A stretch of DNA of 64,000 bases from Thermoanaerobacter ethanolicus JW 200 (lineage in GTDB: Bacteria > Bacillota > Thermoanaerobacteria > Thermoanaerobacterales > Thermoanaerobacteraceae). The stretch's first letter is position 1, and each line of letters opens with the position of its first letter. The notes under the pieces were generated by a model. It did no database searches. It was not told where the DNA came from and saw only the letters and a program-made list of their open reading frames with translations. Below are positions 1 to 64,000 of this stretch, one piece after another. The position numbers were made by a program, and so were the translations under genes. The stretch is taken from positions 1,115,001 to 1,179,000 of the forward strand of contig NZ_CP033580.1 of assembly GCF_003722315.1 (NCBI RefSeq), written 5' to 3'.

Positions 1-1
1 G

Positions 2-1408
2 AAAGAAGCAGCTACAAAAACTAATGATATTGCTGGTGACGGTACAACAACTGCAACACTTTTAGCACAAGCAATGGTTCGTGAAGGGCTTAAAAACCTC
101 GCTGCAGGAGCTAACCCAATGCTTTTAAGAAGAGGCATTGCAAAAGCTGTTGATGCTGCAGTTGAGGGATTAAAGAGGATATCTAAACCTATAGATAATA
201 AAGAGTCAATTGCTCACGTTGCCTCTATATCAGCAGCTGATGAAGAGATAGGAAAGCTCATTGCAGAAGCAATGGACAAAGTAGGAAAAGATGGAGTTAT
301 AACTGTTGAAGAATCAAAAACATTAGGTACAACTCTTGAAGTTGTTGAAGGAATGCAATTTGACAGAGGATATATCTCCCCTTATATGGTGACAGATGCT
401 GAAAAAATGGAGGCAGTATTAGAAGAGCCTGTTATTCTTATAACAGATAAAAAAATCTCAAATATTCAAGATTTGTTACCACTCTTAGAACAAATAGTAC
501 AGCAGGGCAAGAAGCTTCTCATTATTGCTGATGACGTAGAAGGAGAAGCATTGGCAACATTAATTGTTAACAAATTAAGAGGTACATTTACATGTGTAGC
601 TGTAAAAGCTCCTGGTTTTGGTGACAGAAGAAAAGAAATGTTACAAGATATAGCAATACTCACAGGCGGTCAAGTAATTTCCGAAGAATTAGGTTATGAC
701 TTGAAAGATGTAAGATTAGATATGCTTGGCCGTGCAAGACAAGTAAAAGTTACGAAAGAATATACAACAATTGTAGGTGGCGCAGGTGATCCATCAGAAA
801 TTAAGAAGAGAGTAAATCAAATAAAAGCTCAGATTGAAGAAACGACATCAGACTATGACAGAGAGAAATTACAAGAAAGACTTGCAAAATTGGCTGGTGG
901 TGTAGCTGTAATTCAAGCTGGTGCTGCAACTGAGACAGAACTCAAAGAAAAGAAACACAGAATTGAAGACGCATTAGCAGCTACAAAAGCAGCAGTAGAA
1001 GAGGGTATAGTACCTGGTGGCGGTATTGCCCTTCTCAATGTAATAGAAGATGTACAAAAAGTAGTTGACTCCTTAGAGGGCGATTTCAAGACGGGTGCTA
1101 AGATAGTATTAAGAGCATTAGAAGAGCCTGTAAGACAAATTGCAACAAATGCTGGTGTTGACGGTTCTGTAATAGTAGAAAAAATAAAAGCTGCTAAAGA
1201 TCCAAACTTCGGATATGATGCTTACAAGGAAGAATTCACAGACATGTTCAAAGCAGGTATTGTGGACCCAACAAAAGTTACAAGGACAGCTTTACAAAAT
1301 GCTGCGTCAATTGCTTCAATGATACTCACAACAGAGGCAATTGTAGTAGACATACCAGAGAAGAATACAGGAATGCCAAATCCCGGAGCAGGAATGGATA
1401 TGATGTAA
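2..1408 (+). CDS. groEL: Chaperonin GroEL (60 kDa), 5' end outside window
   Basis: The frame is open from base 2, so the N-terminus lies upstream; 468 codons are visible of a protein usually about 540 residues. The first visible residues include [14 protein letters not shown], the nucleotide-binding segment of group I chaperonins, and the protein ends in the typical Gly/Met-rich tail (GAGMDMM). GroEL forms the double-ring ATP-driven folding cage with GroES, whose gene normally lies just upstream and is not seen here. A strong terminator follows directly. No frameshift or missing motif is visible in the part present. The ATG at base 74 is internal. Confidence 0.98.
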
Positions 1409-1410
1409 TC

Positions 1411-1442
1411 AAAAAAGGCTGAGTTGAGGCTCAGCCTTTTTT
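1411..1442 (+). terminator. Intrinsic terminator after groEL
   Basis: An AAAAAAGGCTGAG / CTCAGCCTTTTTT hairpin with a 5-base loop and a T-run starts 3 bases after the groEL stop. The A-run on the left makes it likely to work in both directions. Confidence 0.9.
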
Positions 1443-1455
1443 AAGCTTTTTAAAC

Positions 1456-1484
1456 TTGACACTTTTGCGATTGTCTGATAAAAT
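1456..1484 (+). promoter_or_regulatory. Promoter for tRNA-Arg
   Basis: TTGACA at 1456-1461 and TAAAAT at 1479-1484 with a 17-base spacer, 20 bases before the tRNA. This is a near-consensus sigma-A promoter. Confidence 0.75.
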
Positions 1485-1503
1485 ACTTTTGTAATAATAT
1501 TAA

Positions 1504-1580
1504 GCGCCCGTAGCTCAGCAGGATAGAGCAGCAGTTTCCTAAACTGCGTGCCGGAGGTTCGAGTCCTCTCGGGCGCACCA
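1504..1580 (+). tRNA. tRNA-Arg (CCT)
   Basis: A complete cloverleaf of 77 bases with an encoded CCA end. The acceptor arms GCGCCCG/CGGGCGC pair, the T-loop GGTTCGAGTCC is standard, and the anticodon loop TTCCTAA carries CCT. The hairpin at 1604-1636 (repeated with a T-run at 1902-1938) is probably its terminator. Confidence 0.97.
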
Positions 1581-1636
1581 TTACCATAGAAATTAGTAAT
1601 ATCAAGGATTCTAACTATCTTATAGTTAGAATCCTT

Positions 1637-1901
1637 CAGCTTGTTGACAAAGTTAAAAAATATTCAAAGGAGATATTTTGCATCGTCGCTCCGATGTTCC
1701 AAAGCGACAAAACTAAAGCTCGACCTTCGGGCTCCGGCAGGGTACCGGGCACAATCGGCCTCCTTGCCTCAGGTGCCCGCCTTCGCCATCCATGGCTTCG
1801 GCCCTGCCTCCACCCTCGGTCTTGCTAAGTTTTGTTACCGCTTTGTAACAAGTCGCTCCTTATGCAAAATATCTCCTTTACGAAAGTTTGTCTACAGTCT
1901 G
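1637..1901 (+). repeat. Terminator-flanked structured element, copy A
   Basis: A 265-bp GC-rich element with imperfect terminal inverted repeats, CAG-CTTGTTGACAAA at the left and its counterpart TTTGTCTACAGTCTG at the right. A second, longer inverted repeat lies inside (AAAGGAGATATTTTGCAT / ATGCAAAATATCTCCTTT). The centre folds into nested helices, including GGCAGGG/CCCTGCC and GGGCAC/GTGCCC. A 33-base hairpin is present on both sides as a direct repeat (1604-1636 and 1902-1934); only the right one is followed by T residues. Three more copies occur at 27146, 40082 and 46095. Open frames across it differ between copies and are not genes. Its mobility is inferred from copy number and flanking duplications. 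Confidence 0.8.
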
Positions 1902-1938
1902 AAGGATTCTAACTATCTTATAGTTAGAATCCTTTTTT
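1902..1938 (+). terminator. Intrinsic terminator, duplicated around copy A
   Basis: The AAGGATTCTAACTAT / ATAGTTAGAATCCTT hairpin followed by a T-run. The same hairpin without the T-run is at 1604-1636. The group II intron begins 2 bases further on. Confidence 0.85.
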
Positions 1939-1940
1939 AC

Positions 1941-3852
1941 GTGCGCCCGGCATGGGCGATAACTAGGCGGTGAAAGTCCGCTGTGGGCTTGGTAGTGGGA
2001 ACCACTAGCCAAGAGCAAGGGTGTCCATCGTGAGGTGGAATCTGAAGGAAGCTTAAGGCAAAATCTCGGTCTGATGAACAAGAACCAGATAAGAGGCTGA
2101 ATTGGGGTGGATGAGTTTGCGTAACAAAACGAAGTCCAACACTACCCGAACCCCATACAGTAAATCTGGCAGATATATGAGATGAAAGTTATCGTTCTTA
2201 CCCGGGGAGGTCTCAAGGATAAGTCATGGAAGTAAAATCTGAAGTGACAACCCATGCAGTGATGTATGGCTGAACCTTGAGAAGTCAGCAGAGGTCATAG
2301 TACTTATCTAGACATGAATAGATAAGGAAGGACCGAACGTTAGGAGGTTTTGAAAATCTTATGGACTCGAAAGATATGCAGAGACTGCAGACAACTCAAC
2401 AAAGAGGCTATCCGTTGAATAGAGAAATGGAATTTCAAAAGACAACGGAAGTGCATAGTATATCATCGGCGTCGGAAGATGGAAGAAACGAGGTACAAAG
2501 ATATACCGGCAAGATGCTTGAAATGATAGTAGAACGAGGGAACATGGAAGCAGCATACAAGCGCGTTGTTGCAAATAAAGGAAGCCATGGAGTCGATGGG
2601 ATGGAAGTAGATGAACTTCTACCGTATCTCAAAGAAAACTGGCCAACCATAAAACAACAACTGCTGGAGGGGAAATACAAACCACAACCAGTGCGAAGAG
2701 TAGAAATTCCCAAACCAGATGGAGGAGTAAGACTCCTAGGAATACCTACAGTACTAGACAGACTAATACAACAAGCAATAGCCCAAATACTAAATAGAGT
2801 CTACAACCATACATTTTCTGATAGCAGTTATGGATTCAGACCAGGACGCAGTGCAAAAGACGCAATAAAAGCCGCAGAAGCATACATAAATGAAGGATAC
2901 ACATGGGTTGTAGATATGGACTTAGAAAAGTTCTTTGACAGAGTAAACCACGACATAATAATGTCCAAACTAGAAAAGCGGATAGGAGATAAAAGGGTAC
3001 TAAAGTTAATACGAAGATACCTAGAATCAGGAGTAATGATAAACGGAATCAAAATATCAACAGAAGAAGGGACACCCCAAGGAGGGCCATTAAGTCCCCT
3101 ATTAGCAAACATAATGTTGGACGAACTAGACAAAGAACTTGAGAAACGAGGGCATAAATTCTGCCGATATGCAGATGACTGCAACATATATGTAAAAAGC
3201 AGGTCTGCAGGAAACAGAGTAATGAAGAGCATAAAGAAATTCATAGAAAGCAAATTAAAACTAAAAGTCAACGAAGCAAAAAGTGCTGTAGATAGACCAT
3301 GGAGAAGAAAATTTCTTGGATTTTCATTCTATACAAAAGAAAACGAAGTAAGAATAAGAATCCATGAAAAATCCATCAAAAGGTTTAAGGAAAAAGTAAG
3401 AGAAATAACCAATCGGAACAAGGGAATAAGCATGGAAAACAGAATAAAAAGACTAAATCAAATAACAACAGGATGGGTCAACTATTTTGGATTAGCAGAC
3501 GCGAAAAGCATAATGAAAACCCTTGACGAATGGATAAGGCGAAGACTAAGGGCATGTATATGGAAACAATGGAAGAAGATAAAAACGAAGCATGATAACT
3601 TAGTAAAACTAGGAGTAGAAGAACAAAAAGCCTGGGAATACGCCAATACAAGGAAAGGCTACTGGAGAATATCCAATAGCCCAATCCTAAATAAGACTCT
3701 TACAAATAAATACTTTGAAAGCATAGGTTATAAGAGTTTATCCCAAAGATATCTAATTGTACACAATTCCTAATGAACCGCCGTATACCGAACGGTACGT
3801 ACGGTGGTGTGAGAGGACGCTGAATAAAATAATTATTCAGCTCCTACTCGAT
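1941..3852 (+). mobile_element. Group IIC intron, full length
   Basis: The 5' end GTGCGCCCGG is a typical group II intron start and directly follows a terminator T-run, the usual landing site of class C introns. About 420 bases of structured RNA precede the reverse transcriptase frame. After the frame comes domain V (about 3776-3807, with a CGC-type catalytic triad) and domain VI with the branch-site A, ending in ...CTCGAT. A second copy at 40379-43953 fixes both ends by comparison. No sign of damage is visible, so it may still splice and move. The exact 3' base is uncertain by one position. Confidence 0.9.
2361..3773 (+). CDS. ltrA: Group II intron reverse transcriptase/maturase (class C)
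   Basis: A 470-residue intron-encoded protein that helps splicing and copies the intron into DNA at new sites. The fingers/palm domain includes the GTPQGGPLSPLLANI block and the YADD catalytic motif at residues 270-273. The maturase/thumb part carries GWVNYFG and a basic WIRRRLR segment. There is no HNH endonuclease domain, as expected for class C. From memory it resembles the Geobacillus GsI-IIC enzyme along most of its length, with about 50 extra N-terminal residues. The start is ATG 2361, 13 bases after AGGAGG, which is long spacing; an internal start is possible. Confidence 0.95.
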   Translation: MDSKDMQRLQTTQQRGYPLNREMEFQKTTEVHSISSASEDGRNEVQRYTGKMLEMIVERGNMEAAYKRVVANKGSHGVDGMEVDELLPYLKENWPTIKQQLLEGKYKPQPVRRVEIPKPDGGVRLLGIPTVLDRLIQQAIAQILNRVYNHTFSDSSYGFRPGRSAKDAIKAAEAYINEGYTWVVDMDLEKFFDRVNHDIIMSKLEKRIGDKRVLKLIRRYLESGVMINGIKISTEEGTPQGGPLSPLLANIMLDELDKELEKRGHKFCRYADDCNIYVKSRSAGNRVMKSIKKFIESKLKLKVNEAKSAVDRPWRRKFLGFSFYTKENEVRIRIHEKSIKRFKEKVREITNRNKGISMENRIKRLNQITTGWVNYFGLADAKSIMKTLDEWIRRRLRACIWKQWKKIKTKHDNLVKLGVEEQKAWEYANTRKGYWRISNSPILNKTLTNKYFESIGYKSLSQRYLIVHNS

Positions 3853-3890
3853 TTTATATGAAAAGTTAGTTTTTTGCTGTTTTTGTGCTG

Positions 3891-3919
3891 TTGACAGAGA
3901 CATGTAAATTTGATATATT
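3891..3919 (+). promoter_or_regulatory. Promoter of the guaBA unit
   Basis: TTGACA (3891-3896), 17-base spacer, TATATT (3914-3919), about 40 bases upstream of the guanine aptamer and 39 bases after the intron end. Confidence 0.7.
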
Positions 3920-3961
3920 GAATAATAAATTATTTAGACAAATTAATAACTTTTTAAGAAA

Positions 3962-4080
3962 GTCCATATAATCCTGTGGATATGGCACGGGAGTTTCTAC
4001 AAAGCAGCCGTAAACTGCTTTACTATGGGCGGAATTTGCCATTTGTTTTGGCCTGAGGAAATTCTGCCCTCAGGCCTTTA
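3962..4080 (+). promoter_or_regulatory. Guanine riboswitch with terminator, upstream of guaB
   Basis: The purine aptamer spans 3962-4030: P1 (GTCCATA with TATGGGC), the conserved ATAATC and GAGTTTCTAC segments, and two hairpin arms. The discriminator in TACTATG is C (4023), which selects guanine over adenine. A terminator follows at 4050-4080 (GGCCTGAGG/CCTCAGGCC plus T residues). The 3' arm of P1 and following bases (GGGCGGAATTT, 4027-4037) can pair with AAATTCTGCCC inside the terminator, giving an antiterminator. The expected logic is that guanine stabilises P1, frees the terminator and shuts off guaBA. Confidence 0.93.
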
Positions 4081-4183
4081 ATTTATTCAAGTGTATAAAC
4101 TGTAAAGTTTTGAAGTAATCTAATTATTTAGCAAAGATTTTATTTGCTAAGTGTGTTATAATAATACTAAAAGGGAGATGTAA

Positions 4184-5641
<1,458 letters not shown>

Positions 5642-5656
5642 AAGAGGAGGATTTTA

Positions 5657-7195
5657 ATGGGGATTAAACGTGAAGTAGTGCTTATTTTAGATTTTGGAGG
5701 GCAGTATACCCAATTAATTGCCAGAAGAATAAGAGAAGCAAATGTCTTTTGTGAAATTGTTCCTTACAATATTTCTCCAGAGGAAATACGAAAAAAAGAG
5801 CCAAAGGGAATTGTGCTTTCTGGAGGGCCAGCCAGTGTCTACGTACAAAATGCTCCTAAGTGTGATAAAGAAATTTTTGAATTGGGCTATCCTGTATTAG
5901 GGATATGTTATGGCGCACAGCTTATGACAGAGCTTTTAGGTGGAAAAGTGGCTCCAGCCCCTGTAAAGGAATATGGCAAGACAGAAATTGTATTAAACAA
6001 TACTATTCCTTTGTTTAAAGGCATAGAAAGAGACACTATTGTTTGGATGAGCCATACTGATCAAATAGAACTTCCTCCTCCAGATTTTAAGGTAGTAGCT
6101 TCTACTGACAATTGCCCTATCGCAGCGATTGCGAATGTAGAGAAGAAGTTGTATGCGGTTCAATTCCACCCTGAAGTTTCACACACTCATAGAGGGACAG
6201 AGATTATAAGAAATTTCCTCTTTGAAGTATGTGATTGCGCGGCAGATTGGACAATGGATTCTTTGATTGAGCAGACAGTAAAGGAAATAAAAGCGAAAGT
6301 GGGAAAACACAAAGCTGTATGTGCTCTGTCTGGTGGTGTAGATTCTTCAGTTGCTGCTGTTTTAGTAGACAGAGCCATTCACGACCAATTGGTGTGCATT
6401 TTTGTTGATACAGGGCTTTTAAGGAAAAATGAAGGAGATATGGTTATTGAAACCTTTAGAAAAAATTATGACATGAACATCATCCGGGTAGATGCAAGGG
6501 ATAGATTTTTGTCCCGCCTTAAAGGAGTTACGGATTCAGAAGAAAAGAGAAAAATTATTGGTAATGTTTTTATAGAAGTTTTTAAAGAAGAGGCCTTAAA
6601 GATAGGAGATGTGAAATTTTTGGTGCAAGGTACTTTGTATCCTGATGTAATAGAAAGTGGCAATGGCGTGTCTTCTACTATTAAAAGTCACCACAATGTT
6701 GGAGGTTTGCCTGAAGATATAGGTTTTGAACTTATTGAACCTTTGAGGATGCTTTTTAAAGATGAAGTAAGGCAAGTAGGAAAAGAATTAGGAATCCCTG
6801 AGGAGATATTATATAGGCAGCCTTTCCCTGGACCAGGCCTTGCAGTCAGAATTCTTGGAGAAGTTACAGAAGAAAAGTTAGAAATTTTGAGACAAGCTGA
6901 CAGCATAGTTTTAAGGGAAATGAAAAAGTTTGGCTGGTACAATAAAGTATGGCAATCTTTTGCGATTTTGCCTGGCATAAAAAGTGTTGGAGTTATGGGG
7001 GATGAAAGGACTTACGCCTATGCGATAATTTTGAGGGTAGTAGATAGCTACGACGGGATGACGGCGGATTGGACAAAGCTCCCTTATGAAATTTTGGAGA
7101 GCATATCTACAAGCATTACTAATGAAGTGCCAGGAGTAAACAGAGTGCTTTACGATATTACTTCGAAACCACCAGCTACCATAGAGTGGGAATAA
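5657..7195 (+). CDS. guaA: GMP synthase (glutamine-hydrolysing)
   Basis: A 512-residue enzyme that aminates XMP to GMP with glutamine and ATP. The class I amidotransferase half (about 1-190) has the nucleophile in GICYGAQL and the His/Glu pair in FHPEVSHT. The ATP-pyrophosphatase half has the P-loop SGGVDSSV near residue 225. The C-terminal dimerisation domain ends in PPATIEWE. It has a GAGGAGG ribosome site and is co-transcribed with guaB. No clear GC-rich terminator follows, only an AT hairpin near 7215-7230. Confidence 0.98.
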
Positions 7196-7243
7196 AAATC
7201 CGAACATTAATTTAATTTTTTATAAAAAAATTCACAAATGAGG

Positions 7244-7272
7244 TTGACTAATATCAAAAAAGTTGATAAGAT
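7244..7272 (+). promoter_or_regulatory. Promoter of the permease/pur operon
   Basis: TTGACT (7244-7249), 17-base spacer, TAAGAT (7267-7272), starting a transcript about 20 bases before the first aptamer. Confidence 0.65.
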
Positions 7273-7296
7273 ATAAGTGGGACAATTGAATAAAAA

Positions 7297-7369
7297 TCAC
7301 TCATATAATCTCGAGAATATGGCTCGAGAGTCTCTACCGAACAACCGTAAATTGTTCGACTATGAGTGA
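7297..7369 (+). promoter_or_regulatory. Guanine aptamer of a tandem riboswitch
   Basis: A second purine aptamer: P1 TCACTCATA/TATGAGTGA, conserved ATAATC and a GAGTCTCTAC form of the J2/3 segment. The discriminator in GACTATG is C (7360), so it is guanine type. Its P1 ends immediately before a ykkC-type aptamer. Confidence 0.93.
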
Positions 7370-7370
7370 A

Positions 7371-7478
7371 AGTGTACCTAGGGTTCCAGCCTATTTATAG
7401 GTGTTCGGACCGAGCGGTACAGGTATATGTTTATATACCACACCTTAGGGACAAAAGCCCGGGAGGATAGGTTTCACT
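7371..7478 (+). promoter_or_regulatory. PRPP aptamer (ykkC class) of the tandem riboswitch
   Basis: Hallmarks of ykkC RNAs are present: CTAGGGTTCC near the 5' end, GGACCGAGCGGTAC in the middle, ACACCTTAGGGACAAAAGCCCGGG at the 3' side split over 7439-7463, and a closing helix AGTG..CCT with AGG..CACT. The 3' part overlaps the 5' arm of the terminator. Placement behind a guanine aptamer and ahead of purine genes matches the published guanine-PRPP tandems rather than the guanidine or ppGpp subclasses. The ligand is inferred from this context. Confidence 0.9.
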
Positions 7479-7523
7479 CTATGTTTTGCTAAAGAAATCT
7501 ATTCTTCCCGGGTTTGTTTGTTT
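7455..7523 (+). terminator. Riboswitch-controlled terminator
   Basis: AAGCCCGGGAGGATAG (7455-7470) pairs with CTATTCTTCCCGGGTT (7499-7514), followed by a T-rich run. The left arm is also the conserved 3' strand of the PRPP aptamer, so ligand-bound aptamer and terminator exclude each other. Confidence 0.88.
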
Positions 7524-7566
7524 TAAAGTTTCAAAAAATGTAAAATACTTAGATAGGAGGATTATA

Positions 7567-8949
7567 ATGGAAAAAGTGAGTAAATTGCAGCCGAAGACAT
7601 CTTTTTACGCATTAGCAAATAGGATTTGGAAACTTGAAAATTACAAGACAAATGTAAAAACAGAAATATTAGCAGGTATTACAACCTTTATAACAATGGC
7701 CTACATTATGTTTGTGAATCCCATTATACTAAAAGAAACAGGAATGGATCCAGGAGCCGTTTTTGTAGCTACTTGTCTTTCAGCGGCCATTGGAACTCTC
7801 ATGATGGCTTTTTACGCTAATTACCCTTTTGCACAAGCTCCAGGTATGGGACTTAACGCTTTCTTTACTTATACTGTCGTTTTAACAATGGGATACAGTT
7901 GGCAAGAGGCTTTAGCTGCAGTTTTTTTCTCAGGAATTATATTTATTTTGATTACTTTGTCTGGAATACGGGAAATGATTGTTGATGCTATACCTATGTC
8001 TTTAAAATATGCAGTAAGTGGAGGAATAGGTTTATTTATAGCTTTTATTGGACTTAAAAATGCTGGTATAATCGTGGCAAATCAAGCAACTTACATTGGA
8101 TTTGGCGATTTGACTAATCCTGGGACACTTCTTGCCATTGCGGGACTTTTTATAACAGCGATATTGATGTCAAGAAACGTAAAAGGTTCAATACTTCTTG
8201 GCATATTGATAACTACAGTATTGGGACTTTTTACTGGAATAGCGAAATTACCCTCTGATTTTAGTATAATTAAAATGCCACCAAGTCTTGCACCCACATT
8301 TCTCAAATTGGATATAAAAGGGCTTTTGGGAATTGGCAAGGATATAGGTTTTCTCTCACTTTTCACCAGTATGTTATATGTAGTTTTATCTTTTACTTTT
8401 GTAGATTTATTCGATACTATTGGTACTTTTATAGGAACAGGTTCAAAAGCTGGAATGTTAGATGAAAACGGCAAAATGCCTAATATGAAAAAAGGACTTA
8501 TGTCAGATGCTATTGCCACCACGATAGGCTCTCTTTTAGGAACTTCTACTGTTACTACTTATGTTGAAAGTGCTGCAGGTATTGCAGAAGGCGGAAGAAC
8601 AGGTCTTACTGCTTTTGTGACAGGTATTTTGTTTTTAGTGGCACTGTTTTTCTCACCAATAGCTTTGCTGGTGCCTACGCAAGCTACTGCTCCTGCCCTT
8701 ATTATTGTTGGTGTATTAATGATGGGCTCCATTAAAAACATAAATTTTGAAGATTTTACAGAAGCTATGCCTGCTTTCCTTGCTATAATTGCTATGCCTT
8801 TCACCTTTAGCATTGCTAATGGTATTGCTGCAGGGCTTATTGCGTATCCTATTGTAAAAATTGCAGCAGGAAGAGCAAAAGAAATTCATCCTATTGTGTA
8901 CATTCTTGCGTTTTTATTCATATTACGTTTTGCTACACTTGCTGGTTAA
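7567..8949 (+). CDS. pbuG: Purine base permease (guanine/hypoxanthine, AzgA/PbuG type)
   Basis: A 460-residue multispanning membrane protein of the nucleobase-cation symporter-2 group, with segments such as AGITTFITMAYIMFVNP near the N-terminus and FVDLFDTIGT in the middle, both typical of the PbuG/AzgA branch. It should import guanine and hypoxanthine for salvage. The start ATG 7567 has TAGGAGG 6 bases upstream. An upstream in-frame start at 7486 lies inside the terminator and is rejected. First gene behind the tandem riboswitch, so salvage uptake and de novo synthesis share one switch. A hairpin separates it from purE. Confidence 0.93.
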   Translation: MEKVSKLQPKTSFYALANRIWKLENYKTNVKTEILAGITTFITMAYIMFVNPIILKETGMDPGAVFVATCLSAAIGTLMMAFYANYPFAQAPGMGLNAFFTYTVVLTMGYSWQEALAAVFFSGIIFILITLSGIREMIVDAIPMSLKYAVSGGIGLFIAFIGLKNAGIIVANQATYIGFGDLTNPGTLLAIAGLFITAILMSRNVKGSILLGILITTVLGLFTGIAKLPSDFSIIKMPPSLAPTFLKLDIKGLLGIGKDIGFLSLFTSMLYVVLSFTFVDLFDTIGTFIGTGSKAGMLDENGKMPNMKKGLMSDAIATTIGSLLGTSTVTTYVESAAGIAEGGRTGLTAFVTGILFLVALFFSPIALLVPTQATAPALIIVGVLMMGSIKNINFEDFTEAMPAFLAIIAMPFTFSIANGIAAGLIAYPIVKIAAGRAKEIHPIVYILAFLFILRFATLAG

Positions 8950-8953
8950 AAAT

Positions 8954-8992
8954 AAGACCCCAATTAGTACTTACTAATTGGGGTCTTAAAAG
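8954..8992 (+). terminator. Hairpin between permease and purE
   Basis: AAGACCCCAATTAGTA / TACTAATTGGGGTCTT is a perfect 16-bp stem. The tail is only TTAAAAG, so it may act as a partial terminator or an mRNA end protector that lowers pur expression relative to the permease. Confidence 0.7.
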
Positions 8993-9023
8993 ATAAAAGT
9001 AAAGTATAGGAGGTATATAAAAA

Positions 9024-9488
9024 ATGACGCCTAAAGTTGCAATAGTAGTTGGCAGCAAATCTGATTTGCCTGTGGTTGAAAGATGCACAAAAATTCTTGA
9101 AGAATTTGAAATTTCCTATGATGTTAAAGTGCTGTCTGCCCATAGAACTCCCTTTGAGACACAAGAGTTTGCTGTAAATGCAGATAAATATTATGATATA
9201 ATCATTGCAGGTGCTGGAAAAGCTGCTCATCTGCCTGGTGTTATTGCTTCTTATACACTCTTGCCTGTTATTGGCCTTCCAATAAAGTCTTCTATTTTAG
9301 ATGGTCTTGACTCCCTTTTATCAATTGTTCAAATGCCCAAAGGTGTGCCTGTTGCAACAGTAGCCATAGATGGAGCAGAAAATGCAGCACTTTTAGCTTG
9401 TCATATTCTCTCTTTGAAATATACTTATTTAAAGAAGACCTTAGCTGATTATAGGGAGAAAATGGCTGAAGAAGTGTTAAACAATTAA
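9024..9488 (+). CDS. purE: N5-carboxyaminoimidazole ribonucleotide mutase (PurE)
   Basis: A 154-residue protein with the PurE signatures VGSKSDLPV near the N-terminus and SAHRTPFE around residue 39. It makes 4-carboxy-AIR. The loop [15 protein letters not shown] matches class I enzymes, which normally use N5-CAIR made by PurK; no purK is present in this window. Ribosome site TAGGAGGT is 11 bases before the ATG. First gene of the pur block, followed closely by purC. Confidence 0.96.
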
Positions 9489-9507
9489 GAGATTGGAGGA
9501 GATAAAT

Positions 9508-10215
9508 ATGGAAAAAAGAGAATTGCTTTATGAAGGAAAAGCTAAAAAAGTTTATAAGACAGATGAAGAGAATTTTTATATCATCGAATACAAAGATGAT
9601 GCAACTGCTTTTAATGGTTTAAAGAAAGGCACAATTGCCGAAAAAGGTATAGTAAATAACAAAGTTTCTGCAATTTTATTTGCATTATTAGAAAAAAATA
9701 ATGTACCCACCCATTATGTGAAAAAACTTAGTGACAGGGAAATGTTGGTTAAAAAGGTTGAGATTTTCCCTTTAGAAGTTATCGTGAGAAATTACGCAGC
9801 AGGAAGTATTTGTAAAAGATTAGGTCTTGAAGAAGGACTAAAGTTTAAAACGCCTGTATTAGAATTCTCATATAAAAATGACGAATTGAAAGACCCAATG
9901 ATTAATGAATATCACATACAAGCTCTCGAATTAGCCACCAAAGAAGAGGTTGAAATTATGACAGGAATGACGTTTAAAGTCAACAAAATTTTGTCAGAAT
10001 ATTTTTTATCTAAAGACATTATCTTGGTAGATTTTAAATTAGAATTTGGTAAGAGTAATGAAGGAATATTATTAGCTGATGAAATTTCTCCTGATACTTG
10101 CAGATTTTGGGACAAAAACACTATGGAAAAACTTGATAAAGATAGATTTAGAAAGGATTTGGGCAAAGTAGAAGAAGCATATTTAGAAATTTTAAAAAGA
10201 CTTGGAGGTATGTAA
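9508..10215 (+). CDS. purC: SAICAR synthetase
   Basis: A 235-residue ATP-dependent ligase joining aspartate to CAIR. The start is set at ATG 9508 behind TTGGAGGA; an in-frame ATG at 9493 sits before that site. Family motifs YEGKAKKVY at the start, [15 protein letters not shown] and [11 protein letters not shown] are all present. Its last codons overlap the ribosome site of purS, so translation is probably coupled. Confidence 0.97.
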
Positions 10216-10216
10216 A

Positions 10217-10465
10217 GTGCTAATTGCAAAAGTCTATATAACTTTAAAAAAAGGAATACTTGACCCTCAAGGAAAAGCAGTAAAGGGAGCTTTGTACTCA
10301 TTAGGATACGAAGAAGTAAAAGAGGTGCGGGTTGGGAAATATATAGAATTAACTTTTGAGGATGGCGATTTATCCCTCCTAAAGGACAAAGTAGATGAGA
10401 TGTGCAAAAGGATACTGACAAACCCAATTATTGAAGATTACACCTTTGAAATTGTGGAGGGATAA
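10217..10465 (+). CDS. purS: FGAM synthase subunit PurS
   Basis: An 82-residue small protein that bridges PurQ and PurL in the three-part formylglycinamidine ribonucleotide synthase of Firmicutes. Begins at GTG 10217, 8 bases after GGAGG (10204-10208); a TTG start at 10202 would overlap that site. [22 protein letters not shown] is the family N-terminus (split here: KVYITLKKG then ILDPQGKAV). The start is 1 base after the purC stop. Confidence 0.95.
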
Positions 10466-10467
10466 AG

Positions 10468-11142
10468 ATGAAATTTGCTGTTATAGTTTTTCCAGGGTCC
10501 AATTGCGATGTGGACTGCTATTATGCCGTTAAAGATGGGCTTGTTGAAGAAGTAGAATATGTGTGGCATCAAGAAAAAAATTTGAGTAAGTACGATGTTA
10601 TAATGTTACCAGGAGGATTTTCTTATGGTGATTATTTGAGGGCAGGAGCTATTGCTAGGTTTTCGCCTGTCATGGAGGCTGTCAGGGAAGAAGCAGAAAA
10701 AGGAAAATTTATTATAGGCATATGCAACGGATTTCAGATACTTACAGAAGCAGGGCTTTTGCCGGGAGCTTTGAGAAAAAATGAAGGTCTGAAATTTATT
10801 TGCAAGACTGTCAGCATAATAGTTGAAAATGACAAAACTCCTTTTACTACAAGGCTTAAAAAAGGGCAGGAGATTTTACTTCCAATTGCTCATGGAGAAG
10901 GCAATTATTATGTAGATGACAAAACTTTAAAAGAACTAAAAGAAAACAATCAAATTGTTTTTAGGTACAAAGAAAATATCAACGGCTCTGTTGAGAGAAT
11001 AGCCGGAGTTATAAATAAAAAAGGAAATGTTTTAGGAATGATGCCTCATCTAGAGAGAGCTTATGCCCCCTTGCTGGGTAATACTGACGGGCTTTATATC
11101 TTAGGGTCAATAGTGGATAATTTTGTAAAAGGCGGGGTTTAA
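10468..11142 (+). CDS. purQ: FGAM synthase glutaminase subunit PurQ
   Basis: A 224-residue class I glutamine amidotransferase supplying ammonia to PurL. Seen: [14 protein letters not shown] at the start, [16 protein letters not shown], the nucleophile Cys in GICNGFQIL near residue 86, and the His/Glu pair in MPHLERA near residue 194. It lies 2 bases after purS and 2 bases before purL, a tight translational block. Confidence 0.97.
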
Positions 11143-11144
11143 GG

Positions 11145-13346
11145 ATGGATAAAATATGGAGAGAATTAGGACTTACTGATGAGGAGTATGAGAAGATTAT
11201 TTCGATATTAGGAAGAGAGCCTAATATAACTGAATTAGGTATGTATAGTGTTATGTGGTCTGAACATTGTGCCTATAAAAATTCTAAACCTCTTTTAAAA
11301 TATTTACCTACAAAAGGCGAAAAAGTAATACAAGGACCGGGAGAAAATGCAGGAATATTGGATATTGGAGATAATTTGGCAGTTGTGATGAAGATAGAAA
11401 GCCATAACCACCCTTCTGCAATTGAACCCTATCAAGGAGCAGCTACAGGTGTTGGGGGAATAATAAGAGATATATTCACAATGGGGGCAAGGCCAATTGC
11501 TCTTTTAGATTCTTTGAGATTTGGAATTCCTGATGATAAAAGGACTAAATATCTCATCGAAAACGTGGTAGCCGGTATAGCGGATTATGGAAATTGCATA
11601 GGAATTCCTACAGTAGGTGGGGATACCTATTTTGAAGAAAGTTACAAAGGAAATCCTTTAGTAAATGCGATGTGTGTAGGAATAGTAGAAAAAGACAAGA
11701 TAAAAAAAGGGATAGCAAAAGGTATAGGTAACCCTGTTATGATAGTAGGTGCTACTACGGGGAGAGACGGTATTGGAGGTGCAAGTTTTGCTTCTCAGGA
11801 ATTAAGCGAGGAATCAGAAGAAAAAAGACCTTCTGTTCAAGTTGGCGACCCCTTTATGGAAAAACTGCTTTTGGAGGCTTGTTTAGAACTTTTTGAAACA
11901 GATGCCGTAGTTGCTATACAAGATATGGGTGCGGCAGGTCTTACCTCTTCTTCTTGCGAGATGGCTTCCCGCGGTGGAACTGGAATGGAGCTTGACCTTG
12001 ATAAAGTGCCTTTGAGAGAAGAGGGAATGACACCTTATGAAATAATGCTTTCTGAATCTCAGGAGAGGATGTTGGTTGTAGTAGAGAAAGGCAAGGAAGA
12101 AGATGTACAAAAGGTATTTAAAAAATGGGGACTGAATGCCGCCACAATAGGGAAAATTACTGATGATGGAATGATAAGAGTGATTAAAGATGGAAAAGTA
12201 GTTGCGGAAGTTCCAGCCAAGTCTTTGACAGAAGATGCTCCACAATATGTGAGAGAAGAAGAAGTACCTAAATGGCAAGAAGATGTCAATAAGTTGGATA
12301 TAAATGAAATAAAACCTCCAGAGGATATGAATAAAGCTCTAAAAGATGTAATTTCTTCTTTAAATATTGCAAGTAAAGAATGGATATACAGTCAATATGA
12401 TTATATGGTGAGGACAGACACAGTAATAACTCCGGGAATGGATGCGGCTGTTGTGAGGATAAAAGGTACAAAAAAAGCTGTTGCATTGACAACTGATTGC
12501 AATGGTAGATATTGTTATTTAGATCCCTATATAGGCTCTCAAATTGCTGTAGCAGAGGCAGCTCGAAATCTTTGCATGGTTGGTGCTAAGCCTATAGGGG
12601 TTACGGATTGTTTGAATTTTGGCAATCCGGAAAAGAAAGAAATATATTGGCAGTTAAAAAATTCTATATTTGGAATAGCTAAAGCCTGTGAAACACTTCA
12701 AATCCCTGTGGTAAGCGGAAATGTCAGTCTTTACAATGAAAATGAGGAAGGAGCCATTTATCCTACTCCTGTAATAGGAATGGCAGGCCTTATAGAGGAT
12801 GTATCAAAAATTTGTACAATGGACTTTAAAAAAGAAAGAGATGTAATTATAATTTTAGGTGAGAATAAAGGAGAGATTGGAGGAAGTGAGTATCTTAAAG
12901 TTTGCTTTGGAATGGTAAAAGGGCAACCACCTCAAATAGACTTGGAAGAGGAAAAAAGATTGCAAGAATTGGTGTTAAAACTTATTGATAAAGGTTTAAT
13001 TAATTCTTCTCATGACATATCAGAGGGCGGTTTTGCGGCTGCTTTGGTTGAAAGTGCAATTTCAGGCAAAAAAGGTGCAAAAATTTCGCTACAAACTTCT
13101 CTTAGAGAGGATATAGAGTTGTTCTCTGAATCTCAACCAAGAGTATTAATTACTGTAAGTCCTGAAAAAGTAGAGGAAGTATTAAAAATAGCTTATGAAT
13201 ACCAAGTTCCAGCTCAAAAGGTAGGAGTTGTAGAAGGCAAAAAGATTGCAATTGAGGTAAATGGTAAAAAAATAATAGACCTTCCTTTAGAAGTCTTAGA
13301 GGAAAGCTGGAGAGGGAGAATAAAATGGGAAATGGAGAGAAATTAA
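11145..13346 (+). CDS. purL: FGAM synthase large subunit PurL
   Basis: A 733-residue ATP-dependent synthase subunit of the small type, which needs PurQ and PurS, consistent with both genes just upstream. The tandem AIRS-like halves show [24 protein letters not shown] and [10 protein letters not shown] in the first half and [13 protein letters not shown] in the second. Its 3' end overlaps purF by 22 bases. Length and motifs are complete. Confidence 0.97.
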
Positions 13347-14722
13347 AAGAGGAATGTGGTGTTTTTGGTGCCTTTAGTTTGTCCACTTCAGTTACTTCTT
13401 ATATCTATTATGGATTACAAGCCTTGCAGCACAGAGGGCAGGAAAGTTCAGGTATAGCTATTTATGATGGCGAAAAAATAAATTGTATTAAGGGGTTGGG
13501 ACTTGTCAGCGAGGTCTTTAATAAGGAAAATTTAAAGACATTAGAGGGAAAAATGGGGATAGGCCATGTAAGGTATTCTACTACAGGCAGCAATGACATT
13601 ATAAATGCTCAACCCCTCGTTGCTAATTTTAAAAATGAATATATGGCTCTTGCCCATAATGGCAATTTGATAAACGCAGAAGAGCTAAGAGGCCAATTGG
13701 AGGAGGACGGCAGAATATTTCAAACTACAACTGATAGTGAAATAATTCTTCATTTAATTGCAAAGAATTTCCAAAAGGGCTTAATAGAAGCCCTTTTGGA
13801 AACAATAAAACAAATAAAAGGTTCATACGCTTTGGTGATTTTAACAGACAATAAATTAATAGGGATAAGAGATGTAAACAGTATAAGGCCTCTTTGTATA
13901 GGTAAAAAAGATGACACTTATTTCTTATCTTCTGAATCTTGTGCCTTTGACGTAATAGGAGCAGAGTTGATACGAGATGTAGAAGCAGGAGAAATAGTTA
14001 TAATTGATGGAAAAGGAATAGAGTCTTTTAAGTTAGAAGTAGAAGAAAAAAAGATGCCTTGTGTTTTCGAATACATCTATTTTGCTAGACCTGACAGTGT
14101 CATAAATGGAAGAAGTGTTTATTTTACACGATTGGAGATGGGCAAAAGATTAGCTGAAGAAGCACCTGTAGATGCAGACTTGGTAGTACCAGTTCCAGAT
14201 TCAGGCATTGCCGCTGCAAGAGGTTACTCTCTCAAAACAGGAATACCAATGGGTGAGGGACTTATAAAAAATAAATACATTGGAAGGACTTTTATTGCTC
14301 CCGACCAAAGGGATAGAGAGACAGGTGTGAGGATAAAGCTAAATGTCTTAAAAGAATTGGTTCAAGGCAAGAGGATAGTTTTAATAGATGATTCAATTGT
14401 TAGAGGTACTACTATGAAGAGATTGGTGAGTTTATTAAAAAATGGGGGAGCAAAAGAGGTTCATGTGAGGATAAGTTCACCTCCTGTTAAATATTCCTGC
14501 TACTTTGGAATTGATACTCCGACAAAAAAAGAATTGATAGGAGCAAGGATGTCAGTTGAAGAGATGTGCAAATTAATAGGAGCTGACAGCCTACAGTTTT
14601 TAAGTATTGAAGGGCTTATAAAAAGTGTAGGACTTAAATCTATTTGCACAGGTTGCTTTGATGGCAACTATCCTATGTATGTTCCAAAAGAAGGAAGCAA
14701 GTATCTTTTTGAGAAAAAATAA
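13325..14722 (+). CDS. purF: Amidophosphoribosyltransferase (PRPP amidotransferase)
   Basis: A 465-residue first enzyme of purine synthesis, using PRPP and glutamine. A 10-residue propeptide precedes the catalytic Cys11 of ECGVFGAF, which becomes the mature N-terminus. The PRPP site [12 protein letters not shown] is near residue 357. Cys residues near the C-terminus, in [11 protein letters not shown], match the iron-sulfur type of the Bacillus enzyme. The gene begins inside purL. It consumes PRPP, the inferred ligand of the second aptamer upstream. Confidence 0.97.
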
Positions 14723-14739
14723 AAAGTAGGTGTATGATT

Positions 14740-15750
14740 ATGAATTATAAAGATGCTGGGGTAAATATAGATGAAGGCAATAAACTGGTGGAAATGATAA
14801 AACCTATTGCAAAAAAGACTTTGACAGACAATGTTTTGGAAGGCATTGGGGGATTTGCAGCTCTTTTTGAGATAAAAAATTACAAAAACCCTGTAATCGT
14901 GTCAAGCACTGATGGAGTTGGGACAAAACTTAAAATAGCCTTTATGATGGACAAACACGATACTGTAGGAATAGACCTTGTAGCTATGTGTGTAAATGAC
15001 ATTATTGTAACTGGTGCTAAGCCTTTGTTTTTTCTTGACTATTTTGCTACTGGAAAGTTAAAAAGTAAGACTGCAGTAGAAGTAATCAAAGGAATAGCAG
15101 AGGGTTGTAAAATAGCCGGTTGTGCTTTGATAGGAGGAGAAACAGCAGAACTTCCAGGTTTTTATAAAGAAGGAGAGTACGATTTAGCAGGCTTTTGTGT
15201 AGGAATTGCAGAAAAAGAAGAGCTGATTGATACAAAATCAATAAAAGAAGGAGATGCCATAATTGGGCTTGCCTCTTCTGGAATTCACAGCAATGGCTAT
15301 TCTTTAGTGAGGAAAGTGTTTTTTGAGAAAAACAATTTTTCAGTAAAAGACTTTATACCAGAGCTTGGGATGGATTTAGGAGATGCACTCCTTACTCCTA
15401 CAAAAATATATGTCAAGTCAATAGAGGCTTTAAAAGGGTTAAAAATTAAAGGGATGGCTCATATTACCGGGGGAGGTTTTATTGATAATATTCCAAGAAT
15501 ACTAAGAAAAAGTATAGATGCAAAAATAAATAAAGGAAGTTGGGAAATTCCAGCTATTTTTGAATTAATTCAAAGATTGGGAGATATTGAAGAAAGAGAA
15601 ATGTATCGTACTTTTAATATGGGGATTGGCATGGTAGTTATAGTAGACCCATCTGATGTAGATAAGGCTTTAGAAAAATTAAATGGCATGGGTGAAAAAG
15701 CTTATGTAATAGGGGAGATAGTAGAAGGGGAAGGCGGTGTAATTTTATGA
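14740..15750 (+). CDS. purM: AIR synthetase (FGAM cyclo-ligase)
   Basis: A 336-residue enzyme closing the imidazole ring. ATG 14740 is preferred over ATG 14734 because GTAGGTG lies 9 and 3 bases before them respectively. Motifs VSSTDGVGTKLKIA, GGETAELPGFY and ASSGIHSNGYSLVRK are present. Overlaps purN by 4 bases (ATGA). Confidence 0.96.
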   Translation: MNYKDAGVNIDEGNKLVEMIKPIAKKTLTDNVLEGIGGFAALFEIKNYKNPVIVSSTDGVGTKLKIAFMMDKHDTVGIDLVAMCVNDIIVTGAKPLFFLDYFATGKLKSKTAVEVIKGIAEGCKIAGCALIGGETAELPGFYKEGEYDLAGFCVGIAEKEELIDTKSIKEGDAIIGLASSGIHSNGYSLVRKVFFEKNNFSVKDFIPELGMDLGDALLTPTKIYVKSIEALKGLKIKGMAHITGGGFIDNIPRILRKSIDAKINKGSWEIPAIFELIQRLGDIEEREMYRTFNMGIGMVVIVDPSDVDKALEKLNGMGEKAYVIGEIVEGEGGVIL

Positions 15751-16361
15751 ACCTTGTGGTGATGGCATCAGGTAACGGGACTGATTTGCAGTCAATAATT
15801 GATGCCATTGAAGCAGGATATATCAATGCCAGGATAATTGCCGTCATTAGCGATAAAAAAGGAGCTTATGCTCTTGAAAGGGCAAAAAAACACGGAATTG
15901 CTACTTACTGCCTTCCCAAAAAAGAATTGAAAGAAAATTTTCAAAGAGAGTTATTAAAGCTTCTTGAAAAATTGAATCCGGATGGAATAATTCTTGCAGG
16001 TTTTTTGACAATTCTCAGTGGAGAAATTGTAGAAAGATTTGAAAACAGGATAATAAATATACATCCCTCACTTATTCCTGCCTTTTGTGGCAAAGGATTT
16101 TATGGAATGAAGGTACATCAGGCGGTCTATGAATACGGAGTAAAATACACCGGCTGTACCGTTCACTTTGTGGACAGTGGTGCTGATACTGGACCTATTA
16201 TTTTTCAAGAAGTTGTGAAAATCGATGAAGAGGATACGCCAGAGACCATTGCTAAAAAAGTGCTGGAAGTAGAACACAAAGTTTTACCTTATGCAGTTAA
16301 GCTTTTTACAGAAGGGAAGTTAAAAGTCGAAGGTAGAAAAGTGAAAATATTAAAGTTTTAA
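15747..16361 (+). CDS. purN: GAR formyltransferase (10-formyl-THF dependent)
   Basis: A 204-residue enzyme transferring a formyl group to GAR. The catalytic Asn and His lie in INIHPSLIPAF near residue 107 and the Asp in HFVDSGADTGPII near residue 143. The phosphate loop is VMASGNGTDLQ, where many homologues have GSGSNLQ; the substitution is conservative. It overlaps purM by 4 bases. Confidence 0.96.
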   Translation: MNLVVMASGNGTDLQSIIDAIEAGYINARIIAVISDKKGAYALERAKKHGIATYCLPKKELKENFQRELLKLLEKLNPDGIILAGFLTILSGEIVERFENRIINIHPSLIPAFCGKGFYGMKVHQAVYEYGVKYTGCTVHFVDSGADTGPIIFQEVVKIDEEDTPETIAKKVLEVEHKVLPYAVKLFTEGKLKVEGRKVKILKF

Positions 16362-16396
16362 AAGGGATTATAAAACTGTAAAAAGGAGGCAATTCT

Positions 16397-17923
16397 ATGG
16401 CCAAAAAAGCGTTAATAAGCGTTTCAAAAAAAGAAGGCATAGTGGAATTTGCCAAAAAGCTTAATGAATTAGGATATGAAATAATATCAACAGGAGGGAC
16501 TTATAATCTTCTTAAAGAAAATAGAGTAAATGTAGTAAAGGTATCAGACATAACAGGTTTCCCTGAAATTATGGATGGTAGAGTAAAGACGCTTCATCCT
16601 AAAATTCATGGAGGGCTTCTTGCAATAAGAGACAATGAAGAGCACATTAAAGCTTTAAAAGAACATGGCATTGAACCAATAGATATAGTTGCCATAAATT
16701 TATATCCTTTTAAAGAGACAATCCTAAGAGAAAATGTGACTTTAGAAGAAGCGATAGAAAATATAGACATTGGCGGTCCTTCAATGATAAGGGCTGCAGC
16801 TAAAAACTACAAATATGTGACTATTCTTGTAGATCCAAAGGATTATGATACAGTCATTGAAGAAATAAAACAATATGGCAATACAAAAGAAGAGACGAGA
16901 TTTTATCTGGCAGCAAAAGCTTTTGGACATACAGCCCTTTACGATTCTTTGATATACAACTATTTGATACAAAAAAATAACATAGAGTTTCCCGAAGTTA
17001 TGGCCTTTTCCTATGAAAAAGCTCAAGACATGAGATATGGTGAAAATCCTCATCAAAAGGCGGCTTTTTACAAAAATCCTATTAAAGCCTATGGTATTGC
17101 AGAATGTGAGCAGTTGCACGGCAAAGAGCTCTCTTTTAACAATATAAACGATGCAAATGCGGCAATAGAGCTCTTAAGAGAGTTTAAAGAGCCTGCAGCA
17201 GTTGCCGTAAAGCACACAAATCCTTGTGGAGTAGCTATTGCAGATAATATATACAATGCTTACTTAAAAGCTTATGAGAGTGACCCTGTTTCTATTTTTG
17301 GGGGAATTGTAGCATTAAATAGAACTGTAGATGTTAAAACAGCTGAAGAACTTATAAAAATATTCTTAGAAATAGTAATTGCTCCAGACTTTGAAGAAGA
17401 GGCCTTAGAGATTTTAAAGAAAAAGAAAAACTTAAGGATATTGAGGTTAAAAGAAGGATATGAAAAAGAATATGATTTAAAGAAAGTAGAAGGCGGACTT
17501 TTAGTACAAGAAAAAGATGAAATAGATTTAGATGAGAATAATTTGAAAGTAGTTACTAAAAAAGCACCTACTCAAAAAGAGATGGAAGATTTAAGGTTTG
17601 CCTGGAAGGTAGTAAAGCACGTAAAATCCAATGCGATTGTTTTAGCAAAAGATGGAGCTACAGTAGGTATTGGCGTGGGACAAGTCAACAGGATATGGCC
17701 GACAGAACAAGCAATCAAACAAGCAGGCGAAAAAGCAAAGGGAAGTATCCTTGCATCAGATGCCTTTTTCCCATTTCCAGATGTTGTGGAAGCAGCTGTA
17801 AAAGGCGGTATAACTGCCATAATCCAACCAGGCGGCTCACAAAACGATGCTTTATCAATTGAAGCTGCAGACAAAGGCGGTATATCAATGATATTCACTG
17901 GCATAAGGCACTTTAAACATTGA
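16397..17923 (+). CDS. purH: Bifunctional AICAR transformylase / IMP cyclohydrolase
   Basis: A 508-residue enzyme for the last two steps to IMP. The N-terminal cyclohydrolase (about 1-195) starts with [13 protein letters not shown]; the transformylase has [11 protein letters not shown] near residue 272 and ends GIRHFKH. The ribosome site is AAGGAGGC. Complete. Confidence 0.97.
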
Positions 17924-17935
17924 GGAGGAATTTGT

Positions 17936-19195
17936 ATGAAGGTTTTAGTCATAGGGGGAGGAGGAAGAGAACATGCAATTGTTCACAAACTTTCACAAAG
18001 TCCTAAAGTGGATAAAATCTACTGTGCTCCTGGTAATGCTGGCATAGGGCTTTTAGCAGAATGTGTTGATATAAAAGTTGGAGATATTGAAAAGCTTAAA
18101 GAATTTGCCATAAAAAATGACATTGATTTAACAGTTGTAGGACCAGAGATGCCATTAGTACAAGGTATTGTGGATGAATTTGAGAAAGCAGGGCTTAAAA
18201 TCTTTGGGCCTAATAAAGGTGCTGCGGCTGTTGAGGGAAGCAAATATTTTACTAAACAGCTTCTTTCTAAATACAATATTCCTACTGGAAGGTTTAAAGC
18301 CTTTGACAAATATCAGGAGGCTTTGAAGTTTTTAAAAGAGACATGGTATCCTGTTGTGATGAAAGCAGATGGACTGGCGCAGGGTAAAGGAGTGTTTATT
18401 GTAAAAGATTTTATAGAGGCAAAAGAAGCTCTTGATTTAATGATGAAAAAAAGGATTTTTGGTGCATCAGGAGATATCGTAATAATAGAAGAGATGCTTT
18501 TTGGAAAAGAAGCGTCAGTATTCGCATTTACAGACGGAGAAAATATTTTACCTATGGTTTCTGCTATGGATTATAAAAAGATCTATGAAGGAGACAAAGG
18601 TCCTAACACTGGAGGTATGGGAAGCATTGCACCAAATCCTTATCTTGAGGAAGAAACTTTAAAAGAAGTGATGGAAAGCATTTTAAAACCAGTGGTAAAG
18701 GCACTTCAAAAAGAAGGCATTGTATATAAAGGAGTGTTATACGCAGGTTTAATGCTTACAAAAGAAGGACCTAAGGTTTTAGAATTTAATGCAAGATTTG
18801 GAGACCCTGAAACACAAGTTGTACTGCCTCTTTTAAAAACAGACCTTATTGATATAATGGAAGCTACCATAGAAGGAAAACTTGATAAAATACAAATTGA
18901 ATGGGAAGACAAAAAGGCTGTATGTGCCGTTGCGGTATCAAACGGTTACCCAGGGGAATATCAGACTGGTTTTGAGATAACAGGGTTAGAAAAAGTAAAA
19001 GAAGCATTTGTATATCATGCAGGGACAGTATTAAAAGATGGTAAAATTGTCACATCAGGAGGAAGAGTGCTTGCTGTTACCTCAATAGGGGATTCATATG
19101 AAGAAGCGAGAGAAAAAGTTTATAGAGAAATTAAAAAAATAAGATTTGAAGGGATGTACTATAGAAAAGATATTGCTTTGGTAAGCCAGGTGTAA
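17936..19195 (+). CDS. purD: GAR synthetase
   Basis: A 419-residue ATP-grasp ligase joining glycine to phosphoribosylamine. N-terminal VLVIGGGGREHAI, KADGLAQGKGV in the ATP-grasp domain, and EFNARFGDPETQ at the metal site. Last gene of the pur block; its stop codon lies in the loop of the terminator hairpin. Confidence 0.97.
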   Translation: MKVLVIGGGGREHAIVHKLSQSPKVDKIYCAPGNAGIGLLAECVDIKVGDIEKLKEFAIKNDIDLTVVGPEMPLVQGIVDEFEKAGLKIFGPNKGAAAVEGSKYFTKQLLSKYNIPTGRFKAFDKYQEALKFLKETWYPVVMKADGLAQGKGVFIVKDFIEAKEALDLMMKKRIFGASGDIVIIEEMLFGKEASVFAFTDGENILPMVSAMDYKKIYEGDKGPNTGGMGSIAPNPYLEEETLKEVMESILKPVVKALQKEGIVYKGVLYAGLMLTKEGPKVLEFNARFGDPETQVVLPLLKTDLIDIMEATIEGKLDKIQIEWEDKKAVCAVAVSNGYPGEYQTGFEITGLEKVKEAFVYHAGTVLKDGKIVTSGGRVLAVTSIGDSYEEAREKVYREIKKIRFEGMYYRKDIALVSQV

Positions 19196-19208
19196 ACCTG
19201 GCGTTTTT
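19185..19208 (+). terminator. Terminator of the pur operon
   Basis: GCCAGG/CCTGGC with a short loop that contains the purD stop codon, followed by a T-run. Confidence 0.8.
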
Positions 19209-19224
19209 AATCAGTTTAAAGTTA

Positions 19225-19233
19225 TGGTATAAT
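19225..19233 (+). promoter_or_regulatory. Extended -10 promoter before the methyltransferase gene
   Basis: TGG-TATAAT with no convincing -35 hexamer, about 45 bases before the start codon. Confidence 0.45.
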
Positions 19234-19278
19234 ATCTACTAACATATGCCTTAATTTTTTAAAAATGGGGGAGAAATT

Positions 19279-19878
19279 ATGCCCAAAGACCATGTAAAAC
19301 TTTTTGATATTATATCTCCAATTTATGGGTGGTTTTTTAATTCTCAAGTGGAATATTATAGGAAAGTTTTAGCTATTTTGAAAGAACATATTGATTTAGG
19401 AAATTACATAAAATTTTTAGATGTCGGATGTGGTACAGGTGCATTGTGTTATGTATTAAGGGAAGCTGGCTTTGAGGTTTCTGGGGTGGAAGTTTCCGCA
19501 GGTATGTTAGCACAAGCGATGAAAAGGCTGAAAAACACGGATATTAAGGCATATAAGATAAATCCAGGTGAAGGGTTTCCCTTCGAAGATAATTTTTTTG
19601 ATGTGGTTACAGCTTCTTATGTGGCTCATGGTATTAAAAAGAATGAGCGGGAAATATTATATAAAGAGATGTCAAGGGTCGCAAAGCATTATGTAATTCT
19701 TCATGACTACAATCAAAACAGAGACTTTTTTACTTCATTTGTGGAATGGTTGGAAGGTGGAGATTATTTTAATTTTGTAAAAGAAGTTAAAAAAGAACTA
19801 AAAGAAAACTTTAAAGAAGTAAAAATGGTAGATGTCAGTTCAAAAGCTTCTTTATACATCTTACAACCTAATAAATAA
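19279..19878 (+). CDS. Class I SAM-dependent methyltransferase, substrate unknown
   Basis: A 199-residue protein with the SAM-binding motif FLDVGCGTGALCYVL near residue 48, acidic motif II (VSGVEVS) and NFFDVVTASYVAHGI as motif IV region. It resembles UbiE/Methyltransf_11 proteins, but the substrate cannot be read from sequence. GGGGGAG ribosome site. It stands alone between the pur operon terminator and murI. Confidence 0.85.
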   Translation: MPKDHVKLFDIISPIYGWFFNSQVEYYRKVLAILKEHIDLGNYIKFLDVGCGTGALCYVLREAGFEVSGVEVSAGMLAQAMKRLKNTDIKAYKINPGEGFPFEDNFFDVVTASYVAHGIKKNEREILYKEMSRVAKHYVILHDYNQNRDFFTSFVEWLEGGDYFNFVKEVKKELKENFKEVKMVDVSSKASLYILQPNK

Positions 19879-19882
19879 ATTA

Positions 19883-19891
19883 TGATATAAT
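19883..19891 (+). promoter_or_regulatory. Extended -10 promoter before murI
   Basis: TGA-TATAAT, overlapping the end of the methyltransferase region, about 55 bases before the murI start. Confidence 0.45.
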
Positions 19892-19946
19892 AAATACCAT
19901 GGTGTGAATAATTAATTGGCTTAAATTTTTATTAGGGTGTGGTGAA

Positions 19947-20741
19947 ATGGACTCAAGACCAATAGGTGTTTTTGACTCTGGAGTAGGAGGACTTACAGTA
20001 CTAAAAAGACTTGTTGAGGTTTTACCAGGAGAAGACTATATTTACTTTGGTGATACAAAAAGAGTTCCCTATGGCGATAGAAGTGAAGAAGAGATAAAAA
20101 AATTTGCAAAACAGATTTTAAATTTTATGAGAGAGCAAAAAGTAAAAGCTGTAGTAATAGCTTGTAATACTACTTGTGCAGTTATAAATAAAAGCGAATA
20201 TGATGTGGTTCTTTTTGATGTTTTAAAAGCAGGGGCAGAGAGCGCTGCCCTATACACTATAAATAAAAAAATAGGTGCTATTGCAACTACAAGAACTGTT
20301 GAAAGCAAAAGCTATGAAAAGAATATAAAAATTATTGATAAAAATATTGAAGTTTACCAAAAGGCATGTCCGGAGTTTGTCCCACTTATTGAAAAAGGGC
20401 TATATAATTCGCCAATAGCCTACGAAACTGCTAACAAGTGTTTAAAAGAATTGAAAGAAAAAGATATAGATACTCTTGTTTTAGGTTGTACCCATTATCC
20501 TTTAATGGCTTCAGTTATAGAAGAGATAATGGGGGAAAATGTAAAAATAGTAGACCCTGCAATTAAATTAGCCTATGATGTGAAAGATTATTTATTAAAG
20601 AAAGATTTATTAAATCCTCAAATCAGGGGTAAGGCAGAATTTTTTGTAAGTGGAGATAAAGATAATTTTATCAAAACGGCAGAAATGCTATTAGGCGAGA
20701 AAATTGAGAATGTTTTGCATGTAGACATAGAAAAATATTAA
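19947..20741 (+). CDS. murI: Glutamate racemase
   Basis: A 264-residue cofactor-independent racemase making D-glutamate for peptidoglycan. FDSGVGGLTVL carries the N-terminal Asp; the two catalytic Cys lie in IACNTTCA near residue 73 and LGCTHYPLM near residue 182. Only 19 bases separate it from the downstream amidohydrolase, so the two probably form one unit. Confidence 0.96.
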   Translation: MDSRPIGVFDSGVGGLTVLKRLVEVLPGEDYIYFGDTKRVPYGDRSEEEIKKFAKQILNFMREQKVKAVVIACNTTCAVINKSEYDVVLFDVLKAGAESAALYTINKKIGAIATTRTVESKSYEKNIKIIDKNIEVYQKACPEFVPLIEKGLYNSPIAYETANKCLKELKEKDIDTLVLGCTHYPLMASVIEEIMGENVKIVDPAIKLAYDVKDYLLKKDLLNPQIRGKAEFFVSGDKDNFIKTAEMLLGEKIENVLHVDIEKY

Positions 20742-20760
20742 AAAACAGGTGGGATTTAGG

Positions 20761-21933
20761 ATGGATATTCTCAAAGAAGCTGAAAAAGTAGAAAAAGAAG
20801 TAATAGAATTAAGGCGAAAAATACACATGTACCCTGAATTAGGTTTTGAAGAAACAAAAACTTCTGAAATTGTTTATGATTATTTAAAAAATTTAGGGAT
20901 TGAAGTAAAGAGAATTGCTAAAACTGGCGTTGTGGGTACCCTTAAAGGCAATGGAAGCAAGACGATAGCTATAAGAGCAGATATGGACGCTCTTCCAATT
21001 CAAGAAGAAAATGATGTAGAATATGCATCGCAGATTCCAGGAAGAATGCATGCTTGTGGGCATGATGTTCATACAGCTATACTTCTTGGTACTGCTAAAC
21101 TTTTGGCAAATATGAGAGATAAGTTAAAGGGAAATGTTAAGTTTATATTTCAACCAGCGGAAGAAACAACGGGGGGAGCTCTTCCGATGATTGAAGAAGG
21201 AGTTTTAGAAAATCCTAAAGTTGATGCTATAATAGGACTACATGTAGACCCAGAACTTCAAGTGGGGCAAATAGGGATAACCTATGGAAAGGCTTATGCT
21301 TCTTCTGACATGATTGATATAATTGTAAAAGGCAAAAGTAGTCATGGGGCTGAGCCTCACAAATCGGTGGATGCCATAGTGATTGCTGCTAATATTGTAA
21401 ATATACTCCAAACAGTCGTTAGTAGAAAAGCTAACCCACTAAGTCCTATAGTGCTAACTATTGGTGCTATTGAAGGAGGATACGCACGAAATATAATAGC
21501 GGACAAAGTGAGGATGTCTGGAATTATAAGAATGATGGAAGAAGAAAAAAGAGACGAGATAGTTGAGATGGTGGAGAAGATTTGCGATAACACAGCAAAA
21601 GCTATGGGAGGAGAAGTAGAATTTAAAAGAACGATAGGGTATCCTTGCCTTGTAAATCACAAAGGTATGACAGACCTCATAAAAGAAACTGCTTTTCCTT
21701 TGCTAGGGGAAGGCAATGTAATAGAAGTGGCACCAACAATGGGAGTAGAAGATTTCGCTTATTTCTTGCAAAAGGTCCCTGGCAGTTTTTATAAATTAGG
21801 GTGTGGCAATAAAGAAAAAGGAATAGATAAACCTATACATAACAACCAATTTAATATCGATGAGGAGTGTATTAAAATTGGCCTTGCTGTACACGTCTCT
21901 ACAGTTTTAAAATATTTAAACTCAAATGGTTAA
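20761..21933 (+). CDS. M20-family amidohydrolase (amino-acid N-acylase type)
   Basis: A 390-residue di-metal peptidase/deacylase of the M20D group. Metal ligands are seen in GRMHACGHDVHTA (residues about 95-107) and in PAEETTGGA. The family includes N-acetyl-diaminopimelate deacetylases, hippurate hydrolases and IAA-amino-acid hydrolases; sequence alone does not decide. Closeness to murI favours a wall amino-acid role, as inference only. ATG 20761 is chosen 7 bases after AGGTGGG; a GTG at 20749 lies inside that site. Confidence 0.88.
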   Translation: MDILKEAEKVEKEVIELRRKIHMYPELGFEETKTSEIVYDYLKNLGIEVKRIAKTGVVGTLKGNGSKTIAIRADMDALPIQEENDVEYASQIPGRMHACGHDVHTAILLGTAKLLANMRDKLKGNVKFIFQPAEETTGGALPMIEEGVLENPKVDAIIGLHVDPELQVGQIGITYGKAYASSDMIDIIVKGKSSHGAEPHKSVDAIVIAANIVNILQTVVSRKANPLSPIVLTIGAIEGGYARNIIADKVRMSGIIRMMEEEKRDEIVEMVEKICDNTAKAMGGEVEFKRTIGYPCLVNHKGMTDLIKETAFPLLGEGNVIEVAPTMGVEDFAYFLQKVPGSFYKLGCGNKEKGIDKPIHNNQFNIDEECIKIGLAVHVSTVLKYLNSNG

Positions 21934-22097
21934 AAAATTTTTTGAAGGATTAAAAAATATTTGGAAAAAATGACGGGGATTTATTTATAAATATTCTTTT
22001 AAAACTTACGAAAAAGGTTTACTGCAGTTTTATTTATTTGCAGTGATTAATAATTTTACAAAACTGCAGGAAAAATTTCATGTAAAAAAATATTTAA
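21934..22097. other. AT-rich gap with a small hairpin
   Basis: No frame or promoter is convincing. A short stem ACTGCA/TGCAGT is at 22021-22044. The gap ends at the IS1380-type insertion, whose 5-base target repeat TTTAA is at 22093-22097. Confidence 0.5.
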
Positions 22098-22182
22098 CTT
22101 GGATTCGGCAAGTGAATTTACGAAATGCCCAAATAGAGCTATTTGAGGACTAAATTAAGTGAAAAATTTTTTACAAAAAATA

Positions 22183-22255
22183 TATGGAGATTCCCCTTTT
22201 TCTGATAAAATTTAAGTGTTAAACAAAAACATTAACAGAAAGGAGAATCTCCATA
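22183..22255 (+). promoter_or_regulatory. Inverted repeat masking the transposase ribosome site
   Basis: TATGGAGATTCCCCTTTTTC (22183-22202) is complementary, apart from one or two bases, to GAAAGGAGAATCTCCATA (22238-22255), which holds the GGAG of the transposase. A long read-through mRNA would hide the ribosome site; a transcript starting between the arms would not. Confidence 0.65.
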
Positions 22256-22257
22256 GT

Positions 22258-23613
22258 ATGAGTTTAACACTTAATCTTACAAAAGAAAAGGGGTTTTCAA
22301 AATATATTTTGCCAGCAACTTTTGACAATTTTACAGTATCAAACAATGTAACTTTCACCTATATCCAAGCATTTAAAGAAAAAATCGGCTTTAATAAAAT
22401 TCTTTCAAGCATATTATCCTTTAAAAAAGCACCAAATGCTGTTTTTCAACCAGCCGAGGTTATTGACTTTATGATTGATTCTGTAATTCAAGGGAATACT
22501 CGCTTTCTTCACATGGACCAACTAAGATATGATAATGCATACACAGAAATTAAAGGACATAAAGTTCCCAGCGAAAAAGTATGCAGAGACTTAATTAAAG
22601 CCATGCCTGAAAGTTCTCTTGAAGAATTAAGACTTATTAACAAGACTTTGCTTTCCTTGCAATCTAAAGGAACGAAACGTGAAGTCATTATGAATTTTGA
22701 CGATACAGTTTGTACTATATTTGGAGAGCAGGAAGGTGCTTCAGTAGGTTATAATCCAAGGTACCATGGTCGACCATCTTTCAAAGAGAAAATCGGCATT
22801 ATTGCTAATACTGATGAACTTGTTAATGTTACTCTTGAAGAAGGTAAACATCACACAAATCATGGTTTCTTAGATTTTGTAAAATCTTGCGAAGAACAGC
22901 TTCCTGAAAATTGGATAATTAAGCGAGTACGCGTTGACCGTGGAGCATTTGATTACGGTAATATACTGTATTTTGAATCTAAAGGTTATGAATATGTAAT
23001 GAAAGCTAAAAATCAGGCATGGATCAGATGCTTTATAGACTACGTCAATCAAAGAGAACACCTTTATCCTTGGACTGAAATAGATAAGACCTTTAGTGTA
23101 AATGAAATATATGCAAAAATGCCTAAATGGGATAAAGTACGCAGAATTGTGATTATACGCAAAAAACTGCCACAGCCCAAAACAGGGCAGATTTGTATGG
23201 ATATAGACGAATTCAAATATGAATATCAAGCTATAGTAACAAATATTGAGTACATGACACCTGAAGAGATATTTCATGAATACAACCAACGCTGCGACAT
23301 TGAAAACAAAATAGATGAACTAAAAGAAGGATTTGCTTTTTCAAAAAACAGTCAAAGAAACAAATTTTGCAACGAAATATTTTTGCTTATCAAAATGATC
23401 GCTTACAATCTCCATAATTGGTTCAAAAGGACTATCTTGCCAGAGTTTATGAGGCATCATGAGATAACCACAATAAGGCGGATATTATATAATGTACCTG
23501 GTAATCTTGTTGGGAAAGGACGTTATAGGCATATACGTTACCCTAATAATCCGTTTCTTAAGACTGTGATAACGTATATACGAAAAGCGCTAATGGTATT
23601 TTGCTTAACATAG
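22258..23613 (+). CDS. IS1380-type DDE transposase
   Basis: A 451-residue transposase. The first catalytic Asp is likely in IMNFDDTVC, followed by the family signature GYNPRYHGRPSF. The second is in VRVDRGAFDYG, and the C-terminal YNQRCDIENKIDELKEGF (split here as YNQRCDIENK / IDELKEGF) contains the Glu. The start is ATG 22258, 10 bases after AAAGGAG. No disruption, so probably active. Confidence 0.9.
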   Translation: MSLTLNLTKEKGFSKYILPATFDNFTVSNNVTFTYIQAFKEKIGFNKILSSILSFKKAPNAVFQPAEVIDFMIDSVIQGNTRFLHMDQLRYDNAYTEIKGHKVPSEKVCRDLIKAMPESSLEELRLINKTLLSLQSKGTKREVIMNFDDTVCTIFGEQEGASVGYNPRYHGRPSFKEKIGIIANTDELVNVTLEEGKHHTNHGFLDFVKSCEEQLPENWIIKRVRVDRGAFDYGNILYFESKGYEYVMKAKNQAWIRCFIDYVNQREHLYPWTEIDKTFSVNEIYAKMPKWDKVRRIVIIRKKLPQPKTGQICMDIDEFKYEYQAIVTNIEYMTPEEIFHEYNQRCDIENKIDELKEGFAFSKNSQRNKFCNEIFLLIKMIAYNLHNWFKRTILPEFMRHHEITTIRRILYNVPGNLVGKGRYRHIRYPNNPFLKTVITYIRKALMVFCLT

Positions 23614-23858
23614 TAAACACATAGAATATACCAAAAAATATACCAAATGATAGAAACCGCCATATCAAGTAGACGGTTAGCTTTGCTATACCTTAAAAGA
23701 GTAAATTAACTGTAAAAAACGATATAGCTTTTATTTTTTCAATGTAAATATTCAGTTATCAAAGTGCAAAACTTATAACAAAACACCGTTTTTTACATTC
23801 ATGGAAATTGAATTTTTAATTTGCTTGCTACTTGCCGAATTCAAGTTTAAATCAAATC

Positions 23859-23887
23859 TTGACATTTTTCATCAAATGATGCATAAT
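23859..23887 (+). promoter_or_regulatory. Promoter of a candidate sRNA or leader
   Basis: TTGACA (23859-23864), exactly 17 bases, CATAAT (23882-23887), 9 bases beyond the IS target repeat. Confidence 0.7.
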
Positions 23888-23893
23888 ATTTGT

Positions 23894-24042
23894 CGGAAGA
23901 GAGGTAATGTGAGTTTATCACCTCTGCCAATAGGTGAGAGGAAGCCTTAGGAATGTGTAAATCTTAACCCCCCTCAATTTTATGTACTTAAAAATTTCTC
24001 CCCCTAATCCCCCTTTACTGCCGGCATACTGCCGGTTTTTTT
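23894..24042 (+). ncRNA. Candidate C-rich small RNA
   Basis: A unit of about 150 bases from the promoter above to an intrinsic terminator (CCGGC/GCCGG, 24021-24035, then seven T). It has no start codon with a ribosome site. A 5' hairpin is formed by GAGGT/ACCTC around 23900-23930. Two exposed C tracts follow, CCCCCCTC (23968-23975) and CTCCCCCTAATCCCCC (23998-24013), which could pair with Shine-Dalgarno sequences. It may instead be only the 5' leader of the spoVB-like gene with an attenuator. Confidence 0.5.
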
Positions 24043-24050
24043 CATATATA

Positions 24051-24120
24051 AAAAGCACTGCGAATAAACTATTGTGAGGTGTTGTTTATGCACAATAGGT
24101 CTTTTATTCGCGGTGCTTTT
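24051..24120 (+). promoter_or_regulatory. Long hairpin with the spoVB-like start site in its loop
   Basis: AAAAGCACTGCGAATAAA plus CTATTGTG (24051-24076) pairs with 24091-24120 as 8, one G-U, 9 and 8 base pairs with a 4-base bulge. The 14-base loop is AGGTGTTGTTTATG, that is, most of the ribosome site and the ATG at 24088. The right arm is coding sequence. Confidence 0.75.
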
Positions 24121-25644
24121 ATATTAACTATTGCCAATATTATAGACAGAGGCATTGGATTTATCTTTAGAATAATTTTATCAAATATGTTAGGCCCGGA
24201 AGGTACGGGTATTTATCAATTAGTTCTTCCTATATATTTTGTTTCAATAACTTTTTTAACCTCTGGTACGATGGCTGTCACTTCTCGCTTTATTTCAGAA
24301 GAAAGAGCAAAAGGAAACAAAAAAAATATGTTTAAAATTTTAAAAATTACTTTTTTGATAGTATTGATAATTGCTTTTATCATTTCTTCGTTGCTATTTT
24401 TTAATGCTAAGTACGTAGCTGAAAAGTTACTTCACGAACCGAGAGCACTTTTATCAATTCTCATTTTTGCACCGGTGCTTATCATTGTTGCTTCTTCATC
24501 AGTGTTTAAGGGTTTTTTTCAAGGAGTCATAAATATGATACCTGCTTCAGTTTCAGAAATTGTTGAACAGATAGTACGGGTATCAACAACTTTATATTTA
24601 ATACAGCTTTTTACAGGAGCTACACTTGAATATTTAGTAGCGATAGCTATATTTGGCATATCTGCAGGTGAAATTGTCAGTTTTCTTATGTACATACTTT
24701 TTTACAAAAGGGAAGTAAAAATTATAAACAAAGAAATACCTTATGATGGAAAAGAATGGGATGCTTTTTCTATAGTAAAAACGATAGTGATTACTTCCAT
24801 ACCTATAACTTTTTCAAAATTAATTGTAAATGTGTTGGATTTAGCGGAATCTTTAATAATTCCTTCAAGACTTGTTGTCTCAGGTCTCACTCACAGTGAA
24901 GCGATGTCTGAATTTGGCAAAATGTTGGGTATGGCAGTACCTCTTGCTTACATGCCAGCAGTTATAACTTCAAGTCTTTCCACTACTGTACTTCCTGCAG
25001 TTTCTGAAGCAGCTGCTCTAAAAAAGTGGGATACAGTAAGACTTAGGATTAACCAAGCAATTGGCTATACTACTTTAGTAGCTTTTCCTGCTATAATTTT
25101 ATTTTTAGCTCTTCCTGATCAAATCTCTCAGCTTTTGTATCCCTCTTCACCAGGAGTAGGGGCTTTTGTGAGAGTGATTTCAATGGGAAGTATTTTCGCC
25201 TTTTTAGAAGCAGTAGTAGCGAGTATTCTCCATGGATTAGGAAAGCAAAATGTGGTTTTAAAAAATTCTATTATATGGTTGGGAGTCTGTATTATAGGTA
25301 TGTATTACTTAACCGCCATGCCACAACTTAGACTTTTTGGATATATATACAGCTTTATATTTGCCGATGCTCTTATTTTAATGCTAAATATGTTTGAACT
25401 CATAAAAATGACAGGATTAAGAATAGACTATTTAAATTGGCTTATAAAACCGATAACAGCATCAACAATTATGGGAATAATTGTTATAATTATCCACAGT
25501 AAATTGTTGACAATTAATGTTAATATGTGGATAAATATTTTTTTATCAATTTTTATAGGAATTCCTGCCTATTTACTGCTTTGCTCTGCGTTGAAACTAC
25601 CTTATATTGAGGATTTAAGAAAAATAATTTTGTTGAAAAATTAA
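24088..25644 (+). CDS. spoVB: SpoVB-like polysaccharide/lipid flippase
   Basis: A 518-residue membrane protein of the MOP exporter group (SpoVB/MurJ-like), with about 14 hydrophobic spans beginning at AFILTIANIIDRGIGFIFR and including GPEGTGIYQL, the family N-terminal signature. SpoVB proteins are needed for spore cortex synthesis and are thought to flip lipid-linked precursors. Several paralogues are common, so the exact role is uncertain. The start is ATG 24088, 7 bases after GAGGT, in the loop of a long hairpin. The upstream IS separates it from murI. Confidence 0.87.
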   Translation: MHNRSFIRGAFILTIANIIDRGIGFIFRIILSNMLGPEGTGIYQLVLPIYFVSITFLTSGTMAVTSRFISEERAKGNKKNMFKILKITFLIVLIIAFIISSLLFFNAKYVAEKLLHEPRALLSILIFAPVLIIVASSSVFKGFFQGVINMIPASVSEIVEQIVRVSTTLYLIQLFTGATLEYLVAIAIFGISAGEIVSFLMYILFYKREVKIINKEIPYDGKEWDAFSIVKTIVITSIPITFSKLIVNVLDLAESLIIPSRLVVSGLTHSEAMSEFGKMLGMAVPLAYMPAVITSSLSTTVLPAVSEAAALKKWDTVRLRINQAIGYTTLVAFPAIILFLALPDQISQLLYPSSPGVGAFVRVISMGSIFAFLEAVVASILHGLGKQNVVLKNSIIWLGVCIIGMYYLTAMPQLRLFGYIYSFIFADALILMLNMFELIKMTGLRIDYLNWLIKPITASTIMGIIVIIIHSKLLTINVNMWINIFLSIFIGIPAYLLLCSALKLPYIEDLRKIILLKN

Positions 25645-25661
25645 CAATTATAGTATATAAT
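25633..25661 (+). promoter_or_regulatory. Promoter of hydG
   Basis: TTGAAA (25633-25638), 17 bases, TATAAT (25656-25661), starting within the last codons of the upstream gene. Confidence 0.65.
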
Positions 25662-25716
25662 AAAAATAAAACTAAGCCCAAGGGGATTTTCCTGAGGGCG
25701 AGGGAGGAGATAAAGT

Positions 25717-27117
25717 ATGATAAAAGAAAAAGCGGATTTTATTGATGATGAAAAGATAAGACAGGATTTGGAAAAGGCTAAAAAAGCGACAAGTAAAGAT
25801 GCATTAGAAATTATAGAGAAAGCTAAAAAACTAAAAGGCATTACTCCTGAAGAAGCAGCGGTACTTTTAAATGTAGAAGATGAGGATTTGCTCAATGAGA
25901 TGTTTAAAGTAGCAAGGTATATAAAAGAAGAAATATATGGAAATAGGATTGTAATATTTGCTCCCCTTTATGTAAGTAACTACTGTGTAAACAACTGTAG
26001 ATATTGTGGTTACAGACATTCTAATGAGCAGGAAAGAAAAAAGCTTACAATGGAAGAAGTGAGAAGAGAAGTTGAGATTTTGGAAGAGATGGGACATAAG
26101 AGATTAGCGGTTGAAGCTGGAGAAGACCCTGTAAATTGCCCTATAGATTATATTATCGATGTAATAAAGACGATATACGATACAAAACTTAAAAACGGAA
26201 GTATTAGAAGAGTAAATGTCAATATAGCGGCGACTACTGTAGAAAATTACAAAAAACTTAAAAAAGTAGGAATAGGGACTTATATTTTATTCCAAGAAAC
26301 TTACCATAGGCCCACTTATGAATACATGCATCCACAGGGACCAAAATACGATTACGACTATCATTTGACTGCTATGGACAGGGCTATGGAGGCAGGTATT
26401 GACGACGTAGGATTAGGGGTTTTGTATGGGCTTTATGATTACAAATACGAAACTGTTGCAATGCTTTATCATGCGAACCATTTAGAGGAGAAATTTGGAG
26501 TTGGGCCACATACTATTTCAGTACCGCGACTTAGACCAGCTCTTAACACTTCCATAGATAAATTTCCATATATTGTATCAGATAAAGACTTTAAAAAATT
26601 AGTAGCAGTCATAAGAATGGCAGTGCCCTATACTGGAATGATTTTGTCTACAAGAGAAAAGCCTAAATTTAGAGAAGAAGTAATAAGCATTGGCATTTCT
26701 CAGATTAGTGCCGGTTCTTGTACAGGAGTAGGTGGATATCATGAAGAGATATCCAAAAAAGGTGGTTCAAAGCCACAATTTGAGGTAGAAGATAAAAGAA
26801 GCCCTAATGAAATTTTAAGGACTTTGTGTGAACAAGGGTATCTTCCAAGTTATTGTACTGCTTGCTACAGAATGGGACGTACAGGAGACAGGTTTATGAC
26901 CTTTGCGAAATCAGGGCAAATACACAACTTCTGTCTACCTAATGCGATACTAACCTTCAAAGAGTTTTTGATTGATTACGGGGATGAAAAAACAAAGGAA
27001 ATTGGAGAAAAAGCAATAGCGGTAAATTTAGAGAAAATTCCATCAATAACTGTAAGGGAAGAGACAAAGAGAAGACTAAAAAGAATAGAAAATGGAGAAA
27101 GAGACCTTTTCTTTTAA
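25717..27117 (+). CDS. hydG: [FeFe]-hydrogenase H-cluster maturase HydG
   Basis: A 466-residue radical SAM tyrosine lyase that makes the CO and CN ligands of the hydrogenase H-cluster. The SAM cluster motif is C90-x3-C94-x2-C97 (CVNNCRYC). The C-terminal C380-x2-C383-x22-C406 set binds the second cluster and separates HydG from ThiH. HydE and HydF genes are not in the window, so it stands alone here. GGGAGGAG ribosome site. Downstream lies a copy of the structured repeat. Confidence 0.95.
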   Translation: MIKEKADFIDDEKIRQDLEKAKKATSKDALEIIEKAKKLKGITPEEAAVLLNVEDEDLLNEMFKVARYIKEEIYGNRIVIFAPLYVSNYCVNNCRYCGYRHSNEQERKKLTMEEVRREVEILEEMGHKRLAVEAGEDPVNCPIDYIIDVIKTIYDTKLKNGSIRRVNVNIAATTVENYKKLKKVGIGTYILFQETYHRPTYEYMHPQGPKYDYDYHLTAMDRAMEAGIDDVGLGVLYGLYDYKYETVAMLYHANHLEEKFGVGPHTISVPRLRPALNTSIDKFPYIVSDKDFKKLVAVIRMAVPYTGMILSTREKPKFREEVISIGISQISAGSCTGVGGYHEEISKKGGSKPQFEVEDKRSPNEILRTLCEQGYLPSYCTACYRMGRTGDRFMTFAKSGQIHNFCLPNAILTFKEFLIDYGDEKTKEIGEKAIAVNLEKIPSITVREETKRRLKRIENGERDLFF

Positions 27118-27145
27118 ACTTAAAACCTCGTGAAAAGGAGGCTTT

Positions 27146-27469
27146 AGCTTGTTGACAAAATATTATCGCTGTTGGCATTTTGCATAGTTTGCTCCGGTGA
27201 TATCGCAGACTAAACTAGCGCTCGTCCTCGGGCTCAAGCGGGGCTCCGGGCACATTCGTCATCCTTGACTTAGTGCCCGCCTCCGCCATCACAAGGCTAC
27301 GGCCCCGCTTTCGCCTCTCAGCCTCGCTAAGTTTCCCGGCACTCAACTGAACGGGCTGGTCTTTTCTCTTATTCTCCTTTTTTAACATTTTCGGTTGAGT
27401 GCCGGGCTATCAAGTCGCTACACTTATGCAAAATGCCAACATGTTATATAAAGGTTTGTCTACAGTTTG
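27146..27469 (+). repeat. Terminator-flanked structured element, divergent copy C
   Basis: About 324 bp. It shares the outer ends (CTTGTTGACAAA ... TTTGTCTACAG) and the order of GC-rich blocks with copies A, B and D. The inner inverted repeat is different: GTTGGCATTTTGCATA with TATGCAAAATGCCAAC. A central helix is GCGGGGC/GCCCCGC where the others have GGCAGGG/CCCTGCC. A 14-bp hairpin (CCCGGCACTCAAC / GTTGAGTGCCGGG, 27339-27408) replaces the small GTTAC/GTAAC hairpin. CCTCG-stem hairpins flank it at 27122-27145 and 27471-27490. Type of element unknown. Confidence 0.75.
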
Positions 27470-27470
27470 A

Positions 27471-27498
27471 GACCTCGCTTTCACGAGGTCTTATTTTA
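27471..27498 (+). terminator. Terminator flanking copy C
   Basis: GACCTCG/CGAGGTC with a 6-base loop, then a T-rich run. A related hairpin (AACCTCG.../...GGAGGCTT) directly follows the hydG stop on the other side of the element. Confidence 0.75.
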
Positions 27499-27558
27499 TA
27501 TATTTTTACAATTAAAAATATGACACAATGCTAATGTCAGATGATTTACATCTTTTCC

Positions 27559-27586
27559 TTGTTAATTTAGCGATTAGGTGTATAAT
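27559..27586 (+). promoter_or_regulatory. Promoter of the PTS operon
   Basis: TTGTTA (27559-27564), 16 bases, TATAAT (27581-27586), 60 bases before the regulator gene. Confidence 0.55.
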
Positions 27587-27645
27587 ATAGACGTAAAAAG
27601 AGATACTATTATTAAATTAATGTCACAGAAAAGTGATGATGTAAA

Positions 27646-29727
27646 ATGAATAAGCTAAGTGGGCGCCAGCTGCAAATTTTAAGAAAAATACTGTCCTCTT
27701 CAAATACAAGAATGGAAGACATTATGAAAGAATTTGATATAAGCAAAAGGACAGTATACAGAGAAATTGCTTCTATAAATGAATTTGTTAAAAATTACAA
27801 CTCAAAAATTGTAAATAAAACTGATGGGTTGGTTATAGAAGGCAATGTTGCTGATATTGAGAAGCTAAAGCTGGATATAGTAGGATATCGTTCAGAGTTT
27901 GAAACAGAAGAGAGAAGAAAAATGATATTGTCAGAGCTTTTGCAGCTAAATGAGCCTGCTAAATTAGAGTATTTCAGCAAAAAATTTGGCGTTACCACTT
28001 CTACAATAAGTTATGACCTTAAAGAGTTGGAAAAGTGGATTGAAAAACAGGGATTAACTTTAATAACAAAGCCGGGTTATGGCGTTTATATATCGGGAAG
28101 CGAAAACTCTTTTAGAAAAGCTATAGCTAACTTTTTGTATGAGAATTTTGATACTGCAGATTTGATTGATTTCTTAAAAACAGGATATCTCGCAAAAAAC
28201 AATATTGAAAAAAACATAGATTTGAGGCTTTTAAACTTAATTGACTACGATACTGTCTTGAAAATAGAAAAGGCAATTTTAAAATTAAAATCACAAATTG
28301 ACTATGAAATTGTAGAAAGTTCCTATTTAGGCCTTGTCGTTCACCTTGCCTTGGCTATAAAAAGGCTTCAAAATGGTGAAACTATTGAAATGGGGGAAGA
28401 CAATTTACAGGAACTAAAAAAGACTAACGAATACAAATTTGCTAAAAAGTTAGCTAAATATTTACAAGAAGAATTGAATATACCTATACCTGAAGATGAG
28501 ATTGGTTATGTGACAATACACCTTATAGGTGCAAAGTACAGGTCAACTACTCAAAATTACAATGACAAAGACATAGAGATTATTGCCCGGGACATGATAA
28601 AGGAAGCAGAAAAAATTTTTGATGTCAGTTTTTCAGAAGATGAGTTTTTGGAAGATGGCTTAAAGAGTCATTTAGTTCCCGCGGTGTACAGATTGGAGAT
28701 GGGACTTGATATAAGAAACCCTTTGTTGGAGGATATAAAAACAAAATATCCTTTGCTTTTTGAAAAAAGTAATAGAGTTTGCGATGTTTTGCGAAAAAAA
28801 TTAAACATGGATATTCCAGAAGATGAAGTTGGATATATTGCTATGCATTTTGGTGCAGCTTTAGAGAGGAAAAAAGAGGCTGCAAAAAGGTACAACATAA
28901 TGGTTGTATGTGCTAGTGGTATTGGAACATCAAGGATGCTGATGTCAAAACTTCAGATGTTTCCACAAATAAACATAGTAGATGTTACCTCCAGCATAAA
29001 ACTAAAAGATTTAAAAGTAAGAGATGATATAGACTTAATTGTTTCTACAATACCTCTTGACATAAAAGACAAAAAAGTCGTTGTAGTAAATCCCTTGCTT
29101 TTAAAGGAAGATGTAGAAAAGCTAAAGAAGGCATTAAATACAGACTTTATTATGGAATATGGAATAAAAAAAGAAGAAGAAGGCAATTTTAAAAAAGAGG
29201 CTTTACACATAGCCAATTATGGTAAGAGAATTTTGGAGCTATGCGACAACATAACTTACATGACTGCAAAAGGTGAAAATTCTTCTCAAATAATAGAATA
29301 TATTCTTAAGAATTTGATAGATGAAAATTTAATTAATGAAAATCAAAAGGAGCAAATAAAAGAAAGACTTTTAAAAAGAGAAAGCTTAGGTAAAATAGTA
29401 TTACCAAACAAAGGATTTGTTATATACCATTGCACAATTGAAAATATAGATTTTCCATTAGTAGTTGTAGGAAAAGTTATAGAGGAAGTAAAAATGAAAA
29501 ATCTTGTAGGAGATTATGAAAAGATAAGGACAGCTTTTTTAATGGTAGCACTAGAAGGTGATAGAGAAGGAATTGAAGTTTTGGGAGATTTAAGTATGTC
29601 TTTAATTGAAAGAGAAGATTTAGTGAATACTCTTAACGAAGCACAGTCCCAAAAGGAGGTCAAAGAAAAAATAAAAGAAGTGTTATTGAAAAAATTTTAT
29701 GAAGAAATAAAAAGGATAATTACTTAG
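27646..29727 (+). CDS. PTS-regulated transcriptional activator (LicR/MtlR type)
   Basis: A 693-residue multidomain regulator. Two N-terminal helix-turn-helix regions (about 1-60 and 85-140) are followed by two PRD domains (about 190-400) whose conserved His residues are phosphorylated by the PTS. A EIIB-like domain follows with Cys in VVCASGIGTSRM near residue 423, then a EIIA-like domain (about 545-690) with YHCTIENIDFPLVVVG. It likely controls the PTS genes just downstream, sensing sugar flow through phosphorylation. The ribosome site (GTGATG) is weak. The sugar is not revealed by the sequence. Confidence 0.9.
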   Translation: MNKLSGRQLQILRKILSSSNTRMEDIMKEFDISKRTVYREIASINEFVKNYNSKIVNKTDGLVIEGNVADIEKLKLDIVGYRSEFETEERRKMILSELLQLNEPAKLEYFSKKFGVTTSTISYDLKELEKWIEKQGLTLITKPGYGVYISGSENSFRKAIANFLYENFDTADLIDFLKTGYLAKNNIEKNIDLRLLNLIDYDTVLKIEKAILKLKSQIDYEIVESSYLGLVVHLALAIKRLQNGETIEMGEDNLQELKKTNEYKFAKKLAKYLQEELNIPIPEDEIGYVTIHLIGAKYRSTTQNYNDKDIEIIARDMIKEAEKIFDVSFSEDEFLEDGLKSHLVPAVYRLEMGLDIRNPLLEDIKTKYPLLFEKSNRVCDVLRKKLNMDIPEDEVGYIAMHFGAALERKKEAAKRYNIMVVCASGIGTSRMLMSKLQMFPQINIVDVTSSIKLKDLKVRDDIDLIVSTIPLDIKDKKVVVVNPLLLKEDVEKLKKALNTDFIMEYGIKKEEEGNFKKEALHIANYGKRILELCDNITYMTAKGENSSQIIEYILKNLIDENLINENQKEQIKERLLKRESLGKIVLPNKGFVIYHCTIENIDFPLVVVGKVIEEVKMKNLVGDYEKIRTAFLMVALEGDREGIEVLGDLSMSLIEREDLVNTLNEAQSQKEVKEKIKEVLLKKFYEEIKRIIT

Positions 29728-29740
29728 GAGATGATCAAAA

Positions 29741-29986
29741 ATGTTTAGCATATCGAGAGTTCAAAGAAAAATATTTTATTTGCTTTTGGGGGTAGTATGG
29801 TTTTCTACAGGATTTTATGCCATGTTTCATGATAGCTTCCTTAATGGCTTAAAAATAATGGCTTTTGGAAGTGCCTTTATGTTAATAGTGTTTGCAATAC
29901 AGACTTATGTCATAAAAATGATACAACTTTATGATAGCAACCTACAAAAACAACATAAAAAGCTTAAAAAGAAAAAAATGAAATAA
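29741..29986 (+). CDS. Small membrane protein of unknown function
   Basis: An 81-residue protein with two hydrophobic spans (about 12-27 and 38-60) and a very basic tail (KKLKKKKMK). GGAGATG precedes the start by about 9 bases, and it lies 13 bases after the regulator and 22 before the EIIB gene, so it is co-transcribed. I do not recognise it. Its place suggests a link to the PTS, which is inference. Confidence 0.7.
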   Translation: MFSISRVQRKIFYLLLGVVWFSTGFYAMFHDSFLNGLKIMAFGSAFMLIVFAIQTYVIKMIQLYDSNLQKQHKKLKKKKMK

Positions 29987-30008
29987 TCTTTGAAAGGAGG
30001 TGTTAAAA

Positions 30009-30335
30009 ATGGCAATAAGAGGAGTAATACTCTGCAGCTGGGGAGCAACTTCCAGTGCACTTGCTAAAAAAGTAACAGATGAAGCTAAAAAGCAAGGATT
30101 GGATGTTGTAGTAGATGCCGGCGGTACAGGAGAGTTTAAAAAGAAGGCAGAGGAATACGATGTAGCATTATTAGAACCACAAGTAAGACATCTCAAAAAA
30201 GAAATTGAATCAATCGCTTCTAAATACAATATCCCTGTTGATATAGTCGACATGCAGGCCTTTGCTATGATGGATGGCAAAAAAATATTAAATCAAATAA
30301 TTGAGCTTGCTAAAAAAAGTGGAAAAGAAGTTTAA
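30009..30335 (+). CDS. PTS EIIB component, lactose/cellobiose family
   Basis: A 108-residue cytosolic phosphocarrier. The phosphorylated Cys is in GVILCSWGATSS near residue 9, after which the Rossmann-like fold follows with LLEPQVRHLKKEIE. The start ATG 30009 is 6 bases after AAAGGAGGTG. It passes phosphate from EIIA to the sugar bound by EIIC, encoded next. Confidence 0.92.
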   Translation: MAIRGVILCSWGATSSALAKKVTDEAKKQGLDVVVDAGGTGEFKKKAEEYDVALLEPQVRHLKKEIESIASKYNIPVDIVDMQAFAMMDGKKILNQIIELAKKSGKEV

Positions 30336-30347
30336 GGAGGGAATAAA

Positions 30348-31664
30348 ATGAACGATAGGCTTTCAAATAATTGGTTTATGAAGTGGATGGAAGAATCTTT
30401 AATGCCAGTTCTTGCTCGTATAGCACAAAATGTGTATTTGCAGTCAATTAGAGACGCATTTTCAAGCTTTGCTTTGCCTGTGATTTTGACTGGTGCCCTT
30501 TTCTTAATTATAGCAAATCCACCAGAGGGAATTAATTGGGCACCTATACATGCATGGGCAAAAGCAGTAAAACCTATTGCAGCTCAAATCATGATACCTT
30601 TCCAACTTACTTTTGGGATAATGGCTATGATGGTAGCCTTTGGTACAGCTTATAGCCTTGCTACACGATGGGACCTCGACGAGACGATGACAGGAATTAT
30701 TTCAATGTTGGCATTTTTTATAACAAGCTTTCCTGCAACAGATGTGACAAAAGCTACTTTTGGAGATGTACTAAATTACCTCGGCGGTCAAGGCTTGTTT
30801 GTAGCAATAATAATAGGCATAATTACAGCAATAGTTGTGAGATTATTTAACAAAAGTGGTTTGGTAATAAAAATGCCTGAAGGTGTACCACCTTATGTGG
30901 TAAGAAGCTTCTTAGCATTAGTTCCTATGTTTGTAATGATAGTGTCAGCGTGGATTGTAGAATGGATTGTATGGGCAAACTTCCATATAACATTGCCACA
31001 ATTGGTGCTTGACTTATTTAAGCCCCTTGTTGCTGCATCAAATAGTTATCCTGCAGCTTTAGCTGAAATAATACTCATGATGCTTTTGTGGTCATTAGGA
31101 ATTCACGGTATGAATGTTGTTTCCTCAATTGCTTATCCTTTCTGGATGGCTCAATTGGCTGCAAATGCAGAGGCTGCAGCAAAAGGATTGCCTTTACCAG
31201 GTATTGTAACTGAACCTTTCTTCCATGTGTTTACCCACTTAGGCGGTTCAGGTACTACATGGCCTTTGACAATAATGTTTTTACTCTCTGCTTCTGCACA
31301 ACTTAGAACAATTGGAAGAGCTGAGCTTATACCTGCAATATTTAATATAAACGAACCATTGATTTTTGGTGCTCCTATTGTGTTAAATCCAATACTAATT
31401 ATTCCGTTTATATTAGCTCCAGCAGCTGTTGTAACAATAAATTACTTTGCCTTTGCTGTAAATTTAGTACCCAGACCTTTAATACAATTGCCTTTTACAG
31501 TTCCAGTTTTTATAAGCGGATTTTTATCTTCCGGTGGCCATTGGCAAGGAGCTTTGTTGCAGCTGGTAAATTTAATTGTAACAGCGATTATATACTATCC
31601 CTTCTTTAAAATGTATGAAGCTCAACTTTTAAAGAACGAAAAAGAAGTAAAAGACCAAGAATAA
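30348..31664 (+). CDS. PTS EIIC sugar permease, lactose/cellobiose family
   Basis: A 438-residue membrane permease. Many hydrophobic spans and the family segments FNINEPLIFGAPIVLNP near residue 330 (substrate-binding His/Asn-Glu-Pro loop) and HLGGSGTTWPL are visible. Between EIIB and EIIA genes with short gaps. No glycosidase gene is linked, so cellobiose, lactose or another beta-glycoside cannot be chosen. Confidence 0.92.
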   Translation: MNDRLSNNWFMKWMEESLMPVLARIAQNVYLQSIRDAFSSFALPVILTGALFLIIANPPEGINWAPIHAWAKAVKPIAAQIMIPFQLTFGIMAMMVAFGTAYSLATRWDLDETMTGIISMLAFFITSFPATDVTKATFGDVLNYLGGQGLFVAIIIGIITAIVVRLFNKSGLVIKMPEGVPPYVVRSFLALVPMFVMIVSAWIVEWIVWANFHITLPQLVLDLFKPLVAASNSYPAALAEIILMMLLWSLGIHGMNVVSSIAYPFWMAQLAANAEAAAKGLPLPGIVTEPFFHVFTHLGGSGTTWPLTIMFLLSASAQLRTIGRAELIPAIFNINEPLIFGAPIVLNPILIIPFILAPAAVVTINYFAFAVNLVPRPLIQLPFTVPVFISGFLSSGGHWQGALLQLVNLIVTAIIYYPFFKMYEAQLLKNEKEVKDQE

Positions 31665-31685
31665 TTTGTGATGGGAGTGAAACTA

Positions 31686-32003
31686 ATGGACTTAGAACAA
31701 ATAATATACAACTTAGTATTGCATGGAGGAAATGCAAGAGCGGAAGCTTATGAAGCATTGGATGCAGCCGAAAGAGGAGATTTTGAAGAAGCTGAGAAGC
31801 ATCTTGAAAAAGCAGATGAAGAGTTTTATGAAGGGCATAAATACCAAAATATGCTGACACAAGGAGAGCAAAGTGAAGCTCCTAATTTCCTAGTAATTCA
31901 TGCTCAAGACCAGCTTATGACAGCTCTTGCTGAAAAAAACTTAATAAAAAGAATGATTGAACTCTATAAAAGAGTCAATCAATTAGAAAAAAGACAAAAA
32001 TAA
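31686..32003 (+). CDS. PTS EIIA component, lactose/cellobiose family
   Basis: A 105-residue three-helix protein. The phosphorylated His is in LVIHAQDQLMTA near residue 76, with an NARAEAYEAL segment near the start as in LacF/CelC. ATG 31686 is selected because GATGGGAGTG lies 6-15 bases upstream; two earlier in-frame starts overlap that site. Last gene of the operon, with a terminator 12 bases on. Confidence 0.92.
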   Translation: MDLEQIIYNLVLHGGNARAEAYEALDAAERGDFEEAEKHLEKADEEFYEGHKYQNMLTQGEQSEAPNFLVIHAQDQLMTALAEKNLIKRMIELYKRVNQLEKRQK

Positions 32004-32014
32004 GCAGCTACTTA

Positions 32015-32044
32015 CTACCCGGAAATCCGGGTAGTATTTTTTAT
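32015..32044 (+). terminator. Terminator of the PTS operon
   Basis: CTACCCGGA/TCCGGGTAG stem followed by TATTTTTTAT. Confidence 0.88.
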
Positions 32045-32307
32045 AATTATACCATCATTTTTCATTTTTGTCATCTACTCTTGCTATTCTAAACAATCCT
32101 TTTACTTTGCCTTCTTAAGGGGTGGCAAAGCAAAACCATGAAATTCACTATCTGATATTGGAAATACCGCCCTTTTGTCTACAATATCACTTACATCTTG
32201 ATTTTGTATACGTTATAAAAAATCACTTTAAAGTATTGAAATTTATCTGTGTATTAAGTACAATATATTTGTAAACAATTAAATTATTTTTGAAAGAGGG
32301 ATTGGTT
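32045..32307. other. Non-coding gap
   Basis: AT-rich. A 36-codon open stretch on the minus strand (32105-32212) has a protein-like composition but no start codon or ribosome site, possibly a relic. The promoter of the next gene should lie near 32250-32275, but no strong hexamers are seen. Confidence 0.5.
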
Positions 32308-32610
32308 ATGTACGAATCCAAAATTAAGGATGAACTGGTAGACCAGTTATTTGAGGCCATTTTAAAACTTAAAAACATAGAGGAATGTTACAGGTTTTTT
32401 GAAGATATTGCTACAATAAATGAAATAAAGGCATTAGCGCAGAGATTGGAAGTTGCAAAAATGCTTTGCCAAAAGAAGACTTACATAGAAATTGCAGAAA
32501 AGACAGGAGCAAGTACTGCTACCATAAGCAGAGTAAATAGGGCATTGAATTATGGAGCAAATGGATATAAAATTATATTAGATAGATTAGAAACAGAATC
32601 CCGGGATTAA
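32308..32610 (+). CDS. yerC: YerC/TrpR-like DNA-binding protein
   Basis: A 100-residue protein of the YerC/YecD (TrpR superfamily) group. The helix-turn-helix is visible as TYIEIAEKTGASTATISRVNRAL (split: TYIEIAEKTGAS then TATISRVNRAL) at about residues 62-84. In Bacillus the homologue lies beside pcrB-pcrA-ligA, the same order as here. Its target is unknown. ATG 32308 has GAAAGAGGG 8 bases before. A weak terminator overlaps its end. Confidence 0.88.
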   Translation: MYESKIKDELVDQLFEAILKLKNIEECYRFFEDIATINEIKALAQRLEVAKMLCQKKTYIEIAEKTGASTATISRVNRALNYGANGYKIILDRLETESRD

Positions 32611-32623
32611 AACCGGGCTTTTT
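32598..32623 (+). terminator. Terminator after yerC-like gene
   Basis: CCCGG/CCGGG with an 8-base loop and a T-run; the stem starts in the last codons. Confidence 0.75.
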
Positions 32624-32647
32624 TAAGACTAAATTGGAGTGAAAAAA

Positions 32648-36789
<4,142 letters not shown>

Positions 36790-36863
36790 AAACTCTATCC
36801 TTCAAAAAATATGTTTTTGTGGTAAACTATAAGATGTGAATAATAAAGGAAAGGTGTGGTAAC

Positions 36864-37151
36864 ATGGCTATTAGCAGGAGCGAAGTTGAGCATGTGGCTA
36901 AACTGGCCCGTCTCAAATTTTCGCAAGAGGAAATAGAAGAGTTTACAGTGCAACTGAGCAAAATTATCGACTATGTAAACAAATTAAACGAATTGGACAC
37001 TGAAAATGTAGAGCCTACAGCTCATATAGTGCCGATCCATAATGTATTTAGAGAAGACGAAGTAAAGCCTTCAATGGACAGAGACAAAATATTGATGAAT
37101 GCACCTTATAAAGAGAACGGCTGTTTTAAAGTGCCAAAGATTATAGAATGA
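36864..37151 (+). CDS. gatC: Asp/Glu-tRNA amidotransferase subunit C
   Basis: A 95-residue subunit that links GatA and GatB. Recognised by VEHVAKLARLKFSQEEIEEF near the start and NELDTENVEPTAH. AAAGGTGTGG ribosome site. First gene of gatCAB, 12 bases before gatA. Confidence 0.96.
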   Translation: MAISRSEVEHVAKLARLKFSQEEIEEFTVQLSKIIDYVNKLNELDTENVEPTAHIVPIHNVFREDEVKPSMDRDKILMNAPYKENGCFKVPKIIE

Positions 37152-37163
37152 GGAGGTACATAA

Positions 37164-38630
37164 ATGGAATTATATAGTTTGACAATTCACGAACTTAGAG
37201 AACTTCTCAAAAAGAGAGAAGTCAGCGCTTTGGAAGTGACAAAATCCTATCTTGAAAGAATAAAAGAAGTAGAACCTAAAATAGATGCTCTTGTCACAAT
37301 TACAGAGGATTTTGCCTTGCAAAAAGCAAAAGAGGCAGATGAGAAAATCAAAAAGGGAGAGGACACGGCCCTTACAGGCATTCCTGTCATAATAAAGGAC
37401 AACATTTCTACTGAGGGAATAAAAACCACTTGTTCTTCTAAGATGCTAGAAAACTATATTCCTCCCTATAATGCTACAGTAGTGGAAAAATTACTAGAAG
37501 AAGGAGTGATAATTTTAGGAAAATCCAATTTAGACGAATTTGCAATGGGGTCTTCTACAGAAAATTCCGCTTTTAAAACTACAAAAAATCCTTGGGACTT
37601 ATCCCGTGTTCCAGGAGGGTCTTCTGGTGGTTCTGCAGCAGCTATAGCGGCAGACGAGGCGGCTTTTGCTTTGGGTTCAGATACAGGTGGTTCTATAAGA
37701 CAACCAGCTTCTTTATGCGGTGTAGTAGGGATGAAACCTACTTATGGATTGGTGTCAAGATATGGCCTTGTAGCTTTTGCCTCTTCCCTTGACCAGATTG
37801 GGCCCTTTACAAAAGATGTTACAGACTGTGCTATTGTATTAAATACAATTATAGGGCATGACCCAAAAGACTCCACCTCTTTAAAAATAGACAAGCCTGA
37901 TTACACTTTTTATCTCAAAGAAGATATTAAAGGTTTGAGGATAGGAGTGGCTAAAGAATTTTTTGGCGAGGGAATAGAAGAAGGGGTAAAAGAAACTGTA
38001 CAAGAATCCATAAAAGTTTTACAGGATTTAGGAGCAGAAATCATAGATATATCTATTCCTTATGTAGAATATGCTCTTCCAGCTTATTATATAATCGCTT
38101 CGGCAGAGGCTAGTTCCAACCTTGCAAGGTATGATGGCATAAGATACGGCCATATTGCAGAAAAATATGAAGATTTGATTGACATGTACATGGTTACGAG
38201 AAGCGAAGGATTTGGCAAAGAAGTAAAGAGAAGGATAATGCTAGGGACTTATGCTTTAAGCTCTGGCTATTATGATGCTTATTACAAAAAAGCATTAAAG
38301 GTCAGAACTCTCATTAAAAATGACTTTGAAAAAGCTTTTGAAAAATGCGATGTAATAATAGGTCCAACAAGTCCTACTGTAGCTTTTAAAATTGGAGAAA
38401 GGGCAAACGACCCGTTAGCCATGTATTTAGCGGATATATACACTGTATCGGTTAACATAGCGGGGCTCCCTGGCATATCCATACCTTGTGGTCTTTCAGA
38501 TGGCTTACCTGTTGGACTTCAGATAATTGGCAGACATTTTGACGAAGGGAAAATATTAAATGTCGCTTATGCCTTTGAACAAGCTAACAAATTTAATGCT
38601 AAACCACAGGCCATAGGAGGTGCAAGATAA
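37164..38630 (+). CDS. gatA: Asp/Glu-tRNA amidotransferase subunit A
   Basis: A 488-residue amidase that frees ammonia from glutamine to convert Glu-tRNA(Gln) or Asp-tRNA(Asn). The Ser-cisSer-Lys triad is in PVIIKDN near residue 78, [12 protein letters not shown] near 152 and [11 protein letters not shown] near 175. The stop overlaps the gatB start by one base (TAATG). Confidence 0.98.
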
Positions 38631-40057
38631 TGAAGTACGAAGCAGTGATTGGCTTAGAGGTCCATGCCGAACTTTTGACAGAGAGCAAAATCTTTTGTAG
38701 CTGTACTACCAAATTTGGCGGTGAACCTAATACCCACGTATGTCCGGTATGTCTTGGACTTCCCGGCACTTTACCAGTTTTAAATAAAAAAGTTGTAGAA
38801 TATGCTGTAAGAGCGGGACTTGCTTTAAACTGCACAATTGCAAACTTCAGCAAGATGGACAGAAAAAACTACTTTTATCCTGACTTACCCAAAGCTTATC
38901 AAATTTCTCAATATGACCTTCCCTTGTGCAGCAACGGGTATGTAGAAATTGAAGTAGATGGGCAGACAAAGAAAATAGGAATAAAGAGGATACACATTGA
39001 AGAAGATGCTGGAAAGTTGCTACATGAAAATACAGATGGTTCTTTAGTAGATTACAACCGTGCAGGAGTGCCTCTCATTGAAATAGTTTCTGAACCAGAT
39101 ATGTCTACACCCGAAGAAGCTTATCAATACTTAACAAAATTAAAGAGCATTTTAGAGTATACCGAAGTTTCTGACTGCAAAATGCAGGAAGGTTCTTTAA
39201 GAGTTGATACAAATGTGTCTGTGAGGCCTGTGGGAAGTACTGAATTAGGGACAAAAATAGAGCTTAAAAATTTAAACTCTTTTAAAGCCGTTCAAAAGGC
39301 GTTGGAATATGAAATAAAAAGACAGATAAAAGTCTTAGAAGAAGGCGGAACAATAGTACAAGAGACAAGAAGATGGAATGAGTCAAAAGGAATTACTGAG
39401 CCTATGAGGACAAAAGAAGAAGCTCATGACTACAGGTATTTCCCTGAACCAGATTTAGTTCCAATAATTGTAACAGATGAGTGGAAAGAAGAGATTAGAA
39501 AGTCTTTGCCTGAAATGCCACACCACAAGAGAGAAAGATTTATTGCTGAGTACGGTTTGCCTGAATATGATGCTAAAATTATAACTTCTTCAAAGAAAAT
39601 GGCCGACTTTTTTGAAAAGTGCGTTCTCGAATATGATTCTCCAAAGACTGTAAGCAATTGGCTTATGGGAGAATTTTCTCGCCTCATGAATGAGACAGGA
39701 AAAGAAATAGACGAAGTACCAGTAACACCGCAAATGTTAGTAAAGTTGCTTAAATTAATTGATAACGGTGTGATAAGCGGATCCATTGCTAAAACTGTTT
39801 TTGAAGAGATGTTTGGTACAGGGAAAGAGCCAGAGGTAATAGTAGAAGAAAAAGGATTGAAACAGATAGCTAATGAGAATGAATTAAGAGAAATTATCAA
39901 AAAAGTCATAGCAGAAAATCCTAAATCAGTAGAGGATTACAAAAACGGCAAAGAGAAAGCAATGGGCTTTTTAGTAGGGCAAGTTATGAAGGCGACAAAA
40001 GGAAAAGCAAATCCTCAGCTTACTAATCAAATCTTAAAAGAAGAATTGTCGAAATAA
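38630..40057 (+). CDS. gatB: Asp/Glu-tRNA amidotransferase subunit B
   Basis: A 475-residue kinase/tRNA-binding subunit. N-terminal [15 protein letters not shown], zinc-type Cys pairs in CSCTTKFGG and [22 protein letters not shown], and a C-terminal YqeY-like tail ([17 protein letters not shown]). Its stop is immediately followed by the terminator hairpin that flanks repeat copy B. Confidence 0.98.
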
Positions 40058-40081
40058 GTAGCCTACACAAAGTGTAGGCTA

Positions 40082-40347
40082 CAGTTTGTTGACAAAGTTA
40101 AAAAATATTCAAAGGAGATATTTTGCATCGTCGCTCCGATGTTTCAAAGCGACAAAACTAAAGCTCGTCCTTCGGGCTCCGGCAGGGTACCGGGCACAAT
40201 CGGCATCCATGCCTTAAGGTGCCCGCCTTCGCCATCCGTGGCTACGGCCCTGCCTCCACCCTCGGTCTTGTTAAGTTTTGTTGACGCTTTGTAACAAGTC
40301 GCTCCTTATGCAAAATATCTCCTTTACGAAAGTTTGTCTACAGTCTG
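40082..40347 (+). repeat. Terminator-flanked structured element, copy B
   Basis: 266 bp, nearly the same as copy A, with CAGTTTGTTGACAAA at the left end and TTTGTCTACAGTCTG at the right. It is flanked by the direct repeat TAGCCTACAC-AAA-GTGTAGGCTA at 40059-40081 and 40348-40370, itself a hairpin; only the right copy has T residues after it. The flanking hairpin differs from that of copy A, so it belongs to the target. The element kept gatB with a working terminator. Confidence 0.82.
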
Positions 40348-40376
40348 TAGCCTACACAAAGTGTAGGCTATTTTTT
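40348..40376 (+). terminator. gatB terminator, duplicated around copy B
   Basis: TAGCCTACAC/GTGTAGGCTA, 3-base loop, TTTTTT. The intron starts 3 bases later. Confidence 0.87.
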
Positions 40377-41595
40377 ATGTGCGCCCGGCATGGGCGATAA
40401 CTAGGCGGTGAAAGTCCGCTGTGGGCTTGGTAGTGGGAACCACTAGCCAAGAGCAAGGGTGTCCATCGTGAGGTGGAATCTGAAGGAAGCTTAAGGCAAA
40501 ATCTCGGTCTGATGAACAAGAACCAGATAAGAGGCTGAATTGGGATGGATGAGTTTGCGTAACAAAACGAAGTCCAACACTACCCGAATCCCATACAGTA
40601 AATCTGGCAGATAGATGAGATGAAAGTTATCGTTCTTACCCGGGGAGGTCTCAAGGATAAGTCATGGAAGTAAAATCTGAAGTGACAACCCATGCAGTGA
40701 TGTATGGCTGAACCTTGAGAAGTCAGCAGAGGTCATAGTACTTATCTAGACATGAATAGATAAGGAAGGACCGAACGTTAGGAGGTTTTGGAAATCTTAT
40801 GGACTCGAAAGATATGCAGAGACTGCAGACAACTCAACAAAGAGGCTATCCGTTGAATAGAGAAATGGAATTTCAAAAGACAACGGAAGTGCATAGTATA
40901 TCATCGGCGTCGGAAGATGGAAGAAACGAGGTACAAAGATATACCGGCAAGATGCTTGAAATGATAGTAGAACGAGGGAACATGGAAGCAGCATACAAGC
41001 GCGTTGTTGCAAATAAAGGAAGCCATGGAGTCGATGGGATGGAAGTAGATGAACTTCTACCGTATCTCAAAGAAAACTGGGCAACCATAAAACAACAACT
41101 GCTGGAGGGGAAATACAAACCACAACCAGTGCGAAGAGTAGAAATTCCCAAACCAGATGGAGGAGTAAGACTACTAGGAATACCTACAGTACTAGACAGA
41201 CTAATACAACAAGCAATAGCCCAAATACTAAATAAAGTCTACAACCATACATTTTCTGATAGCAGTTATGGATTCAGACCAGGACGCAGTGCAAAAGACG
41301 CAATAAAAGCCGCAGAAGCATACATAAATGAAGGATACACATGGGTTGTAGATATGGACTTAGAAAAGTTCTTTGACAGAGTAAACCACGACATAATAAT
41401 GTCCAAACTAGAAAAGCGGATAGGAGATAAAAGGGTACTAAAGTTAACACGAAAATAGACTATCTAAAAGGAGAATTTTGAACATTGACAACTGCATAGG
41501 CTTAAACATCCAGCCAGAAAAAAGGTAATAAATATTAAACCAATGCTTTAAAAGCATCAGCTGGGAATTTTTGTAAAGTTATCTAATTATACTAC

Positions 41596-42848
41596 TTAAA
41601 TTTGGGACACTGTTACTTCTAAACCCAACTTGCGAGCTTCGTTAATAATCCGTTTAACGCGAATTATTTCCTGTTTCTTTCGCACTTCATCGAAAATTCT
41701 TTCATCATAGTCAGTGTTATTTTTAAGCATAGTATAAATGATAACTAATATTTTCCTGGCAAGTGCTACTACCGCTTTTTTTGTACCACGGCGCTGCTTT
41801 ACTTTCCAATACCATGTGGCAAGATATGAATCCCTTATGCGGGTTATACTCCATGCTACTTCACACAGTATCCTCTTTATATAAGTGTTTCCTTTTGTTA
41901 CTCGAGTGGACTTTTTTTTCCCGCACTTTCATTATTACCGGGACTTAATCCTGCCCATGAGCAAATGTGCTCTGCAGTCTTGAATTTATCCATATCTGTA
42001 CCTATTTCAGCAATTATTGCAGCAGCTGCCGTTACATCTATGCCAGGTATTCCATCTAGCTGTTCAATCTGTCTCTTGTATTTTTCAATCTCAGCATTAA
42101 TACTCTCTTCTATCTCATAAAGATGTTTATACGTTTCATCTAAATGATTGAGTAAAAGCTTTAAAAATTCTCTTTGATGCTTATTCATTCTACCATTAAT
42201 TGATAGCTTTATGTCTTCTATTTTACTGCGTGCTCTCCCTCTTACATAATTTTCAACTTCTTTAGCTGTTATACTTCCATGCTCTGCTATATGGTCTATT
42301 ATCGCTCTACCTGATACGCCAAATATATCTGTCAAAAAATTTGAAAGCTTAAATCCACAGCTTTGTAAATGCTTCTCTATACGATTTTTTTGAGAAGATA
42401 TCTCTTCAATTATGCTTTTGCGATATCTCGTAAGGTTGCGTAATTCTCGAATTTCTTGCGGAGGAATAAAGCTTCCACTTAAAAGACCAGCTCTTAATAA
42501 AGTAGCAATCCATTCTGCATCTTTCATATCAGTTTTTTTACCGGGTACATTCTTCATATGTTTTGCATTAGCTACTATGATTGATATGTTACCATCAAAA
42601 GCACTTTCGAGTACGTTATATACGGGTTGCCAGTATATCCCTGTACTCTCCATGGCAACATGATGACAGTTTTCTGTTTCAAGCCATGTTTTTAATTCTT
42701 CAAGGTCTTTTAATAAAGTGGAAAATGTTCTTATCGTTTTTTCCGGCTTTTCATCATTGACAGAACCTTTAAGCAAACAAGCCACTATTGTTTCTTTGTG
42801 AACATCTAGTCCACAGCAAACTTCTAGTAAATCCTGCATTTTCTTCAC
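41596..42848 (-). CDS. IS110-type DEDD transposase, with a frame change at A8
   Basis: The first 310 or so codons (from ATG 42848) form a DEDD RuvC-like domain (GLDVHKETI at the start, VANAKHMKNVPGKKTDMKDAEW split at VANAKHMKNV) and the start of the Transposase_20 domain (LDGIPGIDVTAAAAIIAEIG, ICSWAGLSPGNNESAG, with the likely catalytic Ser). At a run of eight A (minus strand, about 41911-41918) the reading ends as KKSPLE-stop. A -1 shift continues as KKSTRVTKGNTYIKRILCEV and on to a stop at 41596, giving about 417 residues, the normal length. It is either a frameshift mutation or programmed/slippage expression. Confidence 0.85.
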
Positions 42849-43106
42849 TCCTGTTAAATTTATTACAGGGTTGATTACCTGAGAAAAATAAGAAACTTAA
42901 CACCCGTGCTGTTCCCATATTGCCTTAATATGGGGCGACAATTGGTTGTGCTCAAAGGTAATCAAGTTAGGTTAATTCACGAGGTATTAATCCATCAGCA
43001 TTAAATCAACCTTTGACCCTGTTAATTTTAGTTTACCAAAAAACTAGTTTCTTGCAACTTGAAAATTTATTTTCATCTATGGTTGTGCTTTGTTAAGCAT
43101 GGAGGG
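42849..43106 (-). ncRNA. Candidate IS110 bridge RNA region
   Basis: The 258 bases between the element end and the transposase start are where IS110-subgroup elements encode their bridge RNA. Read on the minus strand there is a strong hairpin CCCATATT/AATATGGG and two loops. TTAATAC (minus strand, 42984-42990) is complementary to the target segment GTATTAA, and a nearby ATTAAC (42971-42976 region) equals the target across the junction. A GTGTTAA copy of the other element end is near 42899-42906. Matches this short could be chance; the position is the stronger evidence. Confidence 0.5.
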
Positions 43107-43944
43107 TTAATACGAAGATACCTAGAATCAGGAGTAATGATAAACGGAATCAAAGTATCAACAGAAGAAGGGACACCCCAAGGAGGGCCATTAAGTCCCC
43201 TATTAGCAAACATAATGTTGGACGAACTAGACAAAGAACTTGAGAAACGAGGGCATAAATTCTGCCGATATGCAGATGACTGCAACATATATGTAAAAAG
43301 CAGGTCTGCAGGAGACAGAGTAATGAAGAGCATAAAGAAATTCATAGAAAGCAAATTAAAACTAAAAGTCAACGAAGCAAAAAGTGCTGTAGATAGACCA
43401 TGGAGAAGAAAATTTCTTGGATTTTCATTCTATACAAAAGAAAACGAAGTAAGAATAAGAATCCATGAAAAATCCATCAAAAGGTTTAAGGAAAAAGTAA
43501 GAGAAATAACCAATCGGAACAAGGGAATAAGCATGGAAAACAGAATAAAAAGACTAAATCAAATAACAACAGGATGGGTCAACTATTTTGGATTAGCAGA
43601 CGCGAAAAGCATAATGAAAACCCTTGACGAATGGATAAGGCGAAGACTAAGGGCATGTATATGGAAACAATGGAAGAAGATAAAAACGAAGCATGATAAC
43701 TTAGTAAAACTAGGAGTAGAAGAACAAAAAGCCTGGGAATACGCCAATACAAGGAAAGGCTACTGGAGAATATCCAATAGCCCAATCCTAAATAAGACTC
43801 TTACAAATAAATACTTTGAAAGCATAGGTTATAAGAGTTTATCCCAAAGATATCTAATTGTACACAATTCCTAATGAACCGCCGTATACCGAACGGTACG
43901 TACGGTGGTGTGAGAGGACGCTGAATAAAATAATTATTCAGCTC

Positions 43945-44121
43945 CTACTCGATTGGAACATAATAAGCACAATTTATTTTCATGTTTTCACTATTTAAAT
44001 TGTCTTTATTGTAGTTATCATCAACAAAACTATTGTTCTTTATCATTTGTGAGAGGTCAGATAAAGTGCATTTTCCTTCTTTTTGATAAATACAATCGGC
44101 TGTGCAATTTATATTAGTCAC
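43945..44121 (-). CDS. Small Cys-rich protein (DUF1540-like)
   Basis: A 58-residue protein beginning VTNINCTADCIYQKEGKCTL; Cys at 6, 10, 18 and near the end (NCAYY) suggest a small metal-binding or disulfide protein found in clostridia. GTG 44121 is preferred, 8 bases after GGGAGG; an earlier GTG overlaps that site. The last codons (Ile-Glu-stop) come from the 3' end of the intron: insertion changed the C-terminus. Without the intron the frame would run a few codons into the gatB terminator. Function unknown. Confidence 0.72.
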   Translation of the reverse strand: MTNINCTADCIYQKEGKCTLSDLSQMIKNNSFVDDNYNKDNLNSENMKINCAYYVPIE

Positions 44122-44300
44122 AGGTACCACCTCCCTTTTTTATTTTTCCTAAAACTCAAAAAACTAATCCATTTAACCGATACAATATATGTAATTACTA
44201 ATAAAGTTAAGAAATTGTAATGAGTTTGTAATCATTTTGTAATATTAATGTATTATGATATATTTAAAGTCGAATTTTTTCACAAAAAGGGGGGCTTTTA

Positions 44301-46070
44301 GTGAAAAAAATAGCATTATTTGTTGCAATGGTTGTAGCAATTTTAGCCTCATATAGTATAGCTTTTGCATATAAGAACACTATTTTAGTAGATGGAAAGC
44401 CTTTTTATTACAATGTTCCAGATATCACAATTAAAGTAGCTGGCCAAAATTTCGACACTGGAAAGACCCCGCCTTTGATTTTAAAAGACAGTACATTAAT
44501 TCCTGTGAGAGTAATCTCGGAAAAAGGATTCGGAGCTAAAGTAGAGTGGGATGACAAAACTAAATCTGTTACTATAACAAAAGATAAAACTGTTAGACTG
44601 ACTATTGGAAGTGACGTTGCCTTAGTTGATGGTAAAGAAGTTAAGTTAGTAGCTCCTGCGCGAATAATAGGAATTGGCAACGAAGGATATACATATATTC
44701 CTTTTAGGTTTTTGTTTGAAACTTTTGGCTACAAAGTAGAATGGGACCAAAAAAATTACCAAATAAATGCCGCCTCTCCACCTAAAATTGCAAATATAAC
44801 TAGCTTTACTACAAGTTATAATAACGGCGTATTTTCCGTAAATATCACAGCGGATAGTCCCATAAAGTATAGTCAAGGAGTTATAGAAGATCCAGGGAAT
44901 ATTAGAATTTATGTGGACATAGAAAATGCCATATGGGACAAAGGAAGAATAGATATACCAATTAATAAGAAAAGTCTTGTAAATGCAGTAATTGCACAGA
45001 ACCAAACACAACCTGTCCCTAAAGTACGGGCAGTGATATATTTAACAGATGTAGTTCCTTACAATATTACCAAATCGCAGGATAGTACCAATTTAACTAT
45101 TTCATTTGATATTGGTACAAGCTATGTAACAGGAATAAGTTTTGCAAAAGAAGGTGATTATGATAAAGTTATAATCAATTGCGATGCGGAGCAGTTTAAT
45201 ACTCAAAAAGTTGGAGATAATAAGATAGTTGTTGACATATCAGATGCTATTCTTAAAATGCCAGATGGAAGTAAAGCTGGTCAGATACCAGTGCAAGGAA
45301 ATGTTATAACGGCTATAAGGTATTCACAGTATAACAACGATACAGTGAGAGTGGTGGCAGATACTACTGGGAAAGCGGATTATTCTGTAAAAATACTCGA
45401 TAAAAACATTATAATGTTGGTCTTGAAGTCTCAGCCGAATGAAATGCCTCTTATTTACATAGATCCTGGCCATGGTGGAAGTGATCCTGGTGCGATAGGA
45501 GTAGGTGGTTTAAGAGAATCTGATGTAGTTTTAGGGATTGCTCTTAAGCTAAATAGCCTTCTCACAAAAGGTGGATTTAGAACTACGATGTCTAGAGATT
45601 CTGATGTATTTATAGACCTTGTTACTAGGTCACAAGAAGCGAACAATGCGGGAGCTGACGTATTTATAAGTATACACACCAATGCTTTTGGGACTCCAAC
45701 TCCTAAAGGCACAGAAATATGGTATTATCCAAATGGATACAAGGGAGACACAAGAGACAACAAGACTTTTGCTCAAATCATCCATGACAACTTAATGAAA
45801 GAGATAAACACTGTAGACAGAGGGCTTAAAGAAGGGCCTAATTTGTCAGTGTTAAACAAAACAAAAATGCCGGCAATACTTATCGAAACAGCTTTTATAA
45901 CCAATCCTGATGATGCAGCTTTGCTTCAGGACGATGCCTTCCAATGGAAAGTAGCTCAAGGAATATATAATGGCATTGTAGAATATTTTAAAAAATTAAA
46001 AGAGGGATCTATCTCTGCAACTGTTTCTAATTCTGTATATGATACAAATAATACAAATAGCAATCCATAA
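44301..46070 (+). CDS. Secreted N-acetylmuramoyl-L-alanine amidase
   Basis: A 589-residue exported wall hydrolase. A signal peptide (KKIALFVAMVVAILASYSIAFA, split at VVAI) is followed by a copper amine oxidase-like N domain (about 35-150, twice the VPVRVISEKG type strand), one or two AMIN domains (about 165-370) for wall targeting, and an Amidase_3 domain from 380. The zinc site includes YIDPGHGGSDPGA, DVFISIHTNAF and ILIETAFITNP. It cuts the peptide stem from muramic acid. GTG start, GGGGGGC ribosome site. A TATTAT box near 44251 is the likely -10. Confidence 0.93.
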   Translation: MKKIALFVAMVVAILASYSIAFAYKNTILVDGKPFYYNVPDITIKVAGQNFDTGKTPPLILKDSTLIPVRVISEKGFGAKVEWDDKTKSVTITKDKTVRLTIGSDVALVDGKEVKLVAPARIIGIGNEGYTYIPFRFLFETFGYKVEWDQKNYQINAASPPKIANITSFTTSYNNGVFSVNITADSPIKYSQGVIEDPGNIRIYVDIENAIWDKGRIDIPINKKSLVNAVIAQNQTQPVPKVRAVIYLTDVVPYNITKSQDSTNLTISFDIGTSYVTGISFAKEGDYDKVIINCDAEQFNTQKVGDNKIVVDISDAILKMPDGSKAGQIPVQGNVITAIRYSQYNNDTVRVVADTTGKADYSVKILDKNIIMLVLKSQPNEMPLIYIDPGHGGSDPGAIGVGGLRESDVVLGIALKLNSLLTKGGFRTTMSRDSDVFIDLVTRSQEANNAGADVFISIHTNAFGTPTPKGTEIWYYPNGYKGDTRDNKTFAQIIHDNLMKEINTVDRGLKEGPNLSVLNKTKMPAILIETAFITNPDDAALLQDDAFQWKVAQGIYNGIVEYFKKLKEGSISATVSNSVYDTNNTNSNP

Positions 46071-46341
46071 TTTATCTGTTTTTTTAAACCAGGTCAGACT
46101 GTAGACAAATTTTCGTAAAGGAGATATTTTGCATAAGGAGCGACTTGTTACAAAGCGGTAACAAAACTTAGCAAGACCGAGGGTGGAGGCAGGGCCGAAG
46201 CCATGGATGGCGGAGGCGGGCACCTTAAGGCATGGATGCCGATTGTGCCCGGTACCCTGCCGGAGCCTGAAGGTCGAGCTTTTAGTTTTGTCGCTTTGGA
46301 ACATCGGAGCGACGATGCAAAATATCTCCTTTGAATATTTT

Positions 46342-47837
46342 GGTTCTTTGTCAATAGTTGGGGTGGGTATTTTTTTCTGAATGCCCACCTATAAATTTTA
46401 TAACAAGAAATATTTGTTAAATTATGTTAGTTATGATAAAAGATATAGCTAGAAGTATGGGTGGATATTTATCTATGTCTTTTCATCAAAGCTCTATAAT
46501 ATCCTTGAATATCCTTTATCACTAAAAATAGCATTGCATCAAGCATTGCAATATAATATCCTTTTCCTGAATCGATAAAAATTTCTATAGCCATATGCAA
46601 GCCTTTTTAGTACTTTAATTTTATTATTGTAACCTTCTGTTACAGAATTAGTGTAAGGTATATCAAAGGCATTTGTTATTTCTTCAAACCAACGGTTAAA
46701 TACTTGCACACATCTTTTAAATTCATCAATTTTGCTTTCTTTAGCTAACTGTATCCATCTTTTTAATTCTATTTTTGCCTCCTTTGAATTTTTGCATTTT
46801 AATACTTTATCATTAAATTCTTCTTTTAAAAGGTATGCTATCCTTAAGTCGTCACTGTACCAGAACATTACTTCCAATTCTTCTTTTTGTTCTGTTGTTA
46901 AAGTATCATATTTTGCAAGAAGTAGCTTACGGCTTCTTTTGAAATATTTTCTTTTATTGTCTGGTAGCTCTTTTTGTATTCTCTTTCTTACATTTTCTAT
47001 CGCCCAATATATGTACCTTGTAAAATGAAATTTGTCTATTGCTATTTTAGCTCCTTTGAAATATGTTTTTACTGTATCTGAAAAAGGCCTCCACATGTCT
47101 ATAATAACCCACTTTACTTTATTCCTGTCTTTAAATCTTTTGAAATATTCACTTAAATTCTCTTGTTTTCTGTCTTTTAAAATATCTAATATTTTTCTTT
47201 CTTTTGGGTCTACAATAATGCAATGATATTTCCTGCCTCCAGAGTTCCCTTTGAATTCGTCTATACTGATAACTTCCGGTAATGTTTTATAATCAGGTTC
47301 TACTCCTATTGTGTCTAAAAGTCTCATCACAGTCGTAATTGATACTCCTGTAACTTCAGATATATCTTTCATGCTTTGTTGTTTTTTTAGTTGTTGTAGT
47401 ATGTAAATAGATAATCTGTTGGTCATTCTATGATAGCGCGGCAGAAAGTCTATATGTTCATAGAACTTCTTGCCACAGTGGCGACAAACGTATCTCCTCT
47501 TTTTTAGTACTATCACTGTTGGTTTCCCGAATAGCGGTACATCTTTTATCCTTTGTACTCTATAATCATGAATCTTAGATGTTATTTCCCTACATCTTGG
47601 ACAAATATGTGGTTTCTGTTTCATCTTAATATGCAGTTCTATTCTGTTGTCATTTTCTATAACACCTTCCCAAATTATCTCTTCAGATTCTAGGAAATTT
47701 GTGATATAATTACCTTGCACTTATTCTGATGCCTCCTTTTTAGATTGTTTTTTCCACTTCTATTATAGCAGGCATTCAGAATAAGTGCTCTATTTTTATT
47801 CTTTTCTCCCCTACACCCCAACATTTATTATAGAACC
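46342..47837 (-). mobile_element. ISL3-family insertion sequence, copy 1
   Basis: 1496 bp with terminal inverted repeats GGTTCTTTGTCAATAGTTGGGG and GGTTCTATAATAAATGTTGGGG (each read from its end; first 16 bases GGTTCTTTGTCAATAG). The 8-base target repeat AATATTTT is at 46334-46341 and 47838-47845. One intact transposase. It appears identical to the copy at 51200. Confidence 0.93.
46539..47720 (-). CDS. ISL3-family transposase (copy 1)
   Basis: A 393-residue DDE transposase. An N-terminal zinc ribbon (CPRC near residue 37 and CRHCGKKFY near 78) leads into a helix-turn-helix (MKDISEVTGVSITTVMRLL, split at VTGVS) and the DDE domain with ISIDEFKG, VIIDMWRPF and the final Glu in SVTEGYNNKIK. Starts at GTG 47720, about 10 bases after AGGAGG. 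Intact and probably active. Confidence 0.93.
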   Translation of the reverse strand: MQGNYITNFLESEEIIWEGVIENDNRIELHIKMKQKPHICPRCREITSKIHDYRVQRIKDVPLFGKPTVIVLKKRRYVCRHCGKKFYEHIDFLPRYHRMTNRLSIYILQQLKKQQSMKDISEVTGVSITTVMRLLDTIGVEPDYKTLPEVISIDEFKGNSGGRKYHCIIVDPKERKILDILKDRKQENLSEYFKRFKDRNKVKWVIIDMWRPFSDTVKTYFKGAKIAIDKFHFTRYIYWAIENVRKRIQKELPDNKRKYFKRSRKLLLAKYDTLTTEQKEELEVMFWYSDDLRIAYLLKEEFNDKVLKCKNSKEAKIELKRWIQLAKESKIDEFKRCVQVFNRWFEEITNAFDIPYTNSVTEGYNNKIKVLKRLAYGYRNFYRFRKRILYCNA

Positions 47838-47860
47838 AATATTTTTTAACTTTGTCAACA

Positions 47861-47892
47861 AAAAAATCTGGATTTTTAAACCAGATTTTTTT
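47861..47892 (+). terminator. Terminator flanking copy D
   Basis: AAAAAATCTGG/CCAGATTTTTT with a short loop and T-run; it works in either direction. Confidence 0.8.
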
Positions 47893-48009
47893 GTCTTTAT
47901 GTTCTTGTAAAATATTAATAAAGGTTTTAAAATAATATTGAGCGATAAAAACAATAAAGCAGAATAAATTAACTTTAAACTATTTTTATTAAATGAAAGG
48001 GTTGAAGAA

Positions 48010-48795
48010 ATGAACAGGATTGATGGAAGAGAATTTAATGAACTGAGACCTATAAAAATTACGAGAAATTTTAATAAGTTTGCTGAAGGTTCAGTGCTAA
48101 TTGAGATGGGAAACACAAAAGTCATTTGCACTGCCTCCATTGAGGATAAGGTACCTCCATTTCAAAAAGGTACAGGTAAGGGTTGGATAACCAGTGAGTA
48201 TGGTATGTTGCCAAGAGCAACTGAAACAAGGAATCCAAGAGAAGTAACTAAAGGAAGACCTAGTGGAAGGACTATGGAAATACAGCGGCTTATAGGCCGT
48301 TCTTTAAGGTCTGTAGTGGATTTGGATGTGTTAGGAGAAAAGACTATATGGATAGATTGCGATGTTATACAAGCAGATGGGGGTACAAGAACAGCTTCTA
48401 TTACAGGCTCATTTATAGCATTGGCAGATGCACTTAACAAATTGGTAGAAAAAGGTGACATCCCTAAGATTCCTTTGAAAGGTTTTGTTGCGGCTGTAAG
48501 TGTAGGAATTGTGGAGGGAAATGAGCTTTTAGATTTATCCTTTCAAGAAGATTCGAATGCATTAGTAGATATGAATGTAGTTATGACAGACAAAGGAGAA
48601 ATTGTAGAAATACAGGGAACAGGTGAAGGTGGACCATTTACAAAGCAGAATTTGACAGACCTTTTAAGCCTTGCAGAATATGGGATTGAACAGATTATCA
48701 AAATTCAAAAAGAAGTTCTTTCAGATATTGTAGATAAAATAGGAGTTGATTCAGTTGAAAATAATAATAGCAACCCACAATCCTCACAAAACTGA
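48010..48795 (+). CDS. rph: Ribonuclease PH
   Basis: A 261-residue phosphorolytic 3'-5' exoribonuclease trimming tRNA 3' ends. [15 protein letters not shown] at the start, [33 protein letters not shown] and [15 protein letters not shown] are family motifs. The C-terminus overlaps rdgB by 41 bases and is low-complexity ([11 protein letters not shown]). Nine tRNA genes lie 1.3 kb downstream. Confidence 0.97.
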
Positions 48796-49351
48796 AGAAA
48801 TAAAAAATTTTTTTAAAGGCTATCCTGTTGAAATTTATTCTATGGCAGACTTGGGTATAAAAGAAGACATAGAAGAGACAGGAAATACGATTGAAGAAAA
48901 TGCTCTTATCAAGGCTCGCTTTTTAAAAGAAAAGGTTGATGGAATTGTTATAGCTGACGATACAGGATTGTTTGTGGAGCATTTAAATGGACAACCTGGA
49001 GTATATTCAGCAAGATTTGCTGGTGAAAATGCTACCTATGAAGATAACAACAAAAAATTATTAAAACTATTAGAGGGTGTTCCTTACGAAAAAAGAAAAG
49101 CTTATTTTAAGACAGTAATAGCAGTGGTAGAAAGGGAAAAAGAAACTTTATTAGAAGGCAAATTAGAAGGGCACATTTTAGATCATCCTCGAGGGAAAAA
49201 TGGTTTTGGATATGACCCAGTTTTTTATGTCGATAATTTAGGAAAGAGTTTGGCAGAACTTACTATGGAAGAAAAAAATAAGATAAGTCATAGAGCTGAT
49301 GCTCTTATGAAGTTAAAAAATTATATTTTAAAACGTCTGGAGGAAAAATAA
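48755..49351 (+). CDS. rdgB: XTP/dITP diphosphatase (house-cleaning pyrophosphatase)
   Basis: A 198-residue enzyme removing non-canonical purine triphosphates. [15 protein letters not shown] at the start (usual ATxNxgK), [23 protein letters not shown] (split at LFVEH) and [11 protein letters not shown] near the end. TTG 48755 is chosen, 9 bases after AGGAG; TTG 48746 is too close. Overlap with rph and a 0-base gap to the next gene suggest one transcript. Confidence 0.95.
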
Positions 49352-49852
49352 ATGGTTTTAGCAGTTATTAGCGACACACATGGTATATTTGCGCTGGTTA
49401 GGAAAAAATTGCGGGAGCTTAAAGGAATAGATTATCTTATTCATTTAGGAGATAATGCTTCAGATGCTATTCAATTATCTCAAGAGTTTGGGATTCCATT
49501 AGAGTATGTTAAAGGGAATTGTGATTTCCCTACAAAAGATGAATTGGAGAAAGTAATTGAAACAGAAGGCCAAAAAATCTTGTTAACTCATGGACACAGA
49601 TATTATGTTAAATACGAGTATCAAACGATTTTAGATAGAGGAAGAGAATTGGGAGTAAATGCTGTATTTTTTGGCCATACTCATATTCCTATGATTTCAA
49701 AACATGAAGATATTTTACTTTTAAATCCAGGCAGTCCTTCTTTGCCAAGAGAAGGTGCAAAAAAAACTATAGCATTAGTGACAATTGATAAGACTGGTAT
49801 ATTCCCAAGATTAGTGAATTTAGAAGAAGTCTCAGTGCTAAAAGAAGCATAG
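49352..49852 (+). CDS. Metallophosphoesterase (YfcE/MJ0936 type)
   Basis: A 166-residue calcineurin-like phosphodiesterase. All metal ligand blocks are visible: ISDTHG, HLGDNAS, GNCDFP, LTHGHRY, GHTHIP. Physiological substrate of the family is unsettled. It starts right after the rdgB stop; rph-rdgB-yfcE is a common clostridial string. Confidence 0.93.
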   Translation: MVLAVISDTHGIFALVRKKLRELKGIDYLIHLGDNASDAIQLSQEFGIPLEYVKGNCDFPTKDELEKVIETEGQKILLTHGHRYYVKYEYQTILDRGRELGVNAVFFGHTHIPMISKHEDILLLNPGSPSLPREGAKKTIALVTIDKTGIFPRLVNLEEVSVLKEA

Positions 49853-49854
49853 AA

Positions 49855-49894
49855 AACGTAAGAGTGGGGAATTACCCCCTCTTATGTTTTCTAT
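49855..49894 (+). terminator. Terminator of rph-rdgB-yfcE
   Basis: AAAACGTAAGAGTGGGG pairs with CCCCCTCTTATGTTTT (one G-T pair), with a 5-base loop; the tail is T-rich. Confidence 0.82.
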
Positions 49895-49931
49895 ACAATT
49901 TAATCCAAAAAAAATTTTTAAAACGAGGTGT

Positions 49932-49960
49932 TGACAAAGATAAAGGCATCTGATATAATC
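49932..49960 (+). promoter_or_regulatory. Promoter of the tRNA cluster
   Basis: Consensus TTGACA (49932-49937), 17 bases, TATAAT (49955-49960), 69 bases before the first tRNA. Confidence 0.88.
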
Positions 49961-50029
49961 TAAAAATGTCAGACGGATTAAGAAACAAGCAAGGAAAATT
50001 CTTCTGAAATCTCAAGTAAGTTAACACAT

Positions 50030-50103
50030 GCGGGTGTAGCTCAATGGTAGAGCCCCAGCCTTCCAAGCTGGTTACGTGGGTTCGATTCCCATCACCCGCT
50101 CCA
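50030..50103 (+). tRNA. tRNA-Gly (TCC)
   Basis: 74 bases with CCA; GCGGGTG/CACCCGC acceptor; anticodon loop CTTCCAA. Confidence 0.97.
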
Positions 50104-50107
50104 ATAT

Positions 50108-50184
50108 GCGCCTGTAGCTCAGTTGGATAGAGCAACGGCCTTCTAAGCCGTGTGTCGGGAGTTCGAATCTCTCCAGGCGCACCA
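50108..50184 (+). tRNA. tRNA-Arg (TCT)
   Basis: 77 bases with CCA; GCGCCTG/CAGGCGC acceptor; anticodon loop CTTCTAA. Confidence 0.97.
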
Positions 50185-50194
50185 TTTATTGTGT

Positions 50195-50272
50195 GGTGGA
50201 TATAGTTCAGTTGGTTAGAGCGCCAGATTGTGGCTCTGGAGGTCGTGGGTTCAAGTCCCACTATCCACCCCA
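50195..50272 (+). tRNA. tRNA-His (GTG)
   Basis: Acceptor GTGGATA/TATCCAC with an encoded extra G (50195) opposite the C discriminator, as required for tRNA-His; anticodon loop TTGTGGC; ends CCA. Confidence 0.97.
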
Positions 50273-50275
50273 TGC

Positions 50276-50350
50276 TGGGATGTAGCCAAGTGGTAAGGCA
50301 CCAGACTTTGACTCTGGCATTCGTAGGTTCGAATCCTGCCATCCCAGCCA
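50276..50350 (+). tRNA. tRNA-Gln (TTG)
   Basis: 75 bases with CCA; TGGGATG/CATCCCA acceptor; anticodon loop CTTTGAC. Confidence 0.97.
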
Positions 50351-50357
50351 ATTATGT

Positions 50358-50433
50358 GACCCATTAGCTCAGGAGGTAGAGCACCTGCCTTTTAAGCAGG
50401 GTGTCCCGCGTTCGAGTCGCGGATGGGTCACCA
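50358..50433 (+). tRNA. tRNA-Lys (TTT)
   Basis: 76 bases with CCA; GACCCAT/ATGGGTC acceptor; anticodon loop CTTTTAA. Confidence 0.97.
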
Positions 50434-50466
50434 GTTTTAAAGAGAAAAGTGAGGGCCTGAATTTGT

Positions 50467-50553
50467 GCGGGAGTGGCGGAATTGGCAGACGCGCTAGATT
50501 CAGGTTCTAGTGCCTAAAGTGGCATATGGGTTCAAGTCCCTTCTCCCGCACCA
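50467..50553 (+). tRNA. tRNA-Leu (CAG)
   Basis: 87 bases with a long variable arm (class II) and CCA; GCGGGAG/CTCCCGC acceptor; anticodon loop TTCAGGT. Confidence 0.97.
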
Positions 50554-50560
50554 TATAGAT

Positions 50561-50636
50561 GCGGACATAGCTCAGTTGGTAGAGCATCACCTTGCCAAGG
50601 TGAGGGTCGCGAGTTCGAGTCTCGTTGTCCGCTCCA
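50561..50636 (+). tRNA. tRNA-Gly (GCC)
   Basis: 76 bases with CCA; GCGGACA/TGTCCGC acceptor; anticodon loop TTGCCAA. Confidence 0.97.
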
Positions 50637-50650
50637 TTTTAATTATGTAT

Positions 50651-50727
50651 GCGCCCTTAGCTCAGTTGGATAGAGTGACAGGCTTCGAACCTGGAGGTCG
50701 TGGGTTCAAATCCTACAGGGCGCACCA
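50651..50727 (+). tRNA. tRNA-Arg (TCG)
   Basis: 77 bases with CCA; GCGCCCT/AGGGCGC acceptor; anticodon loop CTTCGAA. A TCG anticodon reads CGA/CGG and complements the TCT and CCT tRNA-Arg genes in this window. Confidence 0.95.
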
Positions 50728-50765
50728 GAGAAGAAAAAGCCAAATATATAACAACGGTTCTACGT

Positions 50766-50841
<76 letters not shown>

Positions 50842-50859
50842 GTATTTATGCGAAGTTTA

Positions 50860-50890
50860 AGGGTATCGATAAAATGTCGATACCTTTTTT
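50860..50890 (+). terminator. Terminator of the tRNA cluster
   Basis: GGTATCGA/TCGATACC hairpin followed by a T-run. Confidence 0.9.
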
Positions 50891-50986
50891 GTATGCGAAA
50901 TTAAGGATTTTCTCCTTATGTTGGGGTCCACTAATTTTTTCTGCTATTCTTTCGGCTTAGAACTTTTCCTTGTCTAAAACTGTGGA

Positions 50987-51097
50987 TACAGAGCTTACTA
51001 TAATGCTTATGATGCTCAGAAACCTCAAAAAGAGCTTATACTTCATAGCGATTTGAGGTCACAATATACAAGTACTAAATTTGAAGAACTTATCTAA
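50987..51097 (+). pseudogene. IS3-family transposase fragment (C-terminal piece)
   Basis: A 36-codon open stretch ending at TAA 51095-51097 reads YRAYYNAYDAQKPQ and ILHSDLRSQYTSTKFEELI, the end of the integrase core of IS3-type OrfB proteins (usual HSDxGxQYTS). There is no start, and both sides are unrelated sequence, so it is debris. Confidence 0.7.
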
Positions 51098-51153
51098 AGG
51101 TAACATAAAGGGGGCATTTAGAAAATACCTACCCCAGCTCTTGACAAAGAACC
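51098..51153 (-). mobile_element. End remnant of another ISL3-type element
   Basis: Bases 51122-51153 match the inverted left end of the ISL3 copies at 29 of 32 positions (ACCCC...TTGACAAAGAACC), and a few more similar bases (GGGGCATTTAG) lie inside. The rest of that element is missing. It points the opposite way to the intact copy 46 bases on. Confidence 0.7.
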
Positions 51154-51199
51154 CAATGAGGTGGAATTGGTTAAACAATTTTCTGATTTTTTTTTTTTT

Positions 51200-52695
51200 G
51201 GTTCTTTGTCAATAGTTGGGGTGGGTATTTTTTTCTGAATGCCCACCTATAAATTTTATAACAAGAAATATTTGTTAAATTATGTTAGTTATGATAAAAG
51301 ATATAGCTAGAAGTATGGGTGGATATTTATCTATGTCTTTTCATCAAAGCTCTATAATATCCTTGAATATCCTTTATCACTAAAAATAGCATTGCATCAA
51401 GCATTGCAATATAATATCCTTTTCCTGAATCGATAAAAATTTCTATAGCCATATGCAAGCCTTTTTAGTACTTTAATTTTATTATTGTAACCTTCTGTTA
51501 CAGAATTAGTGTAAGGTATATCAAAGGCATTTGTTATTTCTTCAAACCAACGGTTAAATACTTGCACACATCTTTTAAATTCATCAATTTTGCTTTCTTT
51601 AGCTAACTGTATCCATCTTTTTAATTCTATTTTTGCCTCCTTTGAATTTTTGCATTTTAATACTTTATCATTAAATTCTTCTTTTAAAAGGTATGCTATC
51701 CTTAAGTCGTCACTGTACCAGAACATTACTTCCAATTCTTCTTTTTGTTCTGTTGTTAAAGTATCATATTTTGCAAGAAGTAGCTTACGGCTTCTTTTGA
51801 AATATTTTCTTTTATTGTCTGGTAGCTCTTTTTGTATTCTCTTTCTTACATTTTCTATCGCCCAATATATGTACCTTGTAAAATGAAATTTGTCTATTGC
51901 TATTTTAGCTCCTTTGAAATATGTTTTTACTGTATCTGAAAAAGGCCTCCACATGTCTATAATAACCCACTTTACTTTATTCCTGTCTTTAAATCTTTTG
52001 AAATATTCACTTAAATTCTCTTGTTTTCTGTCTTTTAAAATATCTAATATTTTTCTTTCTTTTGGGTCTACAATAATGCAATGATATTTCCTGCCTCCAG
52101 AGTTCCCTTTGAATTCGTCTATACTGATAACTTCCGGTAATGTTTTATAATCAGGTTCTACTCCTATTGTGTCTAAAAGTCTCATCACAGTCGTAATTGA
52201 TACTCCTGTAACTTCAGATATATCTTTCATGCTTTGTTGTTTTTTTAGTTGTTGTAGTATGTAAATAGATAATCTGTTGGTCATTCTATGATAGCGCGGC
52301 AGAAAGTCTATATGTTCATAGAACTTCTTGCCACAGTGGCGACAAACGTATCTCCTCTTTTTTAGTACTATCACTGTTGGTTTCCCGAATAGCGGTACAT
52401 CTTTTATCCTTTGTACTCTATAATCATGAATCTTAGATGTTATTTCCCTACATCTTGGACAAATATGTGGTTTCTGTTTCATCTTAATATGCAGTTCTAT
52501 TCTGTTGTCATTTTCTATAACACCTTCCCAAATTATCTCTTCAGATTCTAGGAAATTTGTGATATAATTACCTTGCACTTATTCTGATGCCTCCTTTTTA
52601 GATTGTTTTTTCCACTTCTATTATAGCAGGCATTCAGAATAAGTGCTCTATTTTTATTCTTTTCTCCCCTACACCCCAACATTTATTATAGAACC
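51200..52695 (-). mobile_element. ISL3-family insertion sequence, copy 2
   Basis: 1496 bp, same ends and apparently the same sequence as copy 1. It is preceded by a run of about 14 T and followed by ACAAAACA, so no 8-base target repeat is present. That points to a deletion or recombination at one side, or loss of the duplication. Confidence 0.92.
51397..52578 (-). CDS. ISL3-family transposase (copy 2)
   Basis: A 393-residue protein identical in translation to the transposase at 46539-47720, with the same GTG start and AGGAGG site. Intact zinc ribbon, helix-turn-helix and DDE residues. The absence of any difference implies recent transposition or gene conversion. Confidence 0.93.
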   Translation of the reverse strand: MQGNYITNFLESEEIIWEGVIENDNRIELHIKMKQKPHICPRCREITSKIHDYRVQRIKDVPLFGKPTVIVLKKRRYVCRHCGKKFYEHIDFLPRYHRMTNRLSIYILQQLKKQQSMKDISEVTGVSITTVMRLLDTIGVEPDYKTLPEVISIDEFKGNSGGRKYHCIIVDPKERKILDILKDRKQENLSEYFKRFKDRNKVKWVIIDMWRPFSDTVKTYFKGAKIAIDKFHFTRYIYWAIENVRKRIQKELPDNKRKYFKRSRKLLLAKYDTLTTEQKEELEVMFWYSDDLRIAYLLKEEFNDKVLKCKNSKEAKIELKRWIQLAKESKIDEFKRCVQVFNRWFEEITNAFDIPYTNSVTEGYNNKIKVLKRLAYGYRNFYRFRKRILYCNA

Positions 52696-52974
52696 ACAAA
52701 ACAAAGCCCAATATTGTTTGACCCCCATTCAATTTGTTTTTAAACATTTATCAAGATAATAAGGGCGAGAAAAGTGGATATCCACGTTCCCTGCAAGCTT
52801 TGATTTTTCGAGTTTTACCACAATAAGGACAACGGAAGATGGCAATTTTAGAATAATAAGTTTTGGAGTTAATAGATAATAGTCGCTTGGAGCTTACAAG
52901 GAGGTAGAAGATATCTTTGAATATAAAGTATCCATTAATATTCATTGGGGTGCCTAACACGCGGGGGTGTTTTT
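52696..52974. other. Non-coding gap with probable IS debris
   Basis: On the minus strand a short open stretch around 52751-52870 reads FRCPYCGKTRKIKACRERG, a Cys-pair zinc-ribbon pattern like that at the start of some transposases, with no start codon supported by a ribosome site. I treat it as a relic. The promoter of the next gene is not obvious; CGCGGGGGTG directly before 52975 is its ribosome site. Confidence 0.45.
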
Positions 52975-54528
52975 ATGAAAATAGAATTAAGTGATATTTT
53001 GAAGAAAATGGGTGTTATTGTAGAAATTTCGGATGATGAAATGATTGTAACCTTAAAAAAAACCCTTTTTTCTTCCTGGGGTGATGTAGATATTCATGAA
53101 TTTTTAAATATACTGGAAAGCGATCTTCGTAAGAATGGAATTATAGTGAGTGTAGATAAAAGTGCGTTAATTAGCGTATATACCCAAAATAAAAAAGAAG
53201 CAGTAATAGCAAGAGGAATACCATATAAAAGTGGCAGGGATGGTTATCTGGAATTTATTATAAAAACCGATAAACCGAGAATTCTTTATACCGAAACATT
53301 CTCTGAAGAAGATATATTTAAGATGGCAAGTATACCCTTTGCAAGAAAAGGTGATGTTATCGGAAAACTACATAAACCCATAAAAGGTGAAAATGGAATT
53401 AGCGTAAGAGGTAGAATTATACATGCACCGCCTGTAAGAGATGTTGAAGTAAAAATTCTCAGCGATTCCATAGTTTTTAAAGAAGATGAAGATAAGATAG
53501 TTGCGATAGCTGACATAAGGCCGGTTGTACATAAAAAAGACGAAAATGATAAATTTGTATATTTTTTTAATTCTATTCCCATGTTAATTTACGAAGGAAG
53601 TATCACGAAGAATTCAAGGTCTGTAACATTCGATGGTGACATTATAATAAACGGAAATGTTGAAAAAGGTAATCAAATAATTGCTTCAGGAAATGTTCAG
53701 ATACTTGGTTCAGTTTACGAATCAGTAGTTCAGGGAGGGCAAAATATTATTATCCATGGCGGAATTGTTGATAGCCAGTTACATGCCGGTTTTTTACCAG
53801 GAAACATTTTTGATAAAATAGAACTTCACGCCGTAAATCTTATTGTTGAGAAATTATCGGCAATTTTTGTCCATATTAAAGAACTACCAACGGTTATGAA
53901 TAATTCCAGACATTTAAGCGAGAAAATCAAATTAATCGAAACCTTAAAAGAAGAGTTAAAAACATCATCAAGAGAAATAAGTATGATACGCAGTTCAAAT
54001 GTACTTCAAAATCTTCTGGAGCATTTAAAGAGTCTCGTTAAAACGCTCAACAACATTTTGGATTACGATATTATTGGTCTTATAAAACATTTAAATTCAT
54101 TAAAAGAAATTTATGAAAAAATCCTCTTCATATCAAGGATTTTAGCCGAGGAACATGAAAACAAGGGGCGTATACTTGCAAAATGGGTTCATGACAGCAA
54201 AATTTATGCTATGAAGGACGTAATTATAACCTCAGAAGCAGGTTGTTATAATACAAAAATTTCTACAAATGGTTCAGTTTCCATTAATGGTAAGGTTAAA
54301 ATGAGCACGATCGAATTTGACAAAAATATCTTTGTAAAAGAAGCCGGATCGCACGGCGTCGGCAGTTACGTATTATTAAAGGGAAGTAAAAATTCAATAG
54401 TAAAAATCCTTTACGGCTATGAAGGAGTCGAATTATACTTTGATAAAATAGGCTACAAATTAAAAAATGGTGAAAAAATAAAATTATATTTAGACAAAGA
54501 TGAAAAAGTCGTTGAAGACATTATTTAA
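52975..54528 (+). CDS. FapA/DUF342-family protein
   Basis: A 517-residue protein of the FapA (DUF342) family, common in clostridia. Recognised by GDVIGKLHKPIKGENGISVRG (split at IKGE) near residue 140 and a beta-helix stretch VTFDGDIIINGNVEKGNQI with ASGNVQILGSVYESVVQGG (split at LGS). A coiled helical region (about 310-400) precedes a second beta part. Polymer- or envelope-binding roles have been proposed; the function is not established. ATG 52975 sits 5 bases after GGGGG; an upstream TTG is unsupported. The next gene encodes a cyclic-di-GMP enzyme. Confidence 0.85.
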   Translation: MKIELSDILKKMGVIVEISDDEMIVTLKKTLFSSWGDVDIHEFLNILESDLRKNGIIVSVDKSALISVYTQNKKEAVIARGIPYKSGRDGYLEFIIKTDKPRILYTETFSEEDIFKMASIPFARKGDVIGKLHKPIKGENGISVRGRIIHAPPVRDVEVKILSDSIVFKEDEDKIVAIADIRPVVHKKDENDKFVYFFNSIPMLIYEGSITKNSRSVTFDGDIIINGNVEKGNQIIASGNVQILGSVYESVVQGGQNIIIHGGIVDSQLHAGFLPGNIFDKIELHAVNLIVEKLSAIFVHIKELPTVMNNSRHLSEKIKLIETLKEELKTSSREISMIRSSNVLQNLLEHLKSLVKTLNNILDYDIIGLIKHLNSLKEIYEKILFISRILAEEHENKGRILAKWVHDSKIYAMKDVIITSEAGCYNTKISTNGSVSINGKVKMSTIEFDKNIFVKEAGSHGVGSYVLLKGSKNSIVKILYGYEGVELYFDKIGYKLKNGEKIKLYLDKDEKVVEDII

Positions 54529-54556
54529 AGAATAGTTGTCCAGAAAGGAGAAATTA

Positions 54557-54580
54557 ATGGCGAATGGAGAAGTTACCTAG
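54557..54580 (+). other. Mini-frame overlapping the GGDEF-EAL start
   Basis: ATG 54557, 6 bases after AAAGGAG, reads MANGEVT then TAG. It overlaps the start of the large gene in another frame. It could reduce or couple translation of the enzyme, or mark a small deletion that put the natural start out of frame. Confidence 0.4.
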
Positions 54581-56873
54581 TCAGAAGAAAAATAAGAGTT
54601 TTATTGAAGAATCAAAGAAATCAATTGCTTATCTTCAGAAGAGAGAAGAATTTTTAAGCAGAATTTTTGAAAACGAGCAGATGCTTATAGTAGTCTGGGC
54701 ATTGGATGGTAGAGTAGTTTGGTTCAACAGATATACCCAGGCTGTAATTGGTATAGCGGTCGAAGAACAAACAGAGAGGATAGATGTAAGTTCAATAATT
54801 CCCAGGGACACGATAAGTCGTATAAAAGAAAATTTGGACGACATTGGATATAAAGGTATTCATTACAAATGTGAAAATCCGATGGCTTTGAAGGATGGCA
54901 GACAAATTTATATTATGTGGCATAACAGTATTATTTGGGATGATGAAGGAAACAGGTATGTTGTTTCAACTGGTATAGACATTACAGACCTAAAGAATGC
55001 TGAAAGGAGACTTGAAGAAGCAAATAATAACCTTGTTGCTTTAAACGAGGAATTGATGGCTCAACAGGAAGAGCTCTCTGCAATGAATGAAGAACTTATG
55101 GCCCGGGAAGAAGAGTTGAGGCAGAACTTAATTGAAATACAAAGGCAGCAGGAAGAATTGAAAAGAAGTGAAGAACGCTACAGATTGGTAGTTGAAGGAG
55201 CAAGCGATGGACTATGGGACTGGGATTTGATAACGGATACGGCATACATATCCGAGAGGTGGAAGGATATCATTGGCTTTGATAAAGAAGTAATAAGCAA
55301 CTACCGTGAAACATGGACTAAATTCATCCATCCCAGAGATGTTAAAACCGTCATTAATAATCTACGTAATCATCTTGAGAAAAAGACACCATTTTATTTA
55401 TGCGAATACAGGATCAAAACAAAAGACGGTAGATATATTTGGATTCTAAGCAGGGGAAAGGCATTGTGGGATGAAGATGGCAGAGCCATAAGAATGGCAG
55501 GGTCACACACGGATATTACTGAGCGGAAACAGATGGAAAGCAAGTTAAAATACATGGCATTCTATGATCCTTTAACTGGCCTCCCTCGCCGGGAGATTTT
55601 TATGGATAGGCTCAAAATTGCCATGGCAGATGCAAAAAGGAATGGGAAGAAACTTGCAGTGTTTTTTGTCGACCTTGATAATTTCAAAACAATCAACGAC
55701 TCCCTGGGACATCATATAGGTGACAGGCTATTGAAAAAGATTGCCAAGAAACTGAAGGCGTGTCTGCGTGAATCAGATACGGTATCCAGAGTGGGCGGTG
55801 ATGAGTTTGTCATTTTGTTACCTGACATAATTAATATGGACGATACGAATAAGGTTGCAAACAGAATATTGGAACTTTTCAACCAACCGATAAAGTTCAA
55901 TAATCATGAATTGCATGTCACTATTAGCATAGGTATTGCCATATATCCTGACCATGGAAAAAATGAAAGAGTTATAGTCAAAAATGCAGATATAGCAATG
56001 TACAGGGCTAAAAGAGATGGAAAAAATGGTTTTCAATATTTTGACAGCATTACGAGAAAAGAAGTCGAAGTTGCCAGCACAATAAGAAGAGATTTAAGGT
56101 TGGCTTTGGAAAAAGGTCAGTTCTTTTTGTGCTATCAGCCTCTTGTTGATATAAGGACTGGTAAAGTGACGAGTATGGAGGCACTGTTGAGGTGGCAGCA
56201 TCCTAAAAAAGGACTGATCAGTCCCATTCATTTTATTCCGATTGCTGAAGAGACACGACAAATAATATCTATAGGTGAATGGGTGTTAAGGGCAGCCTGC
56301 AGGCAAATGAAAGAATGGCTTAATATGGGGTATTCTGGCTTTAATGTTTCGGTGAATGTTTCAGTGCATCAGCTGCAGCAGCCTGATTTTGCAAAAGTTG
56401 TGTTTGATATACTAAACGAGATTGAACTTGAACCGAGATATTTGGAACTGGAGATTACTGAAACCATCCTTATAGAAGCAATGGAAACGGTGGTTAGAAA
56501 CCTTTATCGCTTGAAAGAGGTAGGGGTCAAAATAATAATAGATGATTTCGGAACGGAAAATAGTTCTTTCAAATACCTCCAAAAATTTACGGTTGATGGT
56601 TTGAAAATTGACAGGTCATTTGTGAGCGAGATAAAGGTAGAGGTAAATAAGGCTATTGTCGATGCGATTATTTTCTTGGGGCACAGGATGAAACTCGGCG
56701 TAACTGCCGAAGGTGTGGAAACAAAAGAACAGCTTGATTGTCTTATAGAGAGCGGGTGCGACAAAGTTCAAGGTTATTATTTCAGCAAACCGTTGCCTCC
56801 GGATGAGGCCATTCGAATGGTTCAGAAAGAATCCAATTACTTCATCTTTAATGCTTGGAGAAATAGAATATAA
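54564..56873 (+). CDS. PAS-PAS-GGDEF-EAL cyclic-di-GMP enzyme
   Basis: A 769-residue soluble signalling protein. PAS 1 (about 30-145), a Glu-rich coiled coil (150-210, repeated EELMAQQEEL type), PAS 2 with PAC (215-330), GGDEF at 411-415 and EAL at 539-541. The inhibitory site RESD (402-405) is 5 residues before GGDEF. Phosphodiesterase residues are present (EALLRW, NVSVHQLQ, ITETI, DDFG, KIDRSF, EGVET, QGYYFSKP), though GTGYSS is GTENSS. Both making and breaking of c-di-GMP are possible. The start ATG 54564 is 13 bases after AAAGGAG, and a better-placed ATG at 54557 opens a 7-codon frame. Confidence 0.93.
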   Translation: MEKLPSQKKNKSFIEESKKSIAYLQKREEFLSRIFENEQMLIVVWALDGRVVWFNRYTQAVIGIAVEEQTERIDVSSIIPRDTISRIKENLDDIGYKGIHYKCENPMALKDGRQIYIMWHNSIIWDDEGNRYVVSTGIDITDLKNAERRLEEANNNLVALNEELMAQQEELSAMNEELMAREEELRQNLIEIQRQQEELKRSEERYRLVVEGASDGLWDWDLITDTAYISERWKDIIGFDKEVISNYRETWTKFIHPRDVKTVINNLRNHLEKKTPFYLCEYRIKTKDGRYIWILSRGKALWDEDGRAIRMAGSHTDITERKQMESKLKYMAFYDPLTGLPRREIFMDRLKIAMADAKRNGKKLAVFFVDLDNFKTINDSLGHHIGDRLLKKIAKKLKACLRESDTVSRVGGDEFVILLPDIINMDDTNKVANRILELFNQPIKFNNHELHVTISIGIAIYPDHGKNERVIVKNADIAMYRAKRDGKNGFQYFDSITRKEVEVASTIRRDLRLALEKGQFFLCYQPLVDIRTGKVTSMEALLRWQHPKKGLISPIHFIPIAEETRQIISIGEWVLRAACRQMKEWLNMGYSGFNVSVNVSVHQLQQPDFAKVVFDILNEIELEPRYLELEITETILIEAMETVVRNLYRLKEVGVKIIIDDFGTENSSFKYLQKFTVDGLKIDRSFVSEIKVEVNKAIVDAIIFLGHRMKLGVTAEGVETKEQLDCLIESGCDKVQGYYFSKPLPPDEAIRMVQKESNYFIFNAWRNRI

Positions 56874-57102
56874 AAGGACATATTACAAGTCAAGAGAAGA
56901 TGGGATGGAGTAGAAAAGGATTAAAGCTGATGGCAAAATTAAGAGTGTTTAGTAAAATTTTTAAGGCAATAAAATATGAAAATATAATATAAAAAACCAA
57001 TAGAAACAAGCACACGGTGAAAGCCATGATTTAAGATATTTCAGGAGTTGTTTATAAAAATTATCCTACAGTATCTTGACACTATCTTTGATAAAAAAGT
57101 AC
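56874..57102. other. Non-coding gap
   Basis: AT-rich with no open frame supported by a ribosome site and no strong terminator after the EAL gene. TTGACA near 57075 lacks a partner -10. Confidence 0.5.
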
Positions 57103-57131
57103 TTGAAATCAAAATAAAAATGTGCTATTAT
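57103..57131 (+). promoter_or_regulatory. Promoter of the glnA leader
   Basis: TTGAAA (57103-57108), 17 bases, TATTAT (57126-57131), 157 bases before glnA. Confidence 0.7.
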
Positions 57132-57167
57132 AAAATCAACATGAAAATTTAATAGTGTGTGAATGAA

Positions 57168-57217
57168 ACAAAGGCGTTTCATCCTGTATTTTAGAGGTGG
57201 CGCCTTTGTTTTGTTTT
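57168..57217 (+). terminator. Attenuator hairpin in the glnA leader
   Basis: ACAAAGGCG (57168-57176) pairs with CGCCTTTGT (57201-57209), followed by TTTGTTTTT. It lies between promoter and gene, so read-through must be controlled; an ANTAR-type antiterminator is a reasonable guess from other clostridial glnA genes. Confidence 0.72.
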
Positions 57218-57288
57218 TAATATTTGTATTTTAATTAATTATCAATTTATTATGTTAATTTATAAAAATTTAAGAGGAGGAAATTACT

Positions 57289-59388
57289 ATGGCACAAAAC
57301 ACTCTAAGCGACATTTTTGGTTCAAATGTTTTTAACGATTCTGTCATGAGAGAACGCCTTCCAAAGGCAACATACAAAGCTTTAAGAAAAACAATCGATG
57401 AGGGAATTCCATTAGAACCAGCAGTTGCTGAAGTTGTAGCAAATGCAATGAAAGATTGGGCAATTGAGAAAGGAGCAACTCATTTTACTCATTGGTTCCA
57501 GCCATTAACTGGAATTACTGCTGAAAAGCGGGATTCTTTCATTTCTCCTACTCAAGATGGTAGGGTAATAACTGAATTTTCTGGAAAAGAATTAATTAAA
57601 GGCGAGCCTGATGCTTCTTCGTTTCCATCAGGTGGTTTAAGGGCTACCTTTGAAGCAAGAGGATATACAGCATGGGATTGTACATCGCCCGCTTTTATAA
57701 AAGATAATACGCTATATATCCCCACCGCTTTCTGTTCGTATACAGGCGAAGCGCTAGATTTAAAAATACCCTTACTGCGTTCTATGGAAGCTTTATCAAA
57801 ACAAGCTCTTCGAGTATTAAGATTATTTGGTAATACTACAGCAAAAAAGGTTATTACAACCGTAGGACCTGAACAGGAATATTTCTTAATTGACAAAAAG
57901 ATGTATGATAAGCGTAAAGATCTTATACTTACAGGAAGAACTCTATTTGGTGCTAAATCACCAAAAGGTCAAGAAATGGAAGATCATTATTTTGCTTCTA
58001 TCAAAGAAAGAATATCAGCATTTATGAAAGATCTAGATGAAGAATTGTGGAAATTAGGAATTCCTGCTAAAACTAAGCATAATGAAGTTGCTCCTGCTCA
58101 GCATGAACTCGCTACAGTATACAATACAGCTAATATTGCATCAGATCATAATCAATTAACAATGGAGCTAATGAAAAAAATTGCTTTAAGGCATGGACTT
58201 GTATGCCTTTTGCATGAAAAACCTTTTGCAGGAGTCAATGGTTCCGGTAAACACATTAATTGGTCAATGAGCACCGATGATGGTCAAAATCTCTTAGATC
58301 CGGGACATACACCCCACGAAAATGCACAATTTTTAGTTTTCCTGTGTGCTGTAATCAAAGCTATCGATGAATACGCTGATTTGGTCAGAGTAGCCGCTGC
58401 AACACCAGGAAATGACCATCGTCTTGGTGCTAATGAGGCACCGCCCGCAATTGTATCAGTCTTCCTTGGCGAACAGCTTACGGATATTCTTGAACAAATC
58501 GAAAATGGTGGTGCAACAACTTCAAAACAAGGAGGAGTACTAAAAGTAGGTGTATCAACTCTTCCTGCACTACCAAAGGATTCAACAGATAGAAACAGAA
58601 CATCTCCATTCGCATTTACAGGAAATAAATTTGAATTTAGAATGGTTGGTTCTTCTTCATCAATTGCAACTGCTAATTTTATATTAAACACCATTGTTGC
58701 TGAAAGTCTATCCCAGATTGCAGATAGGTTGGAAAAGGCCACAAATTTTGATGAAGAAGTGCAACTGTTGCTTAAGGAAATTGTAAAGAAGCACAAAAGA
58801 ATTATATTTAATGGGAATGGTTATTCAGAAGAATGGGTAAAAGAGGCAGAAAAAAGAGGACTTCCAAATATTCGATCAACAGTTGAAGCTATTCCTGCTT
58901 TAATTAAAGAGAAGAATGTCAAACTCATGGAAAAACACGGTGTTTTAAGCAAAGTTGAGCTTGAATCGCGATATGAGATTTCTCTTGAAAATTATATAAA
59001 AACAATTAATATTGAAGCTCTGACAATGTTGGATATAGCAAAACGGCAAATACTCCCAGCTGTAATAAATTTTGCCACAAAAATCGCAGAATCAATAAAT
59101 TCTGTAAGAGCAACAGGTCTAAATGTTGATATAAGTGCACAAACCGAATTGTTAGAAGAAGTTTCTTCGCTAATGAGTGAATTTAAGAAAAACATATCTG
59201 AACTTGAAAATGCAGTTAATGAAGCTTCAAATATGAATAGTGATTCTTATAGCAAGGCTTGTTATTACAGAGATGTAATATTTACAAAAATGGGTATTTT
59301 AAGAGAAATTGGCGATAAACTGGAAACAATCGTAGATGCAGAATTGTGGCCACTACCAACATATGCCGACATGTTATTTAACATTTAA
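57289..59388 (+). CDS. glnN: Glutamine synthetase type III
   Basis: A 699-residue GSIII enzyme, far longer than type I (about 445). It makes glutamine from glutamate, ammonia and ATP. Family blocks: [12 protein letters not shown] near residue 64, [15 protein letters not shown] near 190, [12 protein letters not shown] near 265, and [12 protein letters not shown] near 320. AGAGGAGG ribosome site. It heads a nitrogen cluster with an ammonium channel and PII downstream. Confidence 0.96.
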
Positions 59389-59431
59389 CTTTTTACAGTG
59401 TCATCTAATTGGACATAAAAATTAATATTTT

Positions 59432-59495
59432 AAAGTACAAAAGCAATGGCGCTTTTGCAACAGGCTAAAGCCTAAGGCAAAAGCGCCATTTTCTA
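59432..59495 (+). terminator. Attenuator-like hairpin in the amtB leader
   Basis: AATGGCGCTTTTGC and GCAAAAGCGCCATT form a 14-bp stem enclosing an inner AGGCTAAAGCCT hairpin, followed by TTTTCTATGTT. It may end glnA transcripts, control entry into amtB, or both. It shares a GGCGC-rich core with the glnA leader hairpin. Confidence 0.72.
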
Positions 59496-59537
59496 TGTTG
59501 GCTTAAAACAGAAAAATTTAGAGGAGGTTTATACAAA

Positions 59538-60878
59538 ATGGTGAAGAAGATTTATTTGTTATTCTCTCTTATGTTTATGTTTTTAATTATACCAAAGTTA
59601 GTTTTTGCTTCTACAGGTAAAATCAATACAGGTGATACTGCTTTTGTGCTATTTTCTGCTGCGCTTGTTATGATTATGACTCCAGGACTTGCATTCTTTT
59701 ACGGTGGCATGGTTAGTAGTAAAAATGTAATAAGTACCATGATGCAAAGCTTTATAATTATCGCAATAGTATCAATCCAATGGATATTATTTGGTTTTTC
59801 GTTATCGTTCGGAAGCGATGTAGGACATATAATAGGAAATTTACAATGGTTAGGGTTGAAAAATGTAGGATTTGAACCTTATGACGCATATTCTGCAACA
59901 ATTCCTTTTATGGCATTTATGATTTACCAGTTGATGTTTGCAATAATTACACCTGCTCTTATAACAGGCGCTTTTGCTGAAAGAATGAGATTTGGTTCGT
60001 TTTTATTATTTACTCTATTGTGGACAACACTTGTGTATGATCCTATTGCACATTGGGTATGGGGCAACGGAGGATGGCTTAAAAATCTTGGTGCACTGGA
60101 TTTTGCGGGTGGTACGGTTGTTCATATCAGTTCAGGTATTTCAGGCCTTATAGCGGCAATTTTAATTGGAAAGCGTAAAAATGTTAATATAATTCCCCAT
60201 AATATACCTATGGTTATTATGGGTACAGCAATTTTATGGTTTGGATGGTTTGGCTTTAATGCAGGAAGTGCATTAGCAGTAAATGGAATAGCTGTTAATG
60301 CATTTGTAGTGACAAATACGGCGGCTGCAGCGGCTGCGCTCGGTTGGGTTATAGTTGAATGGAAAGTAAATGGCAAACCAACACTTTTTGGTGCGGCAAG
60401 TGGAGCTGTGGCAGGACTTGTTGCAATAACACCCGCTGCAGGTTATGTAACTGTGGTATCAGCAATTATAATTGGTGTTATCGCAGGAATATTGTGTTAT
60501 TTCTCAGTTAATTACTTAAAGCATAAATTTAAATATGATGATTCGCTTGATGCATTTGGCATACATGGTATTGGTGGTACGTGGGGGGCTATAGCAACAG
60601 GTATATTTGCTACAAAGGTAGTAAACCCAGCAGGTGCTAATGGATTAATATATGGAAATGTACACCAATTTATAATACAAATTATAAGTGTTATTGCGGT
60701 ATATGCTTTCGCAAGCATAATGACATATGCCGTACTTAAATTCATAAGTCTGTTTATGGACTTAAGAGTAAGTGAGGAAGAGGAGGAATCAGGTTTAGAC
60801 ATATCTCAACACGGTGAAGGAGCTTATAATAATATAGAACTTAAATATAATTATTTTAGCTATTATGATAATAATTAA
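59538..60878 (+). CDS. amtB: Ammonium transporter
   Basis: A 446-residue Amt channel. A signal-like first span (LFSLMFMFLIIPKLVFA) is followed by about 11 membrane spans. Signatures DTAFVLFSAALVMIMTPGLAFFYGGM (split at ALVMIM), FAERMRF, DFAGGTVVHISSG and FGIHGIGGTWGA contain the twin-His pore. It ends in a short acidic cytosolic tail where PII docks in homologues. AGGAGG ribosome site. Followed by the PII gene, the usual pair. Confidence 0.97.
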   Translation: MVKKIYLLFSLMFMFLIIPKLVFASTGKINTGDTAFVLFSAALVMIMTPGLAFFYGGMVSSKNVISTMMQSFIIIAIVSIQWILFGFSLSFGSDVGHIIGNLQWLGLKNVGFEPYDAYSATIPFMAFMIYQLMFAIITPALITGAFAERMRFGSFLLFTLLWTTLVYDPIAHWVWGNGGWLKNLGALDFAGGTVVHISSGISGLIAAILIGKRKNVNIIPHNIPMVIMGTAILWFGWFGFNAGSALAVNGIAVNAFVVTNTAAAAAALGWVIVEWKVNGKPTLFGAASGAVAGLVAITPAAGYVTVVSAIIIGVIAGILCYFSVNYLKHKFKYDDSLDAFGIHGIGGTWGAIATGIFATKVVNPAGANGLIYGNVHQFIIQIISVIAVYAFASIMTYAVLKFISLFMDLRVSEEEEESGLDISQHGEGAYNNIELKYNYFSYYDNN

Positions 60879-60976
60879 AAACACAATTATCTATACAACA
60901 TTGTTTAGAAAATAATATTAAACAGTAGAAATTAATATCGAATATATTTTGAAAAGTTTAAAAGGAGTGATTTGCT

Positions 60977-61315
60977 TTGAAGAAAATAGAAGCAATTATA
61001 CGGCCGGAAAAATTAGAGATTATTAAAGACCAGTTAAGTAAATTTGATATTCACGGTATGACTGTTTATCCAGTAATGGGTTGTGGAAATCAAAAAGGCT
61101 GGACCGAGGTTTACCGTGGTAATGAATATTTTATCAATTTATTGCCTAAGGTTAAGATTGAAATTGCAGTAACTGATCATCAGGCGGAAAAGTTAGTAAA
61201 GCTGATATCAGAAGTTGCACGGACTGGAGAAATTGGAGATGGTAAAATTTTTGTGGTGAATTTAGAAGATGTGATACGAGTTCGTACTGGCGAACGAGGT
61301 GAAGAAGCACTTTAA
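60977..61315 (+). CDS. glnK: Nitrogen regulatory protein PII
   Basis: A 112-residue trimeric sensor of 2-oxoglutarate and ATP/ADP. KKIEAIIRPEKLEIIKDQL (19 residues) starts it; the T-loop carries Tyr51 in YRGNEYF, the uridylylation site in other bacteria, and the C-terminal block GEIGDGKIFV is present. TTG start 9 bases after AAAGGAG. It probably closes AmtB when nitrogen is ample. GlnB and GlnK cannot be told apart by sequence; pairing with amtB favours GlnK. Confidence 0.94.
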   Translation: MKKIEAIIRPEKLEIIKDQLSKFDIHGMTVYPVMGCGNQKGWTEVYRGNEYFINLLPKVKIEIAVTDHQAEKLVKLISEVARTGEIGDGKIFVVNLEDVIRVRTGERGEEAL

Positions 61316-61372
61316 ATAGAAAAATTGATTGAATCTGAATAATCATAATTGTTTAGCAAAGGAGATGAGATA

Positions 61373-62083
61373 ATGCAAGTTTTAATCATCCAACATGTAA
61401 CTCAGGAAGGACCAGGTCTTATAGCTGAAATTTTTTCGAAGAAAGGATGGAAGTTAGATATTCGCGTAATGAATCAACCTGGAGCTATTTTACCTAAAAC
61501 GGTGGCTGACTATAATGCTGTGATAATATTGGGAGGTCCAATGGGAGCATACGAAGAAGAAAAGTACCCATATCTTTATCAAGTACAAGAACTTATACGC
61601 GATGCGATAGAAAGACGAATACCAGTATTAGGAATATGTTTGGGAGGACAGCTTATTGCCAGGGCGTTGGGAGCAACAGTTAAACCTAACCCGGTAAAAG
61701 AAATTGGGTGGTATAAAATACATTTGACAGAAGCAGGGGAAAAGGCCTTTCTTTTTCAGGATTTGCCAGAAGAGTTTTGGGCTTTTCAATGGCATGGAGA
61801 TACTTTTGAACTGCCTGAAGGGGCTCTTCTCCTTGCAGAAGGTGATACTTGTACTAACCAGGCTTTTGCTTATCAGGATTGTGCCTGGGCTTTACAATTT
61901 CACCCAGAAGTTACACCTATAATCGTTAGTTATTGGACTGAGATTTATCAAGAAGAACTTATAGAGTTTGCTGGACCAGGAGCAGTGGCTCAACTTAAAG
62001 AGGAGACAAAAAGGCTGTGGGAAAAGAATCAGGAAGTTTTTTCCCGTTTTTGGGCGAATTTTTGCCGACTTTTGGATGTTTAG
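61373..62083 (+). CDS. Class I glutamine amidotransferase, GMP synthase-like
   Basis: A 236-residue stand-alone amidotransferase domain. The nucleophile Cys is in PVLGICLGGQLIARALGA near residue 85; WAFQWHGDTFELPEGA and ALQFHPEVTP complete the triad. Such proteins hydrolyse glutamine (or gamma-glutamyl amides) but their acceptor is unknown. Start ATG 61373 is placed behind AAAGGAGATGAG; an upstream TTG would include that site. It lies within a nitrogen cluster, which suggests a link to glutamine turnover. Confidence 0.88.
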   Translation: MQVLIIQHVTQEGPGLIAEIFSKKGWKLDIRVMNQPGAILPKTVADYNAVIILGGPMGAYEEEKYPYLYQVQELIRDAIERRIPVLGICLGGQLIARALGATVKPNPVKEIGWYKIHLTEAGEKAFLFQDLPEEFWAFQWHGDTFELPEGALLLAEGDTCTNQAFAYQDCAWALQFHPEVTPIIVSYWTEIYQEELIEFAGPGAVAQLKEETKRLWEKNQEVFSRFWANFCRLLDV

Positions 62084-62129
62084 GGAGAAGAACGAGAACA
62101 ATAGAAAGAGCATTGCAGATATAAAAAAG

Positions 62130-62166
62130 CACCCCCACTTTTTATGCGTAGAAAGTGGGGGTGTTG
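62130..62166 (+). terminator. Terminator after the amidotransferase gene
   Basis: CACCCCCACTTT/AAAGTGGGGGTG, a perfect 12-bp stem with a 10-base loop; only a weak T tail (TTGTCATT). Confidence 0.8.
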
Positions 62167-62448
62167 TCATTCTACATATAAGTTACCTATGATGTTAAAG
62201 TATCTAACTGTTTTTTTTTTTGCCCACTACATTTAAGTGAAGAATTAACCTAAAAATAATTTATGAATTTTTCATATTAACATATTGCAAAATTAATAAA
62301 ATATATTATAATTAACATAACACTCGTAATTTAGGAGTGATAAGCATTTTGCCACAATTTGAGGACAATTTTAAACAGTAAACATTTTCGCTTGATGCAA
62401 CTTTCAAAAAAAATATTGCATATAAAAATTTTTTAAGGGGGTTATAAA
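62167..62448. other. AT-rich leader region before glutamate synthase
   Basis: Holds a T-run at 62211-62222, AT-rich stretches with TATAAT-like boxes near 62300, and a small hairpin CACTC/GAGTG around 62322-62340. No open frame. The promoter of the glutamate synthase genes should lie here. Confidence 0.45.
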
Positions 62449-63573
62449 ATGTTGAAGGAAGGTTATGTAAGAATACCTTCGGGATGTGCTATAAGTGGCA
62501 TAATTGATCGCACTGGTCGTCTATTTTCGGGGCAATCTATAGCAGATTCCATCGCGACAATGCATGATAGATCAAATGGTCTTGGAGGTGGTTTTGCTGC
62601 ATATGGCATTTATCCTGATTTTAAAGATTACTTTGCATTTCATATGTTTTATGATGATTTGATAGCTAAACAGGAAACAGAGAATATTTTAAAAGCAAAT
62701 TATATAGTCGCTTTAGAAGAAAAAATACCCACACGAAAAACGGCACATATTAAAAATGCACCATTAATTTACAGATATTTTGCTATACCAAGGCCAGAGA
62801 AATTGAAATTATCAGAACTGGATGAAAATGAATTTACAATTAAATTTGTATTTAATATAAACAGTAACATACCAGGCGCATATGTTTTTTCTAGCGGGAA
62901 AAATATGGGAGTATTTAAAGCAGTAGGTTACCCAGAAGATGTTGCAAATTTTTATAAATTGGAATCTTACAAAGGATATATGTGGTTGGCTCACGGTAGA
63001 TTTCCAACGAATACACCAGGATGGTGGGGTGGTGCACATCCTTTTAATCTGTTAAATATCTCTGTTGTTCACAATGGCGAGCTTTCTTCGTACGATACTA
63101 ATCGTAAATATTTAGAAGAGTTTGGATATATTTGCACCTTGCAAACTGATACAGAAGTTGCGGCATACATTTTCGATCTTCTATTAAGAAGACATGGTTT
63201 ACCAATAGAACTTGCATGCAAAGTAGTTGCATCGCCTTTGTGGAAGCAGGTTGAAAGGATGTCACCAAAAGAAAAAATTTTATACACTAACCTGAAAATA
63301 ATTTATGGGAGAGCACTCCTAAATGGTCCATTTTCAATGATAATAGCATATGAAGATGGCTTTGTGGCAATAAACGATAGGATTAAACTAAGGCCACTTA
63401 CTGCTGCAAAAAAAGGCGATATGATATATGTAGCCAGCGAAGAGTCAGCAATAAGGCAAGTATGCAAAAATCCTGAAAGCGTATGGATTCCTAGAGGTGG
63501 AGAACCTGTTATAGCTGAGCTCATACGTGACAACGAAAAAGAAATGTATTCTACAAAGGAGGTTACTGCATGA
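62449..63573 (+). CDS. Glutamate synthase amidotransferase subunit, archaeal type
   Basis: A 374-residue class II (Ntn) glutamine amidotransferase. The Cys13 in SGCAISG would become the N-terminus after removing 12 residues. WLAHGRFPTNTPGWWGGAHPFN (split at FPTN) and VVHNGELSSYDTNRKYLE are the family substrate loops. In archaea and many clostridia this GATase is a separate subunit feeding ammonia to the FMN synthase subunit, whose gene starts here 4 bases before the stop. AAGGGGG ribosome site. Confidence 0.9.
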   Translation: MLKEGYVRIPSGCAISGIIDRTGRLFSGQSIADSIATMHDRSNGLGGGFAAYGIYPDFKDYFAFHMFYDDLIAKQETENILKANYIVALEEKIPTRKTAHIKNAPLIYRYFAIPRPEKLKLSELDENEFTIKFVFNINSNIPGAYVFSSGKNMGVFKAVGYPEDVANFYKLESYKGYMWLAHGRFPTNTPGWWGGAHPFNLLNISVVHNGELSSYDTNRKYLEEFGYICTLQTDTEVAAYIFDLLLRRHGLPIELACKVVASPLWKQVERMSPKEKILYTNLKIIYGRALLNGPFSMIIAYEDGFVAINDRIKLRPLTAAKKGDMIYVASEESAIRQVCKNPESVWIPRGGEPVIAELIRDNEKEMYSTKEVTA

Positions 63574-64000
63574 GTTTAAGCTACCTTACTCCAGAATTTA
63601 AAGTACTCAGAGATTACGATAAATGCATTAACTGTAAGGTTTGTATGAGACAGTGTTCATTTGAAGTTCACAGTTATGATGAACATCTAGATAAAATGAT
63701 TTCAAATGATATGAATTGTGTAAATTGTCAAAGATGTGTCGTATTGTGTCCAACACAAGCTCTTACAATTATTAAACATCCTCAAACATTTAAAGAACAT
63801 GCCAATTGGACTTACGATGCTATAAGAGATATATACAGACAGGCAGAAACAGGTGGAGTTCTTCTGTCATCCATGGGAAATGATAGGCCTTATCCTGTAT
63901 ATTGGGATAAAATGGTTATAAATGCAAGCCAAGTTACAAACCCCTCTATAGACCCGCTAAGAGAACCTATGGAGTTAAGGGTATATATAGGTAGGAAGCC
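63570..64000 (+). CDS. Glutamate synthase large subunit with ferredoxin domain, 3' end outside window
   Basis: 143 codons are visible. Two 4Fe-4S motifs lie near the N-terminus, CINCKVCMRQC (residues about 19-29) and CVNCQRCVVLCP (about 50-61). After them the start of the FMN-binding synthase domain appears (PYPVYWDKMVINASQV and DPLREPMELRVYIGRK). This is the archaeal-type arrangement in which ferredoxin clusters are fused to the synthase. ATG overlaps the upstream stop (ATGA), so the two subunits are translationally coupled. Confidence 0.9.
   Translation, partial: MSLSYLTPEFKVLRDYDKCINCKVCMRQCSFEVHSYDEHLDKMISNDMNCVNCQRCVVLCPTQALTIIKHPQTFKEHANWTYDAIRDIYRQAETGGVLLSSMGNDRPYPVYWDKMVINASQVTNPSIDPLREPMELRVYIGRK

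Follow-up and report, generated by a model that had tools for sequence, protein, structure and literature searches.

The short repeated elements in a 64,000-nucleotide stretch of the Thermoanaerobacter ethanolicus JW 200 genome (the window; bases 1,115,001-1,179,000 of the 2.91-Mb chromosome) are very probably MITEs that an IS1182-family transposase moves in trans into host hairpins, with duplication of the whole hairpin and with an RNA of the TwoAYGGAY kind as passenger. The MITEs share their ends with complete insertion sequences (IS), whose transposase belongs to the IS1182 family. Whole host hairpins are duplicated at the insertions, the corresponding sites in relatives hold a single hairpin, the same hairpins have been entered repeatedly, and the core between the ends is conserved and RNA-like.

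The four elements that the initial annotation had proposed for the window were confirmed at all four loci (Table 1). Their ends are inverted as described, one terminus reading CAG-C/T-TTGTTGACAAA and the opposite one CAGACTGTAGACAAA, and the folded core was borne out for copy A, which folds far better than shuffled sequences on both strands (z -9.8 and -10.6; 0 of 200 shuffles folded as well on either strand). A hairpin is present on both sides of all four copies, with the caveat that the left hairpin of the second copy is imperfect. The sizes given for the exact repeats, 33 and 23 bp, were correct, but the repeats belong to the first and third copies and not to the second; of the two copies said to have diverged repeats, the fourth does, while the other is the second (27145-27469) instead of the third. 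In copies A and C only one hairpin, the downstream one, has kept its T-tract. The IS inside copy D belongs to the ISL3 family by profile match (transposase 351 bits, cut-off 180) and is flanked by the 8-bp repeat AATATTTT (46334-46341 and 47838-47845, by eye).

Table 1. Features of the four MITE copies and their neighbours, in window positions.
Feature	Position	Strand	Length	Remarks
tRNA gene	1504..1577	+		directly 5' of the hairpin entered by copy A
Copy A, upstream host hairpin	1604..1636		33 bp	exact direct repeat, perfect dyad; T-tract lost
Copy A, MITE	1637..1901	+	265 bp	G-rich RNA strand is minus; ends common to IS1182-family IS L031-L038
Copy A, TwoAYGGAY-like structured RNA core	1693..1852	-		RF01731 model 1-168 of 168, 27.6 bits, E 0.024, gathering 43
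Copy A, downstream hairpin	1902..1934			exact repeat of 1604-1636; T-tract kept
Group II intron	1941..3850	+		adjoins second hairpin of copy A; Rfam group-II matches; 3' end to about 2 bases
Copy B, upstream hairpin	27123..27144			imperfect, diverged; by eye
Copy B, MITE	27145..27469	+	325 bp	divergent subfamily, extra internal hairpin module
Copy B, downstream hairpin	27470..27491			by eye
Copy C, upstream hairpin	40059..40081		23 bp	exact repeat; single hairpin at this site in G006 (L195)
Copy C, MITE	40082..40347	+	266 bp	
Copy C, downstream hairpin	40348..40370			exact repeat, with T-tract
Group II intron	40379..43951	+		adjoins second hairpin of copy C; 3' end to about 2 bases
Copy D, one hairpin copy	46074..46094		21 bp	3 mismatches with the other copy; by eye
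Copy D, MITE, larger part	46095..46341	-		
ISL3-family IS inside copy D, not part of the MITE	46342..47837	-		ORF 46539-47720, minus
Copy D, MITE, remaining end	47846..47860	-		
Copy D, second hairpin copy	47866..47886			followed by T-tract; by eye

The element is widespread in the genus. With copy A as the query, 47 matches at about 38 places (counted by hand) were found in the T. ethanolicus genome, and matches occurred in 10 of 10 genomes of the genus, this one included. The end pattern CAGNYTGTNGACAAA, searched with at most one mismatch, gave 45 forward and 49 reverse matches in the same genome, compared with 0 and 2 for a reversed control. In many copies an extra hairpin module of about 66 bp (CCCGGCACTCAA...TTGAGTGCCGGG) takes the place of a small hairpin at one fixed position; its carriers are copy B (27145-27469) and loci L040, L059, L060, L066, L067, L164 and L165. 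Three loci of the T. ethanolicus genome (L077, L078 and L079, of which L078 is shortened) contain the same RNA core between other ends (GCTGACATTTTGC... and TTTTGTGTGTGTAAAA). The pattern search revealed no autonomous partner for the second end type (TTGTGTGTGTAAAA), since its 3 matches in this genome equal the 3 of the control. In the draft genome of relative G006, at least 15 MITE copies matched copy A at one score (443 bits, 97% identity); these identical scores suggest that a burst of MITE movement may have occurred there recently.

An autonomous partner of the main end type was found in the same genome. Eight pairs of 15-bp ends, 1560 or 1566 bp apart, each enclose a single transposase ORF, which was assigned to the IS1182 family (NF033551, where two copies scored 490 and 492 bits against a cut-off of 270) and contains the Pfam domains DUF772, DDE_Tnp_1 and DDE_Tnp_1_6. 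One end of the MITE (CAGTTTGTTGACAAA in its commonest form) is identical to that of the IS over 15 bases, and the other matches at 14 of 15. All eight IS copies lie between exact hairpin repeats of 20-32 bp, and MITE and IS obey one target rule, with hairpin repeats of the same kind. The suggestion that an IS1182-type transposase moves the MITE is therefore well supported: an IS with the same ends, a transposase of this family and the same target repeat are present in one genome. The MITEs are probably mobilised in trans by this transposase, and insertion differences between species show that they have moved in the past. A protein search at 1e-60 detected the transposase in 8 of 10 genus genomes; G006 and G009, both drafts, hold many MITEs despite the absence of such a match. 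At 1e-15, matches to the IS1182 family were found in 9 of the 10, in 7 of them over the cut-off; the G009 match reached only 59 bits, and G006 had none at this threshold. A broken relative of the transposase (L287, best segment 50%) probably lies in the G006 draft. Like bacterial MITEs in general, these elements are short, non-coding and present in many copies, with terminal inverted repeats common to an IS. They differ in that the target repeat is a variable whole hairpin instead of a short sequence of fixed length, and in that a conserved structured core lies inside, with little beyond the ends in common with the IS.

The target repeat corresponds to a whole hairpin of the host. Ends were paired by script over all collected loci, which gave 65 pairs after removal of duplicates, a few of which may span neighbouring elements. 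A direct repeat of at least 15 bp was present at 50 of these pairs; it was 17-40 bp long and exact in 39. The 50 repeats represent 46 different hairpins, and the 39 exact ones represent 37, the remainder being the same site in two species (four sites). The T. ethanolicus genome contributed 26 of the 50, and 11 belong to IS copies (10 of the 39 exact ones). The mean fold energy of the 50 repeats was -11.8 kcal/mol, compared with -1.1 kcal/mol for 10,978 nearby windows of equal length, and only 39 of these 10,978 windows in the surroundings folded as well as the repeat they flank. The repeat centre coincided with the dyad centre in all 39 exact repeats, where 377 of 465 possible pairs were self-complementary, against 99-146 when the window was slid by 1-6 bp. 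This indicates that the length of the repeat follows the hairpin and that the two joints are symmetric about the dyad. The stem continued 1-7 pairs beyond the repeat in 16 of the 39, 1-2 unpaired bases lay inside each end in 15, and the edges were exact in 8. At the 15 end pairs without a repeat of at least 15 bp, a diverged hairpin was seen by eye on each side in many cases; no shared hairpin was visible by eye at L006, L015 and L071, and one IS copy (L106) had only a 6-bp non-hairpin repeat.

A T- or A-tract (TTTT after or AAAA before) adjoined 43 of the 50 repeats, compared with 2,008 of 10,000 random positions, as would be expected of intrinsic terminators. The expectation that copies lie beside terminators was thus borne out for most copies with a repeat, and the proposal that the target is a terminator holds in the sense that the targets are usually terminator-like. 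"Hairpin" is nevertheless the better term, since it is the dyad that fixes the repeat, not the T-tract.

Uninterrupted sites were looked for in relatives. For 16 of the 50 sites (5 IS and 11 MITE), a query was composed of the left flank, a single hairpin and the right flank and was searched in nine relatives. For 15 of the 16, an uninterrupted site in some relative held one hairpin and not two, a result which, together with the identity of the repeats as host hairpins, upholds the claim that the duplicated unit is host target and not element. The site of copy A in T. wiegelii (G001), the closest relative among the genomes searched, matched over 113 of 113 bases with a single hairpin; a group II intron is present at this site, and the MITE is absent. 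Single-hairpin sites for copy C were found in G006 and G004 (sequences checked) and in G008 (by alignment); the right flank of copy C is an intron, and the single hairpin there was checked separately in sequence. T. wiegelii was rejected as an empty site for copy C, as the MITE is present there and its left end holds a group II intron. The exception among the 16 was L059, which had no uninterrupted site among the relatives; the same hairpin in G002 holds an IS end (L174).

The same hairpins have also been used more than once. The hairpin entered by the IS at L036 carries MITEs in G006, with a 31-bp repeat, and in G009, with a 22-bp repeat (both by eye); the joints of the G009 MITE lie within the stem, yet are symmetric. 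The hairpins of L034 and L033 carry MITEs in G001 and G006, the G006 one with part of a second MITE end. Repeat length differed among these insertions of an IS and of MITEs into one hairpin in different species.

The rule extends to distant relatives of the IS. A transposase scan of GTDB genomes gave 26 loci, and the ends were tested in nine. Three IS relatives (49-52% identity), from a Bacilli MAG, an Erysipelotrichaceae MAG and Paenibacillus sp. LHD-38, have ends of the form CAG...TGT.GA.AAA and hairpin repeats of 23, 23 and 19 bp, respectively; the Bacilli MAG repeat is a weak hairpin (-2.8 kcal/mol), and the Paenibacillus repeat contains 1 mismatch, the other two being exact. The script found no repeat in the other 6 of the 9 tested loci. 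Four of the six are T. wiegelii copies in which group II intron sequence breaks one end; for L272 and L274 the intron was read across both its boundaries, through L298 and L299. At L283 (= L117) hairpin flanks are present and cannot be aligned without gaps, and L281 yielded nothing in this test.

Two other origins of the paired hairpins were weighed. In the available excerpts of PMC4923244 and PMC5678879, IS1272 and TnSha1 of the same family likewise target stem-loops, often terminators, without sequence preference, but the hairpin is deleted or replaced and target duplication is absent. Under stem-loop replacement of this type, the two hairpins flanking each element would be pre-existing neighbouring terminators; because the hairpin is duplicated, with 39 repeats exact and a single hairpin at the relatives' uninterrupted sites in 15 of 16 cases, this explanation was discarded as extremely improbable. 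The repeats might otherwise be products of recombination or gene conversion unrelated to transposition. Terminator hairpins are common, inverted repeats can recombine, and at one locus (L229) the flanking hairpin resembles the reverse complement of its partner. Against this, in all exact cases the repeat edges fall at the ends of the element, the length varies with the hairpin, and the same pattern is found for IS, for MITEs and in other genera, so that such an origin hardly deserves credence.

Duplication of the whole hairpin by transposition is thus the preferred reading, and its mechanism may be as follows. An IS1182-family transposase would act in trans on the MITE ends, with a host hairpin, usually one resembling an intrinsic terminator, as the target. 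The transposase may recognise an extruded hairpin or cruciform, and the 3' ends of the element would be joined at the 5' feet of the hairpin. The joints are symmetric about the dyad, at or near the stem feet, and the whole hairpin of 17-40 bp appears on both sides. Copies A and C suggest that the hairpin copy bearing the T-tract would still end the host transcript. Between its ends the element would carry a structured RNA resembling TwoAYGGAY, with the G-rich strand as its sense strand, and this core RNA may be transcribed and functional.

Targeting of terminators by the IS1182 family is already known from work on IS1272 and ISCbo5 (PMC4923244, PMC5678879, PMC3098183, as far as excerpted). According to the available part of PMC3098183, all but one of the sites of ISCbo5, an IS1182 element of Clostridium botulinum group III and C. 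novyi, are terminator-like hairpins at gene ends; whole-hairpin duplication, dyad symmetry, a MITE and an RNA passenger are not stated in that part. Neither dyad-centred duplication of a whole hairpin, nor a MITE, nor an RNA passenger was found in the accessible text of the IS1272 and ISCbo5 papers, and ISfinder or reviews may list whole-hairpin duplications. Duplication of a whole stem-loop is drawn in the part seen of PMC5678879 as a hypothetical alternative, pathway b, and by analogy the elements described here look like that pathway occurring in nature. The 46 different hairpins and several genera provide natural evidence for DDE transposition in which an entire hairpin is duplicated and its dyad sets the positions of the joints, and form the counterpart, within the same family, of the hairpin loss caused by IS1272. 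Reading of a cruciform by the transposase becomes a directly testable question. The duplication also offers a reason why an element can live in terminators without removing them.

Group II introns are frequent neighbours of these sites. In the window, introns follow the second hairpins of copies A and C (1941-3850 and 40379-43951); their position directly 3' of these hairpins means that two unrelated mobile elements share one terminator. An Rfam search of the window found no group II match inside the four elements, so the introns are separate neighbours, and the idea that the element is a group II intron remnant was rejected for the same reason. Introns that follow terminators, which we take to be of the class usually called IIC, have the same targets as MITE copies A and C; their insertion is RNA-based and is not known to duplicate the target. 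In the T. wiegelii genome (G001), hairpin-CAGTTTG/TTGAC is the exact insertion point of a group II intron (L297 207-862, L298 3166-3821, L299 2620-3275), which interrupts the MITE end at the copy C locus and the ends of two IS copies. A hairpin copy without a T-tract has there turned into a new intron site. Two further IS copies of this species have intron 3' sequence at their other end.

The first reading of the window had matched the element to no named family. Its core resembles the Rfam family TwoAYGGAY (RF01731), with scores in the genus just under the threshold. At the gathering threshold Rfam did not detect the core, and RF01731 appeared in a permissive run only: relative to a gathering score of 43, copy A reached 27.6 and the best copy of the T. 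ethanolicus genome 40.1 bits. In another permissive run over 15 loci, L052 scored 37.8 bits and the other 14 had no RF01731 match at E 0.1. The likeness to the published family (PMC2864571; PMC4333381) consists in a full-length match to the model, two hairpins with GGA loops, and scores over the gathering threshold for elements with the same ends in other families; the differences are that copies of this genus fall just below that threshold and that strict AYGGAY occurs in only part of the cores. Full-length RF01731 matches at E 0.01 were found in 17 of 37 genomes of the class, over the cut-off in 2, and in 0 of 14 controls; G036 alone has 32 matches. At 1e-4 the model matched 40 of 398 Bacillota genomes, 33 of them over gathering, and at least 28 of the 40 contained two or more copies, these copy counts being lower bounds because only six candidates per genome were scored in the phylum search. 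For an inverted-repeat test, 29 of 30 loci were used, one per genome (L215 from G036 was left out), and one more was dropped near a contig end. Flank-to-flank inverted complementarity exceeded the 95th percentile of mismatched flank pairs at 27 of 28 loci and the 99th at 17, figures to which the outer stem of the RNA itself may contribute and for which some control pairs came from related genomes. In the sampled genomes TwoAYGGAY is mostly multi-copy (28 of 40) and nearly always part of a longer inverted repeat (27 of 28), which gives the search for its function a different direction. These results hint that the TwoAYGGAY RNA family travels on mobile elements. In the excerpts of PMC2864571 and PMC4333381, TwoAYGGAY is treated as a structured or CsrA-binding RNA and not as a mobile passenger, and a literature search for TwoAYGGAY with transposition terms found only these two papers.

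The same two observations, the longer inverted repeats and the multiple copies, also favour the explanation that the core is only a DNA palindrome needed for transposition and no RNA, and that it matches TwoAYGGAY because the Rfam family was built from mobile palindromes. Three G007 cores lack both GGA loops and are still multi-copy, which points the same way. So does the placement of the G-rich strand, which in 39 MITE copies shows no clear bias with respect to the direction of host transcription: it opposes that direction in 17 copies and follows it in 9, the remainder being 9 copies with tracts on both sides and 4 that have no tract. Covariation is divided. It was assessed on 21 of 28 diverse cores, after three G007 rows and four with altered apical sequence had been left out. 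A hand-set structure on these rows had 95.7% paired cells, compared with 91.8% in shuffles, and 27 cells changed on both sides, compared with 7.6 in shuffles, a value that 0 of 500 reached (slid versions, at most 8). Pairs changed on both sides numbered 6, compared with 4.0 in shuffles and reached by 61 of 500, and further pair types numbered 12, compared with 14.4; two of the five measures thus do not clearly exceed shuffles. The cells changed on both sides argue for RNA. So does the G-rich strand of 68 distinct cores, whose cells comprised 1737 Watson-Crick, 111 G-U, 22 A-C and 34 other combinations (read on a structure derived from the same strand, with cells that are not independent), where a palindrome predicts about equal numbers of G-U and A-C. 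Of the 68, 63 retain GGA in loop 1 and 64 retain it in loop 2. A DNA palindrome is accordingly considered unlikely, at roughly one chance in several. A different proposal accepts the RNA and sees in it a CsrA sponge that is mobile, so that a selfish element would spread a decoy to which CsrA binds. Most cores do have two hairpins with GGA in the loop, and in the available part of PMC4333381 CsrA binding of TwoAYGGAY was proposed from motif models. Of 37 class genomes, 35 carry the csrA gene, and among these are all 17 that match RF01731 at E 0.01; since csrA is nearly universal in the class, this co-occurrence is uninformative, neither for nor against CsrA binding. Moreover, G007 has csrA, yet its cores lack the GGA loops, and strict AYGGAY occurs in loop 1 of 38, in loop 2 of 30 and in both loops of only 18 of the 68 cores. 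Sequestration of CsrA by the core RNA, a guess carried over from the published proposal, might occur, and the sponge as a whole is regarded as quite doubtful.

A structured RNA passenger is the reading retained here, and RNAs of the TwoAYGGAY kind were found between IS1182-type ends, and also between other ends, in several Bacillota families. Ends were typed, with at most 2 mismatches per end, at the 29 loci used above and in another 40 stretches that came from ten genomes. Both IS1182-type ends surround the core at six loci (L216, L222, L223, L228, L229 and L231), and genomes with the same ends lie in families other than that of the window (G067 in f35, G193 in f15, G286 in f55 and G153 in f75). 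At L216 the hairpin repeat is exact over 20 bp and has a T-tract. Judged by eye, the hairpin repeats of L228 and L231 each contain 2 mismatches (in 21 at L228), and L230 is similar; L222 and L223 are no more than suggestive. L216 and L228 score over the gathering threshold, with 51.8 and 63.3 bits across the two loci. At L229 (G153) the two hairpins, at about 415-440 and 703-730, look inverted: the reverse complement fits better, unlike the direct repeats elsewhere. The multi-copy element that holds the core in G036 is a different one: its ends are of another kind, and three copies inspected by eye have 7-bp non-palindromic repeats. The G035 copies resemble it. Of nine genomes with TwoAYGGAY from other genera, only two gave an IS1182 match at 1e-40; G153, the genome of L229 with its IS1182-type ends, was not one of them.

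We infer that TwoAYGGAY may be mobile throughout. It is conceivable, though the balance is against it, that TwoAYGGAY is at heart a mobile structured RNA carried by MITEs that belong to two or more unrelated transposition systems, one copying the whole target hairpin and another with repeats of about 7 bp (G036), and that its two CsrA-like loops bring a new putative regulator with each insertion. If this were true, a class of sRNA would spread by transposition into terminators and drop regulators at gene ends.

Several minor observations may be added. In genus g3 of the window's family, L129, L132, L137 and L143 represent one TwoAYGGAY-like match per genome. By eye, the match lies between apparently the same two genes each time, one for a peptidoglycan-binding protein and one for glycerate kinase, but species differ in its orientation, which can point either way. 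In G067, the TwoAYGGAY element with an exact hairpin duplication at L216 lies about 0.6 kb from a 6S RNA gene (1501-1656 and 2272-2457). In the window itself (7281-7467, plus strand), a match to a purine riboswitch and one to a guanidine-I riboswitch share 16 bases.
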